From assembly GCF_000724625.1 (NCBI RefSeq), contig NZ_CP007139.1, positions 558,001 to 622,000 on the forward strand: a stretch of 64,000 nucleotides of DNA, in the 5' to 3' direction. The notes under the pieces were generated by a model. That model made no database searches, had not been told where the DNA came from, and worked only from the letters and a program-made list of their open reading frames with translations. Positions 1-64,000 of the stretch are shown one piece after another. The DNA comes from Fimbriimonas ginsengisoli Gsoil 348 (GTDB taxonomy: Bacteria > Armatimonadota > Fimbriimonadia > Fimbriimonadales > Fimbriimonadaceae). Within the stretch, counting starts at the first letter, position 1. Each line of letters begins with the position of its first letter. The translations under genes were made by a program, and so were the position numbers.

Positions 1-1913
1 GGCGGGGTTTGAGTTTCCCCAAAGCTGCCTACCACGTAGTAGGTGTAAGACACCCCTGACTTCAGTCGGCGGTGGCGGAATTTAGGCTCTTTGAGATTTC
101 TTGCGGCGACGATGAAGTTGCCGCCGGTCGTGTACCAGACGGTGTACTTCGCACCGGGACGCTTTTGCCAAGTAAGCGTAACTTCGCCGGGCCCGGGCCT
201 CGCTTTTAGGTGGGAGATGGGAAGAATCTGCATCCCATGTGATAACTCGTCGCCCGGGTTGTTGATGTTCACGACCTTGATAGGTCCAGTCATCTCGTAA
301 ATCGCCTTGAACTTTGGCGTATCCAAGTGAGCGAGATCCTCGGTAGCTCCCCAGCAACCGAAGCGGCTGGCAGAGCTCGACAAAGCGAAGTACGTCGCGA
401 TGTCCCCGCCGAGCCCATAGAAATGATCGAGGAAGTGGTGGAGAACCAGCTCCTTCATTTGGGGCAAACGGTTCGCCCGGATCCGGTTACCGATGTTCGT
501 GGGATCGCCCCCTCCGTTATCAGGCCCCGCCTCGTACGCCGCGAGTTTCAACCCGTACTTGGTCGCGATCGCTTTGAGTTGCTTGGTGTAGGCGCGTCCC
601 GCCAGACTATCCTGCCGCATCGCCTCCAGCACCTCCTCCGGAGTCGCCGTTTTGGCGGCGCCCTGGTCGTTCATATAAGCGGTTTCCGCCATCGCATAGA
701 AGTAGCTCTTCGGCGCGCCGTACGTCTTCTCCATCCAACCCAATACCTCGTCGTACCAGGCCGGCTGAATTGTCCATGCCGCATAGATGGGCCGGATGCG
801 GTTCTGCAGCGACCCCGCTCCAAAAACCGATTCGAAGATCTTGGCGATCTGGTAGAGCCGCTGGGCATGGCGGCGGCGCGACCATTGCTCCTGGTCGGTC
901 GAGCCGTCGCGGTTGAGCGGCGAGTTCCCTTGCCCCACCTCGTCCACCGCCGCCAGCTTGTTCCAGATGTATTGGGAGAACCCAAAGTTCCAGACCTCGT
1001 TGCTGTGCTCGACGTAGATCTTCAGTTTCGGATCGAGGTCCCGCTTCAGCATCTGGGCGAGTTGGTAAATGTAGCTCGACTTGTCGTCGGGCGAAGCGCC
1101 GGTGGCGGAGACCGGGATGTTAATCCACAGATCTTTGTGGGTTAAATTGGCGAGCTGGACGATGTACTCCCAAGCGACCCCGTGGGTCCCTGGCCGTAGC
1201 CCTTCCATCCCTTGGCTCGCATCGGTCGGCCAAGTGCGGTCTTCCCAGCGAATGAGGTGGTGGCCGCGATCGCCGTAGTAGCCGGCTTGGTAGTTGGTAT
1301 CCAACCAGCCCATCGTCCGCAAATACGAGAACGGCTGCAGCGCCTTGAGAAAGTCTTTGGTGAAGACCTCGTGGGTATCCGCCGGATACCCAGGCCGGAT
1401 CAAGCGAAGACCCGTGATGCCGCTCAAGGGAGGCGACCAGCTATCGCGTTGAGTATGTGTGAAAGCGAGAATGATCAGGTTCGGCGCGCCCTTTGGCAGG
1501 ATGACTTCGGCCCGACTGGTGTTGCGGCTCGGGTCGTATGTCAGGCCCCGAACCTGGACGGGCGATCCCCCGGTGGGCGCCACGTCCGCCTTGCCTAGAA
1601 ACGACAGGTGATACGTTCCGCTTTCGTCCGGCTGGTAATGGTCCGGATCGTCCATCGGCGGCGCCCACGCCATCGTCGGGCGGTCGTCCATGAGGACAGT
1701 GAAACCGTCCCCTTTCGGCCACCCGCTCTCGTCGGTCGGCACCGGCTTGTCGCCGCCAATCTGCTGGAAAGGCCGAAGCCGCTTGGCGATATCGACGAAC
1801 GCGCTCGGATGGTCGCTAACTTCTACGCCCAAGGGGCCGATGAGCGGCCGCTGGGGAGCGGCGCCCGAGCAGGAGGACACGAGCGCCACGAAAGCCACCA
1901 ACGTCTGGATCAT
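1..1913 (-). CDS. secreted glycosidase-like protein with C-terminal fibronectin III-like domain (3' end outside window)
   Basis: An uninterrupted reading frame runs from ATG at 1913 to the left edge, about 637 codons with no stop. The N-terminus MIQTLVAFVALVSSCSG looks like a short lipoprotein signal with a weak lipobox (VSSC). The central part carries IYVEHSNEVWNF, a motif I associate with secreted TIM-barrel glycosidase-like proteins of Planctomycetota and relatives. The last part seen (GEVTLTWQKRPGAKYTVWY and SGVSYTYYVVGS) has the pattern of a fibronectin type III domain. The likely job is binding or cleaving polysaccharide outside the cell; substrate and catalytic residues cannot be fixed. 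It is transcribed away from the GNAT gene at 1990. Confidence 0.85.
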   Translation of the reverse strand, partial: MIQTLVAFVALVSSCSGAAPQRPLIGPLGVEVSDHPSAFVDIAKRLRPFQQIGGDKPVPTDESGWPKGDGFTVLMDDRPTMAWAPPMDDPDHYQPDESGTYHLSFLGKADVAPTGGSPVQVRGLTYDPSRNTSRAEVILPKGAPNLIILAFTHTQRDSWSPPLSGITGLRLIRPGYPADTHEVFTKDFLKALQPFSYLRTMGWLDTNYQAGYYGDRGHHLIRWEDRTWPTDASQGMEGLRPGTHGVAWEYIVQLANLTHKDLWINIPVSATGASPDDKSSYIYQLAQMLKRDLDPKLKIYVEHSNEVWNFGFSQYIWNKLAAVDEVGQGNSPLNRDGSTDQEQWSRRRHAQRLYQIAKIFESVFGAGSLQNRIRPIYAAWTIQPAWYDEVLGWMEKTYGAPKSYFYAMAETAYMNDQGAAKTATPEEVLEAMRQDSLAGRAYTKQLKAIATKYGLKLAAYEAGPDNGGGDPTNIGNRIRANRLPQMKELVLHHFLDHFYGLGGDIATYFALSSSASRFGCWGATEDLAHLDTPKFKAIYEMTGPIKVVNINNPGDELSHGMQILPISHLKARPGPGEVTLTWQKRPGAKYTVWYTTGGNFIVAARNLKEPKFRHRRLKSGVSYTYYVVGSFGETQTP

Positions 1914-1951
1914 GCCTAAGGTTAACGCGTTTACATCGTAATGTCAAGGGG

Positions 1952-1977
1952 TCATCGGCGAGGACGCCGACGCTACG
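1952..1977 (-). repeat. GTAGC-type hairpin repeat
   Basis: On the minus strand this reads CGTAGC, then GTCGGCG, TCCT, CGCCGAT, then GA. It is a small palindrome with a fixed GTAGC flank, and similar copies occur at 4746, 5650, 6290, 19166 and 61071. It lies between the divergent starts of the glycosidase-like gene and the GNAT gene. Confidence 0.6.
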
Positions 1978-1989
1978 GGCGGACCACTC

Positions 1990-2850
1990 ATGCCACGATA
2001 TCGCGTGGATATCCGCGCGATGAAACGGGAAGAGGTGGATTGGGCCGTCCAACTCGCGGCGAAAGAAGGGTGGAACCCGGGACTCAGTGACGCCGAGTGC
2101 TTCTACCGGACCGACCCCGAAGGATTCCTTATCGGACTGCTAGATGGAGAACCCGTGGGGTGCATCTCCGCCGTCCGGTATCCCGAAGGTTTCGGGTTCA
2201 TGGGGTTCTACATCGTATTGCCCGAGCATCGGGGCAAGGGCTATAGCCTCGACCTATGGAAAGTGGCGATGGACCGAATGCAGGGGTACAACGCCGGCGG
2301 CGATGGCGTCGTCGAGATGATCCCGAAGTACCTGTCCGCCGGGTTCAATCTCGCCTATCGAAACATCCGTTATGGCGGCTCCCCACCGTCCCTCGCGCGC
2401 AACTCGCCGGATGTGGTTCAGATCGGCCCCAATTCGGACGGGCTGCACGTCACGTTCGACGAAGTCGCCGCCTACGACCGGCGATGCTTTCCGGCGCCTC
2501 GCGACTCGTTCCTTCGCTGCTGGCTAAACAACCCAAGCTATGCCGTCGTTTCCGACGGCCGGTTGAAGGGTTACGGAACTATCCGGCGATGCTGGGAAGG
2601 CTTCAAAATCGGCCCGCTCTTCGCCGATGACGCCGCCGTCGCCGATGAGTTGTTTCGAGCGCTTTGCCATCGAACAGACGGCGAAGGCCCCGTTTTCCTT
2701 GATGTCCCGGAACCGAATGCTGCCGCCGTGAAGCTGGCCGAAAGCAACGGCCTGAAGAAAGTTTTCGAAACCGCCCGAATCTACACCGGCCCCGCGCCGG
2801 ACATCGATCTCGATAAAGTGTTCGGCGTGACCACCTTTGAATTAGGCTAG
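1990..2850 (+). CDS. GNAT family N-acetyltransferase (YitH-like, two-domain)
   Basis: A 286-residue protein. The N-terminal half has the GNAT acetyl-CoA signature: FMGFYIVLPEHRGKGYSLDL at about residues 71-90 holds the V-x-P-x-x-R-G-x-G-type pyrophosphate-binding loop. The C-terminal half, with VFLDVPEPNAAAVKLAESNG, resembles the second domain of YitH-type acetyltransferases. It should move an acetyl group from acetyl-CoA to an amine; the acceptor is unknown. It converges with the ABC exporter downstream: both stop codons fall in one CTAG at 2847-2850, so no spacer is left for a terminator. Confidence 0.85.
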   Translation: MPRYRVDIRAMKREEVDWAVQLAAKEGWNPGLSDAECFYRTDPEGFLIGLLDGEPVGCISAVRYPEGFGFMGFYIVLPEHRGKGYSLDLWKVAMDRMQGYNAGGDGVVEMIPKYLSAGFNLAYRNIRYGGSPPSLARNSPDVVQIGPNSDGLHVTFDEVAAYDRRCFPAPRDSFLRCWLNNPSYAVVSDGRLKGYGTIRRCWEGFKIGPLFADDAAVADELFRALCHRTDGEGPVFLDVPEPNAAAVKLAESNGLKKVFETARIYTGPAPDIDLDKVFGVTTFELG

Positions 2851-4634
2851 CTCGCCGCCTGAAGGGCGACTCGGAACTGCTCGTTGTAGAGGCGCGAATA
2901 CAAACCCTCGTTCCGTAAGAGCTGGCGGTGGGTGCCGATCTCGGTGACGATGCCGCGCTCCAGGACGACGATCTTCTCGGCCTTGACGATCGTCGAGAGC
3001 CGGTGGGCGATGACGAAGCTCGTCCGTCCCGCCATCAGATTGTCGAGCGCCGCCTGAAGCAGCGCCTCTGTCTGCGAATCGAGCGACGACGTCGCCTCGT
3101 CTAAGATCAAGATTCGAGGGTCGGCCAGCAACGCGCGAGCGATGGCGACCCGCTGCTTCTCGCCGACCGAGAGCTTGATCCCCTCCTCGCCGATCCGCGT
3201 TTCGTACCCGTCCGGCAGCGCAGCGATCGCATCGTGAATACTCGCCGCCCGGGCCGCTTCCTCAACCTCCTCGTCCGTCGCCTCCATCCTGCCGTAGCGG
3301 ATGTTCTCCCGAATGGTCGTGTTGAAGAGGATGCTCTCCTGAGCCACCACTCCGACCTGAGAACGATACGAGGAGATCTGCGTATCTCGCAAGTCGATGT
3401 CGTCCAACATGATCCGCCCCGAAGTCGGATCGTAATGGCGGAGCAACAGGCTCGCGAGGGTGGTCTTCCCGCTCCCCGAGAAGCCGACCAAGGCGACCAT
3501 CTCGCCGGGATTCACGGTGAAGTCGATCCCTTTCAAAACCGGCTGCCCCGGTTCGTATTCGAACCATACATCCTCGAACCGCACCTCGCCCCGGATCTTT
3601 GGCATCGGCAGCGCGCCCGGCAGGTCCAGCACCTCGTTCTTAGTATCGAGGGTGCGGAAGATTCGCTCCAGCGCGGCCTGGGTCCGGGCGATCGGATCGA
3701 GGCTCACGAGGAACCTAACGATCGGGCCATACACGTAGGTGACCGCGTAAAGCAAGAACATCACAAGGGTCCCCGCCTCCATCTTCCCTTCGAGGCAAAG
3801 GCGGCCGCCGTAGAGAAGTACGAGGCCGGTCGCCACGCCGCACAGGGCGTCCGCCACCGTCCAGAGCGCTCCGCCGAGCGCCCCCTGATGGACGTTTAAT
3901 CCCATCAGCTCCCGCGTGGTGACCATGAAGCTGCGGGCCTCCCATCGCTCTTGACCGAACCCTTTTACCGTCTGGATTCCCGCCAGCTTCTCCTGCATCT
4001 GGCCGTACATGGAGTCGCGGCGGGCTCGGATCTTATCGCTGGTTTGAACTAGCGGCTTATAAAAATGGCGGAAGCTGAGAATGTAAACCGGGGCCACCCC
4101 GAGGCTGAGCAAAGCCATCACCGGATTGATGCTGAACAGCACCACGATGACGAGGACGAGCTGCACGAAGTCGCCCATCATCGTGGTCAAATTGCCGGTG
4201 ATGAGCTGCTGGACCGACGTCGCGTCGTTGATCACGTTGCTGACCAGCTTGCCGGTTTGGTTCTTCTCGAAGTACGCGATCGGCAACGATTGCATGTGCG
4301 CCAGCATCCGCTCGCGGATGTGCAGCAAGAACCGCTGCCCGAGCGAAGACATCGATACCGCAAGCGCATAAGCGAGGAGCGCCTGAGCGCCGGCCAGCGA
4401 GACGATCATCACCAAATACAGGACGGTATTGATATGCTCGCCGCGCTGCAAACGGTTGACGATGTCACCCAGCACGAACGGAGGGAGAAACCCGAAGACG
4501 CTCTGCGCGATGGTGAGGAAAACGCAAAGCGCCATGGAGCGCCGGAACGGTTTCAGTTCCGGGAGCAGCCGGCGAAGCGGGTTAGGTCCCTGCCCGCCGG
4601 CCCCACGTTCTTCCGGCTCTTCGGAGCGTGCCAT
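2847..4634 (-). CDS. ABC exporter, fused membrane and ATPase domains (MsbA/lipid A exporter-like)
   Basis: A 595-residue half-transporter of the usual length for type IV (MsbA/BmrA-like) ABC exporters. The N-terminal 330 residues hold about six hydrophobic helices. The ATPase domain has Walker A GFSGSGKTT, signature LSVGEKQR, Walker B ILILDEATSSLD and the H-loop AHRLST. It probably works as a homodimer in the inner membrane exporting lipid, drug or peptide, because no partner half-transporter lies nearby. The first 20 residues are charged and cytoplasmic. Its 3' end overlaps the GNAT stop by 4 bp on the opposite strand. The upstream gap (4635-4858) holds composite hairpin repeats. Confidence 0.92.
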   Translation of the reverse strand: MARSEEPEERGAGGQGPNPLRRLLPELKPFRRSMALCVFLTIAQSVFGFLPPFVLGDIVNRLQRGEHINTVLYLVMIVSLAGAQALLAYALAVSMSSLGQRFLLHIRERMLAHMQSLPIAYFEKNQTGKLVSNVINDATSVQQLITGNLTTMMGDFVQLVLVIVVLFSINPVMALLSLGVAPVYILSFRHFYKPLVQTSDKIRARRDSMYGQMQEKLAGIQTVKGFGQERWEARSFMVTTRELMGLNVHQGALGGALWTVADALCGVATGLVLLYGGRLCLEGKMEAGTLVMFLLYAVTYVYGPIVRFLVSLDPIARTQAALERIFRTLDTKNEVLDLPGALPMPKIRGEVRFEDVWFEYEPGQPVLKGIDFTVNPGEMVALVGFSGSGKTTLASLLLRHYDPTSGRIMLDDIDLRDTQISSYRSQVGVVAQESILFNTTIRENIRYGRMEATDEEVEEAARAASIHDAIAALPDGYETRIGEEGIKLSVGEKQRVAIARALLADPRILILDEATSSLDSQTEALLQAALDNLMAGRTSFVIAHRLSTIVKAEKIVVLERGIVTEIGTHRQLLRNEGLYSRLYNEQFRVALQAAS

Positions 4635-4696
4635 GGAGATTTGGGGAGTTTACGTAAATGAGACGACGCTCATGGGCGAAAAGACCCTTCGTTTTC

Positions 4697-4856
4697 CGTG
4701 GCACGGGCTTCCAGCCCGTGTGTATCACGACCATCCTGGTCGTGTGAACGTAGCATCGGCTCTCAGCCGATGAACCCCCACAACCATCCTTAGTCCTGTG
4801 AAAGGGCCAAGGGCTGGAAGCCCTTGGGACCCACTGGCAAGATGCCAGTGCCACGG
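4697..4856. repeat. composite of TCC/GGA-loop hairpins with CCGTGGCAC inverted ends
   Basis: The element begins CCGTGGCAC and ends GTGCCACGG, a perfect 9-bp inverted pair. Inside are consecutive hairpins with three-base loops: CACGGGCT-TCC-AGCCCGTG, CACGACCA-TCC-TGGTCGTG, ATCGGCT-CTC-AGCCGAT (the GTAGC-type repeat), AAGGGCT-GGA-AGCCCTT and ACTGGCA-AGA-TGCCAGT. Related composites lie at 27129-27232 and 44735-44826. It fills the gap between two minus-strand genes and ends 3 bp from the stop of the isomerase. Confidence 0.8.
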
Positions 4857-4858
4857 TA

Positions 4859-5635
4859 TTACCTTTCCGACAAAAACCGGTAGCTCGAATCCAAACAGTC
4901 GAACGGGTCGCGGCGGCAGATGTCCTGCTCCACCGCGTGCCACTCCACGCCGGCCTCGTTGGCGGCGGAGAGGATGGCGTCCCAATTGAGGTTCCCTTCC
5001 CCTACCGGGGCCATGACGCCTCCCTCCTTCGGAACCACTTCCATGTCCTTCACGTGAATCACCGGTACGCGGCCCGCGAGGCGGCGCAAAAGCGCCGCGG
5101 GATCGGCCCCCGCATGAGCCACCCAGTAGGTGTCCACTTCCAGCATCAAATCGGGCGCTCCCTCCTCGATCAGAATCTCGTAACAGGGTCGGCCGGTTTC
5201 AGGATCGCGGATGAATTCATGCGAGTGGTTGTGATAGCCGAAGCGGATTCCCGCCTCTTTGAGCCCGGCGATCACCGGTTGTGCGTCTTTGAGAAACCGG
5301 CGATAGGCGTCGGCATCTTGGCCGTAGTCCCAGATGCCTCCGATCGCGACGTAGTCGCAGCCCAGCGTCTTGTGGAACTCGATCTCCTCGTCGAGGTTAT
5401 CCACCAAACGATTCCACGGCCGGTGGGTGGCGCAGCAGACGAGGCCGTTCTCGTCCAATAGTTCGCGTGCTCGGGCCGCATTCACCGTCGGCGCGTCCCC
5501 GTTCATGCAACCGATCGCCGAAAGCTGGACCCCCTCGTAGCCGATGCCGTGGCACATCCGCAGGACGTCCGCGAACCCCTCTTCCGTGCCCGTAAAGTCC
5601 CGTACCGTATAAAGCTGCGCCGCCAGCCGTGCCAT
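4859..5635 (-). CDS. sugar phosphate isomerase/epimerase family protein (xylose isomerase-like TIM barrel)
   Basis: 258 residues, normal length for the AP-endonuclease 2 / sugar isomerase superfamily. Metal-site segments are visible in order: GYHNHSHEF, LEVDTYWVAHAG, PVIHVKDME, PVGEGNLNW and WHAVEQD. These supply the Glu, Asp and His residues that bind a divalent metal in this family. It likely isomerises, epimerises or cleaves a sugar or polyol, perhaps a ring such as inosose; the substrate cannot be read from sequence. There is no signal peptide, so it is cytosolic. It is divergent from RidA, with a GTAGC-type hairpin repeat in the gap. Confidence 0.85.
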   Translation of the reverse strand: MARLAAQLYTVRDFTGTEEGFADVLRMCHGIGYEGVQLSAIGCMNGDAPTVNAARARELLDENGLVCCATHRPWNRLVDNLDEEIEFHKTLGCDYVAIGGIWDYGQDADAYRRFLKDAQPVIAGLKEAGIRFGYHNHSHEFIRDPETGRPCYEILIEEGAPDLMLEVDTYWVAHAGADPAALLRRLAGRVPVIHVKDMEVVPKEGGVMAPVGEGNLNWDAILSAANEAGVEWHAVEQDICRRDPFDCLDSSYRFLSER

Positions 5636-5649
5636 CAGCCCACGTTACC

Positions 5650-5674
5650 CGTAGCGTCGGCGTCCCGCCGATGA
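5650..5674 (+). repeat. GTAGC-type hairpin repeat with TCC loop
   Basis: Reads CGTAGCG, then the stem TCGGCG-TCC-CGCCGA, then TGA. It belongs to the same family as the copies at 1952 and 61071 and also has the TCC triloop. It lies between the divergent isomerase and ridA-like genes. Confidence 0.65.
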
Positions 5675-5718
5675 TTCCCCAGTTGAAGGGTTGTACGAAG
5701 GCTGTGCCAAATTAAACG

Positions 5719-6108
5719 ATGCGCGAAAGAAAACTCATCTCCAGCGGCTCGAGGTTTGAGAGGGAGATCGGATACTCCCGCGCGGTGGTCGACGGCCGAT
5801 GGGTTTTCGTCTCCGGAACCACCGGATTCGACTACGCCACGATGACGCTCGCGTCCAGCGTCGTGGAGCAGACAGAGCAGTGCTTCAAGAACATCGAAGC
5901 CGCTCTAGCCGAGGCCGGGGCCACGCTAGCGGACGTCGTGCGGGTGCACTACATCCTGCCCGATCCGTCCGAGTTCGAAGCCTGCTGGCCGGTTCTCAAC
6001 CGTTATTTCGGCGAGGTCCGCCCCGCCGCCACGATGTTCTCCGCCAACCTACTCGACTCCAGGATGAGGATCGAAATCGAGGTCACGGCACTGAAGCGGG
6101 GGAGTTAG
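5719..6108 (+). CDS. RidA family protein (YjgF/YER057c/UK114)
   Basis: 129 residues, the standard size for RidA-family trimers, which hydrolyse reactive enamine/imine intermediates from amino-acid metabolism or have adopted other small-molecule roles. Family features are VSGTTGFD near residue 32, VVRVHYILPD, and VRPAATMFSANLL, which carries the conserved arginine of the active-site cleft. It matches a RidA subgroup rather than the archetype, so deaminase activity is uncertain. The stop codon lies inside the first unit of a heptamer repeat beginning at 6103, so the repeat reaches into the end of the gene. Confidence 0.9.
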   Translation: MRERKLISSGSRFEREIGYSRAVVDGRWVFVSGTTGFDYATMTLASSVVEQTEQCFKNIEAALAEAGATLADVVRVHYILPDPSEFEACWPVLNRYFGEVRPAATMFSANLLDSRMRIEIEVTALKRGS

Positions 6109-6130
6109 CCGTTGGCGGTTGGCAGTTCGG
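6103..6130 (+). repeat. heptamer repeat (AGTTAGC / CGTTGGC / GGTTGGC)
   Basis: Four successive 7-base units: AGTTAGC, CGTTGGC, GGTTGGC, AGTTCGG. This is the same degenerate heptamer, on one strand or the other, as the arrays at 13089-13116 and 59396-59461. It overlaps the stop codon of the RidA gene. Confidence 0.65.
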
Positions 6131-6159
6131 AAGGGAAGGCTGATCGAGATAGGATTGGC

Positions 6160-6278
6160 GATCCCTCCCGACGCGCCGTCGGGCAGGGTCCGCCCATCGG
6201 TCGGGCAATCCCCTTGCCGCTCTTGGATGGGAAGCCCCGCAGGAACGGGACCCTCCAGAGCGCGCGTCGGGAGGGATC
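6160..6278. repeat. 119-bp element with inverted ends (GATCCCTCCCGACGCG family)
   Basis: The left end is GATCCCTCCCGACGCGCCGT and the right end is its imperfect reverse complement, ending CGTCGGGAGGGATC. A closer-matched copy of almost the same length is at 19199-19318 and a partial copy at 17096. No coding frame of note is inside. It resembles a miniature mobile element or a structured intergenic repeat; no target-site duplication is obvious. Confidence 0.7.
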
Positions 6279-6289
6279 GTTCGGGTTCA

Positions 6290-6312
6290 CCGGCGGGGAG
6301 CCGATGCTACGG
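6290..6312 (-). repeat. GTAGC-type hairpin repeat (degenerate)
   Basis: On the minus strand: CCGTAGC, ATCGGCT, CCC, CGCCGG. One stem position is mismatched compared with the copies at 5650 and 61071. It directly follows the 119-bp element and precedes the glycosylasparaginase gene. Confidence 0.5.
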
Positions 6313-6341
6313 ATCACGTCCGCCGAGTAACCTGTCTCCTT

Positions 6342-7223
6342 ATGACGATCTTCCTCGCGACGTGGCGAGAACCTGGACAGACGGCGGTGGAAACCGCTTG
6401 GCAAGCCCACCAAAAGGGGGGCGACCTGCGAACGTGCCTCGAAGAAGGGCTGGCGGCGTGCGAGCTCGACCCTAAGTACCTTGCCATCGGCCTCGGGTCG
6501 CTCGCCAACGCGGATGGCGAGCTGGAACTGGACGCCGCGATGATGGACGGCGCCGACCTCTCCGCGGGCGCAGTCTGCGCAGTTCAAAACATCTGCCCAG
6601 TGATCTCGGTAGCAAGGAAGGTGCTCGAAGACACCCCGCACGTGATGCTGGCCGGCGACCAAGCCAAGAGATTCGCGATGGAAAAGGGATTCAAACCCCA
6701 GAACTTGATGACCGAGGAAGCGGTGCGGCAATACGATGCATGGCGAGCGGGCAAGATCGGTTTTCAGTACATCCACACCACCGACGAGCACAAGCACGGC
6801 GACACCGTAACGATGCTCGGATGGCAAGACGGACACATGGTGTCGGCAAGTGCCACGAGCGGCCTCGCATGGAAGCTTCCGGGCCGCGTGGGTGACTCTC
6901 CCATCATCGGAGCCGGAATCTATGCCGACGACGAAGCCGGCGCGGCGGGTGCAACCGGCCTCGGAGAGGAGCTCTGGAAGGCGTGCGCGTCGTTCCGCAC
7001 CGTCGAAGGGATGCGTCGCGGCCTGACCGCCCAGGAAGCCTGCGACGACACAATTAAGCAAATGATGCGCCGGCAACCCGCCAGCCTCGAGATTCCATGT
7101 GTCGTCCTTGCCATTAGCAAAGAAGGTGACTTCGGCGCCGCCACCACCGAAGGCGTATTCCACCTCTGGAACTGCGTGGACGGGGAAGTTTCGGTACGAG
7201 AGGTAACCGCCCCGGGTCAATAG
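6342..7223 (+). CDS. glycosylasparaginase (N4-beta-N-acetylglucosaminyl-L-asparaginase), Ntn hydrolase
   Basis: 293 residues, ending 6 bp before selB. The catalytic threonine is expected in [11 protein letters not shown] (about residues 150-160), where autocleavage exposes Thr as the N-terminal nucleophile. The following segment [17 protein letters not shown] and [12 protein letters not shown] match the human enzyme's [17 protein letters not shown] almost word for word, including the arginine and aspartate that bind the asparagine alpha groups. It should hydrolyse GlcNAc-asparagine or act as an isoaspartyl/asparaginase relative. No signal peptide is seen, whereas some bacterial homologues are exported. 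It probably shares a transcript with selB. Confidence 0.92.
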
Positions 7224-7229
7224 CAATTT

Positions 7230-9080
7230 ATGGCCAAACTGATCGGAACCGCCGGACACGTCGACCACGGTAAGACCACGCTGATCAAGGCACTGACCGG
7301 CATCGACGCCGACCGCCTTCCCGAGGAAAAGGAGCGCGGAATGACGATCGACGTCGGTTTCGCTTACCTCGATCTACCGGAGGTCGGGCGAGTCTCGATC
7401 GTGGACGTACCCGGGCACGAACGGTTCTTGACCAACATGCTGGTCGGCGCGCTCGGCATCGACGTGGCCCTCCTCTGTGTTTCGGCGGACGAAGCCGTGA
7501 TGCCGCAAAGCCGTGAGCACCTCCAGATCCTGGAGCTTCTGCCGGTCGAGCACTTGGTCGTCGCGATGACCCGAGCCGACCTCGCCGACCCAGAAACCCG
7601 CGAACTGGCCCAAGCCGAGATCGAGGAGCTTGTCGCCGGATCTCGCTTCGGAAAAGCCCCCATCGTCCCCGTCTCCGCCTTCACCGGCGAAGGTCTGGAG
7701 GAACTTAAATCGGAGTTGGTTGGCGCGCTAAACGCGCCGAGCGCCAAACGCCCTAACGCCTCAGCCCCCTGGTACCTCCCCATCGACCGCGCCTTTAGCG
7801 CCAAGGGGCATGGAGTAGTAGTGACCGGCACGCTGGCTCAAGGGCGGGTCTCCGTCGGTGACCGAGCATATCTAGAGCCCGGACATTGGGAAGTTCGCGT
7901 CCGTGGAATCCAAACCCATGGCGAGGCCGAGGATTCCAGCGAACGGGGCCAACGCACCGGGCTTAATCTCTCCGGCGTCAAGTTGGAAGACGTCCGCCGA
8001 GGCATGACCCTCGGGGCTCCCGGCGCCGTTTTTGAGACGTCGATGCTCGACGCTCGTGTGCAATGGATTAAGCCGCCGAAGCACGGTGAGCGGATCCGAC
8101 TCTCGATCGGCGCGGAAGAAGTGATCGGGAAGGCGTTCCTCAACGACGCCGATCCCGAGCTGGCGCAGCTTCGGCTAGAGAGCCCGATCGCCTGCGCCCT
8201 CGACCAACCCCTGATCCTCAGGCGATATTCGCCGCCTCGACTGATGGGCGGCGGTCGGGTGACCGTTCCGCAAGCCAAGGTTCGACGGAAAAAAGAGGAG
8301 ACCAAGAAAGTCGAAGCCCAAGATCTTGGGACCGCAGTGGTTGAAACGGTGGGGGACGATCCGAACGGAGTCTCGACGGAAGAGATCTGCCGTCGGTTGG
8401 GCAAGACCCCGCAGGCGCTCGGAGACGTTTTTGAACAGTTGCGCGAAAAGGATCGGCTTCGCGGCTTTGCCGGGCTCTGGATGACGCCCGAAGGATTCGA
8501 AGCAGGCGCCGACCGCTTCATGGCCGCCCTGACGCAGCAACACTCGAAAACCCCCACCCTCGCCGGAATCCCGCGGGAGCGAGCCGTCCAAGGAGCCGGG
8601 CTTGGCTGGAACGGTAAGCCGCTCGACCGGATCATCTCTGAATTAGCTGCTCGTGGCAAGATCACCGTGAGCGGGACCGCCGTCCGCGACATCGCCTACA
8701 AACCTCAGCTCCCCACACGCCAGCGGGAATTCTTGGACCGGGCGATCGAAGCGATGGAACGAGAGACGGTGAACGTGCCCGGACCGCACGATATCGCCAA
8801 GACGATCGTCGCCCCTCCTCAGGCGATCGAAGAGGTCCTGCGCCTCGGCGTCCAGGCTGGCGAGCTCGTGCAGGTTTTCGAGGGCGTCTTCTATACGGTC
8901 CACCAGATCGAAGCGCTGAAGGCCCGTTTGAAGGACGCTCTCGGCACGAAGCCATTCCCGGCTTCCGAGGCCCGCGACGCCCTGGGCACCAGCCGCAAAT
9001 ATATCATTCCTCTGCTGGAGTACATGGACTCGGTGCGATTCACTATCCGGGTCGGGGACAACCGCGTCATTCGAGGATAG
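7230..9080 (+). CDS. selB: selenocysteine-specific translation elongation factor SelB
   Basis: 616 residues, typical SelB length. The GTPase domain has GHVDHGKTT (residues 9-17), DVPGHERF and MTRADL in place of the usual NKxD/TKxD. EF-Tu-like beta barrels follow ([14 protein letters not shown]), then a C-terminal winged-helix tail of about 250 residues that in SelB binds the SECIS hairpin. SelB delivers Sec-tRNA(Sec) to UGA codons. No selA, selD or selC is seen in this window. A candidate client, an in-frame UGA with a SECIS-like hairpin, is at 34338-34373. The linker after the GTPase domain (SAKRPNAS) is encoded by DNA resembling the CGCC-type intergenic repeats. Confidence 0.95.
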
Positions 9081-9266
9081 CGGTCGCGCAATGTCGGAAC
9101 GCCGTTCCCTCTCCTCTCAACAACCCTTAACGTTGCGAAGCCTGGAACACTAACCGGCATTCGAACCCGCGGCGGCTATCCTGGCACTTATACTGTGTCT
9201 GAATTTGCCTTTTCCCGTGAATCGAAATTTTGTTGACGAGCCACGGGGAAGGGGACGGAATATCTC

Positions 9267-11414
9267 ATGAGCCGATTCAGACTGTTTACGATTCCATTTC
9301 TCGTTCTATGCGCCGTTGCTAGCCGAGCCCAGTCTCTAAGCAACATCGTCTTCGAGCCGCCAAGCGTATCGCCGGGACAAAGCGCCACCGGCTATATCTA
9401 CATGACCTCGAACGCCCCCACCGGGGGAGTGACCGTCACCCTCTCAGTCGACAAGGCCGGCTTCACCGTTCCCGCCTCCGTCACCATCGCCGCCGGCACT
9501 TCCACCAAGGCGTTCCCAATGACGACGACCACCGCCGCGACGGGAACGGCGACGATCACCGCGACTGGCGGCGGCGTCACCCGCAAAATACTGTTCACGG
9601 CCCTCTCCGCCGGCGTGACCCAGTACTTCGAGCGATACTCCGTTAGCTCCTCCGGCGGGCAGGGAACCTTAAGTAGCGGAGAGCCCGCCAAGTTTCTCGA
9701 CGGCGACTCGCGCAAAATCAGCGCGGACGGCCGCTTCGTCGTCTTTTCGAGCAACGCTCCCAACCTGGTCGCCAAGGATAGCAACCAGAAGATGGACGTG
9801 TTCCTGCGGGACCGACTCTACGGCACCACGGTTAAAGTGTCCCAGCGGCCGAACGGAACCGAGAGCGACGGCAACAGCTACCAGCCGTGCATCAGCGCCG
9901 ATGGAAACTGGGTCGCCTTCGTGTCCGAGGCGTCCAGCCTGATCGCTGCGAACACGACCACTTATGCCAAGGTCATCCTATGGCGAAGGATCAACGGGCA
10001 GCTAACGCTCGCCAGTTGCGCGCCAGGAGGTTCTCAGGCTAACAAGGCCAGCTACCAGCCCTCGATCAGCGCCGACGGTCATTACGTCGCCTACATGTCT
10101 TACGCTTCCGATATCAAGCCGGGCGACACCAACGGCGTCGGCGACATCTACGTGTACGACCGGGTCGCATTAACGAATACCCGCGCTTCCGCCGGAGACT
10201 TCGGCGAAGCGGACAGCGAGTCGCTGTACCCTTCCATTAGCAGCGACGGCCGCTACGTCGCCTTCGAGAGTAACGCCAGCAACCTCGTCGCCAACGACCT
10301 CAACGGCTCCGACGATATCTTCGTGAGAGACATGGTCGCCAACACCACCGAGCGAGTCTCGGTGACGACGTCAGGACTCGAGCTCGACGGGTTCAGCTTC
10401 TGCCCCTCCATCTCCAACGACGGAAACGTCGTCACCTTCGCCACGTACGGACGTAATCCCGACCTCGGTCTGGGAGGATCGTCGGACCGACCGGGAAGTG
10501 CATTGCTCGTCCGCGACCGTCAAGCCGCCGTGACAACCGTTATTGCGCTTCCCCAGACGACGTCGGACTATATTGAGCCCACGATCTCTGGAAACGGTCG
10601 GTTCATTTCCTTCCTCCAATATAACTACACCACCGGAACCTTGGGTACGGGCTATATCTTTGATCGGACGTTGGGCAACCAAGTGAGCAACTTCCCGACG
10701 ACCGCTTGGGACGTCTCGTTTAACACCGATGGCAGCCGAATCGTCTTTACCGACTTCACGAGAAATCTGGTCCCCGGGGACACCAACGGCAAAGACGATG
10801 TATTCACAACGGACGCTTTGGCCCAGCGGCCGGTGTCTATCGACTTCGTCAACGCCTCCGATGGACCGACCATCTTGGGAGGCGACTCGGCGACACTTCA
10901 GGTTACGCTGCGACAACCCGCCAAAGCCGGTGGTGAGAAAGTATTCCTCACGGGGGGCAATACGTTTGGCTCCTTTCCGGCCTCGGTAACGGTGCCGGCC
11001 GGCGCCATGACGGCGACCTTTGTGTTCACCGCCGCCCCTGACGCATATGGAGGGTTCGTACCGGTCACCTGTACGGCAGCCGGCAAATCCACCACCTTAA
11101 CGATTGAAACCGTCGGATCGAAGATGACGCTCGACACGCCGACGGTTCCCTCCGGAACGGCTACGGTAACCGGCCGGATCCGATTGGCTCGAGCGCCGAA
11201 CACCCAGCTCACCTACACCCTTTCCAAGCAGGGCGGCGGGCCCGTCGGCATTACGCTCCCGGCCTCGGTCTTGGTTTCTCCGGGAGAAACGGTGAAGACG
11301 TTCGACATCACGATTGGCGGCGGTTCCGGTCAATCGGGTTGGACCATCAAAGCCGTATGTTCCCAAAACTTCGGCGAGTCCATCATGTACGCGATCTTAA
11401 CGATCACTCCGTAG
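9267..11414 (+). CDS. secreted beta-propeller protein (TolB/PD40-like repeats) with Ig-like C-terminus
   Basis: 715 residues starting with a Sec signal (MSRFRLFTIPFLVLCAVASRAQ). Residues about 25-110 form a Thr/Ala-rich Ig-like domain. Repeats of the form ISADGRFVVFSSNAPNLV, ISADGNWVAFVSEASSL, ISADGHYVAYMS and ISSDGRYVAFESNASNLV then mark a TolB-type propeller. The C-terminal 190 residues are further beta-rich domains. The protein is probably extracellular or surface-bound; its ligand is unknown. It stands alone, with 186 bp upstream and a hairpin at 11448 downstream. Confidence 0.8.
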   Translation: MSRFRLFTIPFLVLCAVASRAQSLSNIVFEPPSVSPGQSATGYIYMTSNAPTGGVTVTLSVDKAGFTVPASVTIAAGTSTKAFPMTTTTAATGTATITATGGGVTRKILFTALSAGVTQYFERYSVSSSGGQGTLSSGEPAKFLDGDSRKISADGRFVVFSSNAPNLVAKDSNQKMDVFLRDRLYGTTVKVSQRPNGTESDGNSYQPCISADGNWVAFVSEASSLIAANTTTYAKVILWRRINGQLTLASCAPGGSQANKASYQPSISADGHYVAYMSYASDIKPGDTNGVGDIYVYDRVALTNTRASAGDFGEADSESLYPSISSDGRYVAFESNASNLVANDLNGSDDIFVRDMVANTTERVSVTTSGLELDGFSFCPSISNDGNVVTFATYGRNPDLGLGGSSDRPGSALLVRDRQAAVTTVIALPQTTSDYIEPTISGNGRFISFLQYNYTTGTLGTGYIFDRTLGNQVSNFPTTAWDVSFNTDGSRIVFTDFTRNLVPGDTNGKDDVFTTDALAQRPVSIDFVNASDGPTILGGDSATLQVTLRQPAKAGGEKVFLTGGNTFGSFPASVTVPAGAMTATFVFTAAPDAYGGFVPVTCTAAGKSTTLTIETVGSKMTLDTPTVPSGTATVTGRIRLARAPNTQLTYTLSKQGGGPVGITLPASVLVSPGETVKTFDITIGGGSGQSGWTIKAVCSQNFGESIMYAILTITP

Positions 11415-11447
11415 ATCGCAGTCGATCGTAGCGTCGACACGTTCGCT

Positions 11448-11486
11448 CGATGAGCCTGCTTTACCGACCGTGTAGCAGGCTCATCG
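11448..11486. terminator. 13-bp hairpin downstream of the propeller gene (possible terminator)
   Basis: The arms CGATGAGCCTGCT and AGCAGGCTCATCG pair perfectly over 13 bp around a 13-base loop. It lies 34 bp after the propeller stop codon and is followed by CGGAGCTTTT, a short T run set off from the stem, so it is not a textbook intrinsic terminator. The left flank GTAGCGTCGAC recalls the GTAGC-type repeats, so it may be a repeat derivative. Confidence 0.4.
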
Positions 11487-11590
11487 GAGCTTTTAAGGAT
11501 GTGGCCATTCCCGTGACCATCTAGACCGGGGCGGGCGACCCGCGGCCTACACGCCCCTACGTCGTAGCGGGTTCGCAGTACACTACGTCC

Positions 11591-13051
11591 ATGCAGAGCG
11601 CCGCCAAGGTGGGTTTGCTCCTCGTGGTTTTTGTGGGGCTGGTCATCGGGGGGTACTCGGTGTTGGGCAAGAGCCTGCTCGCCCCCAAGATGGATCGGTA
11701 CATGGCCGATTTCGAGGACGCAGGGGGAGTGACCGAAGGGACGCCGGTCTTGCTGGCCGGTGTTGAAGTAGGCTCCGTGGCCAAAATCCGGCTCTTGAAC
11801 CCCAAGCTCGCCCGCCTGAGCCTCGACCTGAAGCCGGGCACCCAGGTACCGGAGGGCACGGAGGCCGTCATTCCCTCCTCACTGATCGGACTCGGCACGA
11901 ACCCCATCACCCTGGTTCCACCCGAGCACCTAACGGGGGCTCTCGCTCGCAAAGACGTCCCGCTACCCGGGCACAAAGGATCGCCGCTCGACAGTGTCTT
12001 GCCGAACAGCAAGGACACCGTAAAGGAGCTGACCCGCACGATGGTGGCGGTACGGAAGCTGCTGGAGGATCAGAAGCTAAAGGGGAACATCCAAGCCCTA
12101 TTGGTCTCCTCCAATAAAACCATCGAGCACTTCGGGAACCTGGCTCACGACGTCGATCTGGCGCTCCTTCAGAATCAGGCTAACGTAACCCGCGCCATCG
12201 CCGCCGCCACCAACGCGGTGCAAGACGTCCGCCGGGTAACGCTCAAGGTCGCCGAGCTCATGGAGAGCGGCAAGCTTCAAAAGAACGCCGATGCGATCAT
12301 GACTCGCGTTCAAACGATCGAAAAGCACGCGGACGCCCTCGTGGTGAGTCTGAACAACCTGGTGAACGATCCGAAGCTTCGCCAGCCGGCGGACCGAATC
12401 GCCGCGAACGTCGCCGATATCACCGCGACCGGAAAGGGGATCGCAGAAAACACGAAGGCGATCACCGAGAATGGGGTGGAGATCAGTAAGAACGGCATCG
12501 AGATCAGCAAGAACGTCGCCACCATCACCGACAAGGCGATCGTCCTCACCGACCGGGCCAACGAGATCGCCGCGAACGCCGTCGACATCGAGCAGCAGCT
12601 TAAAGGGGTGCTGGACAAAGTCGGGGGATTCTTTAACCGGAAGAGTCCCGGAGGTGGATTCAAGCTCGGCAGCCAGCTCGACCTGATGCGCGAGAGCGAG
12701 CCGGGCCGGTGGCGCACCGACATCACTTTCAATCTCCCCATCCCCGACGGAACCCTCTACGCGGGGATGTACGACGCGTTCGAGCGAAACAAATTGATCG
12801 TCCAGGTGGGCCGGCCGATCACGCCCGCACTGGGCTATCGGTACGGTATCTTCGCGAGCAAGCCCGGGTTTGGGGTAGATTACAGCCTGTCGCCAAGCGT
12901 ATCGCTTCGGGCCGACGCGTGGGATATTAACTCTCCCCGCCTCGATCTCCGATTGCGATACGACTTCCGCAACGGCTTTTCCGGCTGGCTCGGCGTTGAT
13001 CGGGTCTTCCGAGGAAACGCGCCGACCATCGGAATTGGCATTCGAAGGTAA
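11591..13051 (+). CDS. MlaD/MCE family lipid-transfer protein with coiled coil and beta-rich C-terminal domain
   Basis: 486 residues. An N-terminal membrane anchor (GLLLVVFVGLVIGGYSVLG) is followed by an MCE domain (about 35-125; GGVTEGTPVLLAGVEVGSV). A long helical stretch to about residue 345 includes sequential 7-residue repeats ENGVEIS / KNGIEIS / KNVATIT / DKAIVLT. The last 120 residues (YRYGIFASKPGFGVDYSLS; LDLRLRYDFRNGFSGWLGV) alternate like outer-membrane beta strands. MCE proteins carry phospholipid between inner and outer membranes, and this architecture would let one protein span the gap. No MlaE permease or MlaF ATPase gene adjoins it. Confidence 0.85.
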   Translation: MQSAAKVGLLLVVFVGLVIGGYSVLGKSLLAPKMDRYMADFEDAGGVTEGTPVLLAGVEVGSVAKIRLLNPKLARLSLDLKPGTQVPEGTEAVIPSSLIGLGTNPITLVPPEHLTGALARKDVPLPGHKGSPLDSVLPNSKDTVKELTRTMVAVRKLLEDQKLKGNIQALLVSSNKTIEHFGNLAHDVDLALLQNQANVTRAIAAATNAVQDVRRVTLKVAELMESGKLQKNADAIMTRVQTIEKHADALVVSLNNLVNDPKLRQPADRIAANVADITATGKGIAENTKAITENGVEISKNGIEISKNVATITDKAIVLTDRANEIAANAVDIEQQLKGVLDKVGGFFNRKSPGGGFKLGSQLDLMRESEPGRWRTDITFNLPIPDGTLYAGMYDAFERNKLIVQVGRPITPALGYRYGIFASKPGFGVDYSLSPSVSLRADAWDINSPRLDLRLRYDFRNGFSGWLGVDRVFRGNAPTIGIGIRR

Positions 13052-13088
13052 TCAGCCGGCAAATCGCGGTTGGCATTCTTTCCCGACT

Positions 13089-13116
13089 GCTAACTGCTAA
13101 CCGCCAACTGCTAACC
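13089..13116 (+). repeat. heptamer array (GCTAACT GCTAACC GCCAACT GCTAACC)
   Basis: Four contiguous 7-base units in the gap before the L9 gene. The reverse complement (AGTTAGC, GGTTAGC, AGTTGGC) is the unit seen at 6103 and 59396. Confidence 0.75.
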
Positions 13117-13175
13117 AAAAAGAAAAGCGTAGCCAGGCATGCCTGGTTGTGCCCTGACGATACAAGGAGCAATCA

Positions 13176-13682
13176 ATGAAAGTTATTCTCAATCAGACCG
13201 TGCCCAAAGTTGGCAAAGAAGGCACCGTCGTGAACGTCGCCGACGGATTTGCCCGCAACTACCTCTTCCCTCGCGGACTCGCGATCGTCGCCGACAAGAA
13301 GCAGATCCAGGCGCTTGGCAAGCGAAACGAGCGGGTCGCCGCCAAGACGGCGGGCGAAAAGGCCGCCGCAGAAGGGGTGCGAGAGAAGCTGAACGGCCAG
13401 ACCGTTCGCATTCCGGGCCAAGTCGGCGCGGGGCAAGGCAAGCTGTTCGGCGCGATCACCTCGCAGGATGTCGCCGATGCGGTCAAGAAGCAGCTCGGCG
13501 TCGACGTCGAGAAGAAGAAGATCGCGCTCATCGAGCCGATCAAGCGACTCGGCAACCACCCAGTGGAGATCGACCTGCACCGCGAAGTGGATGCGAAGAT
13601 CACCGTCGAAGTCTACGATCCGGCCGCGCCCGTCGAGAAGCCGGCCCCCGCCCCTGCCTCCGACGAAGACGACGAAGAGTAA
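13176..13682 (+). CDS. rplI: 50S ribosomal protein L9
   Basis: 168 residues. The N-terminal rRNA-binding domain is clear: MKVILNQTVPKVGKEGTVVN, then GFARNYLFPRGLAI, the L9 signature. A long helix and a C-terminal domain with LGNHPVEIDLH follow. The tail is an acidic, Pro/Ala-rich extension ending SDEDDEE, longer than in E. coli L9 (149 aa). A good ribosome-binding site AAGGAG stands about 8 bp before the ATG. The usual neighbours rpsF, ssb and rpsR are absent, so this copy is separated from that operon. A strong terminator follows at 13739. Confidence 0.97.
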   Translation: MKVILNQTVPKVGKEGTVVNVADGFARNYLFPRGLAIVADKKQIQALGKRNERVAAKTAGEKAAAEGVREKLNGQTVRIPGQVGAGQGKLFGAITSQDVADAVKKQLGVDVEKKKIALIEPIKRLGNHPVEIDLHREVDAKITVEVYDPAAPVEKPAPAPASDEDDEE

Positions 13683-13738
13683 CCCCCGTGGCACGGGCGG
13701 CTCGCCGAGTGAGAAGCCGCGCCATATACTCGGGTACG

Positions 13739-13776
13739 AAAAAGCCCCGCTCCTCTTTCGAGGAGCGGGGCTTTTT
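13739..13776. terminator. strong bidirectional intrinsic terminator
   Basis: A perfect 17-bp stem AAAAAGCCCCGCTCCTC / GAGGAGCGGGGCTTTTT with loop TTTC. Runs of A and T on the two sides let it work in both directions. It separates rplI (+) from the convergent pilin-like gene (-). Confidence 0.93.
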
Positions 13777-13791
13777 CGTGGCTAGGAGGAT

Positions 13792-14673
13792 TTACTCGCA
13801 GTCGCCCTTGGTCGGGTTCCAGTAAGAATCTCGACCCTTGTCGCGAAGGTTCATGACCACCGACTTGGCCTGGACGGCCTTGGCGCTGGAGTCCATTCGG
13901 ACCATGTTCACGAAGCCGCTGTAGCGAGCATCGATATTCTTGAGAACCTGAGCGTTGCTCGGGTCGAGCGGATCCGGGCTGCCAAGCGCGCTGAAGTTCA
14001 GCTCGTTGTTGCCGAGGTGCTTCCAGTAGTGCATGTACGAGCTCGAGCTGCTCTTGCTGTAGCCGCCGAGCGTGCAGAACGTGTTGTTCGGCATGGCCGG
14101 GAGCGCATTGTAGTAGGTGGCGTCGACCAGGCCGAGGGTGTTAGCGGTCTGCTCGATCGAAGTCGCCGAGAGCATTACGCCCGGGAACTTGGTCGTGGTG
14201 GAGCGGAAGACGTAGTTGTTAACCGCGTAGCTGTTCTGGCCGCCGAAGCTGCGGAAGCCGGCATCGGCCGTTCCGGTCTCCTGAACGTTGACCCATGCCT
14301 TGGAGTTGGTGGGCGCCTTCCAGATTCCATCGTTCTTGATGTACGGATCGAGGGTCTGGTTGATGAAGACGCATCGCTGAGCGTTCGCCTCGATCAGGTT
14401 CGCCTTCGGGTCGTTGGCCGCCTTCAGCTTGATGTAGGTCGGGTTGATGATCGTGCTGTTGAGATCTTCCTCGAAGCGGTAGGCGGGAAGCATGTCGTCG
14501 CTGTCGCCGAGGTAAATCTGGAGACCGGTACCGATCTGCTTGGCCTGGGAGAGACCCTGGGTCTTCTTCGCGGCGAGCTTGGCTTGGGCAAAAACTGGGA
14601 ATAGGATGGCGGCGAGGATCGCGATGATCGCGATGACGACGAGCAGCTCAATGAGCGTAAATGCTTTCTTCAT
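13792..14673 (-). CDS. type IV pilin-like protein with DUF1559-type C-terminus
   Basis: 293 residues. The N-terminus [20 protein letters not shown] is a classic type III signal: prepilin peptidase would cut before the Phe, leaving a methylated Phe with Glu at +5. The next residues [16 protein letters not shown] are characteristic of the very large pseudopilin families of Armatimonadota. The globular part contains [20 protein letters not shown], the DUF1559/H-X9-DG-like region. It is probably a surface or periplasmic filament subunit; these families are expanded and their roles are mostly unknown. A terminator lies just 3' and a palindrome sits in its upstream gap. Confidence 0.9.
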
Positions 14674-14759
14674 AGGATGGAGCGAGGTTTAAAAACGGCC
14701 GAACCCCTGCGGCATCTAGATAAGCATCCACATCTCCGTGGACCGCTTGCCACTGGTTA

Positions 14760-14780
14760 TCTCTTAACATTGTTAAGAGA
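14760..14780. promoter_or_regulatory. 9-bp palindrome TCTCTTAAC-ATT-GTTAAGAGA, candidate operator
   Basis: Perfect inverted repeat with a 3-base centre in the 266-bp gap between the pilin-like gene (-) and the DUF4838 gene (+). A further GTTAAC follows at 14783-14788. A weak plus-strand promoter can be drawn with TTAACA at 14784 and AATACT at 14806 (16-bp spacer). The symmetry suggests binding of a dimeric regulator that could control one or both divergent genes. Confidence 0.4.
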
Positions 14781-14939
14781 ACGTTAACACTTTTAAAACC
14801 TGGCAAATACTGCGCTAGAACCCGCATTACCACAGCATTTTTACTAGGTGTCTCCCAAAATGACCCCGATAAGCAGGGTGATAAACCCGCTCGTACGCCG
14901 CCGACGCTACGGAGAGGGAAACCACGGCATACTTTTCTC

Positions 14940-16688
14940 GTGAGGTCCACCGTCGCACTCGTCACACTCTTCGTCGGCATCGCCGTTGCCCCGGCTCAGA
15001 TCGCTGTGGTTCCGTCTCCGGAAGCGACCCTCGCGGAGAATCGAGCCGCCGGGGAGTTGGCCAAGTACTTGGGCGAGATGGGGGTCAACATCGTGCCCAT
15101 TTCAAAGGCCGCGACCAAGATTTATATCGGGCAGAGTCGGCAGGCGGCGCGCCTATGCCCGGATATCGATTGGAAACGCCTTGGCAACGAGGAAGTCATC
15201 CTCCGCACGGTAGGCGACGATCTAGTAGTGGGCGGCGGGCGGCCGAGGGGCTCGGTGTACGCCGTATACCGGCTTCTCGACCGGCTCGGAACAAGGTGGT
15301 GGACTCCATGGGCGACGTCCGTTCCAAAGAGACGCGGATTAGCGCTCCCCCGGCTAAACATCCGAGAAAAGCCGGCCTTCGAATATCGGGAGCCGTTCTG
15401 GTTCCACGTATTCGATCCCGACTGGGCCATGCGCAACGCCGTCAACGGGCAAACGGAAAACCTGGACGAAGCCCACGGAGGCGGAACCTACTACGAAGGG
15501 TTCGTCCACACCTACTACCCGCTCGTCCCACCCGAGAAATACTTCGCCACCCACCCCGAGTGGTACAGCCTAATCAACGGAAAGCGGACCACCGATAACG
15601 CGCAGCTTTGCACCACGAACCTCGAAATGCGGCGAGTGTTGTTAGAAGAAGTAAAGCGTCGCCTACGGGCGAATCCGAAGGCGGCAATCGTGTCCGTCTC
15701 TCAGAACGACTGCTTCAACCCTTGCCAGTGCGACGTCTGCCAAGCGCTTGCGAAGGCGGAGGGGTCGGAGTCCGCCCCGGTGCTCGCCCTAGCTAACTTC
15801 GTGGCCGACGGAATCAAAGACGAATTCCCAAAGGTCGCCGTCGATACGCTCGCCTATCAATACACCCGGCACGCGCCCAAGACCCTTCGGCCGAGACCTA
15901 ACGTCATCGTGCGGCTATGCAGCATCGAGTGCGACTTCGGAGTTCCGCTGACGCACGCCCGCAATAAAGACTTCGCCAACGACGTGCGCGACTGGAGCCG
16001 TCTGACCCAGCGCCTTTACGTTTGGGACTACGTCACTAATTTCGCCCACTACATCCAGCCGCTGCCGAATGTCGGCGTGCTCGGTCCGAACCTCAAGTTT
16101 TTCTCGGAAAACGGCGTGAAGGGCGTGTTCGAAGAGGGCGACTACAACTCCAACGGCGGCGACATGGCCGAATTGAAGGCGTGGATGATGGCCCAGCTCA
16201 TGTGGAGTCCCAAGGCGAGCCCTCGTAAGCTACGAGACGAATTCCTCCGCGGCTACTACGGTAAAGCGGCGACCGCAATCGGAAAATACGTCGACCTGAT
16301 GGATGCGGCCGCGGCAACCCGGCCGGCCCACATCTACGACGGCCCTAATGCGCCTTACCTCGCCTTACCGATCCTACAAAACGCGGAGTCGCTGTGGACG
16401 CAAGCGGAGAGAGCTGCCGGAGACGCCGAAACTCTACGGCGAGTGAAGGTTGGGCATCTCTCCATCCGATACGTCTGGCTCCGCAACTGGGCCGCCCTTC
16501 GCCGAGAGGCCAGCAATTCCGGGCAGCCATGGCCACTGCCCGATTCGAGAAAAGCAGTCGCTGAGGAGTGGCTGTCCGTCGCCAAATCGGCCGGACCACG
16601 CGGTTGGTCGCCGGTTTCCGTTGTAAACGAAGGGAGCCAAAGCGTCGAAGCCTTCGTGAAGGCGATGAGCGTCCAGCCGCCGCCCTAG
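14940..16688 (+). CDS. secreted DUF4838 protein (glycoside hydrolase-like)
   Basis: 582 residues from a GTG start; the Sec signal is RSTVALVTLFVGIAVAPAQ. The N-terminal 100 residues resemble the alpha-glucuronidase N-terminal fold (GELAKYLGEMGVNIVPI). The rest is DUF4838: FATHPEWYSLINGKR, SVSQNDCFNPCQCDVCQ with clustered cysteines, YVWDYVTNFAHYIQPLPN and GVFEEGDYNSNGGDM. DUF4838 proteins are presumed polysaccharide-degrading enzymes with a TIM barrel; activity is unproven for most. It should act in the periplasm or outside. It is divergent from the pilin-like gene, with a palindrome between them. Confidence 0.85.
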   Translation: MRSTVALVTLFVGIAVAPAQIAVVPSPEATLAENRAAGELAKYLGEMGVNIVPISKAATKIYIGQSRQAARLCPDIDWKRLGNEEVILRTVGDDLVVGGGRPRGSVYAVYRLLDRLGTRWWTPWATSVPKRRGLALPRLNIREKPAFEYREPFWFHVFDPDWAMRNAVNGQTENLDEAHGGGTYYEGFVHTYYPLVPPEKYFATHPEWYSLINGKRTTDNAQLCTTNLEMRRVLLEEVKRRLRANPKAAIVSVSQNDCFNPCQCDVCQALAKAEGSESAPVLALANFVADGIKDEFPKVAVDTLAYQYTRHAPKTLRPRPNVIVRLCSIECDFGVPLTHARNKDFANDVRDWSRLTQRLYVWDYVTNFAHYIQPLPNVGVLGPNLKFFSENGVKGVFEEGDYNSNGGDMAELKAWMMAQLMWSPKASPRKLRDEFLRGYYGKAATAIGKYVDLMDAAAATRPAHIYDGPNAPYLALPILQNAESLWTQAERAAGDAETLRRVKVGHLSIRYVWLRNWAALRREASNSGQPWPLPDSRKAVAEEWLSVAKSAGPRGWSPVSVVNEGSQSVEAFVKAMSVQPPP

Positions 16689-16740
16689 GTCCATTGGCAA
16701 AACGGAACCCTTCACTTAGGACGAACGTGGAAGAAGTGGA

Positions 16741-17085
16741 ATGTCGAAGCTTGTTTCTCGGGCGCTAGGTAGAAAAGCGGCAAAGCACGCGCACCGTCGC
16801 GGCTGGCTGGATGTCCGCCTCGGAATTCGATTGCTTCGCGACAACCGGATCGGAGCGGGAACGAAGCTGCTGGCGTTGGCCCTAGGAGTCGGCGCAACTC
16901 TCGTTCTCTTAGCACTAGAGGTACCCCTCGAAGCAATCGTCACCGCCATCATGCCGCTACTGATCGGCTTCGACATCGCAATCGACGGCATCGAGATGGT
17001 GGCACTACCACTAATCTTCGGAGCGATCCTCCTAACCCACCTCGCCCCAAAACCTATCGTAGAAGCCGCTCGACTTGGTGCGTAA
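16741..17085 (+). CDS. small hypothetical membrane protein
   Basis: 114 residues with a basic N-terminus (RALGRKAAKHAHRRGWLDVR) followed by two hydrophobic segments (LLALALGVGATLVLLAL; MVALPLIFGAILLTHLA). It resembles small cytoplasmic-membrane proteins with no assigned role, and I do not recognise a family. The basic head would face the cytoplasm. There is no clear Shine-Dalgarno sequence apart from GTGGA just before the ATG. It lies 52 bp after DUF4838 and may share its transcript. A degenerate copy of the GATCCCTCC repeat follows. Confidence 0.6.
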   Translation: MSKLVSRALGRKAAKHAHRRGWLDVRLGIRLLRDNRIGAGTKLLALALGVGATLVLLALEVPLEAIVTAIMPLLIGFDIAIDGIEMVALPLIFGAILLTHLAPKPIVEAARLGA

Positions 17086-17095
17086 CCCTGAAAGC

Positions 17096-17137
17096 GATCC
17101 CTCCAGACGCGCCGTTTGGCAGGGTCCGACCGTCGGC
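17096..17137. repeat. partial copy of the GATCCCTCC inverted-end element
   Basis: GATCCCTCCAGACGCGCCGT, then TTGGCAGGGTCCGACCGTCGG, matches the left end of the elements at 6160 and 19199 with two changes. The right end is missing; the next bases (CCTTTGCGCCTCCGCGCCTTTGCG, 17160 on) are low complexity. It is a decayed or truncated copy. Confidence 0.55.
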
Positions 17138-17221
17138 ATGGCCTCTCAGGCCTTCCCTCCTTTGCGCCTCCGCGCCTTTGCGTGACCCTCCCCGCCCTCC
17201 CGACCACGTAAAATCGAATAG

Positions 17222-17947
17222 ATGGCCGGACGCAAGATTTCCCCCGCCGAGCCGGTCACCGAATTGCGACGGATCCCGATTCGGGAGAACGGGGAGCCGC
17301 TCGTCGATTTCCTCGAGCTTTGCCCGGAGCTTCGCCTCGACCGCCCGCGCTTTACCTACCGCCGCGAGACCGTGATGAGAAAAGAAGTGGCGGAGCGGCT
17401 TTGCCGCGCGAACGAAGCCCTCATGCGGAACGGCCTCCGAATCCAGGTGATCGAGGGATGGCGGGCGCCGTTGATCCAGCGCCGTATGTATGGCGCCGTT
17501 TGGAAGCAATTCAAAGACCTGTATCCCGACCGGACCGACGCCAGCCTCACCCGCATCGTCAACCGGTACTCGGCCCCAATGAATCTACGCGTACCGCCTC
17601 CCCATACCACCGGAGGCGCGATGGACGTTACTCTGACCGATCTAAAGGGACGTCCTCTCGACGTTCACTCGCCATTCGATTGGCTGGATCCTCGCGGATT
17701 CGCCTTCGACGCCGAGGGCATCTCCGATCGCGCGCGGAAAAACCGCGACCTACTGAGAGAAGCGATGACCGGCGCCGGACTCACGAATTACCCCAGCGAG
17801 TATTGGCACTGGAGTTATGGCGACCAGGGTTGGGCGTACCGCGGCGGCCATCCGTTCGCGTTGTACGGCGCGATTGAGCCGCCCGGCTGGACGCCCGACC
17901 CAAAGGACGTCACCGACGAGCCTTTAGAGTTCGTTTCGGATCTCTAG
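17222..17947 (+). CDS. D-alanyl-D-alanine dipeptidase (VanX/DdpX-like, peptidase M15D)
   Basis: 241 residues. The zinc site is visible: PHTTGGAMDVTL (His and Asp ligands of the SxHxxGxAxD pattern, with Thr in place of Ser) and SEYWHWSYGD (catalytic Glu and third ligand His). An upstream arginine in IEGWRAPLIQRR matches the transition-state-stabilising Arg of VanX. It hydrolyses D-Ala-D-Ala, either for peptidoglycan turnover or starvation use. No vanH, vanA or sensor genes adjoin it, so vancomycin resistance is not implied. No signal peptide is visible, consistent with cytosolic VanX. Confidence 0.88.
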   Translation: MAGRKISPAEPVTELRRIPIRENGEPLVDFLELCPELRLDRPRFTYRRETVMRKEVAERLCRANEALMRNGLRIQVIEGWRAPLIQRRMYGAVWKQFKDLYPDRTDASLTRIVNRYSAPMNLRVPPPHTTGGAMDVTLTDLKGRPLDVHSPFDWLDPRGFAFDAEGISDRARKNRDLLREAMTGAGLTNYPSEYWHWSYGDQGWAYRGGHPFALYGAIEPPGWTPDPKDVTDEPLEFVSDL

Positions 17948-18043
17948 TATTTCGCGGAACAAAAAGGCTTGCCCTCGCGTCAACGGACGCACTGGATTCC
18001 CCGAGGGCAATCGTCGGGGGATTCCCAGGTCTGGGATAAGAAG

Positions 18044-19156
18044 ATGGCTAGACGGTCTTATGAGATCGCGCACGTGTTGATGACGGGAGAACCTGTCGGC
18101 GGTGTCTGGGGGTTTTCGCTCGATCTGGCTCGCGGATTGGCCGTTCACGGAGTCCGCACCACTCTGGCGACGATGGGCCATTCCCCTACCACGAGCCAGG
18201 TCGAGGAAGCCCAGGGCGTACCGGGGCTGGAGTTGCACCATACCGAGTCGAGGCCCGACACAGAAGCGGCGGCCCAATGGTTGCTAGCCCTTGCCGATCG
18301 GGTTCGCCCGGACGTCGTTCACCTCAACGGCTTCGCACACACTTCGTTGCCCTGGAACGTACCAAGTTTGGTCGTGGCGCACGGAGACGCCGTTTCGAGG
18401 CGGCTTGCGGTGCGACCCGGCCTCGCCATCACGCCCGATCTCCACGAATACAAGCAACAGGTTCAGCGCGGCTTGTCATCGGCCAGTATGGTCGTTTCTT
18501 CCACCCTCGCCGGATTGGCCGATCTGCAACGGAACTATGAGGTGGCGCCCCCCTCGCGAGCCATCCCGATCGGCAAATCTCGCTCGGAGCCGCTCGGTGC
18601 CAGAAAGCGGCCGCTGGTTCTCTCCGCCGCTCGCTGTTGGGACGAATCGAAAAATCTGAACGTTCTTCAGCAGGCGGCCCGACAGGTGGAATGGGCGGTT
18701 TACGTCGCGGGCGACCTGCCGCAGGATCGACAGCCGAGAATGCAGGAAGTTAACTTTCTGGGTCGGCTCTGTCCCGGCGCATTAAGCGCCTGGTTTTCGC
18801 GGGCGTCCCTCTATGCCTTACCGGCCAAGTACGACCCGGACGGCTTGTCGGCCTTAGAGGCCGCGCTGGCAGGATGCGCGCTGGTACTCGCCGACATCCC
18901 CTCGTTACGCGAATTGTGGAATGGCGTTGCCATCTTTGCCCCCGCTGACGACTCCGCGGCTTTCGCCGCGGCGATCCAACAATTCTCGGAAGACCCCATT
19001 CGGCGATTCGACTTTGCCGGTCGAGCGCTGGAGCGAGCGCAGCGATATAGCGTCCCTGCCATGGCATGCGATTACCTATTCGCTTACCAAGACCTAAAAC
19101 AGGCCGTCGGCCTAGACCTCGCCTCCGCCGCCCACCCGGGAGTCTCCCTCCTCTAA
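18044..19156 (+). CDS. glycosyltransferase family 4-like protein
   Basis: 370 residues from ATG 18044, chosen because the fold begins at once (YEIAHVLMTGEPVGGVWGFS); an in-frame start at 17969 would add 25 residues of repeat-like, low-quality sequence. The C-terminal domain holds KYDPDGLSALEAALAGCALV, matching the nucleotide-sugar-binding E-x7-E loop of GT4 enzymes. The N-terminal Rossmann half carries RPDVVHLNGFAH. It likely adds a sugar to a lipid, polymer or small molecule in the cytoplasm. Both substrates are unknown and no other polysaccharide gene flanks it. Confidence 0.8.
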   Translation: MARRSYEIAHVLMTGEPVGGVWGFSLDLARGLAVHGVRTTLATMGHSPTTSQVEEAQGVPGLELHHTESRPDTEAAAQWLLALADRVRPDVVHLNGFAHTSLPWNVPSLVVAHGDAVSRRLAVRPGLAITPDLHEYKQQVQRGLSSASMVVSSTLAGLADLQRNYEVAPPSRAIPIGKSRSEPLGARKRPLVLSAARCWDESKNLNVLQQAARQVEWAVYVAGDLPQDRQPRMQEVNFLGRLCPGALSAWFSRASLYALPAKYDPDGLSALEAALAGCALVLADIPSLRELWNGVAIFAPADDSAAFAAAIQQFSEDPIRRFDFAGRALERAQRYSVPAMACDYLFAYQDLKQAVGLDLASAAHPGVSLL

Positions 19157-19165
19157 AGTATCTAA

Positions 19166-19190
19166 CGTAGCATCCGCTCCCCGCCGATGA
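19166..19190 (+). repeat. GTAGC-type hairpin repeat (degenerate)
   Basis: CGTAGCATCCGCT, CCC, CGCCGATGA. One stem mismatch relative to the copy within 4697-4856. It stands directly before the 120-bp inverted-end element. Confidence 0.5.
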
Positions 19191-19198
19191 GCAAGCCC

Positions 19199-19318
19199 GA
19201 TCCCTCCCGACGCGCCGTCGGGAGGGTCCCGCGCAAGCGGGGCTTCCCATCCGGGAAGCATGTAGGGGATTGCCCGACCAATGGTCGGACCCTGCCCGAC
19301 GGCGCGTCGGGAGGGATC
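19199..19318. repeat. 120-bp element with perfect 24-bp terminal inverted repeats
   Basis: Positions 19199-19222 and 19295-19318 are exact reverse complements (GATCCCTCCCGACGCGCCGT then CGGG). Inside are two further hairpins: GCTTCCC-ATCC-GGGAAGC and CCGACC-AAT-GGTCGG. It is non-coding. Nested symmetry and near-constant length with the copy at 6160-6278 suggest a MITE-like or REP-like element mobilised or copied by something outside the window. Confidence 0.8.
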
Positions 19319-19351
19319 AGCAACAACGCAGCATCAGCTGCGTTGTTGCTG
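19318..19351. terminator. 15-bp perfect hairpin between convergent genes
   Basis: CAGCAACAACGCAGC, loop ATCA, GCTGCGTTGTTGCTG: all 15 pairs match. It lies between the glycosyltransferase (+) and thioredoxin (-). On the plus strand it is followed by CGTTTTG, a short T run, so it may terminate glycosyltransferase transcripts. The minus side has no T run. Confidence 0.5.
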
Positions 19352-19363
19352 CGTTTTGCGAAA

Positions 19364-19687
19364 TCAGAGGTTCTTTTTGAGTCGCGAGACGATCGCCGCC
19401 TTGGGCATGGCGCCGATGACCGTGTCTACGACTTTGCCGTCTTTGAGGAACGTCAGGTTGGGAATTCCTTGGACGCCGTAGCGCATGGCAACGTCGGGAG
19501 ATTCGTCGACGTTGACCTTAAGGAACGTCGCCTTACCGGCGAACTCTTGCGCGGCCGCCTCGAGTTCCGGCTCCATCCGGCGGCAAGGGCCGCACCAGGG
19601 GGCGGAGAAATCCACTAGCACCAAACCCTCGGCTTGCAGGGCCTTCTGGTCGAACTCCGATTGCTTAACTTCGATCACTGAACTCAT
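19364..19687 (-). CDS. trxA: thioredoxin
   Basis: 107 residues, normal length. The active site is WCGPCRRMEP with the redox-active Cys-Gly-Pro-Cys, preceded by VLVDFSAP. The cis-proline loop GVQGIPNLTFLKDGK and the C-terminal helix complete the fold. It reduces disulfides in cytosolic proteins. It is transcribed from a recognisable promoter at 19707-19735, divergent from the ArsR/SUF genes, which hints at shared redox or metal control. Confidence 0.96.
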   Translation of the reverse strand: MSSVIEVKQSEFDQKALQAEGLVLVDFSAPWCGPCRRMEPELEAAAQEFAGKATFLKVNVDESPDVAMRYGVQGIPNLTFLKDGKVVDTVIGAMPKAAIVSRLKKNL

Positions 19688-19706
19688 CGCTGTACCTCGA
19701 TCTATA

Positions 19707-19735
19707 ATGATACCGTCGGTTCCTCAAATAGTCAA
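19707..19735 (-). promoter_or_regulatory. sigma70-type promoter for thioredoxin
   Basis: On the minus strand: -35 TTGACT, 17-bp spacer, -10 TATCAT, about 20 bp before the start codon. The -10 region reads GTATCATT on this strand, and the same 8-mer recurs on the plus strand at 19762-19769, making an 8-bp inverted pair across the divergent gap. Confidence 0.7.
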
Positions 19736-19784
19736 GCGTCCATTTGACAATCGTTCTTGGAGTATCATTTCGTCAGTGGCACGG

Positions 19785-20087
19785 ATGACGGTTGAGAATC
19801 GAGCCCGGATCTTCGCAGCCCTCGCGGACCCAACGAGGTTGAAGCTGGTCGAGATGCTCGCCCAAGAAGAGGAGCTATGCGGAATCCACATCGCTCAGCG
19901 GGCGGGAATCAGCATGGCTCTGCTCAGCCACCACTGGAAAGTGCTTGCCGATGCCGGCCTCGTGGTGCGGGAGCGACGTGGCCAACGCCAGTACTGCCGA
20001 GTCGACCGGGACATCCTCGCGGAAGCGTTCGAGCACGTGTGGCCCCAGCGCCGCATCCGGTCATCGCTGTTCGGCCAGGTCCGATAA
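19785..20087 (+). CDS. ArsR-family winged-helix transcriptional regulator upstream of the suf genes
   Basis: 100 residues from ATG 19785 (an in-frame GTG at 19776 is possible). The HTH is clear: LADPTRLKLVEMLAQEEELC, then ISMALLSHHWKVLADAGLVV as recognition helix and wing. Two cysteines (ELCGIH and QYCRVD) could bind metal, thiol or a cluster. Because sufC starts 119 bp downstream, it probably regulates the SUF operon and possibly thioredoxin, an inferred counterpart of SufR. Inverted TTGAC/GTCAA half-sites occur both before this gene and before sufC. Confidence 0.85.
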   Translation: MTVENRARIFAALADPTRLKLVEMLAQEEELCGIHIAQRAGISMALLSHHWKVLADAGLVVRERRGQRQYCRVDRDILAEAFEHVWPQRRIRSSLFGQVR

Positions 20088-20096
20088 GTGCGGCGT

Positions 20097-20116
20097 ACTT
20101 GACGGAAAGGTCAAGT
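20097..20116. promoter_or_regulatory. palindrome ACTTGAC-GGAAAG-GTCAAGT upstream of sufC, candidate operator
   Basis: Perfect 7-bp inverted repeat, 10 bp after the ArsR-family stop codon and about 90 bp before sufC. It overlaps TTGACG, a possible -35 whose partner -10 would be CACAAT at 20124 (19-bp spacer, loose). Outward-facing GTCAA/TTGAC half-sites are also found at 19731 and 19744. It is a plausible binding site for the ArsR-family protein. Confidence 0.45.
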
Positions 20117-20206
20117 TTCCGGCCACAATGTCGTAGGAATGAGAAAGGGTCCGTCCGTCTCATCTTTTCCCGTTGCCTCCTTCTCCCGGGCCCTTAACCA
20201 CCCACT

Positions 20207-20965
20207 ATGCTAGAGATTAAAGACCTGCATGCCCGAATCGAGGATAAAGAGATCCTTCGTGGCATCGATTTAACTGTTAATGCGGGCGAAGTGCACGCAA
20301 TCATGGGCCCGAACGGGTCCGGCAAGAGCACCTTGGCCAGCATCGTCGCAGGCAAAAAAGAATACGAGGTCACCAAGGGATCGATCGAGCTCGACGGCAA
20401 AGACCTCCTCGACATGGACCCCGAAGAGCGGGCGGCCGAAGGGGTTTTCCTCGCCTTCCAGTATCCGGTCGAGATTCCGGGCGTCTCCAATACCTATTTC
20501 CTCCGCGCCGCGCTCAATGCGATCCGGAAGCACAATGGGCAGCCTGAGCTCTCTATGAGCGAGTTCATGAAGCACATCCGCGCGAAAGCGCAGTTGATGG
20601 AGCTCGACTCGACAATGCTGTCTCGCGCGGTCAACGAAGGATTTTCCGGCGGGGAAAAGAAGCGAAACGAAATCTTTCAAATGGCCGTTTTAGAGCCGAA
20701 GCTCTGCGTGCTCGACGAGACCGATTCCGGCCTCGACATCGACGCCCTGAAAATCGTGGCAAACGGCGTTAACGCCTTGCGCGGTCCAGAGCGAAGCGTC
20801 GTCGTGGTCACCCACTACCAGCGCCTTCTCAACTACATCGTTCCGGATTTCGTCCACGTTCTGATGGGCGGACGGATCGTCAAATCGGGCGGGCGAGAGC
20901 TAGCGTTGGAGCTGGAGGAGAAGGGGTACGGCTTTATCGAGGAGGAGGTAGCGGCCCGGGCGTGA
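20207..20965 (+). CDS. sufC: Fe-S cluster assembly ATPase SufC
   Basis: 252 residues, standard for SufC. Walker A GPNGSGKST, the SufC-specific signature FSGGEKKRNEI, Walker B LCVLDETDSGLD and switch THYQRLL are all present. AFQYPVEIPG is the family Q-loop. SufC is a soluble ABC ATPase that binds SufB/SufD and drives the scaffold's conformational change. It heads the SUF operon here, with sufD 29 bp downstream; the usual sufB is not between them or upstream. Confidence 0.97.
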   Translation: MLEIKDLHARIEDKEILRGIDLTVNAGEVHAIMGPNGSGKSTLASIVAGKKEYEVTKGSIELDGKDLLDMDPEERAAEGVFLAFQYPVEIPGVSNTYFLRAALNAIRKHNGQPELSMSEFMKHIRAKAQLMELDSTMLSRAVNEGFSGGEKKRNEIFQMAVLEPKLCVLDETDSGLDIDALKIVANGVNALRGPERSVVVVTHYQRLLNYIVPDFVHVLMGGRIVKSGGRELALELEEKGYGFIEEEVAARA

Positions 20966-20994
20966 CCTGAAGTCGACTCGCCCTCACTGCTCCC

Positions 20995-22353
20995 ATGCTG
21001 CAAGCCACCATCGCAATGCCCCGTCCTTCACTGTTTGAGAATTACGCGCTGATCAAGGATCTCTTGGCCACTTTCGGTCCGGAGTCCCTGTCCGTCATGC
21101 GCAATCGCGCCTTCGAAGAGTTTCAGATGGCGGGGATTCCCACCCAGAAGGACGAGGAATTCAAGTACGTCTCGTTACGCGTCTTAGATGAAGGCGGCTT
21201 CCAGCCCGCATACGGCGCCACCGTCGACCGTCACACCCTCGAACAAACTTCCCTCGGAAAGATCGACGCCTTCACCGTCGCGTTTATCAATGGCCAATAC
21301 GCGCCGGAGCTTTCCACCGCGCACGCATTGCCAAAGGGTGTCTTCGTCGGCTCGCTGCAGGATGCGTTCGGAATCTATCCCGAGGAAGTCGAAAAGCACC
21401 TAGGGAAGATTGCGACGCTAGAAGGCCGGCTCGGCTCGTCGAACGACGAGCGGTTCGTCCACCTGAATACTGCCTACCTCGGGGAGGGCGCCGTCGTGTT
21501 CGTTCCGAAGGGAACGACGCTGGAGCGTCCGGTCCATGTCCTCTATCTGACCCAAGCCGACCACGGCCCACTGGTCAGCCACCCGCGGACCCTCATCGTC
21601 GTCGAGGCGAATTCGGAAGCAAAGATCCTCGAGAGCTACCTTGGCCTGGATGGCGTCTATTTCACGAACTCGGTCACCGAGGTTTGGCTCGGCGACGACG
21701 CAATCCTGGAGCACAACCGATTCCAGCAGGAGACCGACGATGCGGTCCACATCTCCAATCTGTCGGTCCACCAGGAGGGAAACTCGACCTATACGTCGAA
21801 CGTGGCGAACTTCGGCGGCAAAATCGTCCGCAACGATCTGAACGTCTGGCTGAACGGCGAGCACACGGAGACGTGGTTAAACGGGGCGAGCCTGGGAACC
21901 GGCGAGCAGGTGGTCGACAACCACACTCGCATCGACCACGCCAAGCCGAACTGCAACTCGTTCGAAGTGTACAAAGCGATCTTGCGGGACCGCTCGGTGG
22001 GCGTGTTCAACGGCAAGATCTTCGTCTACGAAGACGCCCAGAAGACCGACGCGAAGCAGACGAACAAGGCGATCCTCCTTTCCCCCACCGCGACCTTCAA
22101 CACCAAGCCTCAGCTCGAGATCTTTGCCGACGACGTGAAGTGTACGCACGGCGCGACGATCGGGCAGCTTCGAGAGGACGCCCTCTTCTATCTGCGAGCT
22201 CGCGGCGTTCCGAAGGCGCAGGCGGAGGCGATGCTGGTCTACGCCTTTGCGGCGGAAGTCTTGGAAAAAATCACTATTTCCGATGCCCGAGAGGCGCTGG
22301 AGAAGGTCCTATACGCTAAATTATCCGAGTCGGAGGAGCTTCCGGCCGAGTAG
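20995..22353 (+). CDS. sufD: Fe-S cluster assembly protein SufD
   Basis: 452 residues. The C-terminal core has LEIFADDVKCTHGATIGQL and EDALFYLRARGV, which match SufD (CSHGATVG...) rather than SufB. The middle is the beta-helix (LGEGAVVFVPKGTTLERPVH). SufD pairs with SufB and SufC in the SufBC2D scaffold and is linked to iron entry. Start alternatives are ATG 20995 and 21016. Since sufB is not in this cluster, it must be elsewhere, or this protein serves with SufC alone; the sequence does not decide. Confidence 0.92.
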   Translation: MLQATIAMPRPSLFENYALIKDLLATFGPESLSVMRNRAFEEFQMAGIPTQKDEEFKYVSLRVLDEGGFQPAYGATVDRHTLEQTSLGKIDAFTVAFINGQYAPELSTAHALPKGVFVGSLQDAFGIYPEEVEKHLGKIATLEGRLGSSNDERFVHLNTAYLGEGAVVFVPKGTTLERPVHVLYLTQADHGPLVSHPRTLIVVEANSEAKILESYLGLDGVYFTNSVTEVWLGDDAILEHNRFQQETDDAVHISNLSVHQEGNSTYTSNVANFGGKIVRNDLNVWLNGEHTETWLNGASLGTGEQVVDNHTRIDHAKPNCNSFEVYKAILRDRSVGVFNGKIFVYEDAQKTDAKQTNKAILLSPTATFNTKPQLEIFADDVKCTHGATIGQLREDALFYLRARGVPKAQAEAMLVYAFAAEVLEKITISDAREALEKVLYAKLSESEELPAE

Positions 22354-22361
22354 AAATAAGC

Positions 22362-22811
22362 ATGAGTGCTCTCGTCGCCAGTCAGCTTGAGTCTCTCCTT
22401 GGGGCGTTTCCGCTTCAATCGATGATGACCGAGCTCGTGCCGAGCGGGCCGAAGGCAGGCGAGCCGGCTTTGGTTGCCGGAGCGATGGCGGAATCCGTTC
22501 CCCCGCCCTTGCAAGCGGCAATTTGGCTGTATGTCGACGACCTAAATCGGTCGCATAATGTTTCTCAAGGTATAGAATCTGAGGAAGGCGCTTTCTGGCA
22601 CGGCATCATGCACCGCCGGGAAGGGGACTTCTCCAACGCAAAATATTGGTTTCGCCGAGCGGGCTCATTGCCGACCCGACTTGGCCTCGACCCCACTGCC
22701 CTCACCGACGAGGTCGCGAGTCACTTTCGTGACAACCCACCCCACCTCGTCGACGCGCAACGGCGGGAGTGGATCATGCTCGTCGAGCATTGCGCCAGGC
22801 AAGCCGAATGA
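22362..22811 (+). CDS. conserved hypothetical protein in the suf operon
   Basis: 149 residues, soluble, no signal peptide. The core AFWHGIMHRREGDFSNAKYW followed by FRRAG is a motif I have seen in uncharacterised proteins of Planctomycetota and Verrucomicrobiota, but I know no function for it. LQAAIWLYVDDLNRSH precedes it. His, Arg, Glu and Asp in the HxxxHRREGD stretch could form a polar or metal site. It starts 8 bp after sufD and overlaps the next gene at ATGA, so translational coupling within the operon is likely. Confidence 0.75.
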   Translation: MSALVASQLESLLGAFPLQSMMTELVPSGPKAGEPALVAGAMAESVPPPLQAAIWLYVDDLNRSHNVSQGIESEEGAFWHGIMHRREGDFSNAKYWFRRAGSLPTRLGLDPTALTDEVASHFRDNPPHLVDAQRREWIMLVEHCARQAE

Positions 22812-23305
22812 AACCGACCGCCGTCCTTCTCTGTGGACTTCCCTATTCGGGCAAAACCGCCCTCGCCACCTCCCTCGCTCTTGAAGGCTACGTCATTATT
22901 TCACTTAATGAAATAAACCGCGCCCGCGGACTCGGCCTCCACGGCAACTCCGTCCCCGGCGGAGAGTGGCTCGAGACCCACCGCATCGCCAACGAACGGA
23001 TGCGCGAGTTCTTGGCCCAGGGCCGGAACGTCGTGTGGGACGATACAAATTACGCTGCCTGGATACGCGATCCGGTCTTTGATGCCGCCTTGGACGCGGG
23101 CGCCGAGCCGGTTTGGGTTTGGGTGGACACCCCGATCGACGAGATCCGGAGGCGGGCCGACGGCCGGTACCCAACCGAGGACTTGGAAAAGTTGATTCGC
23201 GATTTCGAAAAGCCTTGCTGTGCGATCCGTTTAGACGGCAAACAGCCGATCGATGTGGCGCTGCAGCCGCTTCGGCGGGCGATGGGTAAGGGAGTGCTTG
23301 GATGA
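22808..23305 (+). CDS. small P-loop kinase/ATPase (AAA_33-type)
   Basis: 165 residues beginning with a Walker A loop, LLCGLPYSGKTALAT. A Walker B-like NVVWDDTNYAAW, an R-rich lid (EIRRRADGRYPTEDL) and the spacing fit the AAA_33 group of small nucleotide kinases/ATPases, which includes polynucleotide- and metabolite-kinase relatives. The substrate is unknown. The start at 22808 overlaps the previous stop (ATGA) and its own stop overlaps the sufS start (ATGA), so it is embedded in the SUF transcript. A direct role in Fe-S assembly is inference from position only. Confidence 0.75.
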   Translation: MKPTAVLLCGLPYSGKTALATSLALEGYVIISLNEINRARGLGLHGNSVPGGEWLETHRIANERMREFLAQGRNVVWDDTNYAAWIRDPVFDAALDAGAEPVWVWVDTPIDEIRRRADGRYPTEDLEKLIRDFEKPCCAIRLDGKQPIDVALQPLRRAMGKGVLG

Positions 23306-24600
23306 CGGCGCTCGAGGGAAAGGTCGATCTGTCGGTACGACGCGCCGACTTCCCGATTCTGGCCACCGAAGCCAACGGCCATCCCCTCGCCTATCTCGAC
23401 AACGCGGCCACTTCCCAAAAGCCGCAGTACGTGCTTGACGTGCTCGACAAATACTGGACCGGCGAAAACGCCAACGTCCACCGCGGCGTGCATTACCTCA
23501 GCCAGCGCGCCACCCGGCACTTCGACGATTCGCGCGAAAAGGTCCGCGTACTCCTCAACGCCGCCTCCACCAAGGAAGTGATCCTGACCAAGGGATGCAC
23601 GGAAGGAATCAACCTGGTAGCTACGTGCCTTACCGGCCCTAGTCCGTACCGCCTAAGAGAAGGAGACGAGATTCTCGTCTCGACGATGGAGCACCACTCC
23701 AATATCGTTCCGTGGCAACTCGCCGCCGAACGGGTGGGCGCTTCAGTTAATCCGATCCCAATCACCGATGCCGGCGAAATCGACCTGGATGCCTATGCGC
23801 ACATGCTGGCTTCCGGGAGAGTAAAGGTGGTTGGAGTCGTTCATATCAGCAACTCCCTGGGGACGATCAACCCGGTAAAGGAGATTGCGCGTATGGCCCA
23901 CGAGGCCGGCGCCCTTGTCCTGGTAGACGGAGCGCAAGCCGGACCGCATTCCCTGATCGACGTCCTGGATCTCGACGCGGACTTCTACACCCTGAGCTGC
24001 CATAAGATTTACGCTCCGACCGGAGTAGGCGTGCTGTACGGCAAGCAGCATTTGATGGAGGCCTTGCCCCCTTACCACGGCGGCGGCGACATGATCCGCA
24101 CGGTGGCGTTCGAAGGAACCACCTACGCCGACCTGCCGGCCAAGTACGAGGCGGGGACACCGAACGTTGCAGGCGTCATCGGCCTGGGCGCGGCGATCGA
24201 CTACATCGCAAGCGTAGGGCGCGAGGCGCAAGGTGCGGAGGGAGGACTGCGTTCTAATTTAGCGGCGGCATTTGGGGCGATTCACGAGCAAGAAATCGGG
24301 CTCGCTCGATACGCGACCGAGCGGTTGCTGGAAATTCCTGGATTGCGCATTACCGGCACCGCTACCGAAAAGGCGGGGATCGTGTCGTTCGTTTTGGCAC
24401 GGGCCCACCCGCACGATATCGGCACCATCCTCGATCAAGAGGGGATCGCGATTCGCGCTGGCCACCATTGCTGCATGCCGCTGATGAAGCGGCTCGGCGT
24501 CCCGGCAACCGCCCGCGCTTCATTTGCGTTCTATAACACGTACGAAGAGGCCGATCGACTCGTAGAAGCAGTTGGAAAGGTCCATGCGATGTTCGAATGA
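23302..24600 (+). CDS. sufS: cysteine desulfurase SufS
   Basis: 432 residues. The PLP lysine is in SCHKIYAPTGVG and the aspartate/His pair in LVDGAQAGPHS and TMEHHSNIVPW. The catalytic cysteine is in IRAGHHCCMPLM; family members have HHCAQP, so this has two adjacent Cys. YLDNAATSQKP is the N-terminal signature. It takes sulfur from cysteine and passes it to SufU and the SufB/C/D scaffold. Group II (SufS-type) rather than IscS by the short active-site loop. Overlaps neighbours on both sides at ATGA. Confidence 0.95.
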   Translation: MTALEGKVDLSVRRADFPILATEANGHPLAYLDNAATSQKPQYVLDVLDKYWTGENANVHRGVHYLSQRATRHFDDSREKVRVLLNAASTKEVILTKGCTEGINLVATCLTGPSPYRLREGDEILVSTMEHHSNIVPWQLAAERVGASVNPIPITDAGEIDLDAYAHMLASGRVKVVGVVHISNSLGTINPVKEIARMAHEAGALVLVDGAQAGPHSLIDVLDLDADFYTLSCHKIYAPTGVGVLYGKQHLMEALPPYHGGGDMIRTVAFEGTTYADLPAKYEAGTPNVAGVIGLGAAIDYIASVGREAQGAEGGLRSNLAAAFGAIHEQEIGLARYATERLLEIPGLRITGTATEKAGIVSFVLARAHPHDIGTILDQEGIAIRAGHHCCMPLMKRLGVPATARASFAFYNTYEEADRLVEAVGKVHAMFE

Positions 24601-25045
24601 GTTTTGACCTGCGCGAGTTATATCAAGAGGTCATCCTCGACCACAATCGTCACCCGCGAAACCGCGGGGCGCTCCTTGATGCCGACCGCTCGGCCGAAGG
24701 TCACAACCCGCTTTGCGGCGACAACGTGACCGTGTACTTGACAATGGACGGTGACGTAGTTTCCGGTGTCTCGTTCGACGGCCAAGGTTGCGCCATCTCT
24801 ACAGCCAGCGCCTCTCTCATGACCGAAGCCGTAAAAGGCAAGACTCTGGCCGAGGCCGAGAGCATCTTCCGCGAATTCCAGTCGATGGTCACCGAGACCG
24901 GCGAGGCCACCCCCACCCCGATTTAGGCGACCTGGAAGTCCTCGCCGGCGTCCGCGAGTACCCGGTCCGCATCAAGTGCGCCACCCTCCCCTGGCACACG
25001 CTCCACGCCGCGATGAAAGGCGGCGGCGAGGTGAGCACAGAGTGA
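24597..25045 (+). CDS. sufU: SufU sulfur-transfer protein, frameshifted near codon 105
   Basis: The first frame (24597-24926, 109 aa) has the SufU zinc/sulfur cysteines in NPLCGDNVTVYL and GQGCAISTAS but then stops after ATPTPI. The family's C-terminal end continues in the -1 frame from about 24920: DLGDLEVLAGVREYPVRIKC, followed by ATLPWHTL, ending at TGA 25045. The third cysteine (RIKC) and the final helix therefore lie beyond the frameshift. The break falls in or near the C-rich run at 24909-24919. Either a base was lost in the genome or assembly, or the gene is damaged. SufU accepts sulfur from SufS by zinc-ligand exchange. Confidence 0.88.
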
Positions 25046-25917
25046 CGCGAAGGCAGATGTTCGCTTTGCAGGTTGTGATCCACACCTTGCCAACGGCGTT
25101 GGTGGGGCACGTTTTGTACCGAATGACGACCTACGGGTACCCAACTCCGAAGGGAATCTTTCTGCTCTACCTGTTTTCCTCGTTCGTCTCTTGGACCCTC
25201 GTGGGTACGTTCTCGACGCGGATTTTGAGAGGTTGTCACGGCGCGGGAGCCGTTTGCGCCCTGGCGATCCCCTTCTTCGCGGCGTTCTTGTGGCAGTGCG
25301 AGCAAAACGGCATCCACACTTCTGCAATCGGTCTGCTCGCTCCAGCCGGCCTTGCACTGATGTTTGCCGCCATTCCAGCCCTGATCGTTCAAAGCATCAT
25401 CGCCCCCTATCTTGTCGACTCACTCTATTTGCGTCGACGCCTAGGTGTGCGTGACATTCGCGAGCAAGATCCATCTGCGATTGACCCTGAGCCGCTGGGC
25501 TTGCTAATCCTATGTCACGCAGTGCCAACGATCGCCATAACGTACGGGAACGGCTTTTTTGAGTCGGCCAATAACGGGCGCGAATTTCTCGTCGTCATGC
25601 TTGTCACGTTCTTGTCCTCCGCGCTTTGGGTGACGACACTGCGCAAATACCTGTGGGATATAAACCTCCAGACACGGTTAATCGCAGGCGGAATGTGCGG
25701 ACAACTTGTGCCGGCTTTCGCGATCGCTGCTTACTGGTCGTTGCATTTCGGCGCCGATTCCTCCAGCGCCGTGCACGCCGCTGTGCTTAATGCCTCCTCT
25801 ACAGCGTTAGTGACGATTCCAATTCAAGCCCTCATCAGCGTCTGGGCCGGCCGTAATAGAAGGGCCTTCTCGTTTCAGTGCGCCCAAGCGCCCAACGCCC
25901 TAAAGCCGAACGCCTGA
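25042..25917 (+). CDS. multi-pass membrane protein of unknown function in the suf operon
   Basis: About 291 residues from GTG 25042, which overlaps the sufU stop as GTGA; ATG 25057 also fits. Six or more hydrophobic segments are visible, for example GIFLLYLFSSFVSWTLVG, IGLLAPAGLALMFAAIPAL and EFLVVMLVTFLSSALWV. I do not recognise a family. The bases look less GC-biased at third positions than in neighbouring genes, so it may be a later insertion into the operon. The C-terminal tail (QAPNALKPNA) is encoded by DNA resembling the CGCCCAA repeat. Confidence 0.7.
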   Translation: MTRRQMFALQVVIHTLPTALVGHVLYRMTTYGYPTPKGIFLLYLFSSFVSWTLVGTFSTRILRGCHGAGAVCALAIPFFAAFLWQCEQNGIHTSAIGLLAPAGLALMFAAIPALIVQSIIAPYLVDSLYLRRRLGVRDIREQDPSAIDPEPLGLLILCHAVPTIAITYGNGFFESANNGREFLVVMLVTFLSSALWVTTLRKYLWDINLQTRLIAGGMCGQLVPAFAIAAYWSLHFGADSSSAVHAAVLNASSTALVTIPIQALISVWAGRNRRAFSFQCAQAPNALKPNA

Positions 25918-25923
25918 CCCCTC

Positions 25924-26280
25924 ATGCCTGAACGAATCGAAACTCCACCCGCCGAACCGCTGAATCCGATCCAGCGGTCGCTCTTCGCGAACGAAGTCGC
26001 GGAGCAGATCCGGACCGTTTACGACCCGGAAATCCCAGTTAACGTGTATGATTTAGGTCTGATCTACGACATTCAGGTCGATGAGGCGAAGAACGTTCAT
26101 ATCGTAATGACCCTTACCTCGCCTGCCTGTCCCGTCGCGGGAACCCTTCCCGGCGAGGTAGAGGGTGCCGCAAGGCAGACTCCCGGCGTAGGAAAGGTAT
26201 CGGTGGAACTCACATGGGACCCGCCGTTCACGATCGACCGAATGCCGGAAGATATCCGAATGATGTTGGGACTAGATTGA
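25924..26280 (+). CDS. sufT: SufT-like Fe-S assembly factor (MIP18/DUF59 family)
   Basis: 118 residues. The DUF59 signature is present: YDPEIPVNVYDLGLIYDIQV, then MTLTSPACPVAGTLPGEV with the conserved reactive cysteine, and VELTWDPPFTIDRM. MIP18-family proteins help deliver or mature [4Fe-4S] clusters. Its place between sufU and the Rrf2/A-type carrier genes supports the SufT assignment. The N-terminal 20 residues are Pro-rich. It starts 6 bp after the membrane protein's stop. Confidence 0.93.
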   Translation: MPERIETPPAEPLNPIQRSLFANEVAEQIRTVYDPEIPVNVYDLGLIYDIQVDEAKNVHIVMTLTSPACPVAGTLPGEVEGAARQTPGVGKVSVELTWDPPFTIDRMPEDIRMMLGLD

Positions 26281-26290
26281 TGAGGGCTGC

Positions 26291-26764
26291 TTGAAGTTTT
26301 CCGCCCAGGAAGAATACGGGCTCCGATGTCTCCTGCAGATCGCGCGGCTGATGCCGGGCGACAGCATGACCATTCCTCAGATCAGCGAGGTCGAGGCGCT
26401 TAGCCAGACCCACGTCGCCAAGCTCCTAATGATCCTCCGCAAAGAAGGTTTTGTCCGCGCTACCCGAGGCCAGCTTGGGGGGTACACATTGGCTCGGGCC
26501 CCCGAGGAGATCCCCGTTGGCGCGGTGCTCGCCGCGCTCGGTGGAAAGCTTTACGACGACGATTTCTGCAACCGCCATGCCGGTCAGAACGCCCTTTGCA
26601 CGCACGCGATCGACTGTTCGGTCCGGTCTCTTTGGCAAGTCATCCAAGGCGCGGTCGACCAAGTCGTGGACCGGATCACCCTCGCCGACCTCCTCGCGTC
26701 GGAAACCCCCAAGCCGGTCTCCAACGTCACCCTCTTCGCGGTCCCTCAAAGGGCAACCCGATAG
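26291..26764 (+). CDS. Rrf2 family transcriptional regulator (IscR-like)
   Basis: 157 residues from a TTG start (KFSAQEEYGLRCLLQIARL). The winged helix includes SQTHVAKLLMILRKEGFV and RATRGQLGGYTLAR, the Rrf2 pattern. Three cysteines, DDFCNRHAGQNALCTHAIDC (spaced x9 then x5), match the cluster-binding region of IscR-like proteins. It is therefore probably a [2Fe-2S]-sensing repressor or switch for the SUF operon. Having both this and the ArsR-type gene in one operon implies two layers of control. The rare TTG start would keep its level low. Confidence 0.9.
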   Translation: MKFSAQEEYGLRCLLQIARLMPGDSMTIPQISEVEALSQTHVAKLLMILRKEGFVRATRGQLGGYTLARAPEEIPVGAVLAALGGKLYDDDFCNRHAGQNALCTHAIDCSVRSLWQVIQGAVDQVVDRITLADLLASETPKPVSNVTLFAVPQRATR

Positions 26765-26768
26765 ATTT

Positions 26769-27122
26769 ATGGAAGAAACTTTCCCGGTCACCCTCACTCC
26801 CGCCGCTCTCGCCCAAATCCGCCGGCTGCTCGCCAAAGATGGCCGGCCCGACGTGTTCCTGCGGCTGGGAGTCAAAGGTGGCGGCTGCAGCGGCTTCGAG
26901 TACGTGACGAAGCTGGACACCGTGCGTCGCCCGATCGACCTCTACTTGGAGATCGATGGTCTGACCATCGCCTGCGATAAAAAATCGGCCGTTTACCTAA
27001 ACGGCAGCACCTTCGACTACACCGGCAACCTGATCGGCGGCGGCTTCAAGTTCGAAAACCCAAACGTCTCCCGAAGCTGCGGCTGCGGGACCAGCTTTAC
27101 GCCGAAGGTCACCGCCGGCTAG
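26769..27122 (+). CDS. A-type Fe-S carrier (HesB/IscA/SufA/ErpA family)
   Basis: 117 residues from ATG 26769, starting MEETFPVTLTPAALAQIRRL 4 bp after the Rrf2 stop. The three cluster ligands are present: GVKGGGCSGFEY (first Cys) and NPNVSRSCGCGTSF (Cys-Gly-Cys). Members carry [2Fe-2S] or [4Fe-4S] clusters from the scaffold to apo-proteins. Here it closes the SUF operon; a composite hairpin repeat follows and may mark the transcript end. Subtype (SufA vs ErpA) cannot be set from sequence. Confidence 0.94.
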   Translation: MEETFPVTLTPAALAQIRRLLAKDGRPDVFLRLGVKGGGCSGFEYVTKLDTVRRPIDLYLEIDGLTIACDKKSAVYLNGSTFDYTGNLIGGGFKFENPNVSRSCGCGTSFTPKVTAG

Positions 27123-27128
27123 CTCCTA

Positions 27129-27232
27129 CGTGGCACGGGCTCCGGCCCGTGTGTATCATGCCCTTCCAGGGCATGTGAATGGGCCTAGGGCTGGAAGCCC
27201 TAGGGACCCACTGGCAAGATGCCAGTGCCACG
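27129..27232. repeat. composite of TCC/GGA-loop hairpins between convergent genes
   Basis: Begins CGTGGCAC and ends GTGCCACG. Internal hairpins: CACGGGC-TCC-GGCCCGTG (7-bp stem, one unpaired base), CATGCCCT-TCC-AGGGCATG, TAGGGCT-GGA-AGCCCTA and ACTGGCA-AGA-TGCCAGT. Compared with 4697-4856 the stems differ, but paired changes keep them complementary. It fills the space between the A-type carrier (+) and CsaA (-) and ends next to the CsaA stop codon. Confidence 0.8.
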
Positions 27233-27233
27233 C

Positions 27234-27599
27234 TTAATACATCCTCGACCCGTTCGGCACCGGCTCGCCCGGCTGCGCGAGGACGACCTCGCCGGGCGCG
27301 CGGTCAAAGCCGCAAACCAGGCATTCGGAAAGAAACGGCCCGATTTGCTTATGCGGGAAATTCACCACCGCGATCACCTGCTTCCCCACCAGCTCTTCCA
27401 ACGCGTACACCTTCGTAATCTGGACGCTGGAACGCTTAATTCCGAGCTCGCCGAAGTCGATCGTCAGCTTGTACGCCGGCTTCCGTGCTTCCGGAAAAGC
27501 GTCGGCGGCGACGATCGTGCCGATCCGGAGATCGACTTTGGCGAAGTCTTCGTACGAGATCACGACCGATCTTAGACGGCGGGGTGGAAGAATCTCCAA
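27234..27599 (-). CDS. csaA: CsaA-like tRNA-binding domain protein
   Basis: 121 residues from ATG 27599; a GTG at about 27566 would begin at VISYEDFAKVDLRIGTI and match the family's usual 110 residues better. The OB fold is shown by KVDLRIGTIVAADAFPEARK and LVGKQVIAVVNFPHKQIGPF, ending with the CsaA-type CLVCGFD and a short tail. CsaA is a dimeric export chaperone or tRNA-binding protein in Bacillus; its role here is inferred from family only. It converges with the SUF operon. Confidence 0.88.
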   Translation of the reverse strand: MEILPPRRLRSVVISYEDFAKVDLRIGTIVAADAFPEARKPAYKLTIDFGELGIKRSSVQITKVYALEELVGKQVIAVVNFPHKQIGPFLSECLVCGFDRAPGEVVLAQPGEPVPNGSRMY

Positions 27600-27707
27600 C
27601 CCTTAAAGCGAATTATCGCGATATTCTGGAACCCGAGGGCAGATGAAACTGTAGTTAGCCTTCAAACCAATTCGCGTAGCGCTTACGTCCAAAGGATGTC
27701 GCCTGCC

Positions 27708-29648
27708 ATGAGTCTAAAGTCCCGCCTTACCGTCCTCGCCGCCCTCGCTCTCTCCGCGACCGCGGCATTTGGTGCGGATCCCCTCAGCATCAGCGTGACC
27801 CCCGCGCTGGAAGGGTTCTCGCCTTCCGCCGGAACCGTCCCTGTTGCGGTGAATCTGCGGAACGACGGGCCGAACGCCCGGGGCGTTCTGCGCGTTTCCG
27901 GAGGCGCCGGGTTCCAAATGGACTACCCGATCGAGCTCCCACGAGGTTCCGTTAAGCGGCTCATCACCTATCCGACTATGGAATACGGCAGCGTCCGATT
28001 CTTATTGGATACGGACCAGGGACGACAGCTAAAGGAATACAACCCAGGCGGTTACGGGAACGAAGGGGGGCGAGCGGCGGTGATGATCTCCGACACCCCG
28101 GGCGAGCTATCGTTCATCAAGGGTGAGGACAAGAGCAGCGTCCCCGCCCCGGTGACTCCGTACGGGGGAAACAATCAAAACTCCATTCAAGACGCCTACA
28201 CCGTTCCTGGGCTGGCTCCTAACCGGCCGGTAGGGTACGCGAACGTCGCCACCGTCTTTCTCGGGTCAGGATCGGAACGGCTGAACGACGAACAGGTCCA
28301 GGCGCTGAAGCTCTACGCACTTGCCGGCGGAACCCTGGTCTTCGTAGGGGGCGCTTCTTCCCCGATCTTGGGAGATGCGCGATGGCGCGATATTCTGCCG
28401 GCGCGGGAGTTCCGGGTTGTCACCCTCAACGATTCCAACGCTTTGGCCAGCCTGGGTGGCGAGGCGGCTCCCCCGGTCAGCGTCACGACCGGAGTGCCGA
28501 CGCCGGGCGCGATCGTTCGGTGGGAAGGCGGAACTCTGCTTACGGCCGAGCGCGGACTTGGGATCGGAAAGGTCATCTATCTCGCCTTCAACCCGTTCGA
28601 ACCGCCCCTCAACCGATGGGATGGACGACGATCCGCGGTGACGAAATCGGTCCGCGTCCTCGACTCGCTTCGCGCCTCGGCTTTCCTACAGCAGTACGGC
28701 GGGCAAAACGGAAATCGGAGCGGTGTGTACGGCGGGTCCACGGCGTATGTCTCGGCCACGATGCTCCCTTCGTCCGGCCACGTGACGATGCCAGCGCAAG
28801 ACCCGTTCAGCACCAAGCTTCCCCCGGCGGAAAAGGTCTTCACCCTCCTCGGCGCTTACTTCGTGGTCGTCGTCCCGCTGAACTTCCTGATCCTAAAGAA
28901 GCTAAAGCGAGGTGAGCTTGCCTGGTTTACCGCGCCACTCATCTCTCTCGGCTTCGCCGGAGCGTTCTTCGCCTCCGCGCAGGATCTCTATTCCGCCCGC
29001 ATGTCCAGCGCGTCTCAGGGGATTCTCATCGCCCAACAGGGAATGGAAGAGGGCCTGTTCGTAGGCGCGAGCCAGATGTTCGTTCCGAGAAGCGGCACTT
29101 ACGACTTAAAGCTAAACGGCGTCGACAGCCTCGGAATCCTGAATACAAACCAGCCCTATTACGGATACGGCGGTCGGCAAGAGCACGACTCGGAGTTCGA
29201 CCCCGTCGACGTGGGCCAGATTATCGTTCCTCGCATGCAGGCGAATAATCTCTCCTTCCGCGAGATCGACTACCGGCAGCGAGTCCCCGTGGGGCGCTGG
29301 TTCTCTCTCGAGACGAAGCGAAGCGGCTCGAACTTGACTTGTGTGGTTCGAAACACCGGTACGTACCGTCTGGAGAACGCTGCGATCCAGGTTGCAGACC
29401 AGGAAACGGAGGTCGGCACGATCGAACCGGGCCAGACCCGCGAAATTAAGGTGAGAATCGCCGACGTTCCGCCGGTCGCCTCGACGGATAACTATTCTCT
29501 TCCGCAGTTCCTCACTCGAAACCGCGGCACCGCCCTCATCGGATCGATCCGCGGCTTCCGCCCCGGACCACAATTGGGTGAAGAAGTCGCCGGCCGCACT
29601 TCTGTTCGGCTTGCTTTGATAGCAAAGGAGGCGTTGGGACCTCGATGA
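27708..29648 (+). CDS. secreted/membrane protein heading the ABC-MoxR-vWA gene set
   Basis: About 646 residues from ATG 27708 (ATG 27696 overlaps the AAAGGA ribosome-binding site and is less likely). Sec signal: KSRLTVLAALALSATAAFGA. An Ig-like region follows, then a Rossmann-like glutamine-amidotransferase-type segment (YALAGGTLVFVGGASSPILG). Near residue 380-430 are two membrane helices (LLGAYFVVVVPLNFLIL; APLISLGFAGAFFAS), then a periplasmic beta-rich domain. Similar proteins accompany ABC-2 exporters (GldG-like). It overlaps the next gene by 4 bp (ATGA). Function unknown; probably an accessory subunit of the exporter. Confidence 0.78.
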   Translation: MSLKSRLTVLAALALSATAAFGADPLSISVTPALEGFSPSAGTVPVAVNLRNDGPNARGVLRVSGGAGFQMDYPIELPRGSVKRLITYPTMEYGSVRFLLDTDQGRQLKEYNPGGYGNEGGRAAVMISDTPGELSFIKGEDKSSVPAPVTPYGGNNQNSIQDAYTVPGLAPNRPVGYANVATVFLGSGSERLNDEQVQALKLYALAGGTLVFVGGASSPILGDARWRDILPAREFRVVTLNDSNALASLGGEAAPPVSVTTGVPTPGAIVRWEGGTLLTAERGLGIGKVIYLAFNPFEPPLNRWDGRRSAVTKSVRVLDSLRASAFLQQYGGQNGNRSGVYGGSTAYVSATMLPSSGHVTMPAQDPFSTKLPPAEKVFTLLGAYFVVVVPLNFLILKKLKRGELAWFTAPLISLGFAGAFFASAQDLYSARMSSASQGILIAQQGMEEGLFVGASQMFVPRSGTYDLKLNGVDSLGILNTNQPYYGYGGRQEHDSEFDPVDVGQIIVPRMQANNLSFREIDYRQRVPVGRWFSLETKRSGSNLTCVVRNTGTYRLENAAIQVADQETEVGTIEPGQTREIKVRIADVPPVASTDNYSLPQFLTRNRGTALIGSIRGFRPGPQLGEEVAGRTSVRLALIAKEALGPR

Positions 29649-30499
29649 ATCGCAACACTTGGGAACAGCTAGTCGTTCACAACCCGATGCTGATCGAGAT
29701 CCAGCGATTTCGCCGTCGGTATCTCTCGTTCGGCGGAAGCAATACGCTGAACAGTGCCGTCCTCGGCCTTGGGTTGGTTTGCTACGCGGGGTTGGTCTTA
29801 ATGGTAATGAACGGCCAAGGGGACATCTCGCCGCTGTGGATCATCATGCTCCAGACCGGCCTCTACACCCTGTTCGCACCAGGCATGCTTCATGGAGCGA
29901 TAGCAGGCGAGCGGGAACGGCGAAGTTGGGACTTGCTCCTAGTGGCGCCGATCACTAAAGCGCAAATCGTCGTCGGCAAATTCATCGGCGCGCTTGCCGC
30001 GCTCGCGGCGGCGACGGCGATGTTTCTCTTCCCCGTAGCAATCGCCGCCGTCACGTACCGAAGAACGAACTGGCACGACTTGCTCCTTTGCGAATTGCTC
30101 TCGATCAGCTTCGCCATTGCGGTTTGCTCGATGACCCTGCTAATTAGCGCGCGAGTGAAGCGTCCGTTCATGGCGCTCGGAGCTAGCCTCGGGGCGCTCG
30201 GCGTCGTGCTGGTCGTGGCTCCCATCCTGCTGGCGGTCGTTTTCTCCACCAGTGGAATGCGCGACGTCGACCTCCTGTATTTCCTTCACCCGTTCTATGC
30301 CCTCGGACAGATCTCCGTTCTCAGCGAGGGGAGCAGCTACGGTCGATCGGGAGGAATGGTCTCTCCCGTCTTCTGGGGCTGGCCACAAATTCTCGTCTAC
30401 CTTGGCTTGTCGGCGGTGATGATCGCTTGGGCATCCAACACGCTGAACTTCGCCGAAAACGAAGTCAAGTTCATCCCTAAGGGCCATCGCGATGCTTGA
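29645..30499 (+). CDS. ABC-2 type transporter permease
   Basis: 284 residues with six hydrophobic segments. The ABC-2 pattern LHGAIAGERERRSWDLLLVAP followed by ITKAQIVVGKFIG is the coupling region after the second helix. It starts at ATGA inside the previous stop and overlaps the ATPase gene by 8 bp. With the ATPase at 30492 and the permease at 31421 it would form an exporter, related in style to GldF or copper-type NosY permeases. Cargo unknown. Confidence 0.88.
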   Translation: MNRNTWEQLVVHNPMLIEIQRFRRRYLSFGGSNTLNSAVLGLGLVCYAGLVLMVMNGQGDISPLWIIMLQTGLYTLFAPGMLHGAIAGERERRSWDLLLVAPITKAQIVVGKFIGALAALAAATAMFLFPVAIAAVTYRRTNWHDLLLCELLSISFAIAVCSMTLLISARVKRPFMALGASLGALGVVLVVAPILLAVVFSTSGMRDVDLLYFLHPFYALGQISVLSEGSSYGRSGGMVSPVFWGWPQILVYLGLSAVMIAWASNTLNFAENEVKFIPKGHRDA

Positions 30500-31421
30500 A
30501 GTAAAGAACCTAAGAAAAGAATACGCGGGCCTTACCGCCGTCAAAGGGGTCTCGTTCAACCTTCAACCGGGAGACATTTTCGGTTTCATCGGTTCTAACG
30601 GAGCAGGAAAGACCACGACGATCCGGATGATCTCGACCCTCCTGGAGCCGACGTCCGGAACCGCAATCCTGAACGGGGCCGACATTCGTAAAGACCCCAT
30701 GGAGGTTCGTCGAATGCTCGGCTATATGCCCGACTTCTTCGGCCTTTACGACGACGTCAAAGTCTGGGAATATCTCGACTTCTTCGCGGCAATCTACCAG
30801 GTTCCCACGCGCCAGCGGAGCGAGGTCATCGACAACGTGCTCGAGCTGACCGACCTCACGGTCAAGAAGGACGCGTTCGTCCAGTCGCTCTCCCGCGGTA
30901 TGCAGCAGCGCCTCTGTCTGGCGCGGTGCCTGGTCCACGACCCGATGCTGCTTCTGCTGGACGAGCCGGCCTCCGGACTCGACCCGCGCGCCCGCGCCGA
31001 GCTGAAAGAGCTGATCGCCGAATTGGGGCGCATGGGCAAGATCGTCATCGTCTCCTCCCACATCCTTCCGGAACTGGCCGACTTCTGCAACACCGTCGGC
31101 ATCATCGAGCGAGGCGAGCTCCTCGCGTTCGGTCCGGTCGAAAGCATCGTTCAGGCGATGCAGCCGAACCGAACGCTCGAGGCACGATTCTTGCGAGACG
31201 CGGGCGAGGCCGCGCGGATCATCCGAGACATGGAAAACGTCCTTTCCGCCGAGGCGACTGGCGACGGCGAGGTTCGGATCGACTACGGCGGCGACCACGA
31301 GGCGCAAGCCGATCTGCTTGCCGAGTTGGTCCGCCGCGGCTTCCGAGTCGTCGGATTCCGCGAAGACCAAGCCGACCTGGAAGATGTCTTCTTGAAACTT
31401 ACGACGGGAGCGGTGAACTGA
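30492..31421 (+). CDS. ABC transporter ATPase
   Basis: 309 residues. Walker A GSNGAGKTTT, signature LSRGMQQRLCLAR, Walker B LLLLDEPASGLD and switch VSSHILPEL are intact. The C-terminal 80 residues form the regulatory tail usual for ABC-2 exporters (FREDQADLEDVFLKLT). It energises the permeases at 29645 and 31421, with which it overlaps: 8 bp at its start and 1 bp (TGATG) at its end, indicating tight coupling. Confidence 0.95.
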   Translation: MLEVKNLRKEYAGLTAVKGVSFNLQPGDIFGFIGSNGAGKTTTIRMISTLLEPTSGTAILNGADIRKDPMEVRRMLGYMPDFFGLYDDVKVWEYLDFFAAIYQVPTRQRSEVIDNVLELTDLTVKKDAFVQSLSRGMQQRLCLARCLVHDPMLLLLDEPASGLDPRARAELKELIAELGRMGKIVIVSSHILPELADFCNTVGIIERGELLAFGPVESIVQAMQPNRTLEARFLRDAGEAARIIRDMENVLSAEATGDGEVRIDYGGDHEAQADLLAELVRRGFRVVGFREDQADLEDVFLKLTTGAVN

Positions 31422-32998
31422 TGGCTATCAACGCGAGCGGCTGGCTTCGGGAAACCAAGGCGGTTTATTTCGATAACGCCACCTCGGTGCGCGATTACCG
31501 GGTACAGCTTCGCGGCAACCGGTCGGTCATCCTATTCGGCGTCTACCTCGTCATTCTGATCGGTGTCGGGATGGTGATCTACGGCCAAACCGCGGGCGTC
31601 GGAGAGATCGAGGTCGTCGAGGCGCAGCGCAAGCTGAAGGATTTCTACGGAATCATCATGGCGCTGCTCGGTGGGCTGGTCTCGCTGATCGCCCCCGCCC
31701 TCACCGCCACCACCGTTGTCGCCGAACGACAGCGACGTTCGCTCGACCTTATTTTCTCCGCTCCGGTTTCGCCGAAATACTTCCTTGTCGGCAAAATGAT
31801 GAGCACCTACCGGTACACCTGGATGCTGCTCATCCTTTCCCTGCCGGTCACTGCGGCGTGCGTCGTCCTGGGCGGCGCATCGTGGGGAGACGTTCTCACC
31901 GCATATCTGCTGCTCTCCGTGCAAGGGTTCATGCTTACCGCGATCGCGCTGCTGCTGTCGACCGTGAGTTCTAAGCCGGTTAGCGCGGTGCTGTGGAGTT
32001 ACATCGCGGCGGCCGCTTACCTAATGCTCACCGCGTCCGCGAGTTCGATGGTCGTCGCTCGAGGCTTTATGTCCGGGGGCGCCGGGTCGCGAGAAGCTCC
32101 CTTTTTCAGTTCGCTCAACCCGTTCCTCGTGCAGATGACGTCGGACACGTACACCTCCGTCGGCTCCTATCACGTGCCGAACTGGTTCTTTACCATCTGC
32201 ATCGCGGCACTGGTCAGTAAGATCTGCCTGCTCTCGGCCGGCGCAATTCTAAGCCCGCGTCCGCAGGAAGAGATACGTAGCCTGCGGCTCCATGCGCTGG
32301 TTTACATGGGAGCGTTCCTGCTCTACCTCACTTGGTCGCAAGCACCGACCAGCGGCATCGGGAACCCCACGAAATACGCAGGTCCTTTCCTGTTCTGGGC
32401 GCTCAGCCCCATGTTTCTCTTCATGCCGTTCCTCTCCTGTTTCGGGGTCGATACGGAGCGGCGCTTCTGGCCGAACGGAGCGTTTAAGCTTCGGCACACC
32501 CTCGACGGCACCCCTAGCGGCGGCTTACCATACGTCTACCTGTTCATCCTCGGCTGCGCCGCCATGATCGGGGCGGGCTTTTGGTTCGGAATCCACAAAC
32601 TGCCCGGTGTGGAGTTCGGCTACTGGCTCCTGTACATCGCCGGTTTCTGGTCTCTCTTCTGGGCAGTTGGACGGTATGCGTCGGCGACCTTCGTCGGGCT
32701 TCGCTCGGCGCGAGCGCTTCAGTTCGCCGCCTTCGTTTTTCTGGTCCTGCTCCCGGTACCCTTCTTCAATTCGCTTACAAGTCACTCGTTGGCGTCCACG
32801 GAATCGTCGATTTGGGATCTATACGTGCTTCGCCCGCTCTTTTTCGGGATCGACCCGACGGCCGACAATTTGGCACTTATTTGGGGTTTGGTTCTCATGA
32901 CGACCGCGGGTGTGGTCGGCTACGCGGCAGAAAGGAAGACTCAGCGTAAGATGGAGCTTCTGAGGCATCGATATGACGGAGATTTCAAAGCGGCTTAG
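31421..32998 (+). CDS. ABC-2 type permease, large
   Basis: 525 residues from ATG 31421, chosen because it couples to the ATPase stop in TGATG and because upstream sequence in this frame is a shadow of the ATPase. About 12 hydrophobic helices are present. The ABC-2 coupling region is TATTVVAERQRRSLDLIFSA and PVSPKYFLVGKMMSTYRY. Length is about twice that of the first permease, so it may carry extra helices for cargo or partner binding. It overlaps the following coiled-coil gene by 26 bp. Confidence 0.88.
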   Translation: MAINASGWLRETKAVYFDNATSVRDYRVQLRGNRSVILFGVYLVILIGVGMVIYGQTAGVGEIEVVEAQRKLKDFYGIIMALLGGLVSLIAPALTATTVVAERQRRSLDLIFSAPVSPKYFLVGKMMSTYRYTWMLLILSLPVTAACVVLGGASWGDVLTAYLLLSVQGFMLTAIALLLSTVSSKPVSAVLWSYIAAAAYLMLTASASSMVVARGFMSGGAGSREAPFFSSLNPFLVQMTSDTYTSVGSYHVPNWFFTICIAALVSKICLLSAGAILSPRPQEEIRSLRLHALVYMGAFLLYLTWSQAPTSGIGNPTKYAGPFLFWALSPMFLFMPFLSCFGVDTERRFWPNGAFKLRHTLDGTPSGGLPYVYLFILGCAAMIGAGFWFGIHKLPGVEFGYWLLYIAGFWSLFWAVGRYASATFVGLRSARALQFAAFVFLVLLPVPFFNSLTSHSLASTESSIWDLYVLRPLFFGIDPTADNLALIWGLVLMTTAGVVGYAAERKTQRKMELLRHRYDGDFKAA

Positions 32999-34751
32999 TC
33001 CCTTCACCCGACGAGTGCGAATCGTACGCTCCTGGCGCGGCCTCGCGATGGGCGCCTGCGTCGGCGCGGCGGCGTCCGCCGTGTGGGCGGCCCTCGACTG
33101 GTTCAACGTCGCCTACACGGAGTGGAGCTGGATGGCCGCCACCGTGGGGATCGCCGCCGCCCTCGGCGCTCTCGCCGGATTCCTCCGACGAGTGCCCACC
33201 GACGCGCTCACGCGGAGCATCGACCGGCGTGCGGACTTAGACGACCGCCTCGCGACCGCGACGGAGCGATCCACCGAACATGGAGCTTTCGACGAAGCCT
33301 TGAAGGCAGACGCGGACCACAGTCTGGATGGCCTGAAGCCGAACAAGATCTATCCGATCCGGGTCGGCCGATGGCACGGCGGCGCGGTCACGCTCTGCGC
33401 CGCAGCCGCGGCGATTTTCCTACTCGGCAACACCCCGATCCTCCTTGGCGAAGATGCGAAGAAGACCCGCGTGGAATTAAAGAAAGAAGGGGCCAAAGTC
33501 GAGCGGATCACCCGCGAGACGCTGGAAACGCCGGAAGCCAAATCCCGGATGACGGAAGCCCAAAAGCGGCTGGCCGACGAACTGCACAAACTCCAGCGCG
33601 ACCTCGACAAAGGCCATATGAGCAAGGAGGAGGCGATGCAGAAGGCGAACGAGATCGCCATCAAAGCCGACCAGCTCATGCGCCAGGAAGCCCAGAACAC
33701 CCTGACGAGCCTCGACAACGCTCAGAAAGCGCTAGAAAAGGCGCAGCAAGACGCGCTCAAGGACGCGGGGATGGCCAACGTAGACCCGCAAATGGCGCAG
33801 ATGTCCGACGACGAGCGGGCCCAAGCGGAGCAGAAGTCGCAAGAGCAGATGAACCAGGCCCAGAGCGGAATGAGCCAGGCCAAGAACCAGCTCAGCTCGC
33901 TTCAAAAACAGCTCGACGACATCAATAAGAAGCTCCAGCAACCCGGCCTCTCCGACGCCGAGCGAAAGGCGCTGGAAGCTCAAAAGAAGAAGCTGGAAGA
34001 GCAAATGAAAGCGCTCCAAAAGCAGCTTTCCGATTTACAGAAGCAAGCCGAGAAAGCGCAAAAGGACATGGAAGCGCTGAAGCTCTCGAAAGAGGCTCAG
34101 GCGGTGATGCAGAAGATGATGCAGAACCCGCTGTACAAGCAGCTTCAGGAAATGGCCGCCAAGCTAAAGCAAAACGCCCAAACCGCCCAACAGCAGGGAC
34201 GACCCGAGATGACCAAAGAGGAGCGGCTAAAGCTCCAGAAGCAGCTCGAGGATCTCATGAAGAAGCTGAAAGACGACAAGGCGATGCAGGAGTACCTAAA
34301 GGCGATGCTGGAAGCAATGAAGCACGCCGGCGGTACGTGAGACGGTAGCGGTATCGGCTGCGGTCTGCAGCCGGGAATGGGAATGGGCAACGGTGACGGT
34401 AACTCGGGAGCCGGAATGGCCGCGCCACCCGTGCCAAGCATGGGCGGTCCGCAGCACGGCGGCCAGTTCTCGAACGCCGACAAGGTGGCGCACGTCGACG
34501 ACGCCTGGAAACAGCAAGGAAAAGGAAATCCCGACATGATCCACGGTAGCCGGCGAACCACGCCAGGTGAGGAGCAGTACATCGAAATCAAAGCCCCGTC
34601 CACCGTCGGAAACCGATCCGCCGTCCCGTATGTCACCGTTCTCCCAAGCTACAAGAAGAAAGCCGAATCCGCCTTGAACCGCCAACAAATCCCCAAAGAA
34701 CACGAAAAGCGAGTCAAGGAATACTTCGAGAGTCTAGGGGGAGGAAAGTAG
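32973..34751 (+). CDS. coiled-coil membrane protein with in-frame UGA, candidate selenoprotein
   Basis: Two N-terminal helices (residues about 23-41 and 52-71) and a third near 133-150 are followed by a Gln/Lys-rich coiled coil to about 445. TGA at 34338-34340 is codon 456. The same frame stays open for 137 more codons: a Gly/Met-rich linker with a cysteine 7 residues on, then a domain ending VTVLPSYKKKAESALNRQQI and PKEHEKRVKEYFESL, which resembles the C-terminus of this protein family in other MoxR clusters. A SECIS-like hairpin follows the TGA. If UGA is read as Sec the product has 592 residues with Sec456 and Cys463. Otherwise it is a nonsense-interrupted gene. Anchored in the membrane beside the ABC permeases; function unknown. 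Confidence 0.75.
34338..34373 (+). promoter_or_regulatory. UGA codon plus SECIS-like hairpin
   Basis: After TGA (34338-34340) come 14 bases, then CGGCTGC, loop GGTCT, GCAGCCG (34355-34373), a perfect 7-bp stem. The E. coli fdhF SECIS starts 11 bases after its UGA and has the core UGC-AGGUCU-GCA. Here the core is UGC-GGUCU-GCA, keeping the three closing pairs and the G-U loop bases that SelB reads. The bulged U of the E. coli stem is absent. Confidence 0.65.
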
Positions 34752-34778
34752 AGAGAGGCGTTTGGCGCTCTCCCGGAT

Positions 34779-34859
34779 TGACGGGACGAATGGGACGCAT
34801 GGGTCAGGTGGGACACATGAGTCTCATAGGACCCCTATGGCCCCTTGGTCCCATTCATT
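34779..34859. repeat. degenerate GGGAC/ATGGG repeats with inverted right end
   Basis: The gap after the candidate selenoprotein holds GACGGGACGAATGGGACGC, ATGGGTCAGGTGGGACAC and, inverted, TTGGTCCCATTCATTAGGG. Roughly 9-base units built on GGGAC plus ATG recur, and the outer copies can pair. It is non-coding. Confidence 0.55.
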
Positions 34860-34870
34860 AGGGTGAAGAC

Positions 34871-34891
34871 CGCCCAACGCCCAACGCCCAA
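34871..34891 (+). repeat. CGCCCAA heptamer, three perfect copies
   Basis: Ends 9 bp before the MoxR start codon, occupying the place where a Shine-Dalgarno sequence would be; none is visible. The complementary heptamer array (TGGGCGT x3) is at 60921-60941. Confidence 0.75.
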
Positions 34892-34900
34892 GTAATCAAC

Positions 34901-35884
34901 ATGCAAGAAGCTCAGTGGTTCCGTGACACTTTCGATGCCGTACGGTCGGAAGTGCAGAAGGCGATCGTCGGTCAGCACGACATTGTGGAAGGGGTGCTCA
35001 TCGGCCTCGCGGCGAGTGGGCACGTGCTCCTCGAAGGAATGCCTGGACTCGGCAAAACCCTTCTGGTTCGCTCGCTCAGTCGAGCCCTGAGCCTCGACTT
35101 CTCCCGTATCCAATTCACCCCGGATATGATGCCCGCGGACGTGACGGGAACGAACGTTCTCAATGAAGGACGCACGTTTGAGTTTCGCCGTGGTCCGGTC
35201 TTCGCCAACATCGTCCTTGCCGACGAAATCAACCGCGCCACGCCCAAGACGCAGTCGGCGATGCTGGAAGCGATGCAGGAGCGAAGCGTCACGGTCGGCG
35301 GTCGCCGCCACGAGCTGACCGAGCCATTTCTCGTTATGGCGACCCAAAATCCGGTCGAGCAAGAGGGTACCTATCCACTGCCGGAAGCCCAGCTCGATCG
35401 CTTCTTTTTCAAGCTCATCGTCCCCTATCCCACCAAAGCCGACCTCGCGGAGGTGGTCGCCAGAACGACCGGCGAGGCGTATGCGGAGCCCCAAGCCGTA
35501 GCCTCCAAAGAAGACATCCTCCGGATGCGGGCCTTGGTCCGGCAGGTGCCGATCGCGAATAACGTTCTCGACTACGGCCTGTCGCTCGTAGTCGCGACCC
35601 ACCCCGAGGGGGAAGGAGCTTCCCCGGTCGCCGGCCGTTACTGCCGATACGGAGCGTCTCCGCGCGGCGCCCAATCCTTGATCACCGCCGGCAAGGTGCA
35701 CGCGCTGTTGGCGGGTCGCTTTAACGTATCGAAAGAAGACCTCAAGAAAGCGCTCAAACCGGTTCTGCGCCACCGGATCATCCTGAACTTCGAAGCCGAA
35801 GCCGATGGAATGACCGCGGACAAGATCCTGGATGAAGTAGGCAGCTTCGTCGACTCACGCGACCGGGACCCCATCAAGGTCTGA
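34901..35884 (+). CDS. MoxR family AAA+ ATPase
   Basis: 327 residues. Walker A GMPGLGKT (about 46-53), Walker B ILADEINRA, sensor 1 MATQNPVEQEGTYPLPEAQL and arginine-finger region match MoxR. MoxR ATPases act as chaperones for vWA proteins, inserting metals or assembling complexes. Here it precedes DUF58 and two vWA genes, the standard MoxR-DUF58-vWA order, and follows the ABC exporter genes. The 149-bp gap before it is filled with repeats, so it may have its own transcript or depend on read-through. Confidence 0.95.
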   Translation: MQEAQWFRDTFDAVRSEVQKAIVGQHDIVEGVLIGLAASGHVLLEGMPGLGKTLLVRSLSRALSLDFSRIQFTPDMMPADVTGTNVLNEGRTFEFRRGPVFANIVLADEINRATPKTQSAMLEAMQERSVTVGGRRHELTEPFLVMATQNPVEQEGTYPLPEAQLDRFFFKLIVPYPTKADLAEVVARTTGEAYAEPQAVASKEDILRMRALVRQVPIANNVLDYGLSLVVATHPEGEGASPVAGRYCRYGASPRGAQSLITAGKVHALLAGRFNVSKEDLKKALKPVLRHRIILNFEAEADGMTADKILDEVGSFVDSRDRDPIKV

Positions 35885-35916
35885 TCGATGGAGTGGAGCC
35901 TTTCAGAGACCACCGC

Positions 35917-35964
35917 GGGGGGCGGACGTCCCGTCCGCCCCCCGGACAACGGGCGTCCCGCCCG
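35917..35964. repeat. two TCC-loop hairpins between moxR and DUF58
   Basis: GGGGGGCGGACG-TCC-CGTCCGCCCCCC (35917-35943) has a perfect 12-bp stem. CGGGCG-TCC-CGCCCG (35950-35964) has 6 bp. Both share the TCC triloop of the composite repeats at 4697 and 27129. Confidence 0.75.
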
Positions 35965-35997
35965 CCTCGATGCTGCCATGCCCCGCGGAGGAAGCCG

Positions 35998-36879
35998 ATG
36001 ACGCAGTTCCTCCTCGAACCCCGCGAGTTTCGACTCCTCGACGGGATGCGCCTGAACCCGCGGAAGTCGTTTCCGGGCCGGGTGCGCGGCGAGCGACTGA
36101 CCCGTAAGAAAGGGATCTCCATCGAGTTCGCCGACTACCGCGAATACTCCGAAGGAGACGACCTCCGGCACCTCGACTGGAACGTTCTCGCTCGCCTCGA
36201 CTCGCCGGTGATGAGAACGTACCAAGATGAAGAAGACCTCGCCGTCCACCTTCTCCTTGACCTCAGTCCGAGCATGGAGTTCGGCGAGCCGAGCAAGCTG
36301 GCGCAGGCGCGGCGCCTCGCCTGCGCCGTCGGATACATCGCCCTCTCCGGCGGCGACGCGGTACTTCCCCGCGCCCTTGGTCCGCGCGAGCCGAACGTAC
36401 GGGCGCTTCGCGGCCGCGCCGGTTTCCCGCGACTATCACAATGGGCCGAAACCGCGCGACCACCCGAGCGGAACCGCGATAGCCTTGCCGCTTCCCTTCG
36501 CGGTTTCGTGAACGCAGGGACCCGAACCGGGATCGCGCTGCTGGTCAGCGATGGAATGGATCCGGAAGCCGCAACCGCCATTCGCAGCCTCGGCGGACGA
36601 GGGCACGAAGTCTGGTTCTTACAGGTTCTCAGTGATATCGAGTTAGACCCCGACCTTGAAGGAGACCTCCGACTCCTGGACGCCGAGAGCGGGTCTCCCG
36701 TGGAGATCACCGCCAACAGCTACGTGCTGAAGGAATATCGTAAGCGGCTGGAGGAGCACAACAACTCTCTCGTCGAGGCAGTTCGCCGAGTCGGCGGGCG
36801 GCACGCGCTTATCCGCGCCGACGAGCCCCTGGAAGCCGTGATCAAGAACGTCCTCAAACGCGACGGGTGGACCCAGTGA
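35998..36879 (+). CDS. DUF58 domain protein
   Basis: 293 residues from ATG 35998; the frame upstream encodes only hairpin-repeat sequence. The DUF58 signature ADYREYSEGDDLRHLDWNVL lies at about residues 45-64. A vWA-like fold follows, with VHLLLDLSPSMEFG, where D88, S90 and S92 form a MIDAS-like motif. DUF58 proteins work with MoxR ATPases and membrane vWA proteins; the molecular role is not settled. The stop overlaps a GTG start of the next gene (GTGA). Confidence 0.92.
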   Translation: MTQFLLEPREFRLLDGMRLNPRKSFPGRVRGERLTRKKGISIEFADYREYSEGDDLRHLDWNVLARLDSPVMRTYQDEEDLAVHLLLDLSPSMEFGEPSKLAQARRLACAVGYIALSGGDAVLPRALGPREPNVRALRGRAGFPRLSQWAETARPPERNRDSLAASLRGFVNAGTRTGIALLVSDGMDPEAATAIRSLGGRGHEVWFLQVLSDIELDPDLEGDLRLLDAESGSPVEITANSYVLKEYRKRLEEHNNSLVEAVRRVGGRHALIRADEPLEAVIKNVLKRDGWTQ

Positions 36880-38696
36880 GCTTTCAAAACGCGGGCGCTC
36901 TGCTGTGGCTGCTCCCTCTCGCGGGGATCGTCGTCCTGCTCTATCTCCTCAAGATGAAACGGCGAGACGTCCGCGTTCCCGCCACGTTTCTCTGGCCGAA
37001 CCGCGTCGACGAAGTCCGGGCCAACGCACTTTTTCAGAAGCTCCGCCCCAGTTGGCTGCTGTTCCTTCAGCTCCTGGCCCTGAGCCTGACCGTTTTCGCC
37101 TTGGCCAAGCCTCAGACCCAGCAGCGCGGGCTCACCGGAGAAGTCACCGTCATCGTCGTCGACAGCTCCGCGAGCATGGCCGCGACCGACGTTCGCCCGA
37201 GCCGATTCGACGAAGCCAAGAGGCTCGCCAAGGAGGCGATTCAAAGCGCGAAGGCAAGTGACCGCATCGCCCTCATTGAAGCGGGACCGACCCCGCGCGT
37301 CGTCTTTCCCCTCGGCAACGACCCGGCTCGTCAGCTCCTGGCTTTAGAGACTCTAAAGGGCACCGACGCCGAAACGGATGTTGGTGAGGCGCTTCGGCTC
37401 GCGAGCGCCTTGGTCGGCTCTCTGGATGGTGCTCGAATCGTCCTTCTTTCGGACGGAGTGTTCAATCCGGTCACCAACTTTTCCCGTGGTAAAGCCGCGC
37501 TGGTGTACGAGCAGATCGGGGAGATGGACGATAACGTGGCAGTCTCCGCGCTGGGACTAGCCGACACCGCGAGCGGGCGGAAGCTGTACGCCGGAGTTAA
37601 GAACTATTCCAGCAAGCCGATGGAGGGGACGTTGACCCTCTACGCCGACGGTAAGCCGATCGACTCGATCAAGACCGGGGCGATCGCCCCCTCGACCCAG
37701 TACGGCCGCACCCTTTCCGCGCCCGCCGGAGCCCGAGTATTTGAGGCGAAGCTGGAGTCCTCGGACCTCCTGAAGTCCGACAACTACGCGGTCGCTCTGG
37801 CCGACCCGGGCGCCTCGCTCCACGTCCTCCTCCTCTCCCGCGGCAATCCATTCCTGGAGCGGGCGCTCACCCTCGATCCCCGAGTCACCCTCGACCGAGC
37901 CACCGAGCTTCCTCCCGAAGAGCGCGGAACCGGGTCTGGCCAGTACGACATCGTCATCTTCGACGGGATTCCGGAGCAGCCGGTGAAAGCGCGCGGCGTG
38001 CTCACCCTCGGAACGGCCGGAAGCACCTCCCCGGTGACCGACGAAGGCATCGTAAAAGGAACCGCCTTTCTCTCCGCCGAACCGAAGCCGCTCATGAACG
38101 GAGTCGACCTGCAGGGGGTCTTCATCGACCAGCAGCACAAGGTTAAGCCGAAGGGGAATGGGCAGGTGCTGGCGGTCAACAGCACGGGTCCGTTGGTTGT
38201 GACCTCCGAATCGGTGGGTCGAAGGCAGATCTACCTCGCCTTCGAACCGCTCCAATCCGACTTCCCGCTGCAGGTTGGCTTCCCGATCTTTGTCGCCAAC
38301 GCACTCGATTATCTCGCCGGAGGCGAGAGCGCGGATCTCATCGCCATCCGAGCGGGCGCTCCCTTCTCCATTCCTTCGACGAAAGGGGCGACGCTGCAGG
38401 CTCCGGACGGCGCGAAAGCGGAGCTAAAACCAACCGGAGCCGTGCTGGTCGTGCGGGAAGCCCGGCGGGCCGGTGCCTACACGTTGGATGTGAGTGGGCG
38501 AAAGAAGTCGGTCTACGCCTACCTTCGCAGCGAGCGTGAGTCGTCCATCGCCCCTGCCAAGAACGTTTTCCTAGGAGGCGGACAGGTTCGGGCGACCGAA
38601 ACGCCTCTGACCTTCTCCGATTTTTGGCGTCCCCTCGCCGTTCTCTGCCTTCTGGTCCTTTGCGGCGAGTGGTGGCTGTTTGCGAGGAGAAGCTAG
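36876..38696 (+). CDS. BatA-like membrane vWA protein
   Basis: 606 residues from GTG 36876 (overlapping the DUF58 stop); GTG 36867 would add three residues. The N-terminus is the BatA-type double-helix domain (ALLWLLPLAGIVVLLYLL; WLLFLQLLALSLTVFALA). The vWA domain has MIDAS DSSAS at about residues 96-100. A beta-rich region and a last helix (LAVLCLLVLCGEWWLF) follow. The bulk would lie in the periplasm. It is the expected partner of MoxR and DUF58. It is followed 3 bp later by the larger vWA gene. Confidence 0.9.
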   Translation: MSFQNAGALLWLLPLAGIVVLLYLLKMKRRDVRVPATFLWPNRVDEVRANALFQKLRPSWLLFLQLLALSLTVFALAKPQTQQRGLTGEVTVIVVDSSASMAATDVRPSRFDEAKRLAKEAIQSAKASDRIALIEAGPTPRVVFPLGNDPARQLLALETLKGTDAETDVGEALRLASALVGSLDGARIVLLSDGVFNPVTNFSRGKAALVYEQIGEMDDNVAVSALGLADTASGRKLYAGVKNYSSKPMEGTLTLYADGKPIDSIKTGAIAPSTQYGRTLSAPAGARVFEAKLESSDLLKSDNYAVALADPGASLHVLLLSRGNPFLERALTLDPRVTLDRATELPPEERGTGSGQYDIVIFDGIPEQPVKARGVLTLGTAGSTSPVTDEGIVKGTAFLSAEPKPLMNGVDLQGVFIDQQHKVKPKGNGQVLAVNSTGPLVVTSESVGRRQIYLAFEPLQSDFPLQVGFPIFVANALDYLAGGESADLIAIRAGAPFSIPSTKGATLQAPDGAKAELKPTGAVLVVREARRAGAYTLDVSGRKKSVYAYLRSERESSIAPAKNVFLGGGQVRATETPLTFSDFWRPLAVLCLLVLCGEWWLFARRS

Positions 38697-38699
38697 CCG

Positions 38700-41507
38700 A
38701 TGCGATTTACGCACCCGCTCTTCCTCGTCCTGCTGATCCCGGTCTTGATCGGGCTTTGGTACAGCTTTCGGCACGTACACGGCATGGCGAGAGGTCGAAA
38801 GCGGCTGGCATTCGGCATTCGATTTCTGCTCGCTTCCCTCCTGATCTTCGCGCTCTCCGGCCCCGAAGCTCGGCGGCCGAACAAGGGGCTCTGCACGATG
38901 TTTCTTCTCGACCGGAGCGATTCGGTCTCCGAAGCCGATCGGAAGCGGGCGGAAACATTCGTCGACGAGGCGATGAAAAAGCTCAGCGCGGAGGACTTGG
39001 CCGGTGTCGTGGCGTTCGGCAAGAATGCGGTGGTCGATGCCGCTCCCGGCGGGCGGCGCGAACTCGGCAAAGTTCTTAGCACGGTCGACGGCGCCGCCAG
39101 CGATTTGGCGGCTGCGACACGGCTAGCCAGCGCCTCGTTTCCCGATGGGAAGGCGCGACGCCTCGTTTTGCTCAGCGACGGTAACGAAACCTCGGGCGAC
39201 CTGGAAGAGGCCGCCCAGGTCGCGGCGACGGACGGAATTCCGCTCGACGTGGTGCCGCTCGGGTTGGAAGAGCGGAGCGGCGAAGCTGCCGTTCTCGGGG
39301 TAGAAGCTCCTACCGAGATTCGTGCCGAACAGCCATTCGACCTTCGGGTCATCGTCGACTCGGCCCGAGCTCAACGAGGGGTGCTAGAGGTAGACCGAGA
39401 CGGGGTACTCCTTAAACGTCTGAACGTATCGCTCACCGCGGGCCGAAACGCCGTCGTCGTAAGCGAAAAGCTCAAAGACGTGGGCTTCCATCGATATCGA
39501 GCCACGTTACACGCCGAGTTCGACGTCGACAATCGAAATAACGTCGGCCTGAACTTCGTCGCCGTACGGGGCAAACCCCGGGTTCTAGTTCTTCAGCAAG
39601 ATCCTAAGGAGACCACTCTTGCCGAGGCGCTTAGGAAGAACGGCCTTGCCGTCGATCTCGGCGGTCCTGCAAGCATTCCGAGCAAGCCGGAAGAGCTACA
39701 GATTTACGATGCGGTGCTCCTGAACGACATCAACGCGGCCTCGATCACGTTGAACCAAATGAAGCTCTTACAAGCCGCCGTACGCGATAGCGGAGTCGGC
39801 TTCGCCATGATCGGCGGCGAGAATTCCTTCCTTCCCGGCGGCTATTACGGCTCGCCGATCGCGGAAGTGCTACCGGTTGATCTCAATATCCGCCAGCGGA
39901 AGACCTTTCCGAGCACTTCGATCCTGATCATCATCGACGCCTCGGGATCGATGTCGATGCCGGAGGACGGCATGAGCAAGCTGCAGATCGCCGGGCTCGC
40001 GGCGGAGCAGACGGTGAAGCTGATGTCGCCGATGGACCGAATCGGCGTGGCGGGCAGTGGCGACGGAATCGAGTTCGTCGCGCCGATGCAGAAGCTGACG
40101 AACAAGCAAGCGGTCATCGACCAGATCCGCCACCTCAGCCAAAGCGGCGGCGGCATCTACGTCCGCCCCTCCGTCGCGCGGGCCAAGGAGGAGCTCGAAA
40201 AGGAGCAAACCCAAGTCCGTCACTTCATCCTCCTCGCCGACGGCGCGGATGCGGAAGACCACGAAACCGCCATCGAGAACGCGGGACTGATGCGCCTCGA
40301 GCACATCACAACATCGGTTGTAGCGATCGGCGATGGGCAAGACGTGCCGTTCCTGAAGCAGCTCGCCGCCGCGGGCGGCGGCAAGTTCTACCTCGCGCTA
40401 AAGGCAAACCAACTTCCCGCCATCTTCACTCAGGACACTTCGATCATGTCTCGCTCCGCGATCGAGGAAGGGGCATTTATTCCGAAGCTGGTGATGGGTG
40501 AAGAGATTCTGAGGGGGATCGCCGACGAGGGCGTTCCTCCTCTTCTCGCCTACGACCTCACCGATTCGCGACCGCTCGCCCGGATGGGCATGCGGACGAA
40601 GAAGGACGATCCGCTGCTCGCGACTTGGCAGTACGGCCTCGGGACTTCGCTCGCATTTACTTCCGACGCACACCCGCGCTGGGCAAAGAACTGGGTTGGT
40701 TGGGCCGGTTTTGGTACCTTCTGGGCGCAGGCGACCCGGGCGATTTCTCGTCGGGCAACCCTAAACAACTACCAGGTGAGTGTCCATCACGACGGCGGCA
40801 AGGGGCACGTACAGGTCAAGGCGTTCGACCGTCTCGGGAATCCTCTGAGCGCGAATAACGCCGTCGTTCGAGTGGCGACTCCGACCGGTGAGTCTCGGGA
40901 TGTACGCCTTTCCCAGGAAGGCCCCGGCGCCTATGTCGGCGACTTCGACGCGTCCGAGATTGGCACCTACATTGTCACCGTCGCCGAACAGGACGCGGTG
41001 GGAGGGCCACGAACCAGCGCAACCGGCTTTTCCCTCGCGTACCCAGCCGAGTACAGGAGCTACCGGACGAACCGGCCACTTCTCGAGAGGGCGGCGGCGC
41101 TGACTACCGGCATGACGTTGACTTCCCCGGCTCAAGCCTTGCGTCCCGTGCCGAACCCCGGGGCGTCGATCACCGAGCTTTGGCCGACGCTGATGTTCCT
41201 GGCCGCCCTTCTTCTGCCGATCGACATCGGAGTTCGGCGGCTGGCGCTGCCATTGGGCGAGATTTTGGCCAAAGTTTGGGCCCGCCTAAGGCGCCGACCT
41301 GCGGCTCCCGTCACCCAGCAAGTCACGGTTGGCCGCCTTCAGCAGGCGAAGCAGAGGGCGCAACGGGAGACATCCCCCGAACCTGCGCCCACGGTCATCG
41401 CGCCCGGACCAACGAAGCCGACCGCCCCGACCCCGCGCCCCACCTCGGGGACCGGAAGCACCGCGAAGGGGTTGCTCGATGCGAAACGAAAGCGAGGTGA
41501 GGAGTAA
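38700..41507 (+). CDS. large membrane protein with two vWA-like domains and a GATase1-like segment
   Basis: 935 residues. Two N-terminal helices (FLVLLIPVLIGLWYSF; IRFLLASLLIFALSG) precede a first vWA with DRSDS at 71-75. A GATase1-like stretch (GFAMIGGENSFLPGGYYGSP) comes next, then a second vWA with a perfect MIDAS (IIIDASGSMSM, about 411-421). After Ig-like sequence, a helix near 830 and a Pro/Thr-rich tail end the protein. Similar proteins (YegL/BatB-like) occur at the end of MoxR clusters. It is the last gene of the set and is followed by an unrelated nuclease gene. Confidence 0.88.
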   Translation: MRFTHPLFLVLLIPVLIGLWYSFRHVHGMARGRKRLAFGIRFLLASLLIFALSGPEARRPNKGLCTMFLLDRSDSVSEADRKRAETFVDEAMKKLSAEDLAGVVAFGKNAVVDAAPGGRRELGKVLSTVDGAASDLAAATRLASASFPDGKARRLVLLSDGNETSGDLEEAAQVAATDGIPLDVVPLGLEERSGEAAVLGVEAPTEIRAEQPFDLRVIVDSARAQRGVLEVDRDGVLLKRLNVSLTAGRNAVVVSEKLKDVGFHRYRATLHAEFDVDNRNNVGLNFVAVRGKPRVLVLQQDPKETTLAEALRKNGLAVDLGGPASIPSKPEELQIYDAVLLNDINAASITLNQMKLLQAAVRDSGVGFAMIGGENSFLPGGYYGSPIAEVLPVDLNIRQRKTFPSTSILIIIDASGSMSMPEDGMSKLQIAGLAAEQTVKLMSPMDRIGVAGSGDGIEFVAPMQKLTNKQAVIDQIRHLSQSGGGIYVRPSVARAKEELEKEQTQVRHFILLADGADAEDHETAIENAGLMRLEHITTSVVAIGDGQDVPFLKQLAAAGGGKFYLALKANQLPAIFTQDTSIMSRSAIEEGAFIPKLVMGEEILRGIADEGVPPLLAYDLTDSRPLARMGMRTKKDDPLLATWQYGLGTSLAFTSDAHPRWAKNWVGWAGFGTFWAQATRAISRRATLNNYQVSVHHDGGKGHVQVKAFDRLGNPLSANNAVVRVATPTGESRDVRLSQEGPGAYVGDFDASEIGTYIVTVAEQDAVGGPRTSATGFSLAYPAEYRSYRTNRPLLERAAALTTGMTLTSPAQALRPVPNPGASITELWPTLMFLAALLLPIDIGVRRLALPLGEILAKVWARLRRRPAAPVTQQVTVGRLQQAKQRAQRETSPEPAPTVIAPGPTKPTAPTPRPTSGTGSTAKGLLDAKRKRGEE

Positions 41508-41543
41508 TTTCGTCTGCCTGAGATATGCTCTTGGTCAGATCCG

Positions 41544-42578
41544 ATGATCCCTTCCTTTCCCGCTGAATACGGCCCGTTTCTTGAGGATCTCAAGGAACGT
41601 ATTCGTACATCGCAACTTAAAGCCGTTGTCGCGGTCAATCGGGAGTTGGTGCTCTTGTACTGGCAAATCGGCAAGCAGATCTTGGCGGCCCAAGCAACCG
41701 AAGGCTGGGGAACCAAGGTTGTCGAACGACTCTCCACCGACCTCCGCCGGGAGTTTCCGGACATGAAAGGGTTAAGCTCGCGGAACCTTAACTATATGAG
41801 GGCGTTTGCGGAGGCCTGGCCGCAAGAACCAATCGTGCAACAGCTTGTTGCACAATTGCCCTGGGGGCACAACGTGAGGCTGTTGGACCACCTCAAAACT
41901 CCTGAGGAGCGGACGTGGTATGCGCAACAGACTCTCGAGTTCGGCTGGAGCCGAAACGTCCTCGAACTTCAAATCGAGAGCCGGCTTTACGAACGGCAAG
42001 GCAAAGCCGTCACAAACTTCCACCGTGCTCTCCCCGCGCCTCAGTCGGATCTCGCTCGCCAACTTCTCAAGGACCCTTACAACTTCGAGTTCCTGACCCT
42101 TCAAGCGGATGCTGAAGAGCGGCTGCTCGAAAAAGGGCTCGTCGATCACATCCGAAAGTTTTTGCTCGAGCTCGGAGCCGGATTTGCTTTCGTCGGAAGC
42201 CAGTATCACCTCGAAGTTGGCGGCGAGGACTTCTATATCGATCTCCTTTTCTATCACCTCAAACTGCGTTGCTACGTCGTTATCGAACTCAAGACGGGCA
42301 AATTCAAGCCCGAATATGCGGGCAAGCTGAACTTCTATCTCGCCGTCGTGGACGATCTCGTGCGGCATCCGGACGACGCGCCCTCGATCGGTCTCATTCT
42401 CTGCAAGGACAAGAATCAGGTAGTCGCGGAGTACGCATTGAGAAATACCACGGCGCCCATCGGTGTCTCAGCCTTCCAAATCACGGAAGCATTGCCCGAC
42501 TTGCTCAAGGACAGCCTTCCCACCGTGGAGCAGATCGAACGAGAGCTTAGCAATGTCCCGGAAGGGATGGACCGTTAA
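41544..42578 (+). CDS. DUF1016/YhcG family PD-(D/E)XK nuclease
   Basis: 344 residues. The N-terminal domain has VNRELVLLYWQIGKQIL and WGTKVVERLSTDLRREFPDM, the DUF1016 N region. The C-terminal domain has the nuclease core: GGEDFYIDLLFYH and CYVVIELKTGKFKPEYAGKL (the D...ELK catalytic set). YhcG-type proteins are nucleases of unclear role, sometimes suggested in DNA repair or defence; they occur patchily and are likely to be exchanged. The base composition is less GC-rich than in the flanks. Its last 32 bp overlap rfbD on the other strand. Confidence 0.92.
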   Translation: MIPSFPAEYGPFLEDLKERIRTSQLKAVVAVNRELVLLYWQIGKQILAAQATEGWGTKVVERLSTDLRREFPDMKGLSSRNLNYMRAFAEAWPQEPIVQQLVAQLPWGHNVRLLDHLKTPEERTWYAQQTLEFGWSRNVLELQIESRLYERQGKAVTNFHRALPAPQSDLARQLLKDPYNFEFLTLQADAEERLLEKGLVDHIRKFLLELGAGFAFVGSQYHLEVGGEDFYIDLLFYHLKLRCYVVIELKTGKFKPEYAGKLNFYLAVVDDLVRHPDDAPSIGLILCKDKNQVVAEYALRNTTAPIGVSAFQITEALPDLLKDSLPTVEQIERELSNVPEGMDR

Positions 42579-43434
42579 GGTCTTCCGCCCATAGGGCAAG
42601 TTGATCCTCCCAAGCCGGTAACCGAATCCCGAATCGTCGTTGGACCTTTTCGTTGCTGAGGACGGAGTAGGCAGGGCGGGCGGCGGGGGTGGGATAGGCG
42701 GAAGTTGGGATAGGCTCCACTGTCGGCGCCACGCCGCCAAAGACTTCATTCAAAAGCGATTGGGCGAATCCGGCCCATGAGGTCTGTCCAGCAGCCGAAA
42801 GATGAAAGAGGCCGCCCGGCTCCTCGGGAAGCGCAAGAAAGTGGCCGACGATCTCCGCGATCGAATCGGCGATGCAGCGGGCGTTTGTGGGAGATCCTAT
42901 CTGGTCGTCGACGACTCTAATGGGCTTCCCTTCTCGCGCAAGGCGAAGCATCGTCAGGGCGAAATTTCGACCCCGGGCGGAATAGACCCAGCTCAGCCGA
43001 AAGACCAGGTGCTTTGGGTCGGCGTTCAGGACCGATTCTTCCCCGCCCAACTTCGCCCGGCCGTAGGCATTGACCGGCGCGGTCGGATCGCTCTCCAGGT
43101 AAGGCGTTCGCTGACTGCCATCGAAAACGTAATCGGTCGAGAAGTGGATGAGCCGGATGCCCCGATCTCGGCACGCCTCGGCTAACGCCGCCGGCGCCAC
43201 CGCGTTGGCGCGCCATGCGGCGGCAAACTCGGCCTCGGCTCGGTCGACGGCGGTATCTGCCGCCGCGTTGATCACAACCTCCGGAAGGTAACGCTCGACC
43301 GCATCCCCCAAGGTATCTGGTCGTAAAAGATCGGCTTCTTCGCGGCCGAGACCCACTGAACCGGGGATCGCCCTGATCAGCTGGTGCCCCACCTGCCCGC
43401 TTCGCCCCAAAACCAATACGCGCGGTCTGCCCAC
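42547..43434 (-). CDS. rfbD: dTDP-4-dehydrorhamnose reductase
   Basis: 295 residues. The Rossmann start VLVLGRSGQVGHQLIRAI, the family's VINAAADTAVDRAE and LIHFSTDYVFDG, and the catalytic Tyr/Lys in NAYGRAKLGGE are all present. It reduces dTDP-4-keto-L-rhamnose with NAD(P)H, the last step to dTDP-L-rhamnose for cell-surface polymers. rfbA, rfbB and rfbC are not adjacent. It is convergent with the DUF1016 gene (32-bp overlap) and divergent from the MFS gene. Confidence 0.93.
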   Translation of the reverse strand: MGRPRVLVLGRSGQVGHQLIRAIPGSVGLGREEADLLRPDTLGDAVERYLPEVVINAAADTAVDRAEAEFAAAWRANAVAPAALAEACRDRGIRLIHFSTDYVFDGSQRTPYLESDPTAPVNAYGRAKLGGEESVLNADPKHLVFRLSWVYSARGRNFALTMLRLAREGKPIRVVDDQIGSPTNARCIADSIAEIVGHFLALPEEPGGLFHLSAAGQTSWAGFAQSLLNEVFGGVAPTVEPIPTSAYPTPAARPAYSVLSNEKVQRRFGIRLPAWEDQLALWAEDLNGPSLPGHC

Positions 43435-43471
43435 TCAATGAAGCTACCCCCACACGCCACAATAATCCCGG

Positions 43472-44719
43472 ATGAGGAAACTGTCGGATGCGAAGCGGCT
43501 GGCGATCTACCTCTTCCTGATCACGAGCTCTTTCGGTTTCCTGCAGCCGTTCATGCCGCTCTACATGGACGCGGCACACCTCACGAAAGTGCAGATCGGC
43601 CTTGTCATGGGGCTTGGAGCAGGGCTCGCCCTCGTGATCCAGCCGCTTCTCGGCAGACTCTCCGACCGTCTCGACGCGAGGCGGCCATTCATCAGCGGAA
43701 GCGCATTGGCCGCCGCACTCGCATATCTCTCCTTCCCAAACGCCCACGGCTTCCCGACGTTCGTTGCCTTAGTAGCGGTCGGAACGAATGGCACGATGTA
43801 CCTGACGGCTGCCGGCGGCGTACTGGTGGGTCGTCTGGTTCAAGCCACCCAAGGCGGAGCGGCGTACGCCAACATCCGGGTCTGGGGCTCCGTAGGCTAT
43901 ATCTTCACCTCCCTTCTCACCGGGTGGCTCACTAGTCGCCACGGCGCGGGAGCGACCAGCCGCGAAGTCCTGAATGGCGTCTTCCGGATCGGGCCGCTGC
44001 TCTTTCTTGCCATTGCCGTAATTGCCTGGACCCTGCCCGACCGGAAGAGCACCGCTAACTCGGGCGAAGTCGCCGGCAAAGCGCCCCTCCCCGAAAATCT
44101 CAAGCGATTCCTGATCGCCTACTTCCTTTACTCGGTCGCCCTATATGGAGCCACCGGCTTCCTCGGCCTGTACATGAAGTCGCTCGGCGCCTCCCCTATG
44201 TGGATCACCGGCACGTTTGCTGCGGGCGTGGTGGTGGAAGTGCTGGTGATGCGCCAGTCGGGCCGGCTGTCCGACATCTACGGCCGACGCCCGATTCTCG
44301 CCATCGCGTTCCTCATCCTCCCCTTGCGTCTGCTGTTGTACGTCCCCGCGACCGGTCCCTTGTGGGTCTTGGTCGTCCAGACCATGCACGGGTTCAACTT
44401 CGGGATCATGGGCGCGGTGGCGATCGTCTTTGCCAACGACCTTGCTTCCGACAAGAGTCGGGGCCAATCGCAAGCCCGCCTCGCGGCTTCCGGAGGGCTT
44501 GCTTCCGCCGTTGGGCCGATGTTATTCGGCCAAGCCGCCCAGGTCATGGGGCTGCACCTCATGTTCGTGGTGGCCGCCGCTATCGCCGCCATCTCCGCCG
44601 CGGTCTTTATGTTCGGCGTCGAGGACTCCCACCCCGACTCCCAATCGCTCGCCGACCGCGGCCCCGCCTTGCTGCGACCGTTGCTAAGGTGGTTCGATGC
44701 TCCCCAGAAACGGCGCTAA
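43472..44719 (+). CDS. MFS transporter (MFS_1-like)
   Basis: 415 residues with 12 predicted helices. The A-motif is LLGRLSDRLDARRPF between helices 2 and 3 and a second copy, QSGRLSDIYGRRPIL, follows helix 8. It resembles the nucleoside/sugar permease-like MFS_1 group; substrate and direction are unknown. It is 37 bp from the divergent rfbD start. Composite hairpin repeats follow the stop codon. Confidence 0.88.
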   Translation: MRKLSDAKRLAIYLFLITSSFGFLQPFMPLYMDAAHLTKVQIGLVMGLGAGLALVIQPLLGRLSDRLDARRPFISGSALAAALAYLSFPNAHGFPTFVALVAVGTNGTMYLTAAGGVLVGRLVQATQGGAAYANIRVWGSVGYIFTSLLTGWLTSRHGAGATSREVLNGVFRIGPLLFLAIAVIAWTLPDRKSTANSGEVAGKAPLPENLKRFLIAYFLYSVALYGATGFLGLYMKSLGASPMWITGTFAAGVVVEVLVMRQSGRLSDIYGRRPILAIAFLILPLRLLLYVPATGPLWVLVVQTMHGFNFGIMGAVAIVFANDLASDKSRGQSQARLAASGGLASAVGPMLFGQAAQVMGLHLMFVVAAAIAAISAAVFMFGVEDSHPDSQSLADRGPALLRPLLRWFDAPQKRR

Positions 44720-44734
44720 CGTAGCATAGGCCCC

Positions 44735-44826
44735 CACTGGCAAAGATGCCAGTGCCACGTGGTCGTGTGAAGGGGCCAGGGGCAGGATGCCCCTGGGACC
44801 CACGGGCTGGAAGCCCGTGCCACGGG
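44735..44826. repeat. composite of TCC/GGA-loop hairpins between convergent genes
   Basis: Hairpins in order: ACTGGCA-AAGA-TGCCAGT, CAGGGGCA-GGA-TGCCCCTG and CACGGGCT-GGA-AGCCCGTG, ended by GTGCCACGGG. The module order differs from 4697-4856 and 27129-27232, so modules are shuffled. A GTAGCAT fragment stands just before it (44720). Confidence 0.78.
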
Positions 44827-44828
44827 CA

Positions 44829-45389
44829 TCATCGCAAAACCTTAAGTGCTTCAGCCCACCGGAGCAGTTCGTCCAACATTACCGTCGCCGATTTCTCGAT
44901 CAGCTCCGTTGGCACAAAGAGCTGTTCGTCGTTCACGAGCTTGCTGAAAAATGGAATGACAACCGCTTCGGGAAGCGGCATCATCTTCAGCGCAGTAACC
45001 GTCAGCTTCGTCATTTGCACCGACCGCAAACCGCCCGACACTCCGCCGTACGAAACGAATCCGACCGGCTTACAGGCCCACTCGTTGAAAAGGTAGTCCA
45101 AGGCGTTGATCAACGACGGCGGCGGCCCGAAGTTGTACTCGGGCGTGACGAACACGAAAGCGTCCCCCGCTGCAACCGTTGCGCTCCACTGTTTTGTGTG
45201 ATCGTGCTCGTACTGCTGAAGGCGCGGGTGGGCCGGCTCGTCGATCAGAGGGAGGTTGACCTCGGCGAGGTCGACCAGCTCAATCTCGAACTTGGCGTGG
45301 TTCTTTGCAAAGTCGAAAAACCACTTTCCGACGGCAGGCCCGACTCGCCCCGGACGAGTGCTGGCGATGACGACGATCAGACGTGGCAT
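44829..45389 (-). CDS. NADPH-dependent FMN reductase
   Basis: 186 residues with the flavodoxin-like fold. The FMN phosphate loop is IVVIASTRPGRVGPAVGKWF and the second flavin segment is VFVTPEYNFGPPPSLINALD. GFVSYGGVSGGLRSVQ completes the site. It transfers electrons from NAD(P)H to flavin, quinone or azo compounds. It is 9 bp downstream of the dienelactone hydrolase and probably in one transcript with it. Confidence 0.92.
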   Translation of the reverse strand: MPRLIVVIASTRPGRVGPAVGKWFFDFAKNHAKFEIELVDLAEVNLPLIDEPAHPRLQQYEHDHTKQWSATVAAGDAFVFVTPEYNFGPPPSLINALDYLFNEWACKPVGFVSYGGVSGGLRSVQMTKLTVTALKMMPLPEAVVIPFFSKLVNDEQLFVPTELIEKSATVMLDELLRWAEALKVLR

Positions 45390-45398
45390 GAAGTGGAA

Positions 45399-46079
45399 CT
45401 ACCGCAGATTCTCTTTCAAAAACCGGATCGTTCGCTTCCAAGCATCGGCCGCTGCCGCCGCATCGTACACTTCGGGACGGTCGTCGTTGAAAAAGGCATG
45501 CTGGGCGCCCGGATAGGTGATGAACTCATGAACCTTCCCCAACAGCGTCAGTTCCTTCGACATGGCCTTAACCAGTTCGGGGTCGACGCAGTCGTCGTGC
45601 TCGGCAAAGATTCCTAAAACGGGCCCGCTCAGAGTTCGATAGGATGGCTCGACGTTCGGATGGATGCCGTAAAAGTTCACGCAAGCTTTGATGACCGGAT
45701 TGCTGCCGGCGGCGAACAGAGCAAGCTGGCCGCCCATGCAAAAGCCGACGACTCCGATCTTCTCGCCCTCCGTCGCCGGGTTGACCATCAGCGTCATGAT
45801 CGCTTTCCGGAGAATCGCCTCTGTGTGCGCGATGTTCAGCGCCTGCATCATCGAGGCCGCTTCGTCCGGCTCCTTTGTGCTCTTGCCGTGGTACAGATCG
45901 GGAGCGAGAGCGGTAAAGCCTTCGTCGGCGAAACGGTCGCAGACACGCTTGATGTGGTCTACGAGACCCCACCACTCTTGGATCACGATGACGCCCGGAC
46001 CCTTACCGGTCTTTGAGGGGGACAGGTAGGCATCGTGCTCGTGCGACCCGTCCGAAAACTTGATCATCTCCCCGCCCAT
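45399..46079 (-). CDS. dienelactone hydrolase family protein
   Basis: 226 residues. The nucleophile is the cysteine in GVVGFCMGGQLAL, with Asp in LGIFAEHDDCVD and His in GAQHAFFND, the Cys-His-Asp triad of DLH. QEWWGLVDHIKRVCDRF is the conserved N-terminal segment. It hydrolyses dienelactone in aromatic catabolism or acts as a general carboxyl-esterase; no ring-cleavage genes are nearby, so the latter is more likely. Cytosolic, no signal peptide. Confidence 0.92.
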   Translation of the reverse strand: MGGEMIKFSDGSHEHDAYLSPSKTGKGPGVIVIQEWWGLVDHIKRVCDRFADEGFTALAPDLYHGKSTKEPDEAASMMQALNIAHTEAILRKAIMTLMVNPATEGEKIGVVGFCMGGQLALFAAGSNPVIKACVNFYGIHPNVEPSYRTLSGPVLGIFAEHDDCVDPELVKAMSKELTLLGKVHEFITYPGAQHAFFNDDRPEVYDAAAAADAWKRTIRFLKENLR

Positions 46080-46114
46080 GACTTAGTGTAACTCCTGTTT
46101 CTAGACTACGTAAC

Positions 46115-46720
46115 TTAGCCGTTTGTGGCAGACAGAGAGATGTCGACTGTGGTTCCACCGGTGGGCATGATGATCTGGTTTCCGCTCACGACGATCGTTT
46201 TTCCCGGTCGCAAAGTGAGGTGCGCGGGGCGGGAAGAGACGTGGAGGCTGAAGATCAGCGCGAACCGAACTCGGCCGCCGGGGGCCACCATCACGGGATC
46301 GAAGCTGTAAGGAATCTTGTCTTGCGGATCTTGCCGAACATCCGATGTGGTTCTCACGAAAGACTTTTGACGGACGTCCCAGTGCGGCCGGTCGGTAAGG
46401 CTCCCTTCCCCGTCGCTGAGCGCAGGCACCATTGCGGTAAGCGGGGCTGGCTGTGAGGAAGGATTTTCTGCCTCCAACTCGATCACGCTAAGGCGATCCT
46501 TCTTGAACCCGGGCGTGAGCCGGTCCTCTCGCTGATCGTATTTCTGCAGGTACGAAGTCTGTCCGGAGCGAACCGAGATCGTCCGAAGAAGCAATGGGCC
46601 GAAAGGAAACTGCTCCTGGCCCTTAACGAAGACCTGCGAATTCTTTCCACTTATTTGCGCCGAGCCCACCGTCAGACAGAGGATGTAAGAAGAGATTGCG
46701 AGCAGGCGAGAGACCAACAT
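46115..46720 (-). CDS. secreted hypothetical protein
   Basis: 201 residues with a Sec signal (MLVSRLLAISSYILCLTVGS, cleavage after AQ-like site). The rest is beta-rich (RLSVIELEAENPSSQPAPLT; GGRVRFALIFSLHVSS), like DUF4352/Ig-type domains, but I do not recognise a family. It probably lies in the periplasm. It is 35 bp upstream of the hydrolase and 20 bp downstream of the dtd stop on the same strand, so it may be co-transcribed with both. Confidence 0.65.
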   Translation of the reverse strand: MLVSRLLAISSYILCLTVGSAQISGKNSQVFVKGQEQFPFGPLLLRTISVRSGQTSYLQKYDQREDRLTPGFKKDRLSVIELEAENPSSQPAPLTAMVPALSDGEGSLTDRPHWDVRQKSFVRTTSDVRQDPQDKIPYSFDPVMVAPGGRVRFALIFSLHVSSRPAHLTLRPGKTIVVSGNQIIMPTGGTTVDISLSATNG

Positions 46721-46740
46721 GTCGCAATGTTAGCGCATCG

Positions 46741-47217
46741 CTACTCGCGATCTACATCGACGATGACGGTCACCGGACCGTCGTTCACCAGCGATACCGC
46801 CATGTTGGCGCCGAAGACTCCCGTCCGGACGTCGATTCCGAGCGCTCTCAGTTCCGCAACGAAGCAGTCGAATAAGGCCCGGCCCTCTTCATATGGAGCG
46901 CTCTCCACGAAACTCGGCCGGCGATTCTTCTTCGTATCCCCGTAAACGGTGAAATTGCTGACCGCGAGCACATCGTATTCGAAGCGCGACGCCCCAGCAT
47001 TCTCATTCGGAAAATCGAGAAGCGAAAGGTTCATCTTCCCTTCCGGGTCGGCGAAGATCCGCAGATTGGAAATCTTCCCCGCCATCTTCTTGGCTTCGGC
47101 GGGGGTGTCGTTCTTGTGGACGCCGACCAGCAGCATGAGGCCGTATCCGCATCGGCCGACCTCCCGCCCATCGACGCTCACGGTCGCGGCCGACACTCGC
47201 TGAACAATGGCGCGCAT
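46741..47217 (-). CDS. dtd: D-aminoacyl-tRNA deacylase
   Basis: 158 residues from ATG 47217 (MRAIVQRVSAATVSVDGREV); a longer frame reaches 47259 but is not needed. Family motifs: KISNLRIFADPEGKMNLSLL, AVSNFTVYGDTKKNRRPSF (SQFTLY equivalent) and GANMAVSLVNDGPVTVIVD with the Gly-Pro motif. DTD removes D-amino acids, and Gly from tRNA(Ala), to protect translation. It is in the same orientation as the small zinc-ribbon gene upstream. Confidence 0.95.
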   Translation of the reverse strand: MRAIVQRVSAATVSVDGREVGRCGYGLMLLVGVHKNDTPAEAKKMAGKISNLRIFADPEGKMNLSLLDFPNENAGASRFEYDVLAVSNFTVYGDTKKNRRPSFVESAPYEEGRALFDCFVAELRALGIDVRTGVFGANMAVSLVNDGPVTVIVDVDRE

Positions 47218-47230
47218 GAATCGCTGCCGG

Positions 47231-47476
47231 CTACTCCGTCCCGAGGACGGGCGCGGCACCGAAGTTCACCATCGGATTATCGGCTCGGAGGTCTCGCCCC
47301 TCCTCGGGGTCGAAGAATTCGATGCTTCCGCAAGTCGGGCAAACGTACACTGCGCTCTCGAATTTCTCGGCGAAACCCTCGCCCGGATCGCCAACCAAGC
47401 CCCATCGACGCCCTTCGTGGAAACCCTTGATGCCGTGAAACACGAGCGGGACGCTGCAGCGAACGCAATTGACCAT
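47231..47476 (-). CDS. small zinc-ribbon protein
   Basis: 81 residues. Two Cys pairs, MVNCVRCSVPL and VYVCPTCGSIEFF, make a zinc ribbon. The middle (GLVGDPGEGFAEKFESA) is unremarkable. Proteins like this are common and uncharacterised. It ends 13 bp before the dtd start and is probably co-transcribed. Confidence 0.7.
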   Translation of the reverse strand: MVNCVRCSVPLVFHGIKGFHEGRRWGLVGDPGEGFAEKFESAVYVCPTCGSIEFFDPEEGRDLRADNPMVNFGAAPVLGTE

Positions 47477-47555
47477 GTCTTCAAGACGTTACCGCAGTTC
47501 CTCGGGATGCATTCGGAAACTCATTAATCGATCGACCGATGGATAGAATGACGGC

Positions 47556-47792
47556 ATGCCCCCACAAGGTGCGAAGCAACGCGAGATACGAATCACCACC
47601 GAGTTCATCACGCTCGGCCAGCTCATCAAGCTGCTCGACTTGGTGAACTCCGGAGCCGAGGTCAAAGCCCTTCTCGCCACCGCCCGCTTCGCCGTCAACG
47701 ACGAACCCGACGACCGAAGGGGCCGAAAAATCTACCCGGGAGATATAGTAACCCTTCCGAACCAGACTCGGGTGAAGGTTATCAGCAAGTAG
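47556..47792 (+). CDS. S4-domain RNA-binding protein (YaaA/YbcJ-like)
   Basis: 78 residues. The S4 fold is shown by ITLGQLIKLLDLVNSGAEVK, then FAVNDEPDDRRGRKIYPGDI and VTLPNQTRVKVI. This length and the order helix-helix-loop-strand fit the small stand-alone S4 proteins. It should bind structured RNA, perhaps the ribosome. It is divergent from the zinc-ribbon gene. Confidence 0.82.
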   Translation: MPPQGAKQREIRITTEFITLGQLIKLLDLVNSGAEVKALLATARFAVNDEPDDRRGRKIYPGDIVTLPNQTRVKVISK

Positions 47793-48114
47793 CTAGGCGA
47801 AGACCCTCCCCGCGCGGAGCCAGTTTCACTGAATTCGGTGAATTTTAGGGCTGCTGGTATTGATGGGCTGATGTCGCCTCTTTCAGGGCTCGGAGGGGTG
47901 GTCGGCGCCTTTACCAGGGTTCCGTTGCGCTCTGCTCTTCGCTTTAGGAGGTCGCGCTTTCAGCGCTGATGCGGGATCTGCAATTGGACGCAACTTCGAT
48001 TGCTAGGCGCCCGGCTATAGCGGCATACAATGCAATGGCTTCCCCGCCCCGACGAACGATCCGTCGTACACTTAACCCAACGCCTAGCGCCTCAACGCCC
48101 AACGCCTGAAACCC
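47793..48114. other. 322-bp gap with CGCC-type repeats next to DUF1501
   Basis: No convincing gene is seen. The last 45 bp before the DUF1501 start (48070-48114) contain CGCCTAG, CGCCTCAA, CGCCCAA and CGCCTGA, degenerate members of the CGCCCAA/CGCCTTAA repeat family seen at 34871 and 60970. The rest is unstructured to my reading, and no promoter is clear. Confidence 0.5.
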
Positions 48115-49563
48115 ATGTCCCAGTACAACCACGACGATCCGTTTCGGGACCTCTTTCTTAGCCGCCGGCAACTCCTCGGCCGGATGGGGAATGGGTTTGC
48201 GGCGCTTGGACTGATGGGGCTCCTCGGCGAGACGGCCCTGGGCCAAACTCCGGCGAAGGCTTACAATCCGCTCGCTCCACACAAGCCGCCACTTCCCGCG
48301 CGGGCCAAGCGGGTTATTTTCCTGTTTATGAACGGGGGACCTTCGCAGGTCGACACGTTCGATCCGAAGCCTTCGCTGCAAAAGTACGCCGGGCAGGCGA
48401 TCCCGCTCCAGCTTCCAACGGAGCGGCGAACCGGCGCGGCGCTTCCGTCACCTTACAAATTCCAGAAGTACGGACAGTCAGGGATCGAGGTTAGCGAGAT
48501 CTTTCCGAATGTCGCCAAGCACGTGGACGACATGTGTGTCATCCGCTCGATGCACGCCGACGTGCCGAACCACGAGCCTTCGCTGATGCTGATGAACTGC
48601 GGCGATGCCCGCCAAATCCGTCCGTCGATGGGCTCTTGGGTTCTCTACGGACTCGGCACCGAAAATCAAAACCTTCCCGGCTACATCGCCATGTGTCCCG
48701 GCGGATTCCCGATCCAAGAGACTCAAAACTGGCAAGCCGGATTCCTCCCGGGGGTGCTCGCCGGGACGTATATCGACCCAAACCAGACCGACATCGACAA
48801 GATTGTCGAGAACATCAAGAACCACTACACGCTGCCGAGCGAGCAGCGGGCCCAGCTCGACTTGGTTCAGAAGTTAAACCAGAAGCACCTCGCCTCGCGC
48901 GACCACGACCCGGCGCTGGAAGCGCGGATTCAATCGTTCGAGCTGGCGTACCGGATGCAGACGGAAGCGACCGATGCGTTCGACATCGGCCACGAATCGC
49001 AGGCGACCCGAGATATGTATGGACCCGGCAACTTCGCCCGCCAGTGCCTGATGGCACGCCGGCTGGCGGAGCGAGGGGTCCGGTTCATCCAGCTCTATCA
49101 CGGCGCAGGACAGCCTTGGGACAGCCATGACGACATCGCCGAGCAACACCGGAACCTCGCCCATGAGTCCGATCAGGCCATTGGCGCGCTTCTGACCGAT
49201 CTGAAGCAGCGCGGCATGTTAGATGAGACCCTGGTTATCTGGGGCGGAGAGTTTGGGCGTACTCCGACCGTCGAACTCCCCACCCCGGGGGCCAACGCGG
49301 GCAAGATGAACGGCCGGGACCATAACCACTATGGGTTCACCTATTGGATGGCGGGGGGTGGGGTGAAAGGAGGCACGGTTTACGGCGCGACGGACGAGTT
49401 CGGCTTCCGAGCCGAGCAGAACCCTGTGCACGTTCACGACCTGCACGCCACCATCCTGCACCTCCTCGGCTTCGACCACACCAAATTCACTTACCGCCAT
49501 GCCGGCCGCGATTTCCGACTAACCGACGTGTATGGAAATGTCGTGCACGAACTGTTGGCGTAG
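48115..49563 (+). CDS. DUF1501 family protein
   Basis: 482 residues. The N-terminus LSRRQLLGRMGNGFAALGLM is a twin-arginine-like export signal, as usual for DUF1501. The fold is sulfatase/alkaline-phosphatase-like: FLFMNGGPSQVDTFDPKP, GAGQPWDSHDD, LVIWGGEFGRTPTVE and NGRDHNHYG. The metal-binding Asp/His positions are present. DUF1501 genes usually accompany DUF1549/DUF1553 cytochrome-type genes; none is adjacent here. Function is not established. Confidence 0.92.
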   Translation: MSQYNHDDPFRDLFLSRRQLLGRMGNGFAALGLMGLLGETALGQTPAKAYNPLAPHKPPLPARAKRVIFLFMNGGPSQVDTFDPKPSLQKYAGQAIPLQLPTERRTGAALPSPYKFQKYGQSGIEVSEIFPNVAKHVDDMCVIRSMHADVPNHEPSLMLMNCGDARQIRPSMGSWVLYGLGTENQNLPGYIAMCPGGFPIQETQNWQAGFLPGVLAGTYIDPNQTDIDKIVENIKNHYTLPSEQRAQLDLVQKLNQKHLASRDHDPALEARIQSFELAYRMQTEATDAFDIGHESQATRDMYGPGNFARQCLMARRLAERGVRFIQLYHGAGQPWDSHDDIAEQHRNLAHESDQAIGALLTDLKQRGMLDETLVIWGGEFGRTPTVELPTPGANAGKMNGRDHNHYGFTYWMAGGGVKGGTVYGATDEFGFRAEQNPVHVHDLHATILHLLGFDHTKFTYRHAGRDFRLTDVYGNVVHELLA

Positions 49564-49601
49564 GGTCGTTGTGATTGCGATCGCCCGAGATGTCCAGAGC
49601 G

Positions 49602-49940
49602 CTAGGGGGCTTCGGATTGGGGGGCGTTTTTCATGACGGCGCCGAGGAGGTCGGGGAAACGGGCCTCCAGATCCGCGTCGCGCAGTGAAGACATGCTTCG
49701 GGTCCCTTCGTGCCGGACCCAAATGACACCAGCCTCACGTAGCACCCGGATGTGGTGAGAGAAGGTCGACTTCGCGACCGAGTATTGGAAGGTGCCGCAC
49801 GGCATCTCCCTCTCGGGAGCGGCCAATAATTGAGAGACGATGCTGATGCGAACTGGGTCGCTGAGGGCGTGCAGCACTTCGGTGAGAAGGATCGCGTCGG
49901 TCTCCGGATGGAATAAAGCCTCATCGACTTTGTTGAGCAC
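49602..49940 (-). CDS. ArsR family transcriptional regulator
   Basis: 112 residues. The winged helix is LSDPVRISIVSQLLAAPERE and SVAKSTFSHHIRVLREAGVI, with the wing VRHEGTRSM. The spacing and MPCGTF cysteine match ArsR regulators that control adjacent MFS exporters in many genomes. It is divergent from an MFS gene whose start is only 26 bp away, so it very likely represses that gene and itself. Confidence 0.92.
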   Translation of the reverse strand: MLNKVDEALFHPETDAILLTEVLHALSDPVRISIVSQLLAAPEREMPCGTFQYSVAKSTFSHHIRVLREAGVIWVRHEGTRSMSSLRDADLEARFPDLLGAVMKNAPQSEAP

Positions 49941-49966
49941 GTCTAAAAGGATGGCATACTTGTTTT

Positions 49967-51232
49967 ATGTTCGTCGAACATCGAACAAAGCCTCGGTTCT
50001 CTTACGCGATCGTTGTGGCGGCGGTCGCTTTCGTGGTGCTTCTGACCGCGGCAGCGATGAACTCCTCCTCCGGAGCGCTGATTCCCGCGATTTTGCGGCA
50101 GACCGACTGGTCCCGTAACCAGGTTTCGTTCGCGGCGGGGCTCGGCATCCTCTTCTTCGGCCTTACCGGACCGTTCGCGGCGGCGATCCAAAACACGATT
50201 GGGATACGGGCGACCCTGGCCATCGGTCTCGTGATGGCCGCGTTCGGCATGGGGATCAGCGGGTTGGCCGAGCAGCCCTGGCAGTTCATCCTTGCCAGGG
50301 GGGTTCTGGTCGGGATCGGCACCGGGATGACCTCGCTCTCGCTTGCGGCGACGATCGCGAACCGATGGTTCGAGCAACGCCGGGGCCTTGTGATGGGATT
50401 ACTTACCGCCAGTAATGCGACGGGGCAGCTCATCTTTTTGCCGGCGGTCGCTTCGATGGCGGAGAATCATGGTTGGCGTTCGGCGACTCATTTCCTCCTC
50501 GGTCTCTCTCTACTTGGATTGATTCCGGTCGTCTTTCTCGTCCGAAACCATCCACGCGACGTGGGCCAGCTCCCTTACGGTGCGACGGAGCCGCCCGCCG
50601 AGGTCCCACGTGACGGGCACCCGTTCCGTTCCGCGGTTAGCGCACTGTTCGACGGCTTCCAGTCGCGCGACTTTTGGCTCTTGGCGGCAACGTTCTTCAT
50701 CTGCGGGGCCAGCACGAACGGGCTTATCGGCACGCATTTGATCTCCGCCTGCGGAGATCATGGAATTCCGGAGGTCCGGGCGGCCGGGCTGCTCGCGGCG
50801 ATGGGGATCTTCGACCTCGTCGGCACCACCCTCTCGGGATGGCTCACGGACCGGTTCGACAGCCGCTACTTGCTTACGGCCTACTACGGATTCCGCGGCC
50901 TGTCCTTGCTGGCGCTTCCGTTCGCGCTAAGTCATGCGAGTTGGACCCTCGGCGTTTTCGCCGTTTTCTACGGACTCGATTGGATCGCGACGGTACCTCC
51001 TACCGTTCGGCTCGCATCCAACGCCTTCGGCCCGCAGCGAGCGGGCGTAATGTTCGGATGGATCGCCGCCTTCCACCAAGTCGGCGCCTCGCTCGCGACG
51101 ATCACCGCGGGAAGCGTCCGCACCGTTACCGGGGTTTACGACCAAGCCTTCTTCGGCGCCGGTCTCATGTGCCTCGGCGCGGCCCTTCTGGCGTTGCGGA
51201 TCGGAGCGGCGCGGTTGGCGATGGCGGTGTGA
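49967..51232 (+). CDS. MFS transporter adjacent to an ArsR regulator
   Basis: 421 residues with 12 predicted helices. SGLAEQPWQFILARGVLVGI and RWFEQRRGLVMGLLTASNAT are typical of oxalate/formate-like and related MFS exporters. STNGLIGTHLISACGDHGIP marks the second half. The tight divergence from the ArsR gene suggests an inducible exporter or importer; the inducing compound is unknown. There is no clear Shine-Dalgarno close to the ATG. Confidence 0.9.
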   Translation: MFVEHRTKPRFSYAIVVAAVAFVVLLTAAAMNSSSGALIPAILRQTDWSRNQVSFAAGLGILFFGLTGPFAAAIQNTIGIRATLAIGLVMAAFGMGISGLAEQPWQFILARGVLVGIGTGMTSLSLAATIANRWFEQRRGLVMGLLTASNATGQLIFLPAVASMAENHGWRSATHFLLGLSLLGLIPVVFLVRNHPRDVGQLPYGATEPPAEVPRDGHPFRSAVSALFDGFQSRDFWLLAATFFICGASTNGLIGTHLISACGDHGIPEVRAAGLLAAMGIFDLVGTTLSGWLTDRFDSRYLLTAYYGFRGLSLLALPFALSHASWTLGVFAVFYGLDWIATVPPTVRLASNAFGPQRAGVMFGWIAAFHQVGASLATITAGSVRTVTGVYDQAFFGAGLMCLGAALLALRIGAARLAMAV

Positions 51233-51251
51233 GGTGTTGGGGTCGGATTAC

Positions 51252-51743
51252 TCAACGCCACTTGTAGGGATTATCCCCTTGGGACCATAGGTAGGACACG
51301 AGTTGGGCGGTGTGGTACCACTCGTGCTGGGCGATGCTTCGGATGACTTCCGATCTCGGAACGGCGGGGAGGCCGAGAGATTCGAACCAGTTTGTGGGCA
51401 TCTCCACGGGCTCGTCGAGCTGTTCCATGGAGAACGAGTCTATGTACTCCAGGGTTTCCTGCCGCACGTCGGTAAGGGCCCGTTGAAGCCGGGGCAGCGA
51501 CCCGTATTCGCCCAGGATCTGGCGGACCTTTTCGTCGGAGAGGGTCTTTCCTTCCTTCAGCATTCGAAGCACCTGCATCTCGGTGCCGACGATCTCCAGT
51601 AGTTGCCCGGAGATCGTCCGCATGCCGGGGCTCGGCGCCCAGGGCATCATTTCGGGAGTCAGGCGACCAATTGCATCGTCGAGGTCGCTCCGAACCAGGA
51701 AGAGCCGGGCTTTCAGCAGGTCGTGAGTTGATGGTTTTGACAT
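51252..51743 (-). CDS. DinB superfamily protein
   Basis: 163 residues from ATG 51743, after which the fold starts (DLLKARLFLVRSDLDDAIGR). A histidine in IRSIAQHEWYHTAQLVSYL with the HxxxH spacing and an earlier acidic/His position fit the DinB metal site. The longer open frame upstream is non-coding repeat. DinB-fold proteins include metal-dependent thiol-S-transferases and others. The family is expanded in this phylum and a second member is at 61098. Confidence 0.85.
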   Translation of the reverse strand: MSKPSTHDLLKARLFLVRSDLDDAIGRLTPEMMPWAPSPGMRTISGQLLEIVGTEMQVLRMLKEGKTLSDEKVRQILGEYGSLPRLQRALTDVRQETLEYIDSFSMEQLDEPVEMPTNWFESLGLPAVPRSEVIRSIAQHEWYHTAQLVSYLWSQGDNPYKWR

Positions 51744-51943
51744 GGTGGTACGGTACCGTGGCTGCCGGGGGCTTCGGCATAGGGGACGGCACACGTAGGT
51801 GCCGGCTACACGTCTTTCGGACGTAGGGGTAGCCGCTCTGGAGAGCGGCGGTCCGCCGGACCGTCCGCCGGACTCCCTCACCCCCAACCCCCTCTCCCTC
51901 GCCGGGCACGTACATCCCGAGGAGGGAGAGGGGGCTCCGGAGC
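51744..51943. repeat. hairpin-rich gap (GCCGCTC-TGGA-GAGCGGC and GTCCGCCGGAC repeats)
   Basis: Contains GCCGCTC-TGGA-GAGCGGC (51832-51849), then GTCCGCCGGAC twice in a row, and further on CTCCCTC...GAGGGAG arms (51891-51932). It is non-coding and is the largest structured spacer between same-strand genes here. Confidence 0.6.
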
Positions 51944-53578
51944 CTACTGGGGGAGGTGAAATCCGGAGTTTACGGTGGGGAGGTCTGGCCCCTTGTAACG
52001 GGCGGCTTTGACGCCTTTCGATTCGACGAACGGCCGGGACTGGGTGTCGAGTTTTATGAGCTCGAGCTTGGGTTTGCCGGTCGCGGGTTGCCACATGTAC
52101 CAGTGGGCTTCCATCCAACCGACGTGGGCCGCCGGTCCTTCGACGGGTGGGCCGGAGGCCTTTAGCTCCGTGGATCGCTTGGCGAGGTAGTCGGAGAGCG
52201 AGGTGTAGGGGGGCTTGTTGAGCAAGTACTGCAGCATTCCCAGGCCGGCGATCACGGCGGCGGCGCCGGCGTAGACGAGCGACATATTCGCGCGGGGTAC
52301 ACCGGAGACGCGTTCGACCCTGGGTAGGAATATTTGGATCACCACGAGTGCGACGAGATACAGCAGCCCCGCGACGACGAACGGGAGAGTGTACGAGCTC
52401 GTCACCTGGACCGACCAGCCGACAAAGAACTGGAGGGCGGCGACTCCGACCATCGCGAAACCGTTGATCGCGCCGACCGCCACGGCAATCGCGTTCTTGG
52501 GAACCGAGTCGGAGATGAGGGTGAAGAGGTTGCAGCTCCAGCCCTGGTGGGCGCCGGCGGCGAGAGCAATGATTCCGACCGCCCAGTAGAAGCATGGAAT
52601 CCCGGCGATCGGGGCGTGGTCGACAAGGAAGCCGACCGTCATTACCGGTAGAACCAGGATCGCGCAGGCCAGCATCGTGAGTTTACGAGCCTTACCGACG
52701 GAAAGTCCCCGATGGATGAGCAACGACGAGAGCCAGCCACCGGCTACGGAGCCAACATCCGCAATGAGATAAATGACGGGGATGGCGAGCGCCATCGCTC
52801 CGGCGGAGACGTGGAACTGGTCGACGAGGAACTTGGGCACCCACGTGAGATAGAGCCACCACGGCGCATCGGATAGTGCCTTCGCAATTCCAAGGCCATA
52901 CACCGGCCTCATCGCAAAGAGTTGGGCAAAGCTGACGGGCTCTTCCGGCGGCTCTCGGTCCTGACGAATGTAGGCGAGCTCCGACTCCGAGACCTTGGGG
53001 TGCTCCTCCGGCGACCGGTATAGCTTGTTCCAGAAGAAAATCCAGACGATGCCGACGCCGCCGGTGACGAAGAAGCAGGTGCGCCAGCCAAACTTCGCGG
53101 CGATCGCGACGCCGATGAGCGGGGCGAGCATCGCCCCCATGTTCGAACCCGCGTTGAAGAGGCCGGTGGCGAGGGAGCGCTCCTTCACCGGGAACCACTC
53201 CGTCATCGTTTTCACCGCCGACGGGAACATGCCGGATTCGCCGACGCCGAGAAGGAAGCGGATGCCGATGAACCCGGTAAGGCTGTTCACGAACGCGTGC
53301 GCGATCGAAGCGACATTCCAGAGCAGGAAAGCGCTGCCAAGCCCTCGCTTGATGCCGACCCGGTCGACGTAACGCCCCACGAAAATCATCACGAAGCCGT
53401 AGGGCAACGCGAAGCTAACGTTGAGCAACGCCAAGTCGGTCGGGCCAAGCCTCAGCTCGTCCTCGAAGAATGGGACGAGCAGGGAGAAGAGAAACCGGTC
53501 GAGGTAGTTGACGGTCGTCGCAAAGAAGATCAGGGCGCAGATCGTCCAGCGGAATCTAGTTGCGACGGTAGGGTTCAT
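51944..53578 (-). CDS. MFS transporter (ExuT/anion:cation symporter-like) with C-terminal extension
   Basis: 544 residues from ATG 53578. The first 420 residues carry 12 helices with ACS-family features: YLDRFLFSLLVPFFEDELRL, GMFPSAVKTMTEWFPVKERS and GWRTCFFVTGGVGIVWIFFW. This group imports hexuronates, tartrate or similar carboxylates. A further hydrophobic segment and about 90 polar residues (YMWQPATGKPKLELIKLD) extend the C-terminus beyond usual length. The extension ends in a Pro/Gly-poor tail of unknown use. Confidence 0.87.
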   Translation of the reverse strand: MNPTVATRFRWTICALIFFATTVNYLDRFLFSLLVPFFEDELRLGPTDLALLNVSFALPYGFVMIFVGRYVDRVGIKRGLGSAFLLWNVASIAHAFVNSLTGFIGIRFLLGVGESGMFPSAVKTMTEWFPVKERSLATGLFNAGSNMGAMLAPLIGVAIAAKFGWRTCFFVTGGVGIVWIFFWNKLYRSPEEHPKVSESELAYIRQDREPPEEPVSFAQLFAMRPVYGLGIAKALSDAPWWLYLTWVPKFLVDQFHVSAGAMALAIPVIYLIADVGSVAGGWLSSLLIHRGLSVGKARKLTMLACAILVLPVMTVGFLVDHAPIAGIPCFYWAVGIIALAAGAHQGWSCNLFTLISDSVPKNAIAVAVGAINGFAMVGVAALQFFVGWSVQVTSSYTLPFVVAGLLYLVALVVIQIFLPRVERVSGVPRANMSLVYAGAAAVIAGLGMLQYLLNKPPYTSLSDYLAKRSTELKASGPPVEGPAAHVGWMEAHWYMWQPATGKPKLELIKLDTQSRPFVESKGVKAARYKGPDLPTVNSGFHLPQ

Positions 53579-53679
53579 GGCAGCGTTGCGGCTACCACGA
53601 TACACCGAATGGCGGCGCGAGGTTAACAGTTGGCCGTAAGAGGTTTCTAGTGGGGACTTCGCGGGCGCCGTTAACCGAG

Positions 53680-55239
53680 CTACTGGTGGACCAAAGACTG
53701 GACGCGAGCCGCGAATCCAGGAAAATCGTCAGCGTCGCTCTTGTGACTGAACCTACTGATTTGGCGAACGACAACGAGGCGGCTGTTCGGAACTACGACC
53801 AGATATTGCCCTAGCGAGCCGTTGCCGTTGAACCCGTCCGGATCGGGTGCGGCGATACGATCGGCTTTAGTCCAATCCGACTTCTTGTACCACTCCCCAA
53901 AAACCCGATAATCGGAGAAGTTCGGACGGAGCATGTCCTCAAAGTCCGTGTGGTTCAGCCACTTTCCACGGAGAACCTGCAACGACGCCAGGACCTTTTC
54001 AGAAATCCCCTCTTTCCGCCATTCGGCGAGCTGCGCTTCGTTGAGGCGGTACAGGTGGTTGGATTCGTCGATCCACCAGAAGAGCGCGCAACTCGACACG
54101 CGAGCTTGACTCGAACGGATCGTGAACTGTTCGATCCGGTCCCGGCTAATGAGCCGTCTCCCCTGCCAGACCCCGCCGTCGAGGAGCAACTGTCCGATTT
54201 TGGCGAGGTCGTTTGCCCTGAGGGACAGGCCGCCATAAACGTAGCCGTTCCCGGCCCGATCCTGCATCCAAAAGTAGTCGTCGATGGCGAGCGGATCGAA
54301 AATGCGCTTCTTGAGGAATGCCTGCAGGGTAAGCCCGGTGATGCGGCGAACCAATCCCGAGACGAGGTTCGCGGCGCGGTTGTTGTAGTTGAACACCTGG
54401 CCCGGCTCGGTGACGACCGGGCTCTCTAGGGCATACCGGAAGGCGTTCGGCTGCATTGGAATCTTGCCGTCCGAGAACTCGGTCTCGATTCCCGACGTGT
54501 GGCCCAGCACATGCCGTAGGGTGATGTGGGAGCGTCGACGCACGGTTTCCGGCGCGTTAGCCGGGATGTTTCGCCACTGGGGGAAGAAGTCGGAGAGCGG
54601 CTGATCGATGGAATCGATCTTGTGGTCGTCCAGAAGCAGCATCACCGCTGAGCTACTGATCGACTTCGTGACCGACGCCAACTCCATGCGGCGAGGCGCT
54701 GTGCCGGTGTGCGCTTCTAAAAGCGGTTTACCGTCTCTCCAAACCACGAGCGAGTCCGAGTGGGACTTTTCAGCGTCGGCGGCCAGCGTCTTCAGCGCTT
54801 CGGGGTCGACCCCGACCGCTTTGAGCGCGGAAGCAGAACGAATCGTCACCGCGAACTTTCCTCCACCGGACGGTCTTAGGATCTCAGCGTACGGCGCAAT
54901 AGCGTTTTGCAGCCAGTAGTCTTTCGGCAACCCAGTAGACGAAAATAGCTTCGCGGCAATGCCGATCTCACGCCCCGCCTCCGCCTCCTTCTTGTCCATC
55001 AAGGCCGCGATCCCGAGGAGGGCATGCGCGGCATAACGCTCGGAGACGGTACTCCGTTTGGAGGCGGCGACGGCTCTGAGGAGCCGGACTCCCTTCTCGG
55101 TTTTGTCGTGATTCGATGCGTCTATGGCGGCTTTGATACGTGGCCGATTCAGCAGGGGATCGTTTTTTGGTATGTCCTGCGCAACGACGTCGTTGACCGG
55201 CAGCAGAGTAAATGCGAAAAGCACAAGGTATCGAGACAT
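53680..55239 (-). CDS. serine hydrolase (class C beta-lactamase family), secreted
   Basis: 519 residues from ATG 55239, chosen for its Sec signal MSRYLVLFAFTLLPVNDVVA; upstream in-frame sequence overlaps the antisense of msrB. The nucleophile is in LASVTKSISSSAVM (S-x-x-K). The later YNN motif is in VFNYNNRAANLVSG and the third element is HTSG earlier and HKSD near the end. Such proteins are D,D-peptidases, esterases or lactamases; this one is probably periplasmic. A perfect 12-bp palindrome covers its start codon. Confidence 0.88.
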   Translation of the reverse strand: MSRYLVLFAFTLLPVNDVVAQDIPKNDPLLNRPRIKAAIDASNHDKTEKGVRLLRAVAASKRSTVSERYAAHALLGIAALMDKKEAEAGREIGIAAKLFSSTGLPKDYWLQNAIAPYAEILRPSGGGKFAVTIRSASALKAVGVDPEALKTLAADAEKSHSDSLVVWRDGKPLLEAHTGTAPRRMELASVTKSISSSAVMLLLDDHKIDSIDQPLSDFFPQWRNIPANAPETVRRRSHITLRHVLGHTSGIETEFSDGKIPMQPNAFRYALESPVVTEPGQVFNYNNRAANLVSGLVRRITGLTLQAFLKKRIFDPLAIDDYFWMQDRAGNGYVYGGLSLRANDLAKIGQLLLDGGVWQGRRLISRDRIEQFTIRSSQARVSSCALFWWIDESNHLYRLNEAQLAEWRKEGISEKVLASLQVLRGKWLNHTDFEDMLRPNFSDYRVFGEWYKKSDWTKADRIAAPDPDGFNGNGSLGQYLVVVPNSRLVVVRQISRFSHKSDADDFPGFAARVQSLVHQ

Positions 55240-55255
55240 GCGAATGTCTCGATAC
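55228..55255. promoter_or_regulatory. 12-bp perfect palindrome covering the start codon of the serine hydrolase
   Basis: GTATCGAGACAT (55228-55239), four-base centre, ATGTCTCGATAC (55244-55255). On the minus strand the ATG of the gene is the first codon of the downstream arm, so a folded mRNA would hide it. It could also be an operator. Confidence 0.55.
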
Positions 55256-55289
55256 GATACTGCTTCTAGCTTCCCAAGCTCCATTCCCA

Positions 55290-55805
55290 TTACGGACCGG
55301 GAGCTGATTTCTTCGGTTTGAACTTGAGAGCCGGGGAATTCATGCAGAAGCGGAGATGGGTGGGCTCGGGGCCATCGTCGAAGACGTGGCCGAGGTGGCT
55401 GCCGCATCGCGAGCAGACGACCTCGTCTCGCTCCATTCCGTCGCTCAGGTCGGTTCGGGTGAGAGTGCGCCCGTGTTTGATCTCGCGGGTGAAGCTTGGC
55501 CACCCGGTTTGGCTATCGAACTTATCGTCGCTGCTGAACAGCTCCAGGTCGCAGGCCGCGCAAAGGTAGGTTCCCTTGCCGTGGAAATCCCAGTACTTGC
55601 CGGAATAGGCGCGCTCGGTATCCGCCTTTCGCAGGATGAGGTAGGCATCCGGCGCGAGCGTCCGCTTCCATTCGGCGTCGGCTTTGGTTACGGCGAACTT
55701 GGTCTTGCTCGTAACCTTGGCCAGTCCATCGATAGGCCCGGAGGTGGCGGCGGTAGCGCAGCCGATGGCGATTGCGAAGGCGAGGAGTGAAATTGACTTA
55801 ACCAT
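55290..55805 (-). CDS. msrB: peptide-methionine (R)-S-oxide reductase MsrB, exported lipoprotein
   Basis: 171 residues from ATG 55805, with GAAAGGG as ribosome-binding site. The signal peptide ends in a lipobox AIAIGC, so the mature protein is lipid-anchored outside the inner membrane. The zinc cysteines are in TYLCAACDLELF and VVCSRCGSHLGH. The catalytic Cys is in HLRFCMNSPALKF (selenocysteine in some animal MsrBs, Cys here). It reduces methionine-R-sulfoxide in exported proteins. The stop is 51 bp before the serine hydrolase start. Confidence 0.95.
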   Translation of the reverse strand: MVKSISLLAFAIAIGCATAATSGPIDGLAKVTSKTKFAVTKADAEWKRTLAPDAYLILRKADTERAYSGKYWDFHGKGTYLCAACDLELFSSDDKFDSQTGWPSFTREIKHGRTLTRTDLSDGMERDEVVCSRCGSHLGHVFDDGPEPTHLRFCMNSPALKFKPKKSAPGP

Positions 55806-55983
55806 GGAAGACCCTTTCATGCTACGACCGTTTAGTCCGTTGACATTCCTCGAAATGCTCCACATCCACGGTTAGTTCCAACAATTCCCCAAAGCGCCCT
55901 CCGCCCTCCGTCCTCAAGTGGGGTATAGTGAACCGTTACCTGTTTGAAAGCCTTGGTCTTCGTTTGTGGAATGCAGCCTCCGG

Positions 55984-56021
55984 CCGGTTCTGATCTCGAT
56001 CTCTCTGTCTGTCGGAACCGG
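55984..56021 (+). promoter_or_regulatory. 5'-UTR hairpin just upstream of the RRM gene ribosome-binding site
   Basis: CCGGTTCTGAT pairs with GTCGGAACCGG over 11 positions (two G-U), loop 16 bases. It ends 11 bp before the AAAGGAGG ribosome-binding site (56033-56040). RRM-type proteins often have long, temperature-sensitive leaders; whether this hairpin does so is inference. TATAGT at about 55923 could be the -10. Confidence 0.35.
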
Positions 56022-56048
56022 AACAATTAAATAAAGGAGGCCATTCAA

Positions 56049-56384
56049 ATGGCAAACAAAACACTCTACGTCGGCAACCTGCCGTACACCGCGACCGAAG
56101 GTCAGCTCACCACCTACTTCAGCGTCTACGGCGCCACCAACGCCCGTATCGTCGAAGGACGCGGCTTCGGATTCGTTGACATCGATCCGGCTCAGCTCGA
56201 GACGGCGATCGCCGACAAGCACAACTCTTCGATGGACGGACGAACCCTTACCGTCAACGAGGCCAAGCCTCGCGAGCCCCGCAGCAATAGCGGCGGCGGT
56301 GGTGGTGGTTACGGCGGCGGCCGCGACTCCTACAGTGGCGGCGGCAGCAGTGGCGGCGGCGGCGGCCGTGGCGGTCGCTGGTAA
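56049..56384 (+). CDS. RNA-binding RRM-domain protein with glycine-rich tail
   Basis: 111 residues. The RRM is complete: TLYVGNLPYTATEGQLTTYF (RNP2) and EGRGFGFVDIDPAQ (RNP1 core). After residue 80 comes a low-complexity tail rich in Gly, Ser and Arg, ending GGGRGGRW. Such small RRM proteins are widespread in cyanobacteria and others, often cold-induced. A strong Shine-Dalgarno sequence (AAAGGAGG) precedes the start, and a strong terminator follows. Confidence 0.95.
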   Translation: MANKTLYVGNLPYTATEGQLTTYFSVYGATNARIVEGRGFGFVDIDPAQLETAIADKHNSSMDGRTLTVNEAKPREPRSNSGGGGGGYGGGRDSYSGGGSSGGGGGRGGRW

Positions 56385-56404
56385 GTCGACCAGAATAAAA
56401 TAAG

Positions 56405-56440
56405 AAAAAGCGCCCCGACTCCTGTCGGGGCGCTTTTTTT
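56405..56440. terminator. intrinsic terminator after the RRM gene
   Basis: AAAAAGCGCCCCGAC, loop TCCT, GTCGGGGCGCTTTTTTT: a 15-bp stem with seven T after the GC-rich part, 20 bp after the stop. Confidence 0.95.
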
Positions 56441-56605
56441 GCGTTCAGCACCGCGTTCCGCCTTCCGTTTTCCGCCTTTGCTTTCTGGGTCTTTTGGATC
56501 TATTCTGCAAAACGCCCGGCGCCGTGCACACGCTCGTGCACGCCTCATGTCGACACTCCTACCGTTGTGGCCGCGATGAAGCGGCCGATGGAAAGGAATG
56601 CACGT

Positions 56606-59383
56606 ATGAGAAGCTTATTGAAATTAGGATTGGCCGGCGCCACGCTGCTTGCCATCGCGGTGGCCCACGCCGACGATGGTCCACCCGTGGTCACAAGTTA
56701 CACGCCCCACAGCGGCCCGGTCGGTACGCAAGTGACGTTTACGGGGAGTCAACTTGGGCAGATTAAGGAGGTCGACTTTGCCAATGGGGTTCCGGCCCAG
56801 CTTGTGTCGAACTTCGGCACCACTTTGACGGTGAAGGTTCCATCTGGTGCGGTTACCGGGCAGATCAAGTTGATTCCCAAGCTTAACCCGGTCTATCCCG
56901 TCTCGCCGGATTTCACCGTAACGTCGGATGGAGGAACCGGCGGTGGAACCACCGGGGGCGGAACGACCGGCGGGACGACCGGAACCACCGGAACGTCCGG
57001 AAGCACCACCGGCACCACAACCGGAACGTCGGGAGGGACCACTACCGGCGGCTTCATCAGTCCGCCGCATATTCCGCCTCCCGCCGGCTCCATGACCGGA
57101 CATCCGCGGCTGTTCATCAAGGCGAGCCAGTTGCCCACTTTTCAGTCGTGGGCGAACGCCGGCAATCCGATTTTCACCGCTCTGCAAGCCGCGGCGAATA
57201 ACGCCAAGGCGATGATGAATCAAAACAAGATCCCCCAGTTGGACGACGGAAACGCGCTCGGGAACTCCGTCATCTGCCCGACCGAAGGGTACGCGGAGAT
57301 CTTCGCGCTCATGTCGCTGGTCGATCCGAACGTGCAGCTTCGCGCCGACTGGGCGAAGCGCGCCCACGACCTCGTGATGTTCATCTTCAACAAGTGCAAG
57401 AACGGCCCCGGCCTTATTACAGACCCGTTCACTTCACCTCAATTCGCCGCCTACAACCGGTCACGCTGGTATGGGGAGGGGTTCCCGTTGGTGGTCGACT
57501 GGTGCTACCAAACTTTCACCCCGGCCGAGAAGCAGATCGTGCGCAAGGTGTTCCTGCAATGGGTGCAGGACAACCTGAACGGATACAACCACCCGAATCC
57601 GCTCGGCATGACCTACAACCCTACGCTGCTCGCGAGCAAGGGGGCCCTGCGGTGGGCAGGCAACAACTATTACGACAACCACGCCCGCCAAATCGGAATG
57701 ATGGCGATGGCGATGGATCTGGCCGACGACGTGCCAGCCGCGGCCGGCGATCCTCCGGCCGGAACCTTGCGTGACTTCATCGGAAACGTCACCGGCGCCT
57801 GGCTTTACCAGCTTGAGAAACTTGAGCAGACCGACACCAACGGCGGCACCTCACCCGAGGGTATCGGCTACGGAGAATCCGATACGAGCGGCATCGCCAT
57901 GCTTCTGCTGGCGATGAATACGGCCGGCACCGACAACGTCGGCACCTACGGCTCGCCGGCGGGACTGGCCAGTACCCCCTGGTGGAATCAGCAGGTTCTC
58001 GACAGCTACATCACGTCGATGAGTCCGAAGCAGGTAGTTCTGGCGAACTGGATCGGCCCGACGTATCAGGCGGCCGACTTCGGGGACAACGCCGACTACT
58101 GGACGGTCAACTACATCCGGACTTTCGGACCGCTTGCCCTGATCGCCCGTAACAAGGGGGACAACACCCTCTACAACAAGATCCGCTGGATGATCACGGA
58201 GTACGAGCCGGGCCACGGCACGACGCGCCTGAACCAGATCAGCTCGTGCATGCAGAACTACGGCCCGATGATCGCGGTCATGTATTTCCTCCTCATGGAC
58301 CCCGCGGCGCCGGCTCCCACCGACCCACGCAACACGGTTCCGACCGACTTCTTCTCGCCCGGTCTCAACCGGATCGTTTCTCGAACCGATTGGGGACCCA
58401 ACGCATCGTGGTTCACGTTCAAGAGCTCTTGGATCACCACCGACCACAACCCGCAGGACGCGAACAAGTTCGAGCTTTATCGCAAGGGAGAGTGGCTCAC
58501 CAAAGGCCGCCAAGGATACGGCTTCAACGTCAACTCGCCCGGCCTTCAGAACGGCATCGCCATTCAGAACACGGGGAGCACGACCAACTGGTACCTCGTC
58601 ATCCAGCTCGCCATCGGCAGCATGTTCTCCTACATCAACGGCGGAGACCCGGTCGTGGTGAGCAGCATCCAGCCTTCGTACATCGCCGCTCAAAGCGATG
58701 CGACCAAGCTGTATAGCTGCCCCAGCATCGGAGCGACGGACGTCCAGCACGAGAGCCGGTCGCTGATCTACCTCAAGCCGGACGTGGTGGTCGCGTACGA
58801 CCGCGTCGTCTCCAAGAGCGCCAACAAGTGGAAGCGATGGTATCTGAACACTCAGAACCTGGCGACCGTGAATGGCAACCTGTCCACCGCGGTCACCCCG
58901 AACGGCCAGCGCATGTACGTACGAACTCTTCTGCCCCTCGGAGGCGTTATCACGCCGCAGTCGGTGCCGAAGAGCGCGAACGGTCCTGATGCTAACGAGA
59001 CGGCGAACTGGGAGCCGATGACTTGCCGAATCCAGGTCGAAGATCCCACGAACCCGAAGAACATCCGATTCTTGCACGTGGTGCAGGGCGCCGACGCCAA
59101 CATGGCGCCGCTCGCCTCCACGCTGGTGCAGTCTTCAGCCGGTGACGCGTTCGACGGCACGACCTTCGGAACCTACGCGCTGATGTTCAAGAACGACATC
59201 ACCACCGCGTTCAACTCGGTCACCTTCACCGTTCCGGCCACGGTAACGACGTTCTTCGTCGGCGACCTTAAGCCGAACACGGGATACACCGTCACCAAGA
59301 CGGTGACGGCGAACGGAACGACCGTCACGATCGTCCCCGGAGCCGGCAACGTCTCCGACTCGGCCGGAGTGCTGAAGTTCTAA
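56606..59383 (+). CDS. secreted heparinase II/III-like protein with IPT domain and Gly/Thr linker
   Basis: 925 residues from ATG 56606 (upstream ATG 56567 lacks a signal peptide). Sec signal: RSLLKLGLAGATLLAIAVAH. An IPT/TIG Ig domain (about 28-110: VVTSYTPHSGPVGTQVTF) is followed by a Thr/Gly linker of about 40 residues. The catalytic part begins HPRLFIKASQLPTFQSWA, a start pattern of alpha/alpha-toroid polysaccharide lyases, and ends in a beta-sandwich (RVVSKSANKWKRWYLNTQ; FFVGDLKPNTGYTV). It probably cleaves uronic-acid polysaccharide outside the cell; the substrate is unknown. Confidence 0.82.
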   Translation: MRSLLKLGLAGATLLAIAVAHADDGPPVVTSYTPHSGPVGTQVTFTGSQLGQIKEVDFANGVPAQLVSNFGTTLTVKVPSGAVTGQIKLIPKLNPVYPVSPDFTVTSDGGTGGGTTGGGTTGGTTGTTGTSGSTTGTTTGTSGGTTTGGFISPPHIPPPAGSMTGHPRLFIKASQLPTFQSWANAGNPIFTALQAAANNAKAMMNQNKIPQLDDGNALGNSVICPTEGYAEIFALMSLVDPNVQLRADWAKRAHDLVMFIFNKCKNGPGLITDPFTSPQFAAYNRSRWYGEGFPLVVDWCYQTFTPAEKQIVRKVFLQWVQDNLNGYNHPNPLGMTYNPTLLASKGALRWAGNNYYDNHARQIGMMAMAMDLADDVPAAAGDPPAGTLRDFIGNVTGAWLYQLEKLEQTDTNGGTSPEGIGYGESDTSGIAMLLLAMNTAGTDNVGTYGSPAGLASTPWWNQQVLDSYITSMSPKQVVLANWIGPTYQAADFGDNADYWTVNYIRTFGPLALIARNKGDNTLYNKIRWMITEYEPGHGTTRLNQISSCMQNYGPMIAVMYFLLMDPAAPAPTDPRNTVPTDFFSPGLNRIVSRTDWGPNASWFTFKSSWITTDHNPQDANKFELYRKGEWLTKGRQGYGFNVNSPGLQNGIAIQNTGSTTNWYLVIQLAIGSMFSYINGGDPVVVSSIQPSYIAAQSDATKLYSCPSIGATDVQHESRSLIYLKPDVVVAYDRVVSKSANKWKRWYLNTQNLATVNGNLSTAVTPNGQRMYVRTLLPLGGVITPQSVPKSANGPDANETANWEPMTCRIQVEDPTNPKNIRFLHVVQGADANMAPLASTLVQSSAGDAFDGTTFGTYALMFKNDITTAFNSVTFTVPATVTTFFVGDLKPNTGYTVTKTVTANGTTVTIVPGAGNVSDSAGVLKF

Positions 59384-59395
59384 CCGAGGGCTAGC

Positions 59396-59461
59396 AGTTG
59401 GCGGTTAGCGGTTAGCAGTCCGGAAGACTCTGGGCGATCTGCTAACTGCCAACTGCCAACT
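59396..59461. repeat. inverted heptamer arrays, possible transcript-ending hairpin
   Basis: Left: AGTTGGC GGTTAGC GGTTAGC. Right: GCTAACT GCCAACT GCCAACT, nearly complementary, so the two arrays can pair around a 24-bp loop. Same heptamer family as 6103 and 13089. Starts 13 bp after the lyase stop codon. Confidence 0.75.
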
Positions 59462-59498
59462 GTTCCCAACCGCCATCCCGAATCGCCTAACATTAGCC

Positions 59499-60854
59499 AT
59501 GGACGAATCGACCATGACTCGACGTGGGCTGATCAAGACGGCGGGGATTGCCGGGGTCGGCGGCCTTACCGGGCTGCTTCCCGGGGCAACCGACCCGATA
59601 GAACCGCAACGAACGCACCCAACGATGGTTGGGGTTCCGTTCGAGCGACACGAGAAGGTACGGCTTGGGATCATCGGCGTAGGCGGGCGCGGGACCGGAG
59701 TTTGCGCCGAGTTTTTGGCCGTGCCGGGAGTCGAAGTCCGTGCGGTTTGCGACGTGGTACCGGCGAAGACGGCACGGGCGGCGGCCATGGTCCAGAAGGC
59801 GGGACAGCCAAAGCCAGCCGAGTATCACGCTGGCGACCACGACTACGAGAATCTCTGCAAACGAGACGATCTCGATCTGGTGTACATCGCCACCCCGTGG
59901 ATCTGGCATGTCCGCCAGGCGCTGAGCGCACTCGAGCATGGTCACCACGTCGGCGTCGAGGTCCCCGCCGCCCGCACGCTGGCCGAGTGCTGGGAGTTAG
60001 TCGACGCATCCGAGAAGGCACGCAGACACTGCATGATCTTCGAGAATTGCTGTTACGGCGAAACCGAGCTCATGGTGCTACGTATGGTCCGAGCCGGGCT
60101 TCTTGGGGAGCTGACTCATGGAGCAGGCGCCTACAACCACGACCTGCGGGCACTTCTCTTCGAAGACCAAGGAGAAGGGCTTTGGCGGCGCGCGGAGCAC
60201 CTGGACCGGAACGGGAATCTGTATCCAACCCATGGGTTGGGTCCAGTGGCGAACTACCTCGACTGCAACCGTGGCGACCGGTTCGACTACATGGTTTCCA
60301 TGAGCAGCCCGTCGGTCGGGCTGCAGGCGTTCCGCAAGGAGCACCTTCGACCGGATGATCCGAAGATGCGGGAGGTTTACCACTGCGGCGACCAGAACAC
60401 CAGCCTGATCAAGACCGTTAAGGGGCGGCTGATCACGGTGGAGCACAACGTCAGCGAGCCGCATCCGTACGACAGGATCAACCTCATCGCGGGCACGAAG
60501 GGGATATTCCGCGACTATCCCCCGCGCCTCTACATCGACGGGCAGAAGGAAGGAGAGCAGTTCGTGGGGCTGGACGCTTACAAGGCGCAGTTCGAGCACC
60601 CGCTTTGGGCTCAGGAGGGAGAGGTCGCTCGCAAGAGCGGCGGCCACGGCGGGATGGACTACATCATGTGCTGGCGAGTCATTCAGTGCATGCGCGAAGG
60701 ACTCGCGCCCGATTTCGACGTGTACGACGCGGCAGCATGGAGCGCCCCGGGACCGCTCAGCGAGCATTCGGTCGCCCACGGCAGCGCGCCGGTGAAGTTC
60801 CCCGACTTCACGCGGGGGAATTGGCAGAAGGGGAGGGCGTTTGCGGGGGTTTAG
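59499..60854 (+). CDS. Gfo/Idh/MocA-fold glycosidase, GH109-like
   Basis: 451 residues (MTRRGLIKTAGIAGVGGL from residue 6 is a twin-arginine-like signal; ATG 59514 is an alternative start). The NAD-binding GVGGRGTGVC and EVPAARTLAECWELV are present. The segment DRNGNLYPTHGLGPVANYLD is the hallmark of GH109 enzymes, which use NAD for retaining hydrolysis of alpha-N-acetylgalactosamine. It would act in the periplasm. Family-level assignment is good; the sugar is inferred. Confidence 0.9.
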   Translation: MDESTMTRRGLIKTAGIAGVGGLTGLLPGATDPIEPQRTHPTMVGVPFERHEKVRLGIIGVGGRGTGVCAEFLAVPGVEVRAVCDVVPAKTARAAAMVQKAGQPKPAEYHAGDHDYENLCKRDDLDLVYIATPWIWHVRQALSALEHGHHVGVEVPAARTLAECWELVDASEKARRHCMIFENCCYGETELMVLRMVRAGLLGELTHGAGAYNHDLRALLFEDQGEGLWRRAEHLDRNGNLYPTHGLGPVANYLDCNRGDRFDYMVSMSSPSVGLQAFRKEHLRPDDPKMREVYHCGDQNTSLIKTVKGRLITVEHNVSEPHPYDRINLIAGTKGIFRDYPPRLYIDGQKEGEQFVGLDAYKAQFEHPLWAQEGEVARKSGGHGGMDYIMCWRVIQCMREGLAPDFDVYDAAAWSAPGPLSEHSVAHGSAPVKFPDFTRGNWQKGRAFAGV

Positions 60855-60874
60855 GGGGCGGGGCGCTAAGGATG

Positions 60875-60941
60875 TGGACTGTGGCGTGTGGCTTGTGGAC
60901 TGAGGGGGGAAAGATTGACTTGGGCGTTGGGCGTTGGGCGT
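60875..60941. repeat. two heptamer arrays (GTGGACT-type x4, TGGGCGT x3)
   Basis: GTGGACT GTGGCGT GTGGCTT GTGGACT (about 60875-60902), then TGGGCGT three times (60921-60941). The second is the reverse complement of the CGCCCAA array at 34871. Confidence 0.75.
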
Positions 60942-60969
60942 TGGGAATAGGGTAAAGCAGCAAGCTAGC

Positions 60970-61069
60970 AACGCCTTAACGCCTTAACGCCTTAACGCCT
61001 TAACGCCTTAACGCCTTAACGCCTTAACGCCTTAACGCCTTAACGCCTTAACGCCTTAACGCCTTAACG
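60970..61069. repeat. 12-copy AACGCCTT octamer tandem array
   Basis: Twelve perfect copies of an 8-base unit (60970-61065) plus a partial AACG. Non-coding and 29 bp from the DinB stop codon. The perfect array suggests recent slippage expansion; copy number may vary between isolates. Confidence 0.95.
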
Positions 61070-61070
61070 T

Positions 61071-61094
61071 TCATCGGCAGGGTGCCGATGCTAC
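61071..61094 (-). repeat. GTAGC-type hairpin repeat
   Basis: On the minus strand: GTAGC, ATCGGCA, CCC, TGCCGAT, GA. Perfect 7-bp stem. It follows the octamer array directly and ends next to the DinB stop. Confidence 0.65.
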
Positions 61095-61097
61095 ACC

Positions 61098-61595
61098 TTA
61101 CAACGTTGTGAACTCCTCGGTGATGTGGAAGGCAGTGTCTCCGTAGAGCAGTTGAATCATGTTCATCTGGCCCATGTGGTAGGTCATGTTTCGGACCGGG
61201 AATTGCATGGCGAGGGCGGCGGGCATTGGGCCGCGGTGGGTTTGGACGGTCTTCATCAGGTCGTCGCCCTTAAGCTTTCGGACCTCGGCCGCGAGGGCGG
61301 CCGCGCTCGATTTCAGTAGGGCGGTCGCCTCGGGAACCTCGCCAAAGGAGTCGAACGACGCGGGCGGAGTTGCGGGTTCATCGCCACGGAAAATGGCGAG
61401 AAACCGCTGATTCGCGAAAATGCACTCCCCGAGCTGCTCCATGACCGATCGGGTCTGGGACGCCTCCTCGGTCGACGGCCGCCAGCGAAGGCGATCTTCG
61501 CGGGTGGTCTCGACGAAGTGGCTCATGATGATCGCCGACTTCTCGATCAACCTCGCCTGCCATTCGCCCAAAGTCATTTCTGCAACATTTGTCAT
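61098..61595 (-). CDS. DinB-like protein
   Basis: 165 residues of four-helix DinB type: RLIEKSAIIMSHFVETTRED, VMEQLGECIFANQRFLAIF and MQFPVRNMTYHMGQMNMIQL, where YHMGQ holds the last metal-binding His. One expected N-terminal His is HFVE. It has no signal peptide. Function unknown (thiol transferase or similar). It is 36 bp downstream of the 2-hydroxyacid dehydrogenase and may share its transcript. Confidence 0.82.
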   Translation of the reverse strand: MTNVAEMTLGEWQARLIEKSAIIMSHFVETTREDRLRWRPSTEEASQTRSVMEQLGECIFANQRFLAIFRGDEPATPPASFDSFGEVPEATALLKSSAAALAAEVRKLKGDDLMKTVQTHRGPMPAALAMQFPVRNMTYHMGQMNMIQLLYGDTAFHITEEFTTL

Positions 61596-61631
61596 TGAAT
61601 CTGAGCATAGCTCAGGCCCGCGAGGGCGAGG

Positions 61632-62606
61632 TTAGATAACCCGGTCGACGAGCGGAGCGCCCGCTTCGTAGAGGGCCAGATTTCGGAGGAAGTGGCGGAC
61701 GAGCCGCTCCATTTCTTCGGCATGGCCACCGGCGATGTGAGGGGTGATATAGCAGTTGGGGCATGTCCAGAGCGGGTGATCGGATGGGAGCGGCTCGGGG
61801 TCGGTGACATCTAGATAAGCGCCGCCCAGGCGTCCAGTGGTTAGTGCCTCGATCAGCGCGGCTTGGTCCACGGTCGAGCCGCGTCCGACGTTGTAAAACA
61901 TCGCGCCCGTCTTCATCGCGGCGAGGGCTTCGGCATTCACCAGCCGGTTGGTAGAGCCGTTTGCGGGGAGGATATTGACGACGTGATCCGCTTCGGACAA
62001 TAAGCGGGGCAACTCGTCGATCGGATGAGTTTCGACCGGTTCGTCTCCCTTGACATGACGTCGCACGGCCACCACGTTTAGGTTGAAGGGAGCGAGCAAT
62101 TGCACAAGGCGGCGAGCGATGGCTCCGAAGCTGAGGATGAGGACGGTTTGGCCATCCAGGAGCCGGGTTTGGGATCGCAACCGTTCGTAATCCCACGATT
62201 TCGGTCCGAGCTGGTCGGACAAGGAGGCAGGCAACTGGCGGGCGAGGGCGAGCATGAAGGCCAAGAGATGCTGCGCGCAAGGCTCGTCGAAAACGGACGA
62301 GCTGTTGGTCATCGTCGCGCCGCGCCCGGTGAGGGCACTTCGAAATTCCGGCGAATCGTACCGGGTGTAGCCAGCGCTGGTGAGGTGGACCCAGCGCAAG
62401 GTCGACAACTCCATCGCCTGCCGAGGATCGGGTTGTCCAAAGGCAATCTCAGCTTCCTTCAAGAGCTCGCTCGCTCCGCCAGCCCCGAGGTTGCCGGTCT
62501 GCTCCCCCTCGATCAGGAGCCGGTGCTTGGCGGTTCCCTCTTTAAGTTCAGCCATCGCCGGTTCGGAGAGGTCGGCGTTGCACCAGATCGTTAGCTTTTC
62601 GGACAT
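61632..62606 (-). CDS. D-2-hydroxyacid dehydrogenase (NAD-dependent)
   Basis: 324 residues. The catalytic set is present: Arg in VVNILPANGSTNRLVNAEAL, Glu in GGAYLDVTDPEPLP and His in CYITPHIAGGH. The NAD loop is degenerate (LILSFGAIARRLVQLL, without a perfect GxGxxG). It oxidises or reduces a 2-hydroxy/2-keto acid; substrate unknown. It is divergent from the SDR gene. Confidence 0.9.
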   Translation of the reverse strand: MSEKLTIWCNADLSEPAMAELKEGTAKHRLLIEGEQTGNLGAGGASELLKEAEIAFGQPDPRQAMELSTLRWVHLTSAGYTRYDSPEFRSALTGRGATMTNSSSVFDEPCAQHLLAFMLALARQLPASLSDQLGPKSWDYERLRSQTRLLDGQTVLILSFGAIARRLVQLLAPFNLNVVAVRRHVKGDEPVETHPIDELPRLLSEADHVVNILPANGSTNRLVNAEALAAMKTGAMFYNVGRGSTVDQAALIEALTTGRLGGAYLDVTDPEPLPSDHPLWTCPNCYITPHIAGGHAEEMERLVRHFLRNLALYEAGAPLVDRVI

Positions 62607-62677
62607 GGATCGAAGATTACATCGGCGGCGGCGACGATGCTGGGTTCAAGGCAAACCGGTCGGCTAAACTCGGGCCC

Positions 62678-63436
62678 ATGAACAGACTCCTGGAAGGGAA
62701 AGTGGCCATCGTTACCGGCGGCGCACGCGGGATCGGGGCGGACATTTGCCGAGCTCTCTCTCGGAACGGCTGCTCGGTAGTGGTGAACTACGCCCACGCG
62801 GCTGAAAAGGCGGAAGCCGTCGCGGCGGAGGCGAGAGCGAACGGCGTAAAGGGGATCGCGATCGGCGCCGACGTTCGAAACCAGAGCGAAGTCGATTCCA
62901 TGATCGAGCGGACGCTGCGTGAACTGGGACAGATCGACGGGCTGATCAACAACGCGATCAGCGGGCGGCAGCACGGCGCTTTCGCGGAGCTCGAAGATAA
63001 AGACTTCCAGGATATGTTCGACTTTGGCGCTCGTGCGGTGGTGAACACGATCCGAGCGGTGCGTCCGGCGATGAAGGAAGCGGGAAGCGGCCGGATCGTC
63101 AACATCGTTACGGAGCTTTGGGACATGGCGCCCGGCGATTGGTCCTCGTATCTGGCGGGAAAGGGGGCCATGGTCGGAATCTCGCGCGCGTTGGCCAATG
63201 AGCTCGGGCCGGAGGGGATCACGGTGAATATGGTGGCGCCGGGGTGGATGGCGACGGAGACGGTGGATACGACCTCCGAAGGGTCTCTCAATTTTGGAAA
63301 GTCGCTCCCGCTTCGTCGGCACGGTTCGGCGGAGGAGATCGGGAACGCCTGTGCCTTCTTTCTCAGCGACCTCGCCGGATACGTCACTGGCGCGTATCTT
63401 CCGGTCACGGGCGGCCGGATCACTCAGATGGGTTAA
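62678..63436 (+). CDS. SDR family oxidoreductase (FabG-like)
   Basis: 252 residues. TGGARGIGADICRAL binds NAD(P)H and YLAGKGAMVG carries the catalytic Tyr and Lys. The position 13 before Tyr is Thr (NIVTELW) rather than the usual Ser, and NNAIS replaces NNAG. It reduces or oxidises a ketone/alcohol; those changes suggest a specialised substrate rather than acyl-ACP. It precedes a Gfo/Idh/MocA gene by 5 bp, so both may serve one sugar- or polyol-related pathway. Confidence 0.9.
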   Translation: MNRLLEGKVAIVTGGARGIGADICRALSRNGCSVVVNYAHAAEKAEAVAAEARANGVKGIAIGADVRNQSEVDSMIERTLRELGQIDGLINNAISGRQHGAFAELEDKDFQDMFDFGARAVVNTIRAVRPAMKEAGSGRIVNIVTELWDMAPGDWSSYLAGKGAMVGISRALANELGPEGITVNMVAPGWMATETVDTTSEGSLNFGKSLPLRRHGSAEEIGNACAFFLSDLAGYVTGAYLPVTGGRITQMG

Positions 63437-63441
63437 CGGAC

Positions 63442-64000
63442 ATGGCAAACAAACCTCTTGGAATGGGCGTGGTTGGCGCCGGGAGCATCGGCATTCGGGC
63501 GGCTCTCCAACATTTCTCCTGTGCGGACGTTCAGGACCGCGTGACCTTGGCTGCCGTCTGCGATCCGGCTCCCGGACGAGCGGAGGCCGCCGCGGCAAAG
63601 TTTGGCGTCCCGGGGCATTTCGACAGCCTCGAAGCGCTGCTCGAGGACCCCGGTGTCGACCTGGTGACGATCTGCTCTCCGATCAGCCTCCATTACGAGC
63701 AAGGACTTATGGCGATCGCCGCCGGCAAGCACATCCACTTCAATAAGACCATCACCGTGACCGCCGACGAGGCGATCGACCTGATCGCCAAGGCCGAGCG
63801 GGCGGGGGTCAAGATCGTCGCTTCTCCGGGTCAGATGACGAGGCCCGCCCTGCGAGAAGTCCGCCGGCGAGTAAGGGAAGGCGAGTTGGGGCAACTCTCC
63901 TGGGCCGTTACCGGCGCATCCTTCGGCAGCTACCACGAGAAGGAAGGACTGCGACAAGGAACCGATGTGCTCTCGAACATCAACCCTGCCTGGTACTGGA
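63442..64000 (+). CDS. Gfo/Idh/MocA family oxidoreductase (3' end outside window)
   Basis: 186 codons are seen, open to the right edge. GMGVVGAGSIGIRAALQHF is the NAD-binding start; DLVTICSPISLHYEQGLMAI and GKHIHFNKTITVTADEAIDL are the family's core, with the lysine of the EKP-type motif in NKTIT. It oxidises a sugar, inositol or similar. It starts 5 bp after the SDR and is likely co-transcribed. Confidence 0.9.
   Translation, partial: MANKPLGMGVVGAGSIGIRAALQHFSCADVQDRVTLAAVCDPAPGRAEAAAAKFGVPGHFDSLEALLEDPGVDLVTICSPISLHYEQGLMAIAAGKHIHFNKTITVTADEAIDLIAKAERAGVKIVASPGQMTRPALREVRRRVREGELGQLSWAVTGASFGSYHEKEGLRQGTDVLSNINPAWYW

Follow-up and report, generated by a model that had tools for sequence, protein, structure and literature searches.

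The gene at positions 32973-34751 of a 64,000-nucleotide window of the Fimbriimonas ginsengisoli Gsoil 348 genome (NZ_CP007139.1, positions 558,001 to 622,000; all coordinates below refer to this whole analysed stretch) very likely encodes a selenoprotein, in which UGA codon 456 is decoded as selenocysteine (Sec) in a SelB-dependent manner. This reading is supported by the recurrence of the TGA in related genomes, Cys/TGA exchange at the same site, covariation of a SECIS-like hairpin, a complete Sec machinery, and conserved gene order, all of which were shown by comparison. There is no protein-level or selenium-labelling evidence, and Sec insertion in the cell is inferred. The features of the gene are as follows.

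32973-34751, + strand: predicted selenoprotein gene; product of 592 residues, with Sec as residue 456 (translation, predicted structure, conserved family)
34338-34340, + strand: TGA codon read as Sec, residue 456 (at least 41 genomes share the TGA at this site; relatives carry Cys or Gly)
34355-34373, + strand: SECIS-like hairpin with a 7-bp stem and the loop GGTCT (position scan, Cys control, covariation, match to a model from which it was left out)
34377-34748, + strand: Gly-rich linker and conserved C-terminal tail, reached only via readthrough (invariant columns past the TGA; fused in all Cys homologues)

The 593-codon frame contains a single TGA, followed by 136 residues and a TAG stop codon. 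The coordinates and codon counts of the initial annotation, its hairpin at 34355-34373, and its placement of Cys463 seven residues past Sec456 all held. N-terminal residues 1-160 were predicted to be mostly helical with long hydrophobic stretches, and the family consensus has a conserved D-R-R-A-x-L-x-D-R-L-x-T-A stretch in this part. Anchoring in the membrane via these hydrophobic helices is likely, although this was inferred from sequence alone, without a topology program. A coiled coil was predicted at residues 160-452. Sec456 lies at the start of the Gly-rich linker 455-557, which was modelled with low confidence (pLDDT <50) and is likely to be disordered according to this model. The linker is followed by two conserved helices terminating in RVKEYFESL, and the invariant columns of the family (E565, V581, Y584, and F585) are located 3' of the TGA.

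A search of 101 genomes revealed the protein in 60, 12 of them with TGA at the border between coiled coil and linker. A family profile built from 23 members detected the protein in 161 of the 291 Armatimonadota genomes searched. When the fetched loci were translated, TGA stood at this border in at least 41 Armatimonadota genomes, F. ginsengisoli included, mostly within the local motif [A/P]GG[T/G]-U. A scan of genome contigs with this protein as the query yielded no confirmed relatives, and MoxR was taken as bait in its place. The carriers of the TGA form include Fimbriimonadaceae bacterium CRAIB_MAG79 and Abditibacteriales bacterium SKYG70. None of the homologues sampled outside Armatimonadota had a TGA at the linker, which in these proteins either carries a Cys-rich motif or lacks thiols.

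The initial annotation had named a nonsense mutation of a Cys, Gly, or Arg codon as the alternative, to which a sequencing error may be added. In its favor, the close relatives L013, L014, and L016 have at the aligned column the Gly codon GGA, one base away from TGA. However, at least 40 other genomes carry a TGA at the same border together with the hairpin, and nearly all of them possess selA. Occurrence of the TGA in at least 41 genomes therefore leaves neither a nonsense mutation nor a read error as an explanation, and this alternative, which failed, is all but excluded.

The TGA column was compared with close relatives by pairwise alignment, since, for distant members, the first multiple alignment misplaced U in the Gly-rich linker. 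Close relatives without TGA mostly had Cys at the aligned column (L011, L012, L025, L034, L048, L069, L129, L132, L133, and L135). Gly was found in L013, L014, L016, L144, and L145, two of these five being in genomes with selA. Given the relatives with Gly or without Cys at the site, the residue is dispensable in some lineages. In members without TGA, the density of Cys within 110 residues around the site was 0.0175 vs. 0.0039 in the rest of the protein, a 4.5-fold difference. The exchange was best seen in two sisters of one genus, L109 and L129, which read KAGGT-U-LSSGACALDARQWAE and KACRS-C-QQAGACALDARQWAE, correspondingly. Past its TGA, L109 has the hairpin GCGCGC-TGGAT-GCGCGC. In L129, with TGC instead of TGA, the peptide GACALDARQWAE is unchanged, whereas the stem is broken by synonymous changes, which matches the prediction for a SECIS that is no longer under selection. 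The surrounding thiols vary: UxxC occurs in L062, L113, L118, and L122, CxxxU in L026, and CxxxxU or no nearby Cys in other members of the family. The pairing of Sec456 with Cys463 proposed in the initial annotation is thus not conserved.

Bacterial SECIS elements are hairpins that closely follow the UGA on its 3' side and whose small apical loop contains G (PMC1088965). The perfect hairpin CGGCTGC-GGTCT-GCAGCCG, which begins 14 nt past the TGA, has both properties. A scan of stem strength over every position after the TGA, in which no register was chosen, peaked at +25 nt, where 22 of 32 non-redundant sites were strong; typically, only 3-4 of the 32 were strong in other bins. Strong hairpins within +22 to +28 were present at 31/32 TGA sites vs. 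9/31 Cys sites (Mann-Whitney p 6e-10). The apical loops of the hairpins of TGA forms were mostly GGTC-, AGTC-, or GGTT-like. Across 26 homologous hairpins, with that of F. ginsengisoli left out, the six stem pairs were 96.8% paired, although stem sequences differed between species. Double-sided stem changes numbered 67 against a shuffled mean of 23.0, and shifting the partner by 1-3 columns reduced pairing to 30-46%. Registers in this covariation test were those of the best stem of each hairpin, so the value of 96.8% is inflated; fairer evidence comes from the position scan and the Cys control.

It could be argued that the hairpin arose by chance in GC-rich DNA, and taken alone it reaches only E 0.01 within the gene. 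The model that gave this value, built from the 26 homologous hairpins with this one excluded, nevertheless placed 34353-34375 at the top of 19 matches in the gene (17.7 bits), which is more than chance. Within the window alone, the hairpin is only moderately unusual, and such an E value is no proof by itself; the proof is comparative. With the hairpin recurring beside the TGA in the other genomes, chance origin is also all but excluded. The folding energy of the 48 nt past each TGA differed weakly from that of synonymous shuffles (mean z -0.57), but this test is too blunt because Gly-rich, GC-rich sequence folds regardless. A search of the window against Rfam gave no match above gathering scores, and a permissive Rfam search around the hairpin gave weak chance matches only.

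High hairpin scores at the SECIS position were also observed in two Cys forms, L020 (G002) and L029 (G023), which belong to selA-positive genomes and are near TGA forms. These hairpins are possibly relics of a recent change from Sec to Cys.

The genome is a single contig of 5.23 Mb (99.96% complete). Of the Sec machinery, selB is located within the window.

7230-9080, + strand: selB, Sec-specific elongation factor (NCBIfam TIGR00475, 348 bits with a cut-off of 242; SelB winged-helix domains)

The genome also has one tRNA-Sec gene with the anticodon TCA (73.7 bits), selA (461 bits), and selD (L160, G000:C1, about 2557325-2558227). With selA, selB, tRNA-Sec, and selD present, the genome is equipped for Sec decoding. 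The selD match contains one internal TGA, in frame within the SelD-like motif CAG-U-ASK, and SelD is likely a second predicted selenoprotein of this genome, from a known family. Among its molybdopterin oxidoreductases, no in-frame TGA was found in three open frames, while the TGAs of a fourth stretch (L245) were unresolved.

In the tree set, selA was present with 37/39 TGA forms vs. 37/76 other forms (p 2e-7, uncorrected for kinship). Correction for kinship by independent pairs kept the direction (4.9 vs. 0.1) with a median p of 0.06, and the association is therefore only suggestive. The two TGA forms of the tree set without detected selA, G212 and G255, are both incomplete assemblies, and a third such carrier outside the tree, G160, is a partial assembly. 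The tree requires a minimum of 17 switches between the TGA form and the other forms.

Another reading is that the UGA is a true stop, with a 455-residue protein as the product and readthrough being low-level or regulatory, or with the downstream part being a separate ORF. An ATG at 34377 does open an ORF of 124 residues downstream of the TGA, and some 455-residue product may be expected under selenium shortage, as we infer. On the other hand, homologues with Cys or Gly have both parts in a single frame, conservation within the family is strongest at residues 3' of the TGA, and a true stop requires neither SECIS covariation nor selA. We consider this reading very unlikely. As a separate gene, the ORF at 34377 was rejected, given the fusion in all Cys homologues and the conserved residues past the TGA.

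The initial annotation had regarded both parts as one gene and noted selB in the same window, and both statements held. It had further proposed to inspect the homologous column, conservation of the hairpin, and the presence of selA, selC, and selD. The column holds TGA (41 genomes) or mostly Cys, with Gly in some, which favors Sec; TGA forms keep the hairpin, unlike Cys forms; and the three genes are all present alongside selB. Its Sec reading is thus supported by comparison well beyond the window.

The gene belongs to a run with the following neighbors. Relatives keep the order of the ABC genes and also that of the MoxR, DUF58, and BatA-type vWA genes.

29645-30499, + strand: ABC-2 permease (Pfam; order kept in relatives)
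30492-31421, + strand: ABC ATPase (Pfam; order kept in relatives)
ending at 32998, + strand: second ABC-2 permease (Pfam; overlaps the start of the predicted selenoprotein gene by 26 bases)
34901-35884, + strand: MoxR AAA+ ATPase (Pfam AAA_3, 215 bits)
35893-36879, + strand: DUF58 protein (Pfam DUF58)
36867-38696, + strand: BatA-like vWA membrane protein (Pfam BatA and VWA_2)
38700-41507, + strand: vWA/GATase1-like membrane protein (Pfam VWA and GATase1_like)

In 24 of 25 checked loci (Armatimonadota, Verrucomicrobiota, and others), the family gene is the immediate 5' neighbor of MoxR. Homologues of Verrucomicrobiota (e.g., L175, L183, and L177) share the family and the position directly upstream of MoxR but differ at the linker, where the sampled ones have no TGA and carry a Cys-rich motif or no thiol. 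The order MoxR, DUF58, BatA-domain vWA, and vWA-GATase is that of MoxR/DUF58/BatA-vWA (Bat-like, 'Bacteroides aerotolerance') operons, to which the Fimbriimonas locus adds the putative Sec-bearing membrane coiled-coil subunit directly 5' of MoxR and the ABC-2 transporter. No selenoprotein in MoxR/vWA (Bat-like) operons was described in the literature searched, and to our knowledge none was reported earlier. Deletion of bat in Leptospira biflexa gave no phenotype in tolerance of oxygen or oxidants (PMC3557215); given this result, a connection between Bat operons and oxidative stress is no more than suggestive.

In the proposed mechanism, SelB with Sec-tRNA(UCA) would bind the hairpin at 34355-34373, Sec would be inserted at the UGA at 34338, and translation would proceed through it into the Gly-rich linker and the conserved C-terminal tail, giving 592 residues. 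The membrane-anchored protein likely works with the MoxR ATPase, the DUF58 and BatA-like vWA proteins, and the ABC-2 transporter of the same gene run; its membrane position and contact with MoxR are inferred. Where the coiled coil ends, Sec would replace the Cys of a small thiol motif of relatives (CxxxC, CxxC, or DnaJ-like CxxCxGxG). Sec normally serves redox or metal chemistry. On the flexible linker, it may be a reversible redox switch coupling redox state to the MoxR/vWA machine, an inferred function that could equally well prove right or wrong.

Alternatively, and this remains possible, the inserted Sec may bind metal in a degenerate zinc-finger-like site. Such a site is supported by Sec in DnaJ-like CxxCxGxG contexts, namely CKICQGMGKLGKDGKP-U-ATCDGQG (L123 / L222) and CPECAGGG-U-QGCGGTG (L122), and by CSNCGGWGCAACQGQGWG in the Verrucomicrobial L180. 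Against it, many members offer only one or two thiols or selenols, which would not complete such a site within a single chain, and proteins usually employ Sec for redox chemistry (PMC13188914). The varying thiol contexts fit either function, and we favor the redox switch. A bolder version of the redox switch is that it is phylum-wide and selenium-dependent within a MoxR/vWA membrane machine, with Sec sensing redox state or relaying it to the AAA+ ATPase; in this version, Sec has repeatedly been exchanged with Cys or lost. We are inclined to doubt this version slightly more than to accept it. As a separate observation, Sec inside the DnaJ-like motifs of L123 / L222 and L122 possibly hints at descent of the linker motif from a zinc-finger-like element.

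The protein had no match in NCBIfam, and the family gave stray single-member matches only. Pfam yielded generic, non-specific coiled-coil matches, Foldseek against PDB found nothing at E <= 0.001, and a profile search of PDB sequences returned mainly designed helical or coiled-coil chains, none of them meaningful. Thioredoxin-like or molybdopterin domains were not found in this protein. This family is missing from a 2026 inventory of 119 prokaryotic selenoprotein families; the inventory cites Haft and Tolstoy 2025 and includes the families of that work, none of which is this one (PMC13188914). Searches of the literature for selenoproteins in Armatimonadota yielded unrelated work only. Within this inventory and the literature searched, the statement of the initial annotation that no selenoprotein of this kind is known held. 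With E. coli FdhF, the model of a bacterial selenoprotein with a coding-region SECIS, the system shares an in-frame UGA, a directly 3' hairpin with a small G-containing loop, SelA/SelB/SelC/SelD, and Cys homologues. In contrast to FdhF-type proteins, this one is unrelated to any listed selenoprotein, and its predicted Sec lies where the coiled coil gives way to the Gly-rich linker, which is likely disordered. The decoding mechanism is already known, while neither this kind of protein nor its operon had been linked to selenium within the catalogs searched. A large selenoprotein family, present in one phylum in at least 41 genomes, would be added, whose members ordinary annotation would truncate at the UGA. 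The function of MoxR/vWA operons is an old question, for which the Sec residue offers a concrete handle, and the repeated changes between Sec, Cys, and loss make the family a good natural system for Sec gain and loss.

At the head of the ABC/MoxR gene run, the window encodes a protein of 650 residues (27696-29648) that had no Pfam match and homologues of which occupy the same place in several relatives. Within the TGA-bearing family, four proteins (L054, L100, L119, and L125) have two in-frame TGAs, with motifs such as GGT-U-NSPGGT-U-EG and AGGT-U-KGSGRGHRPHWGFG-U, and likely contain two Sec residues each.
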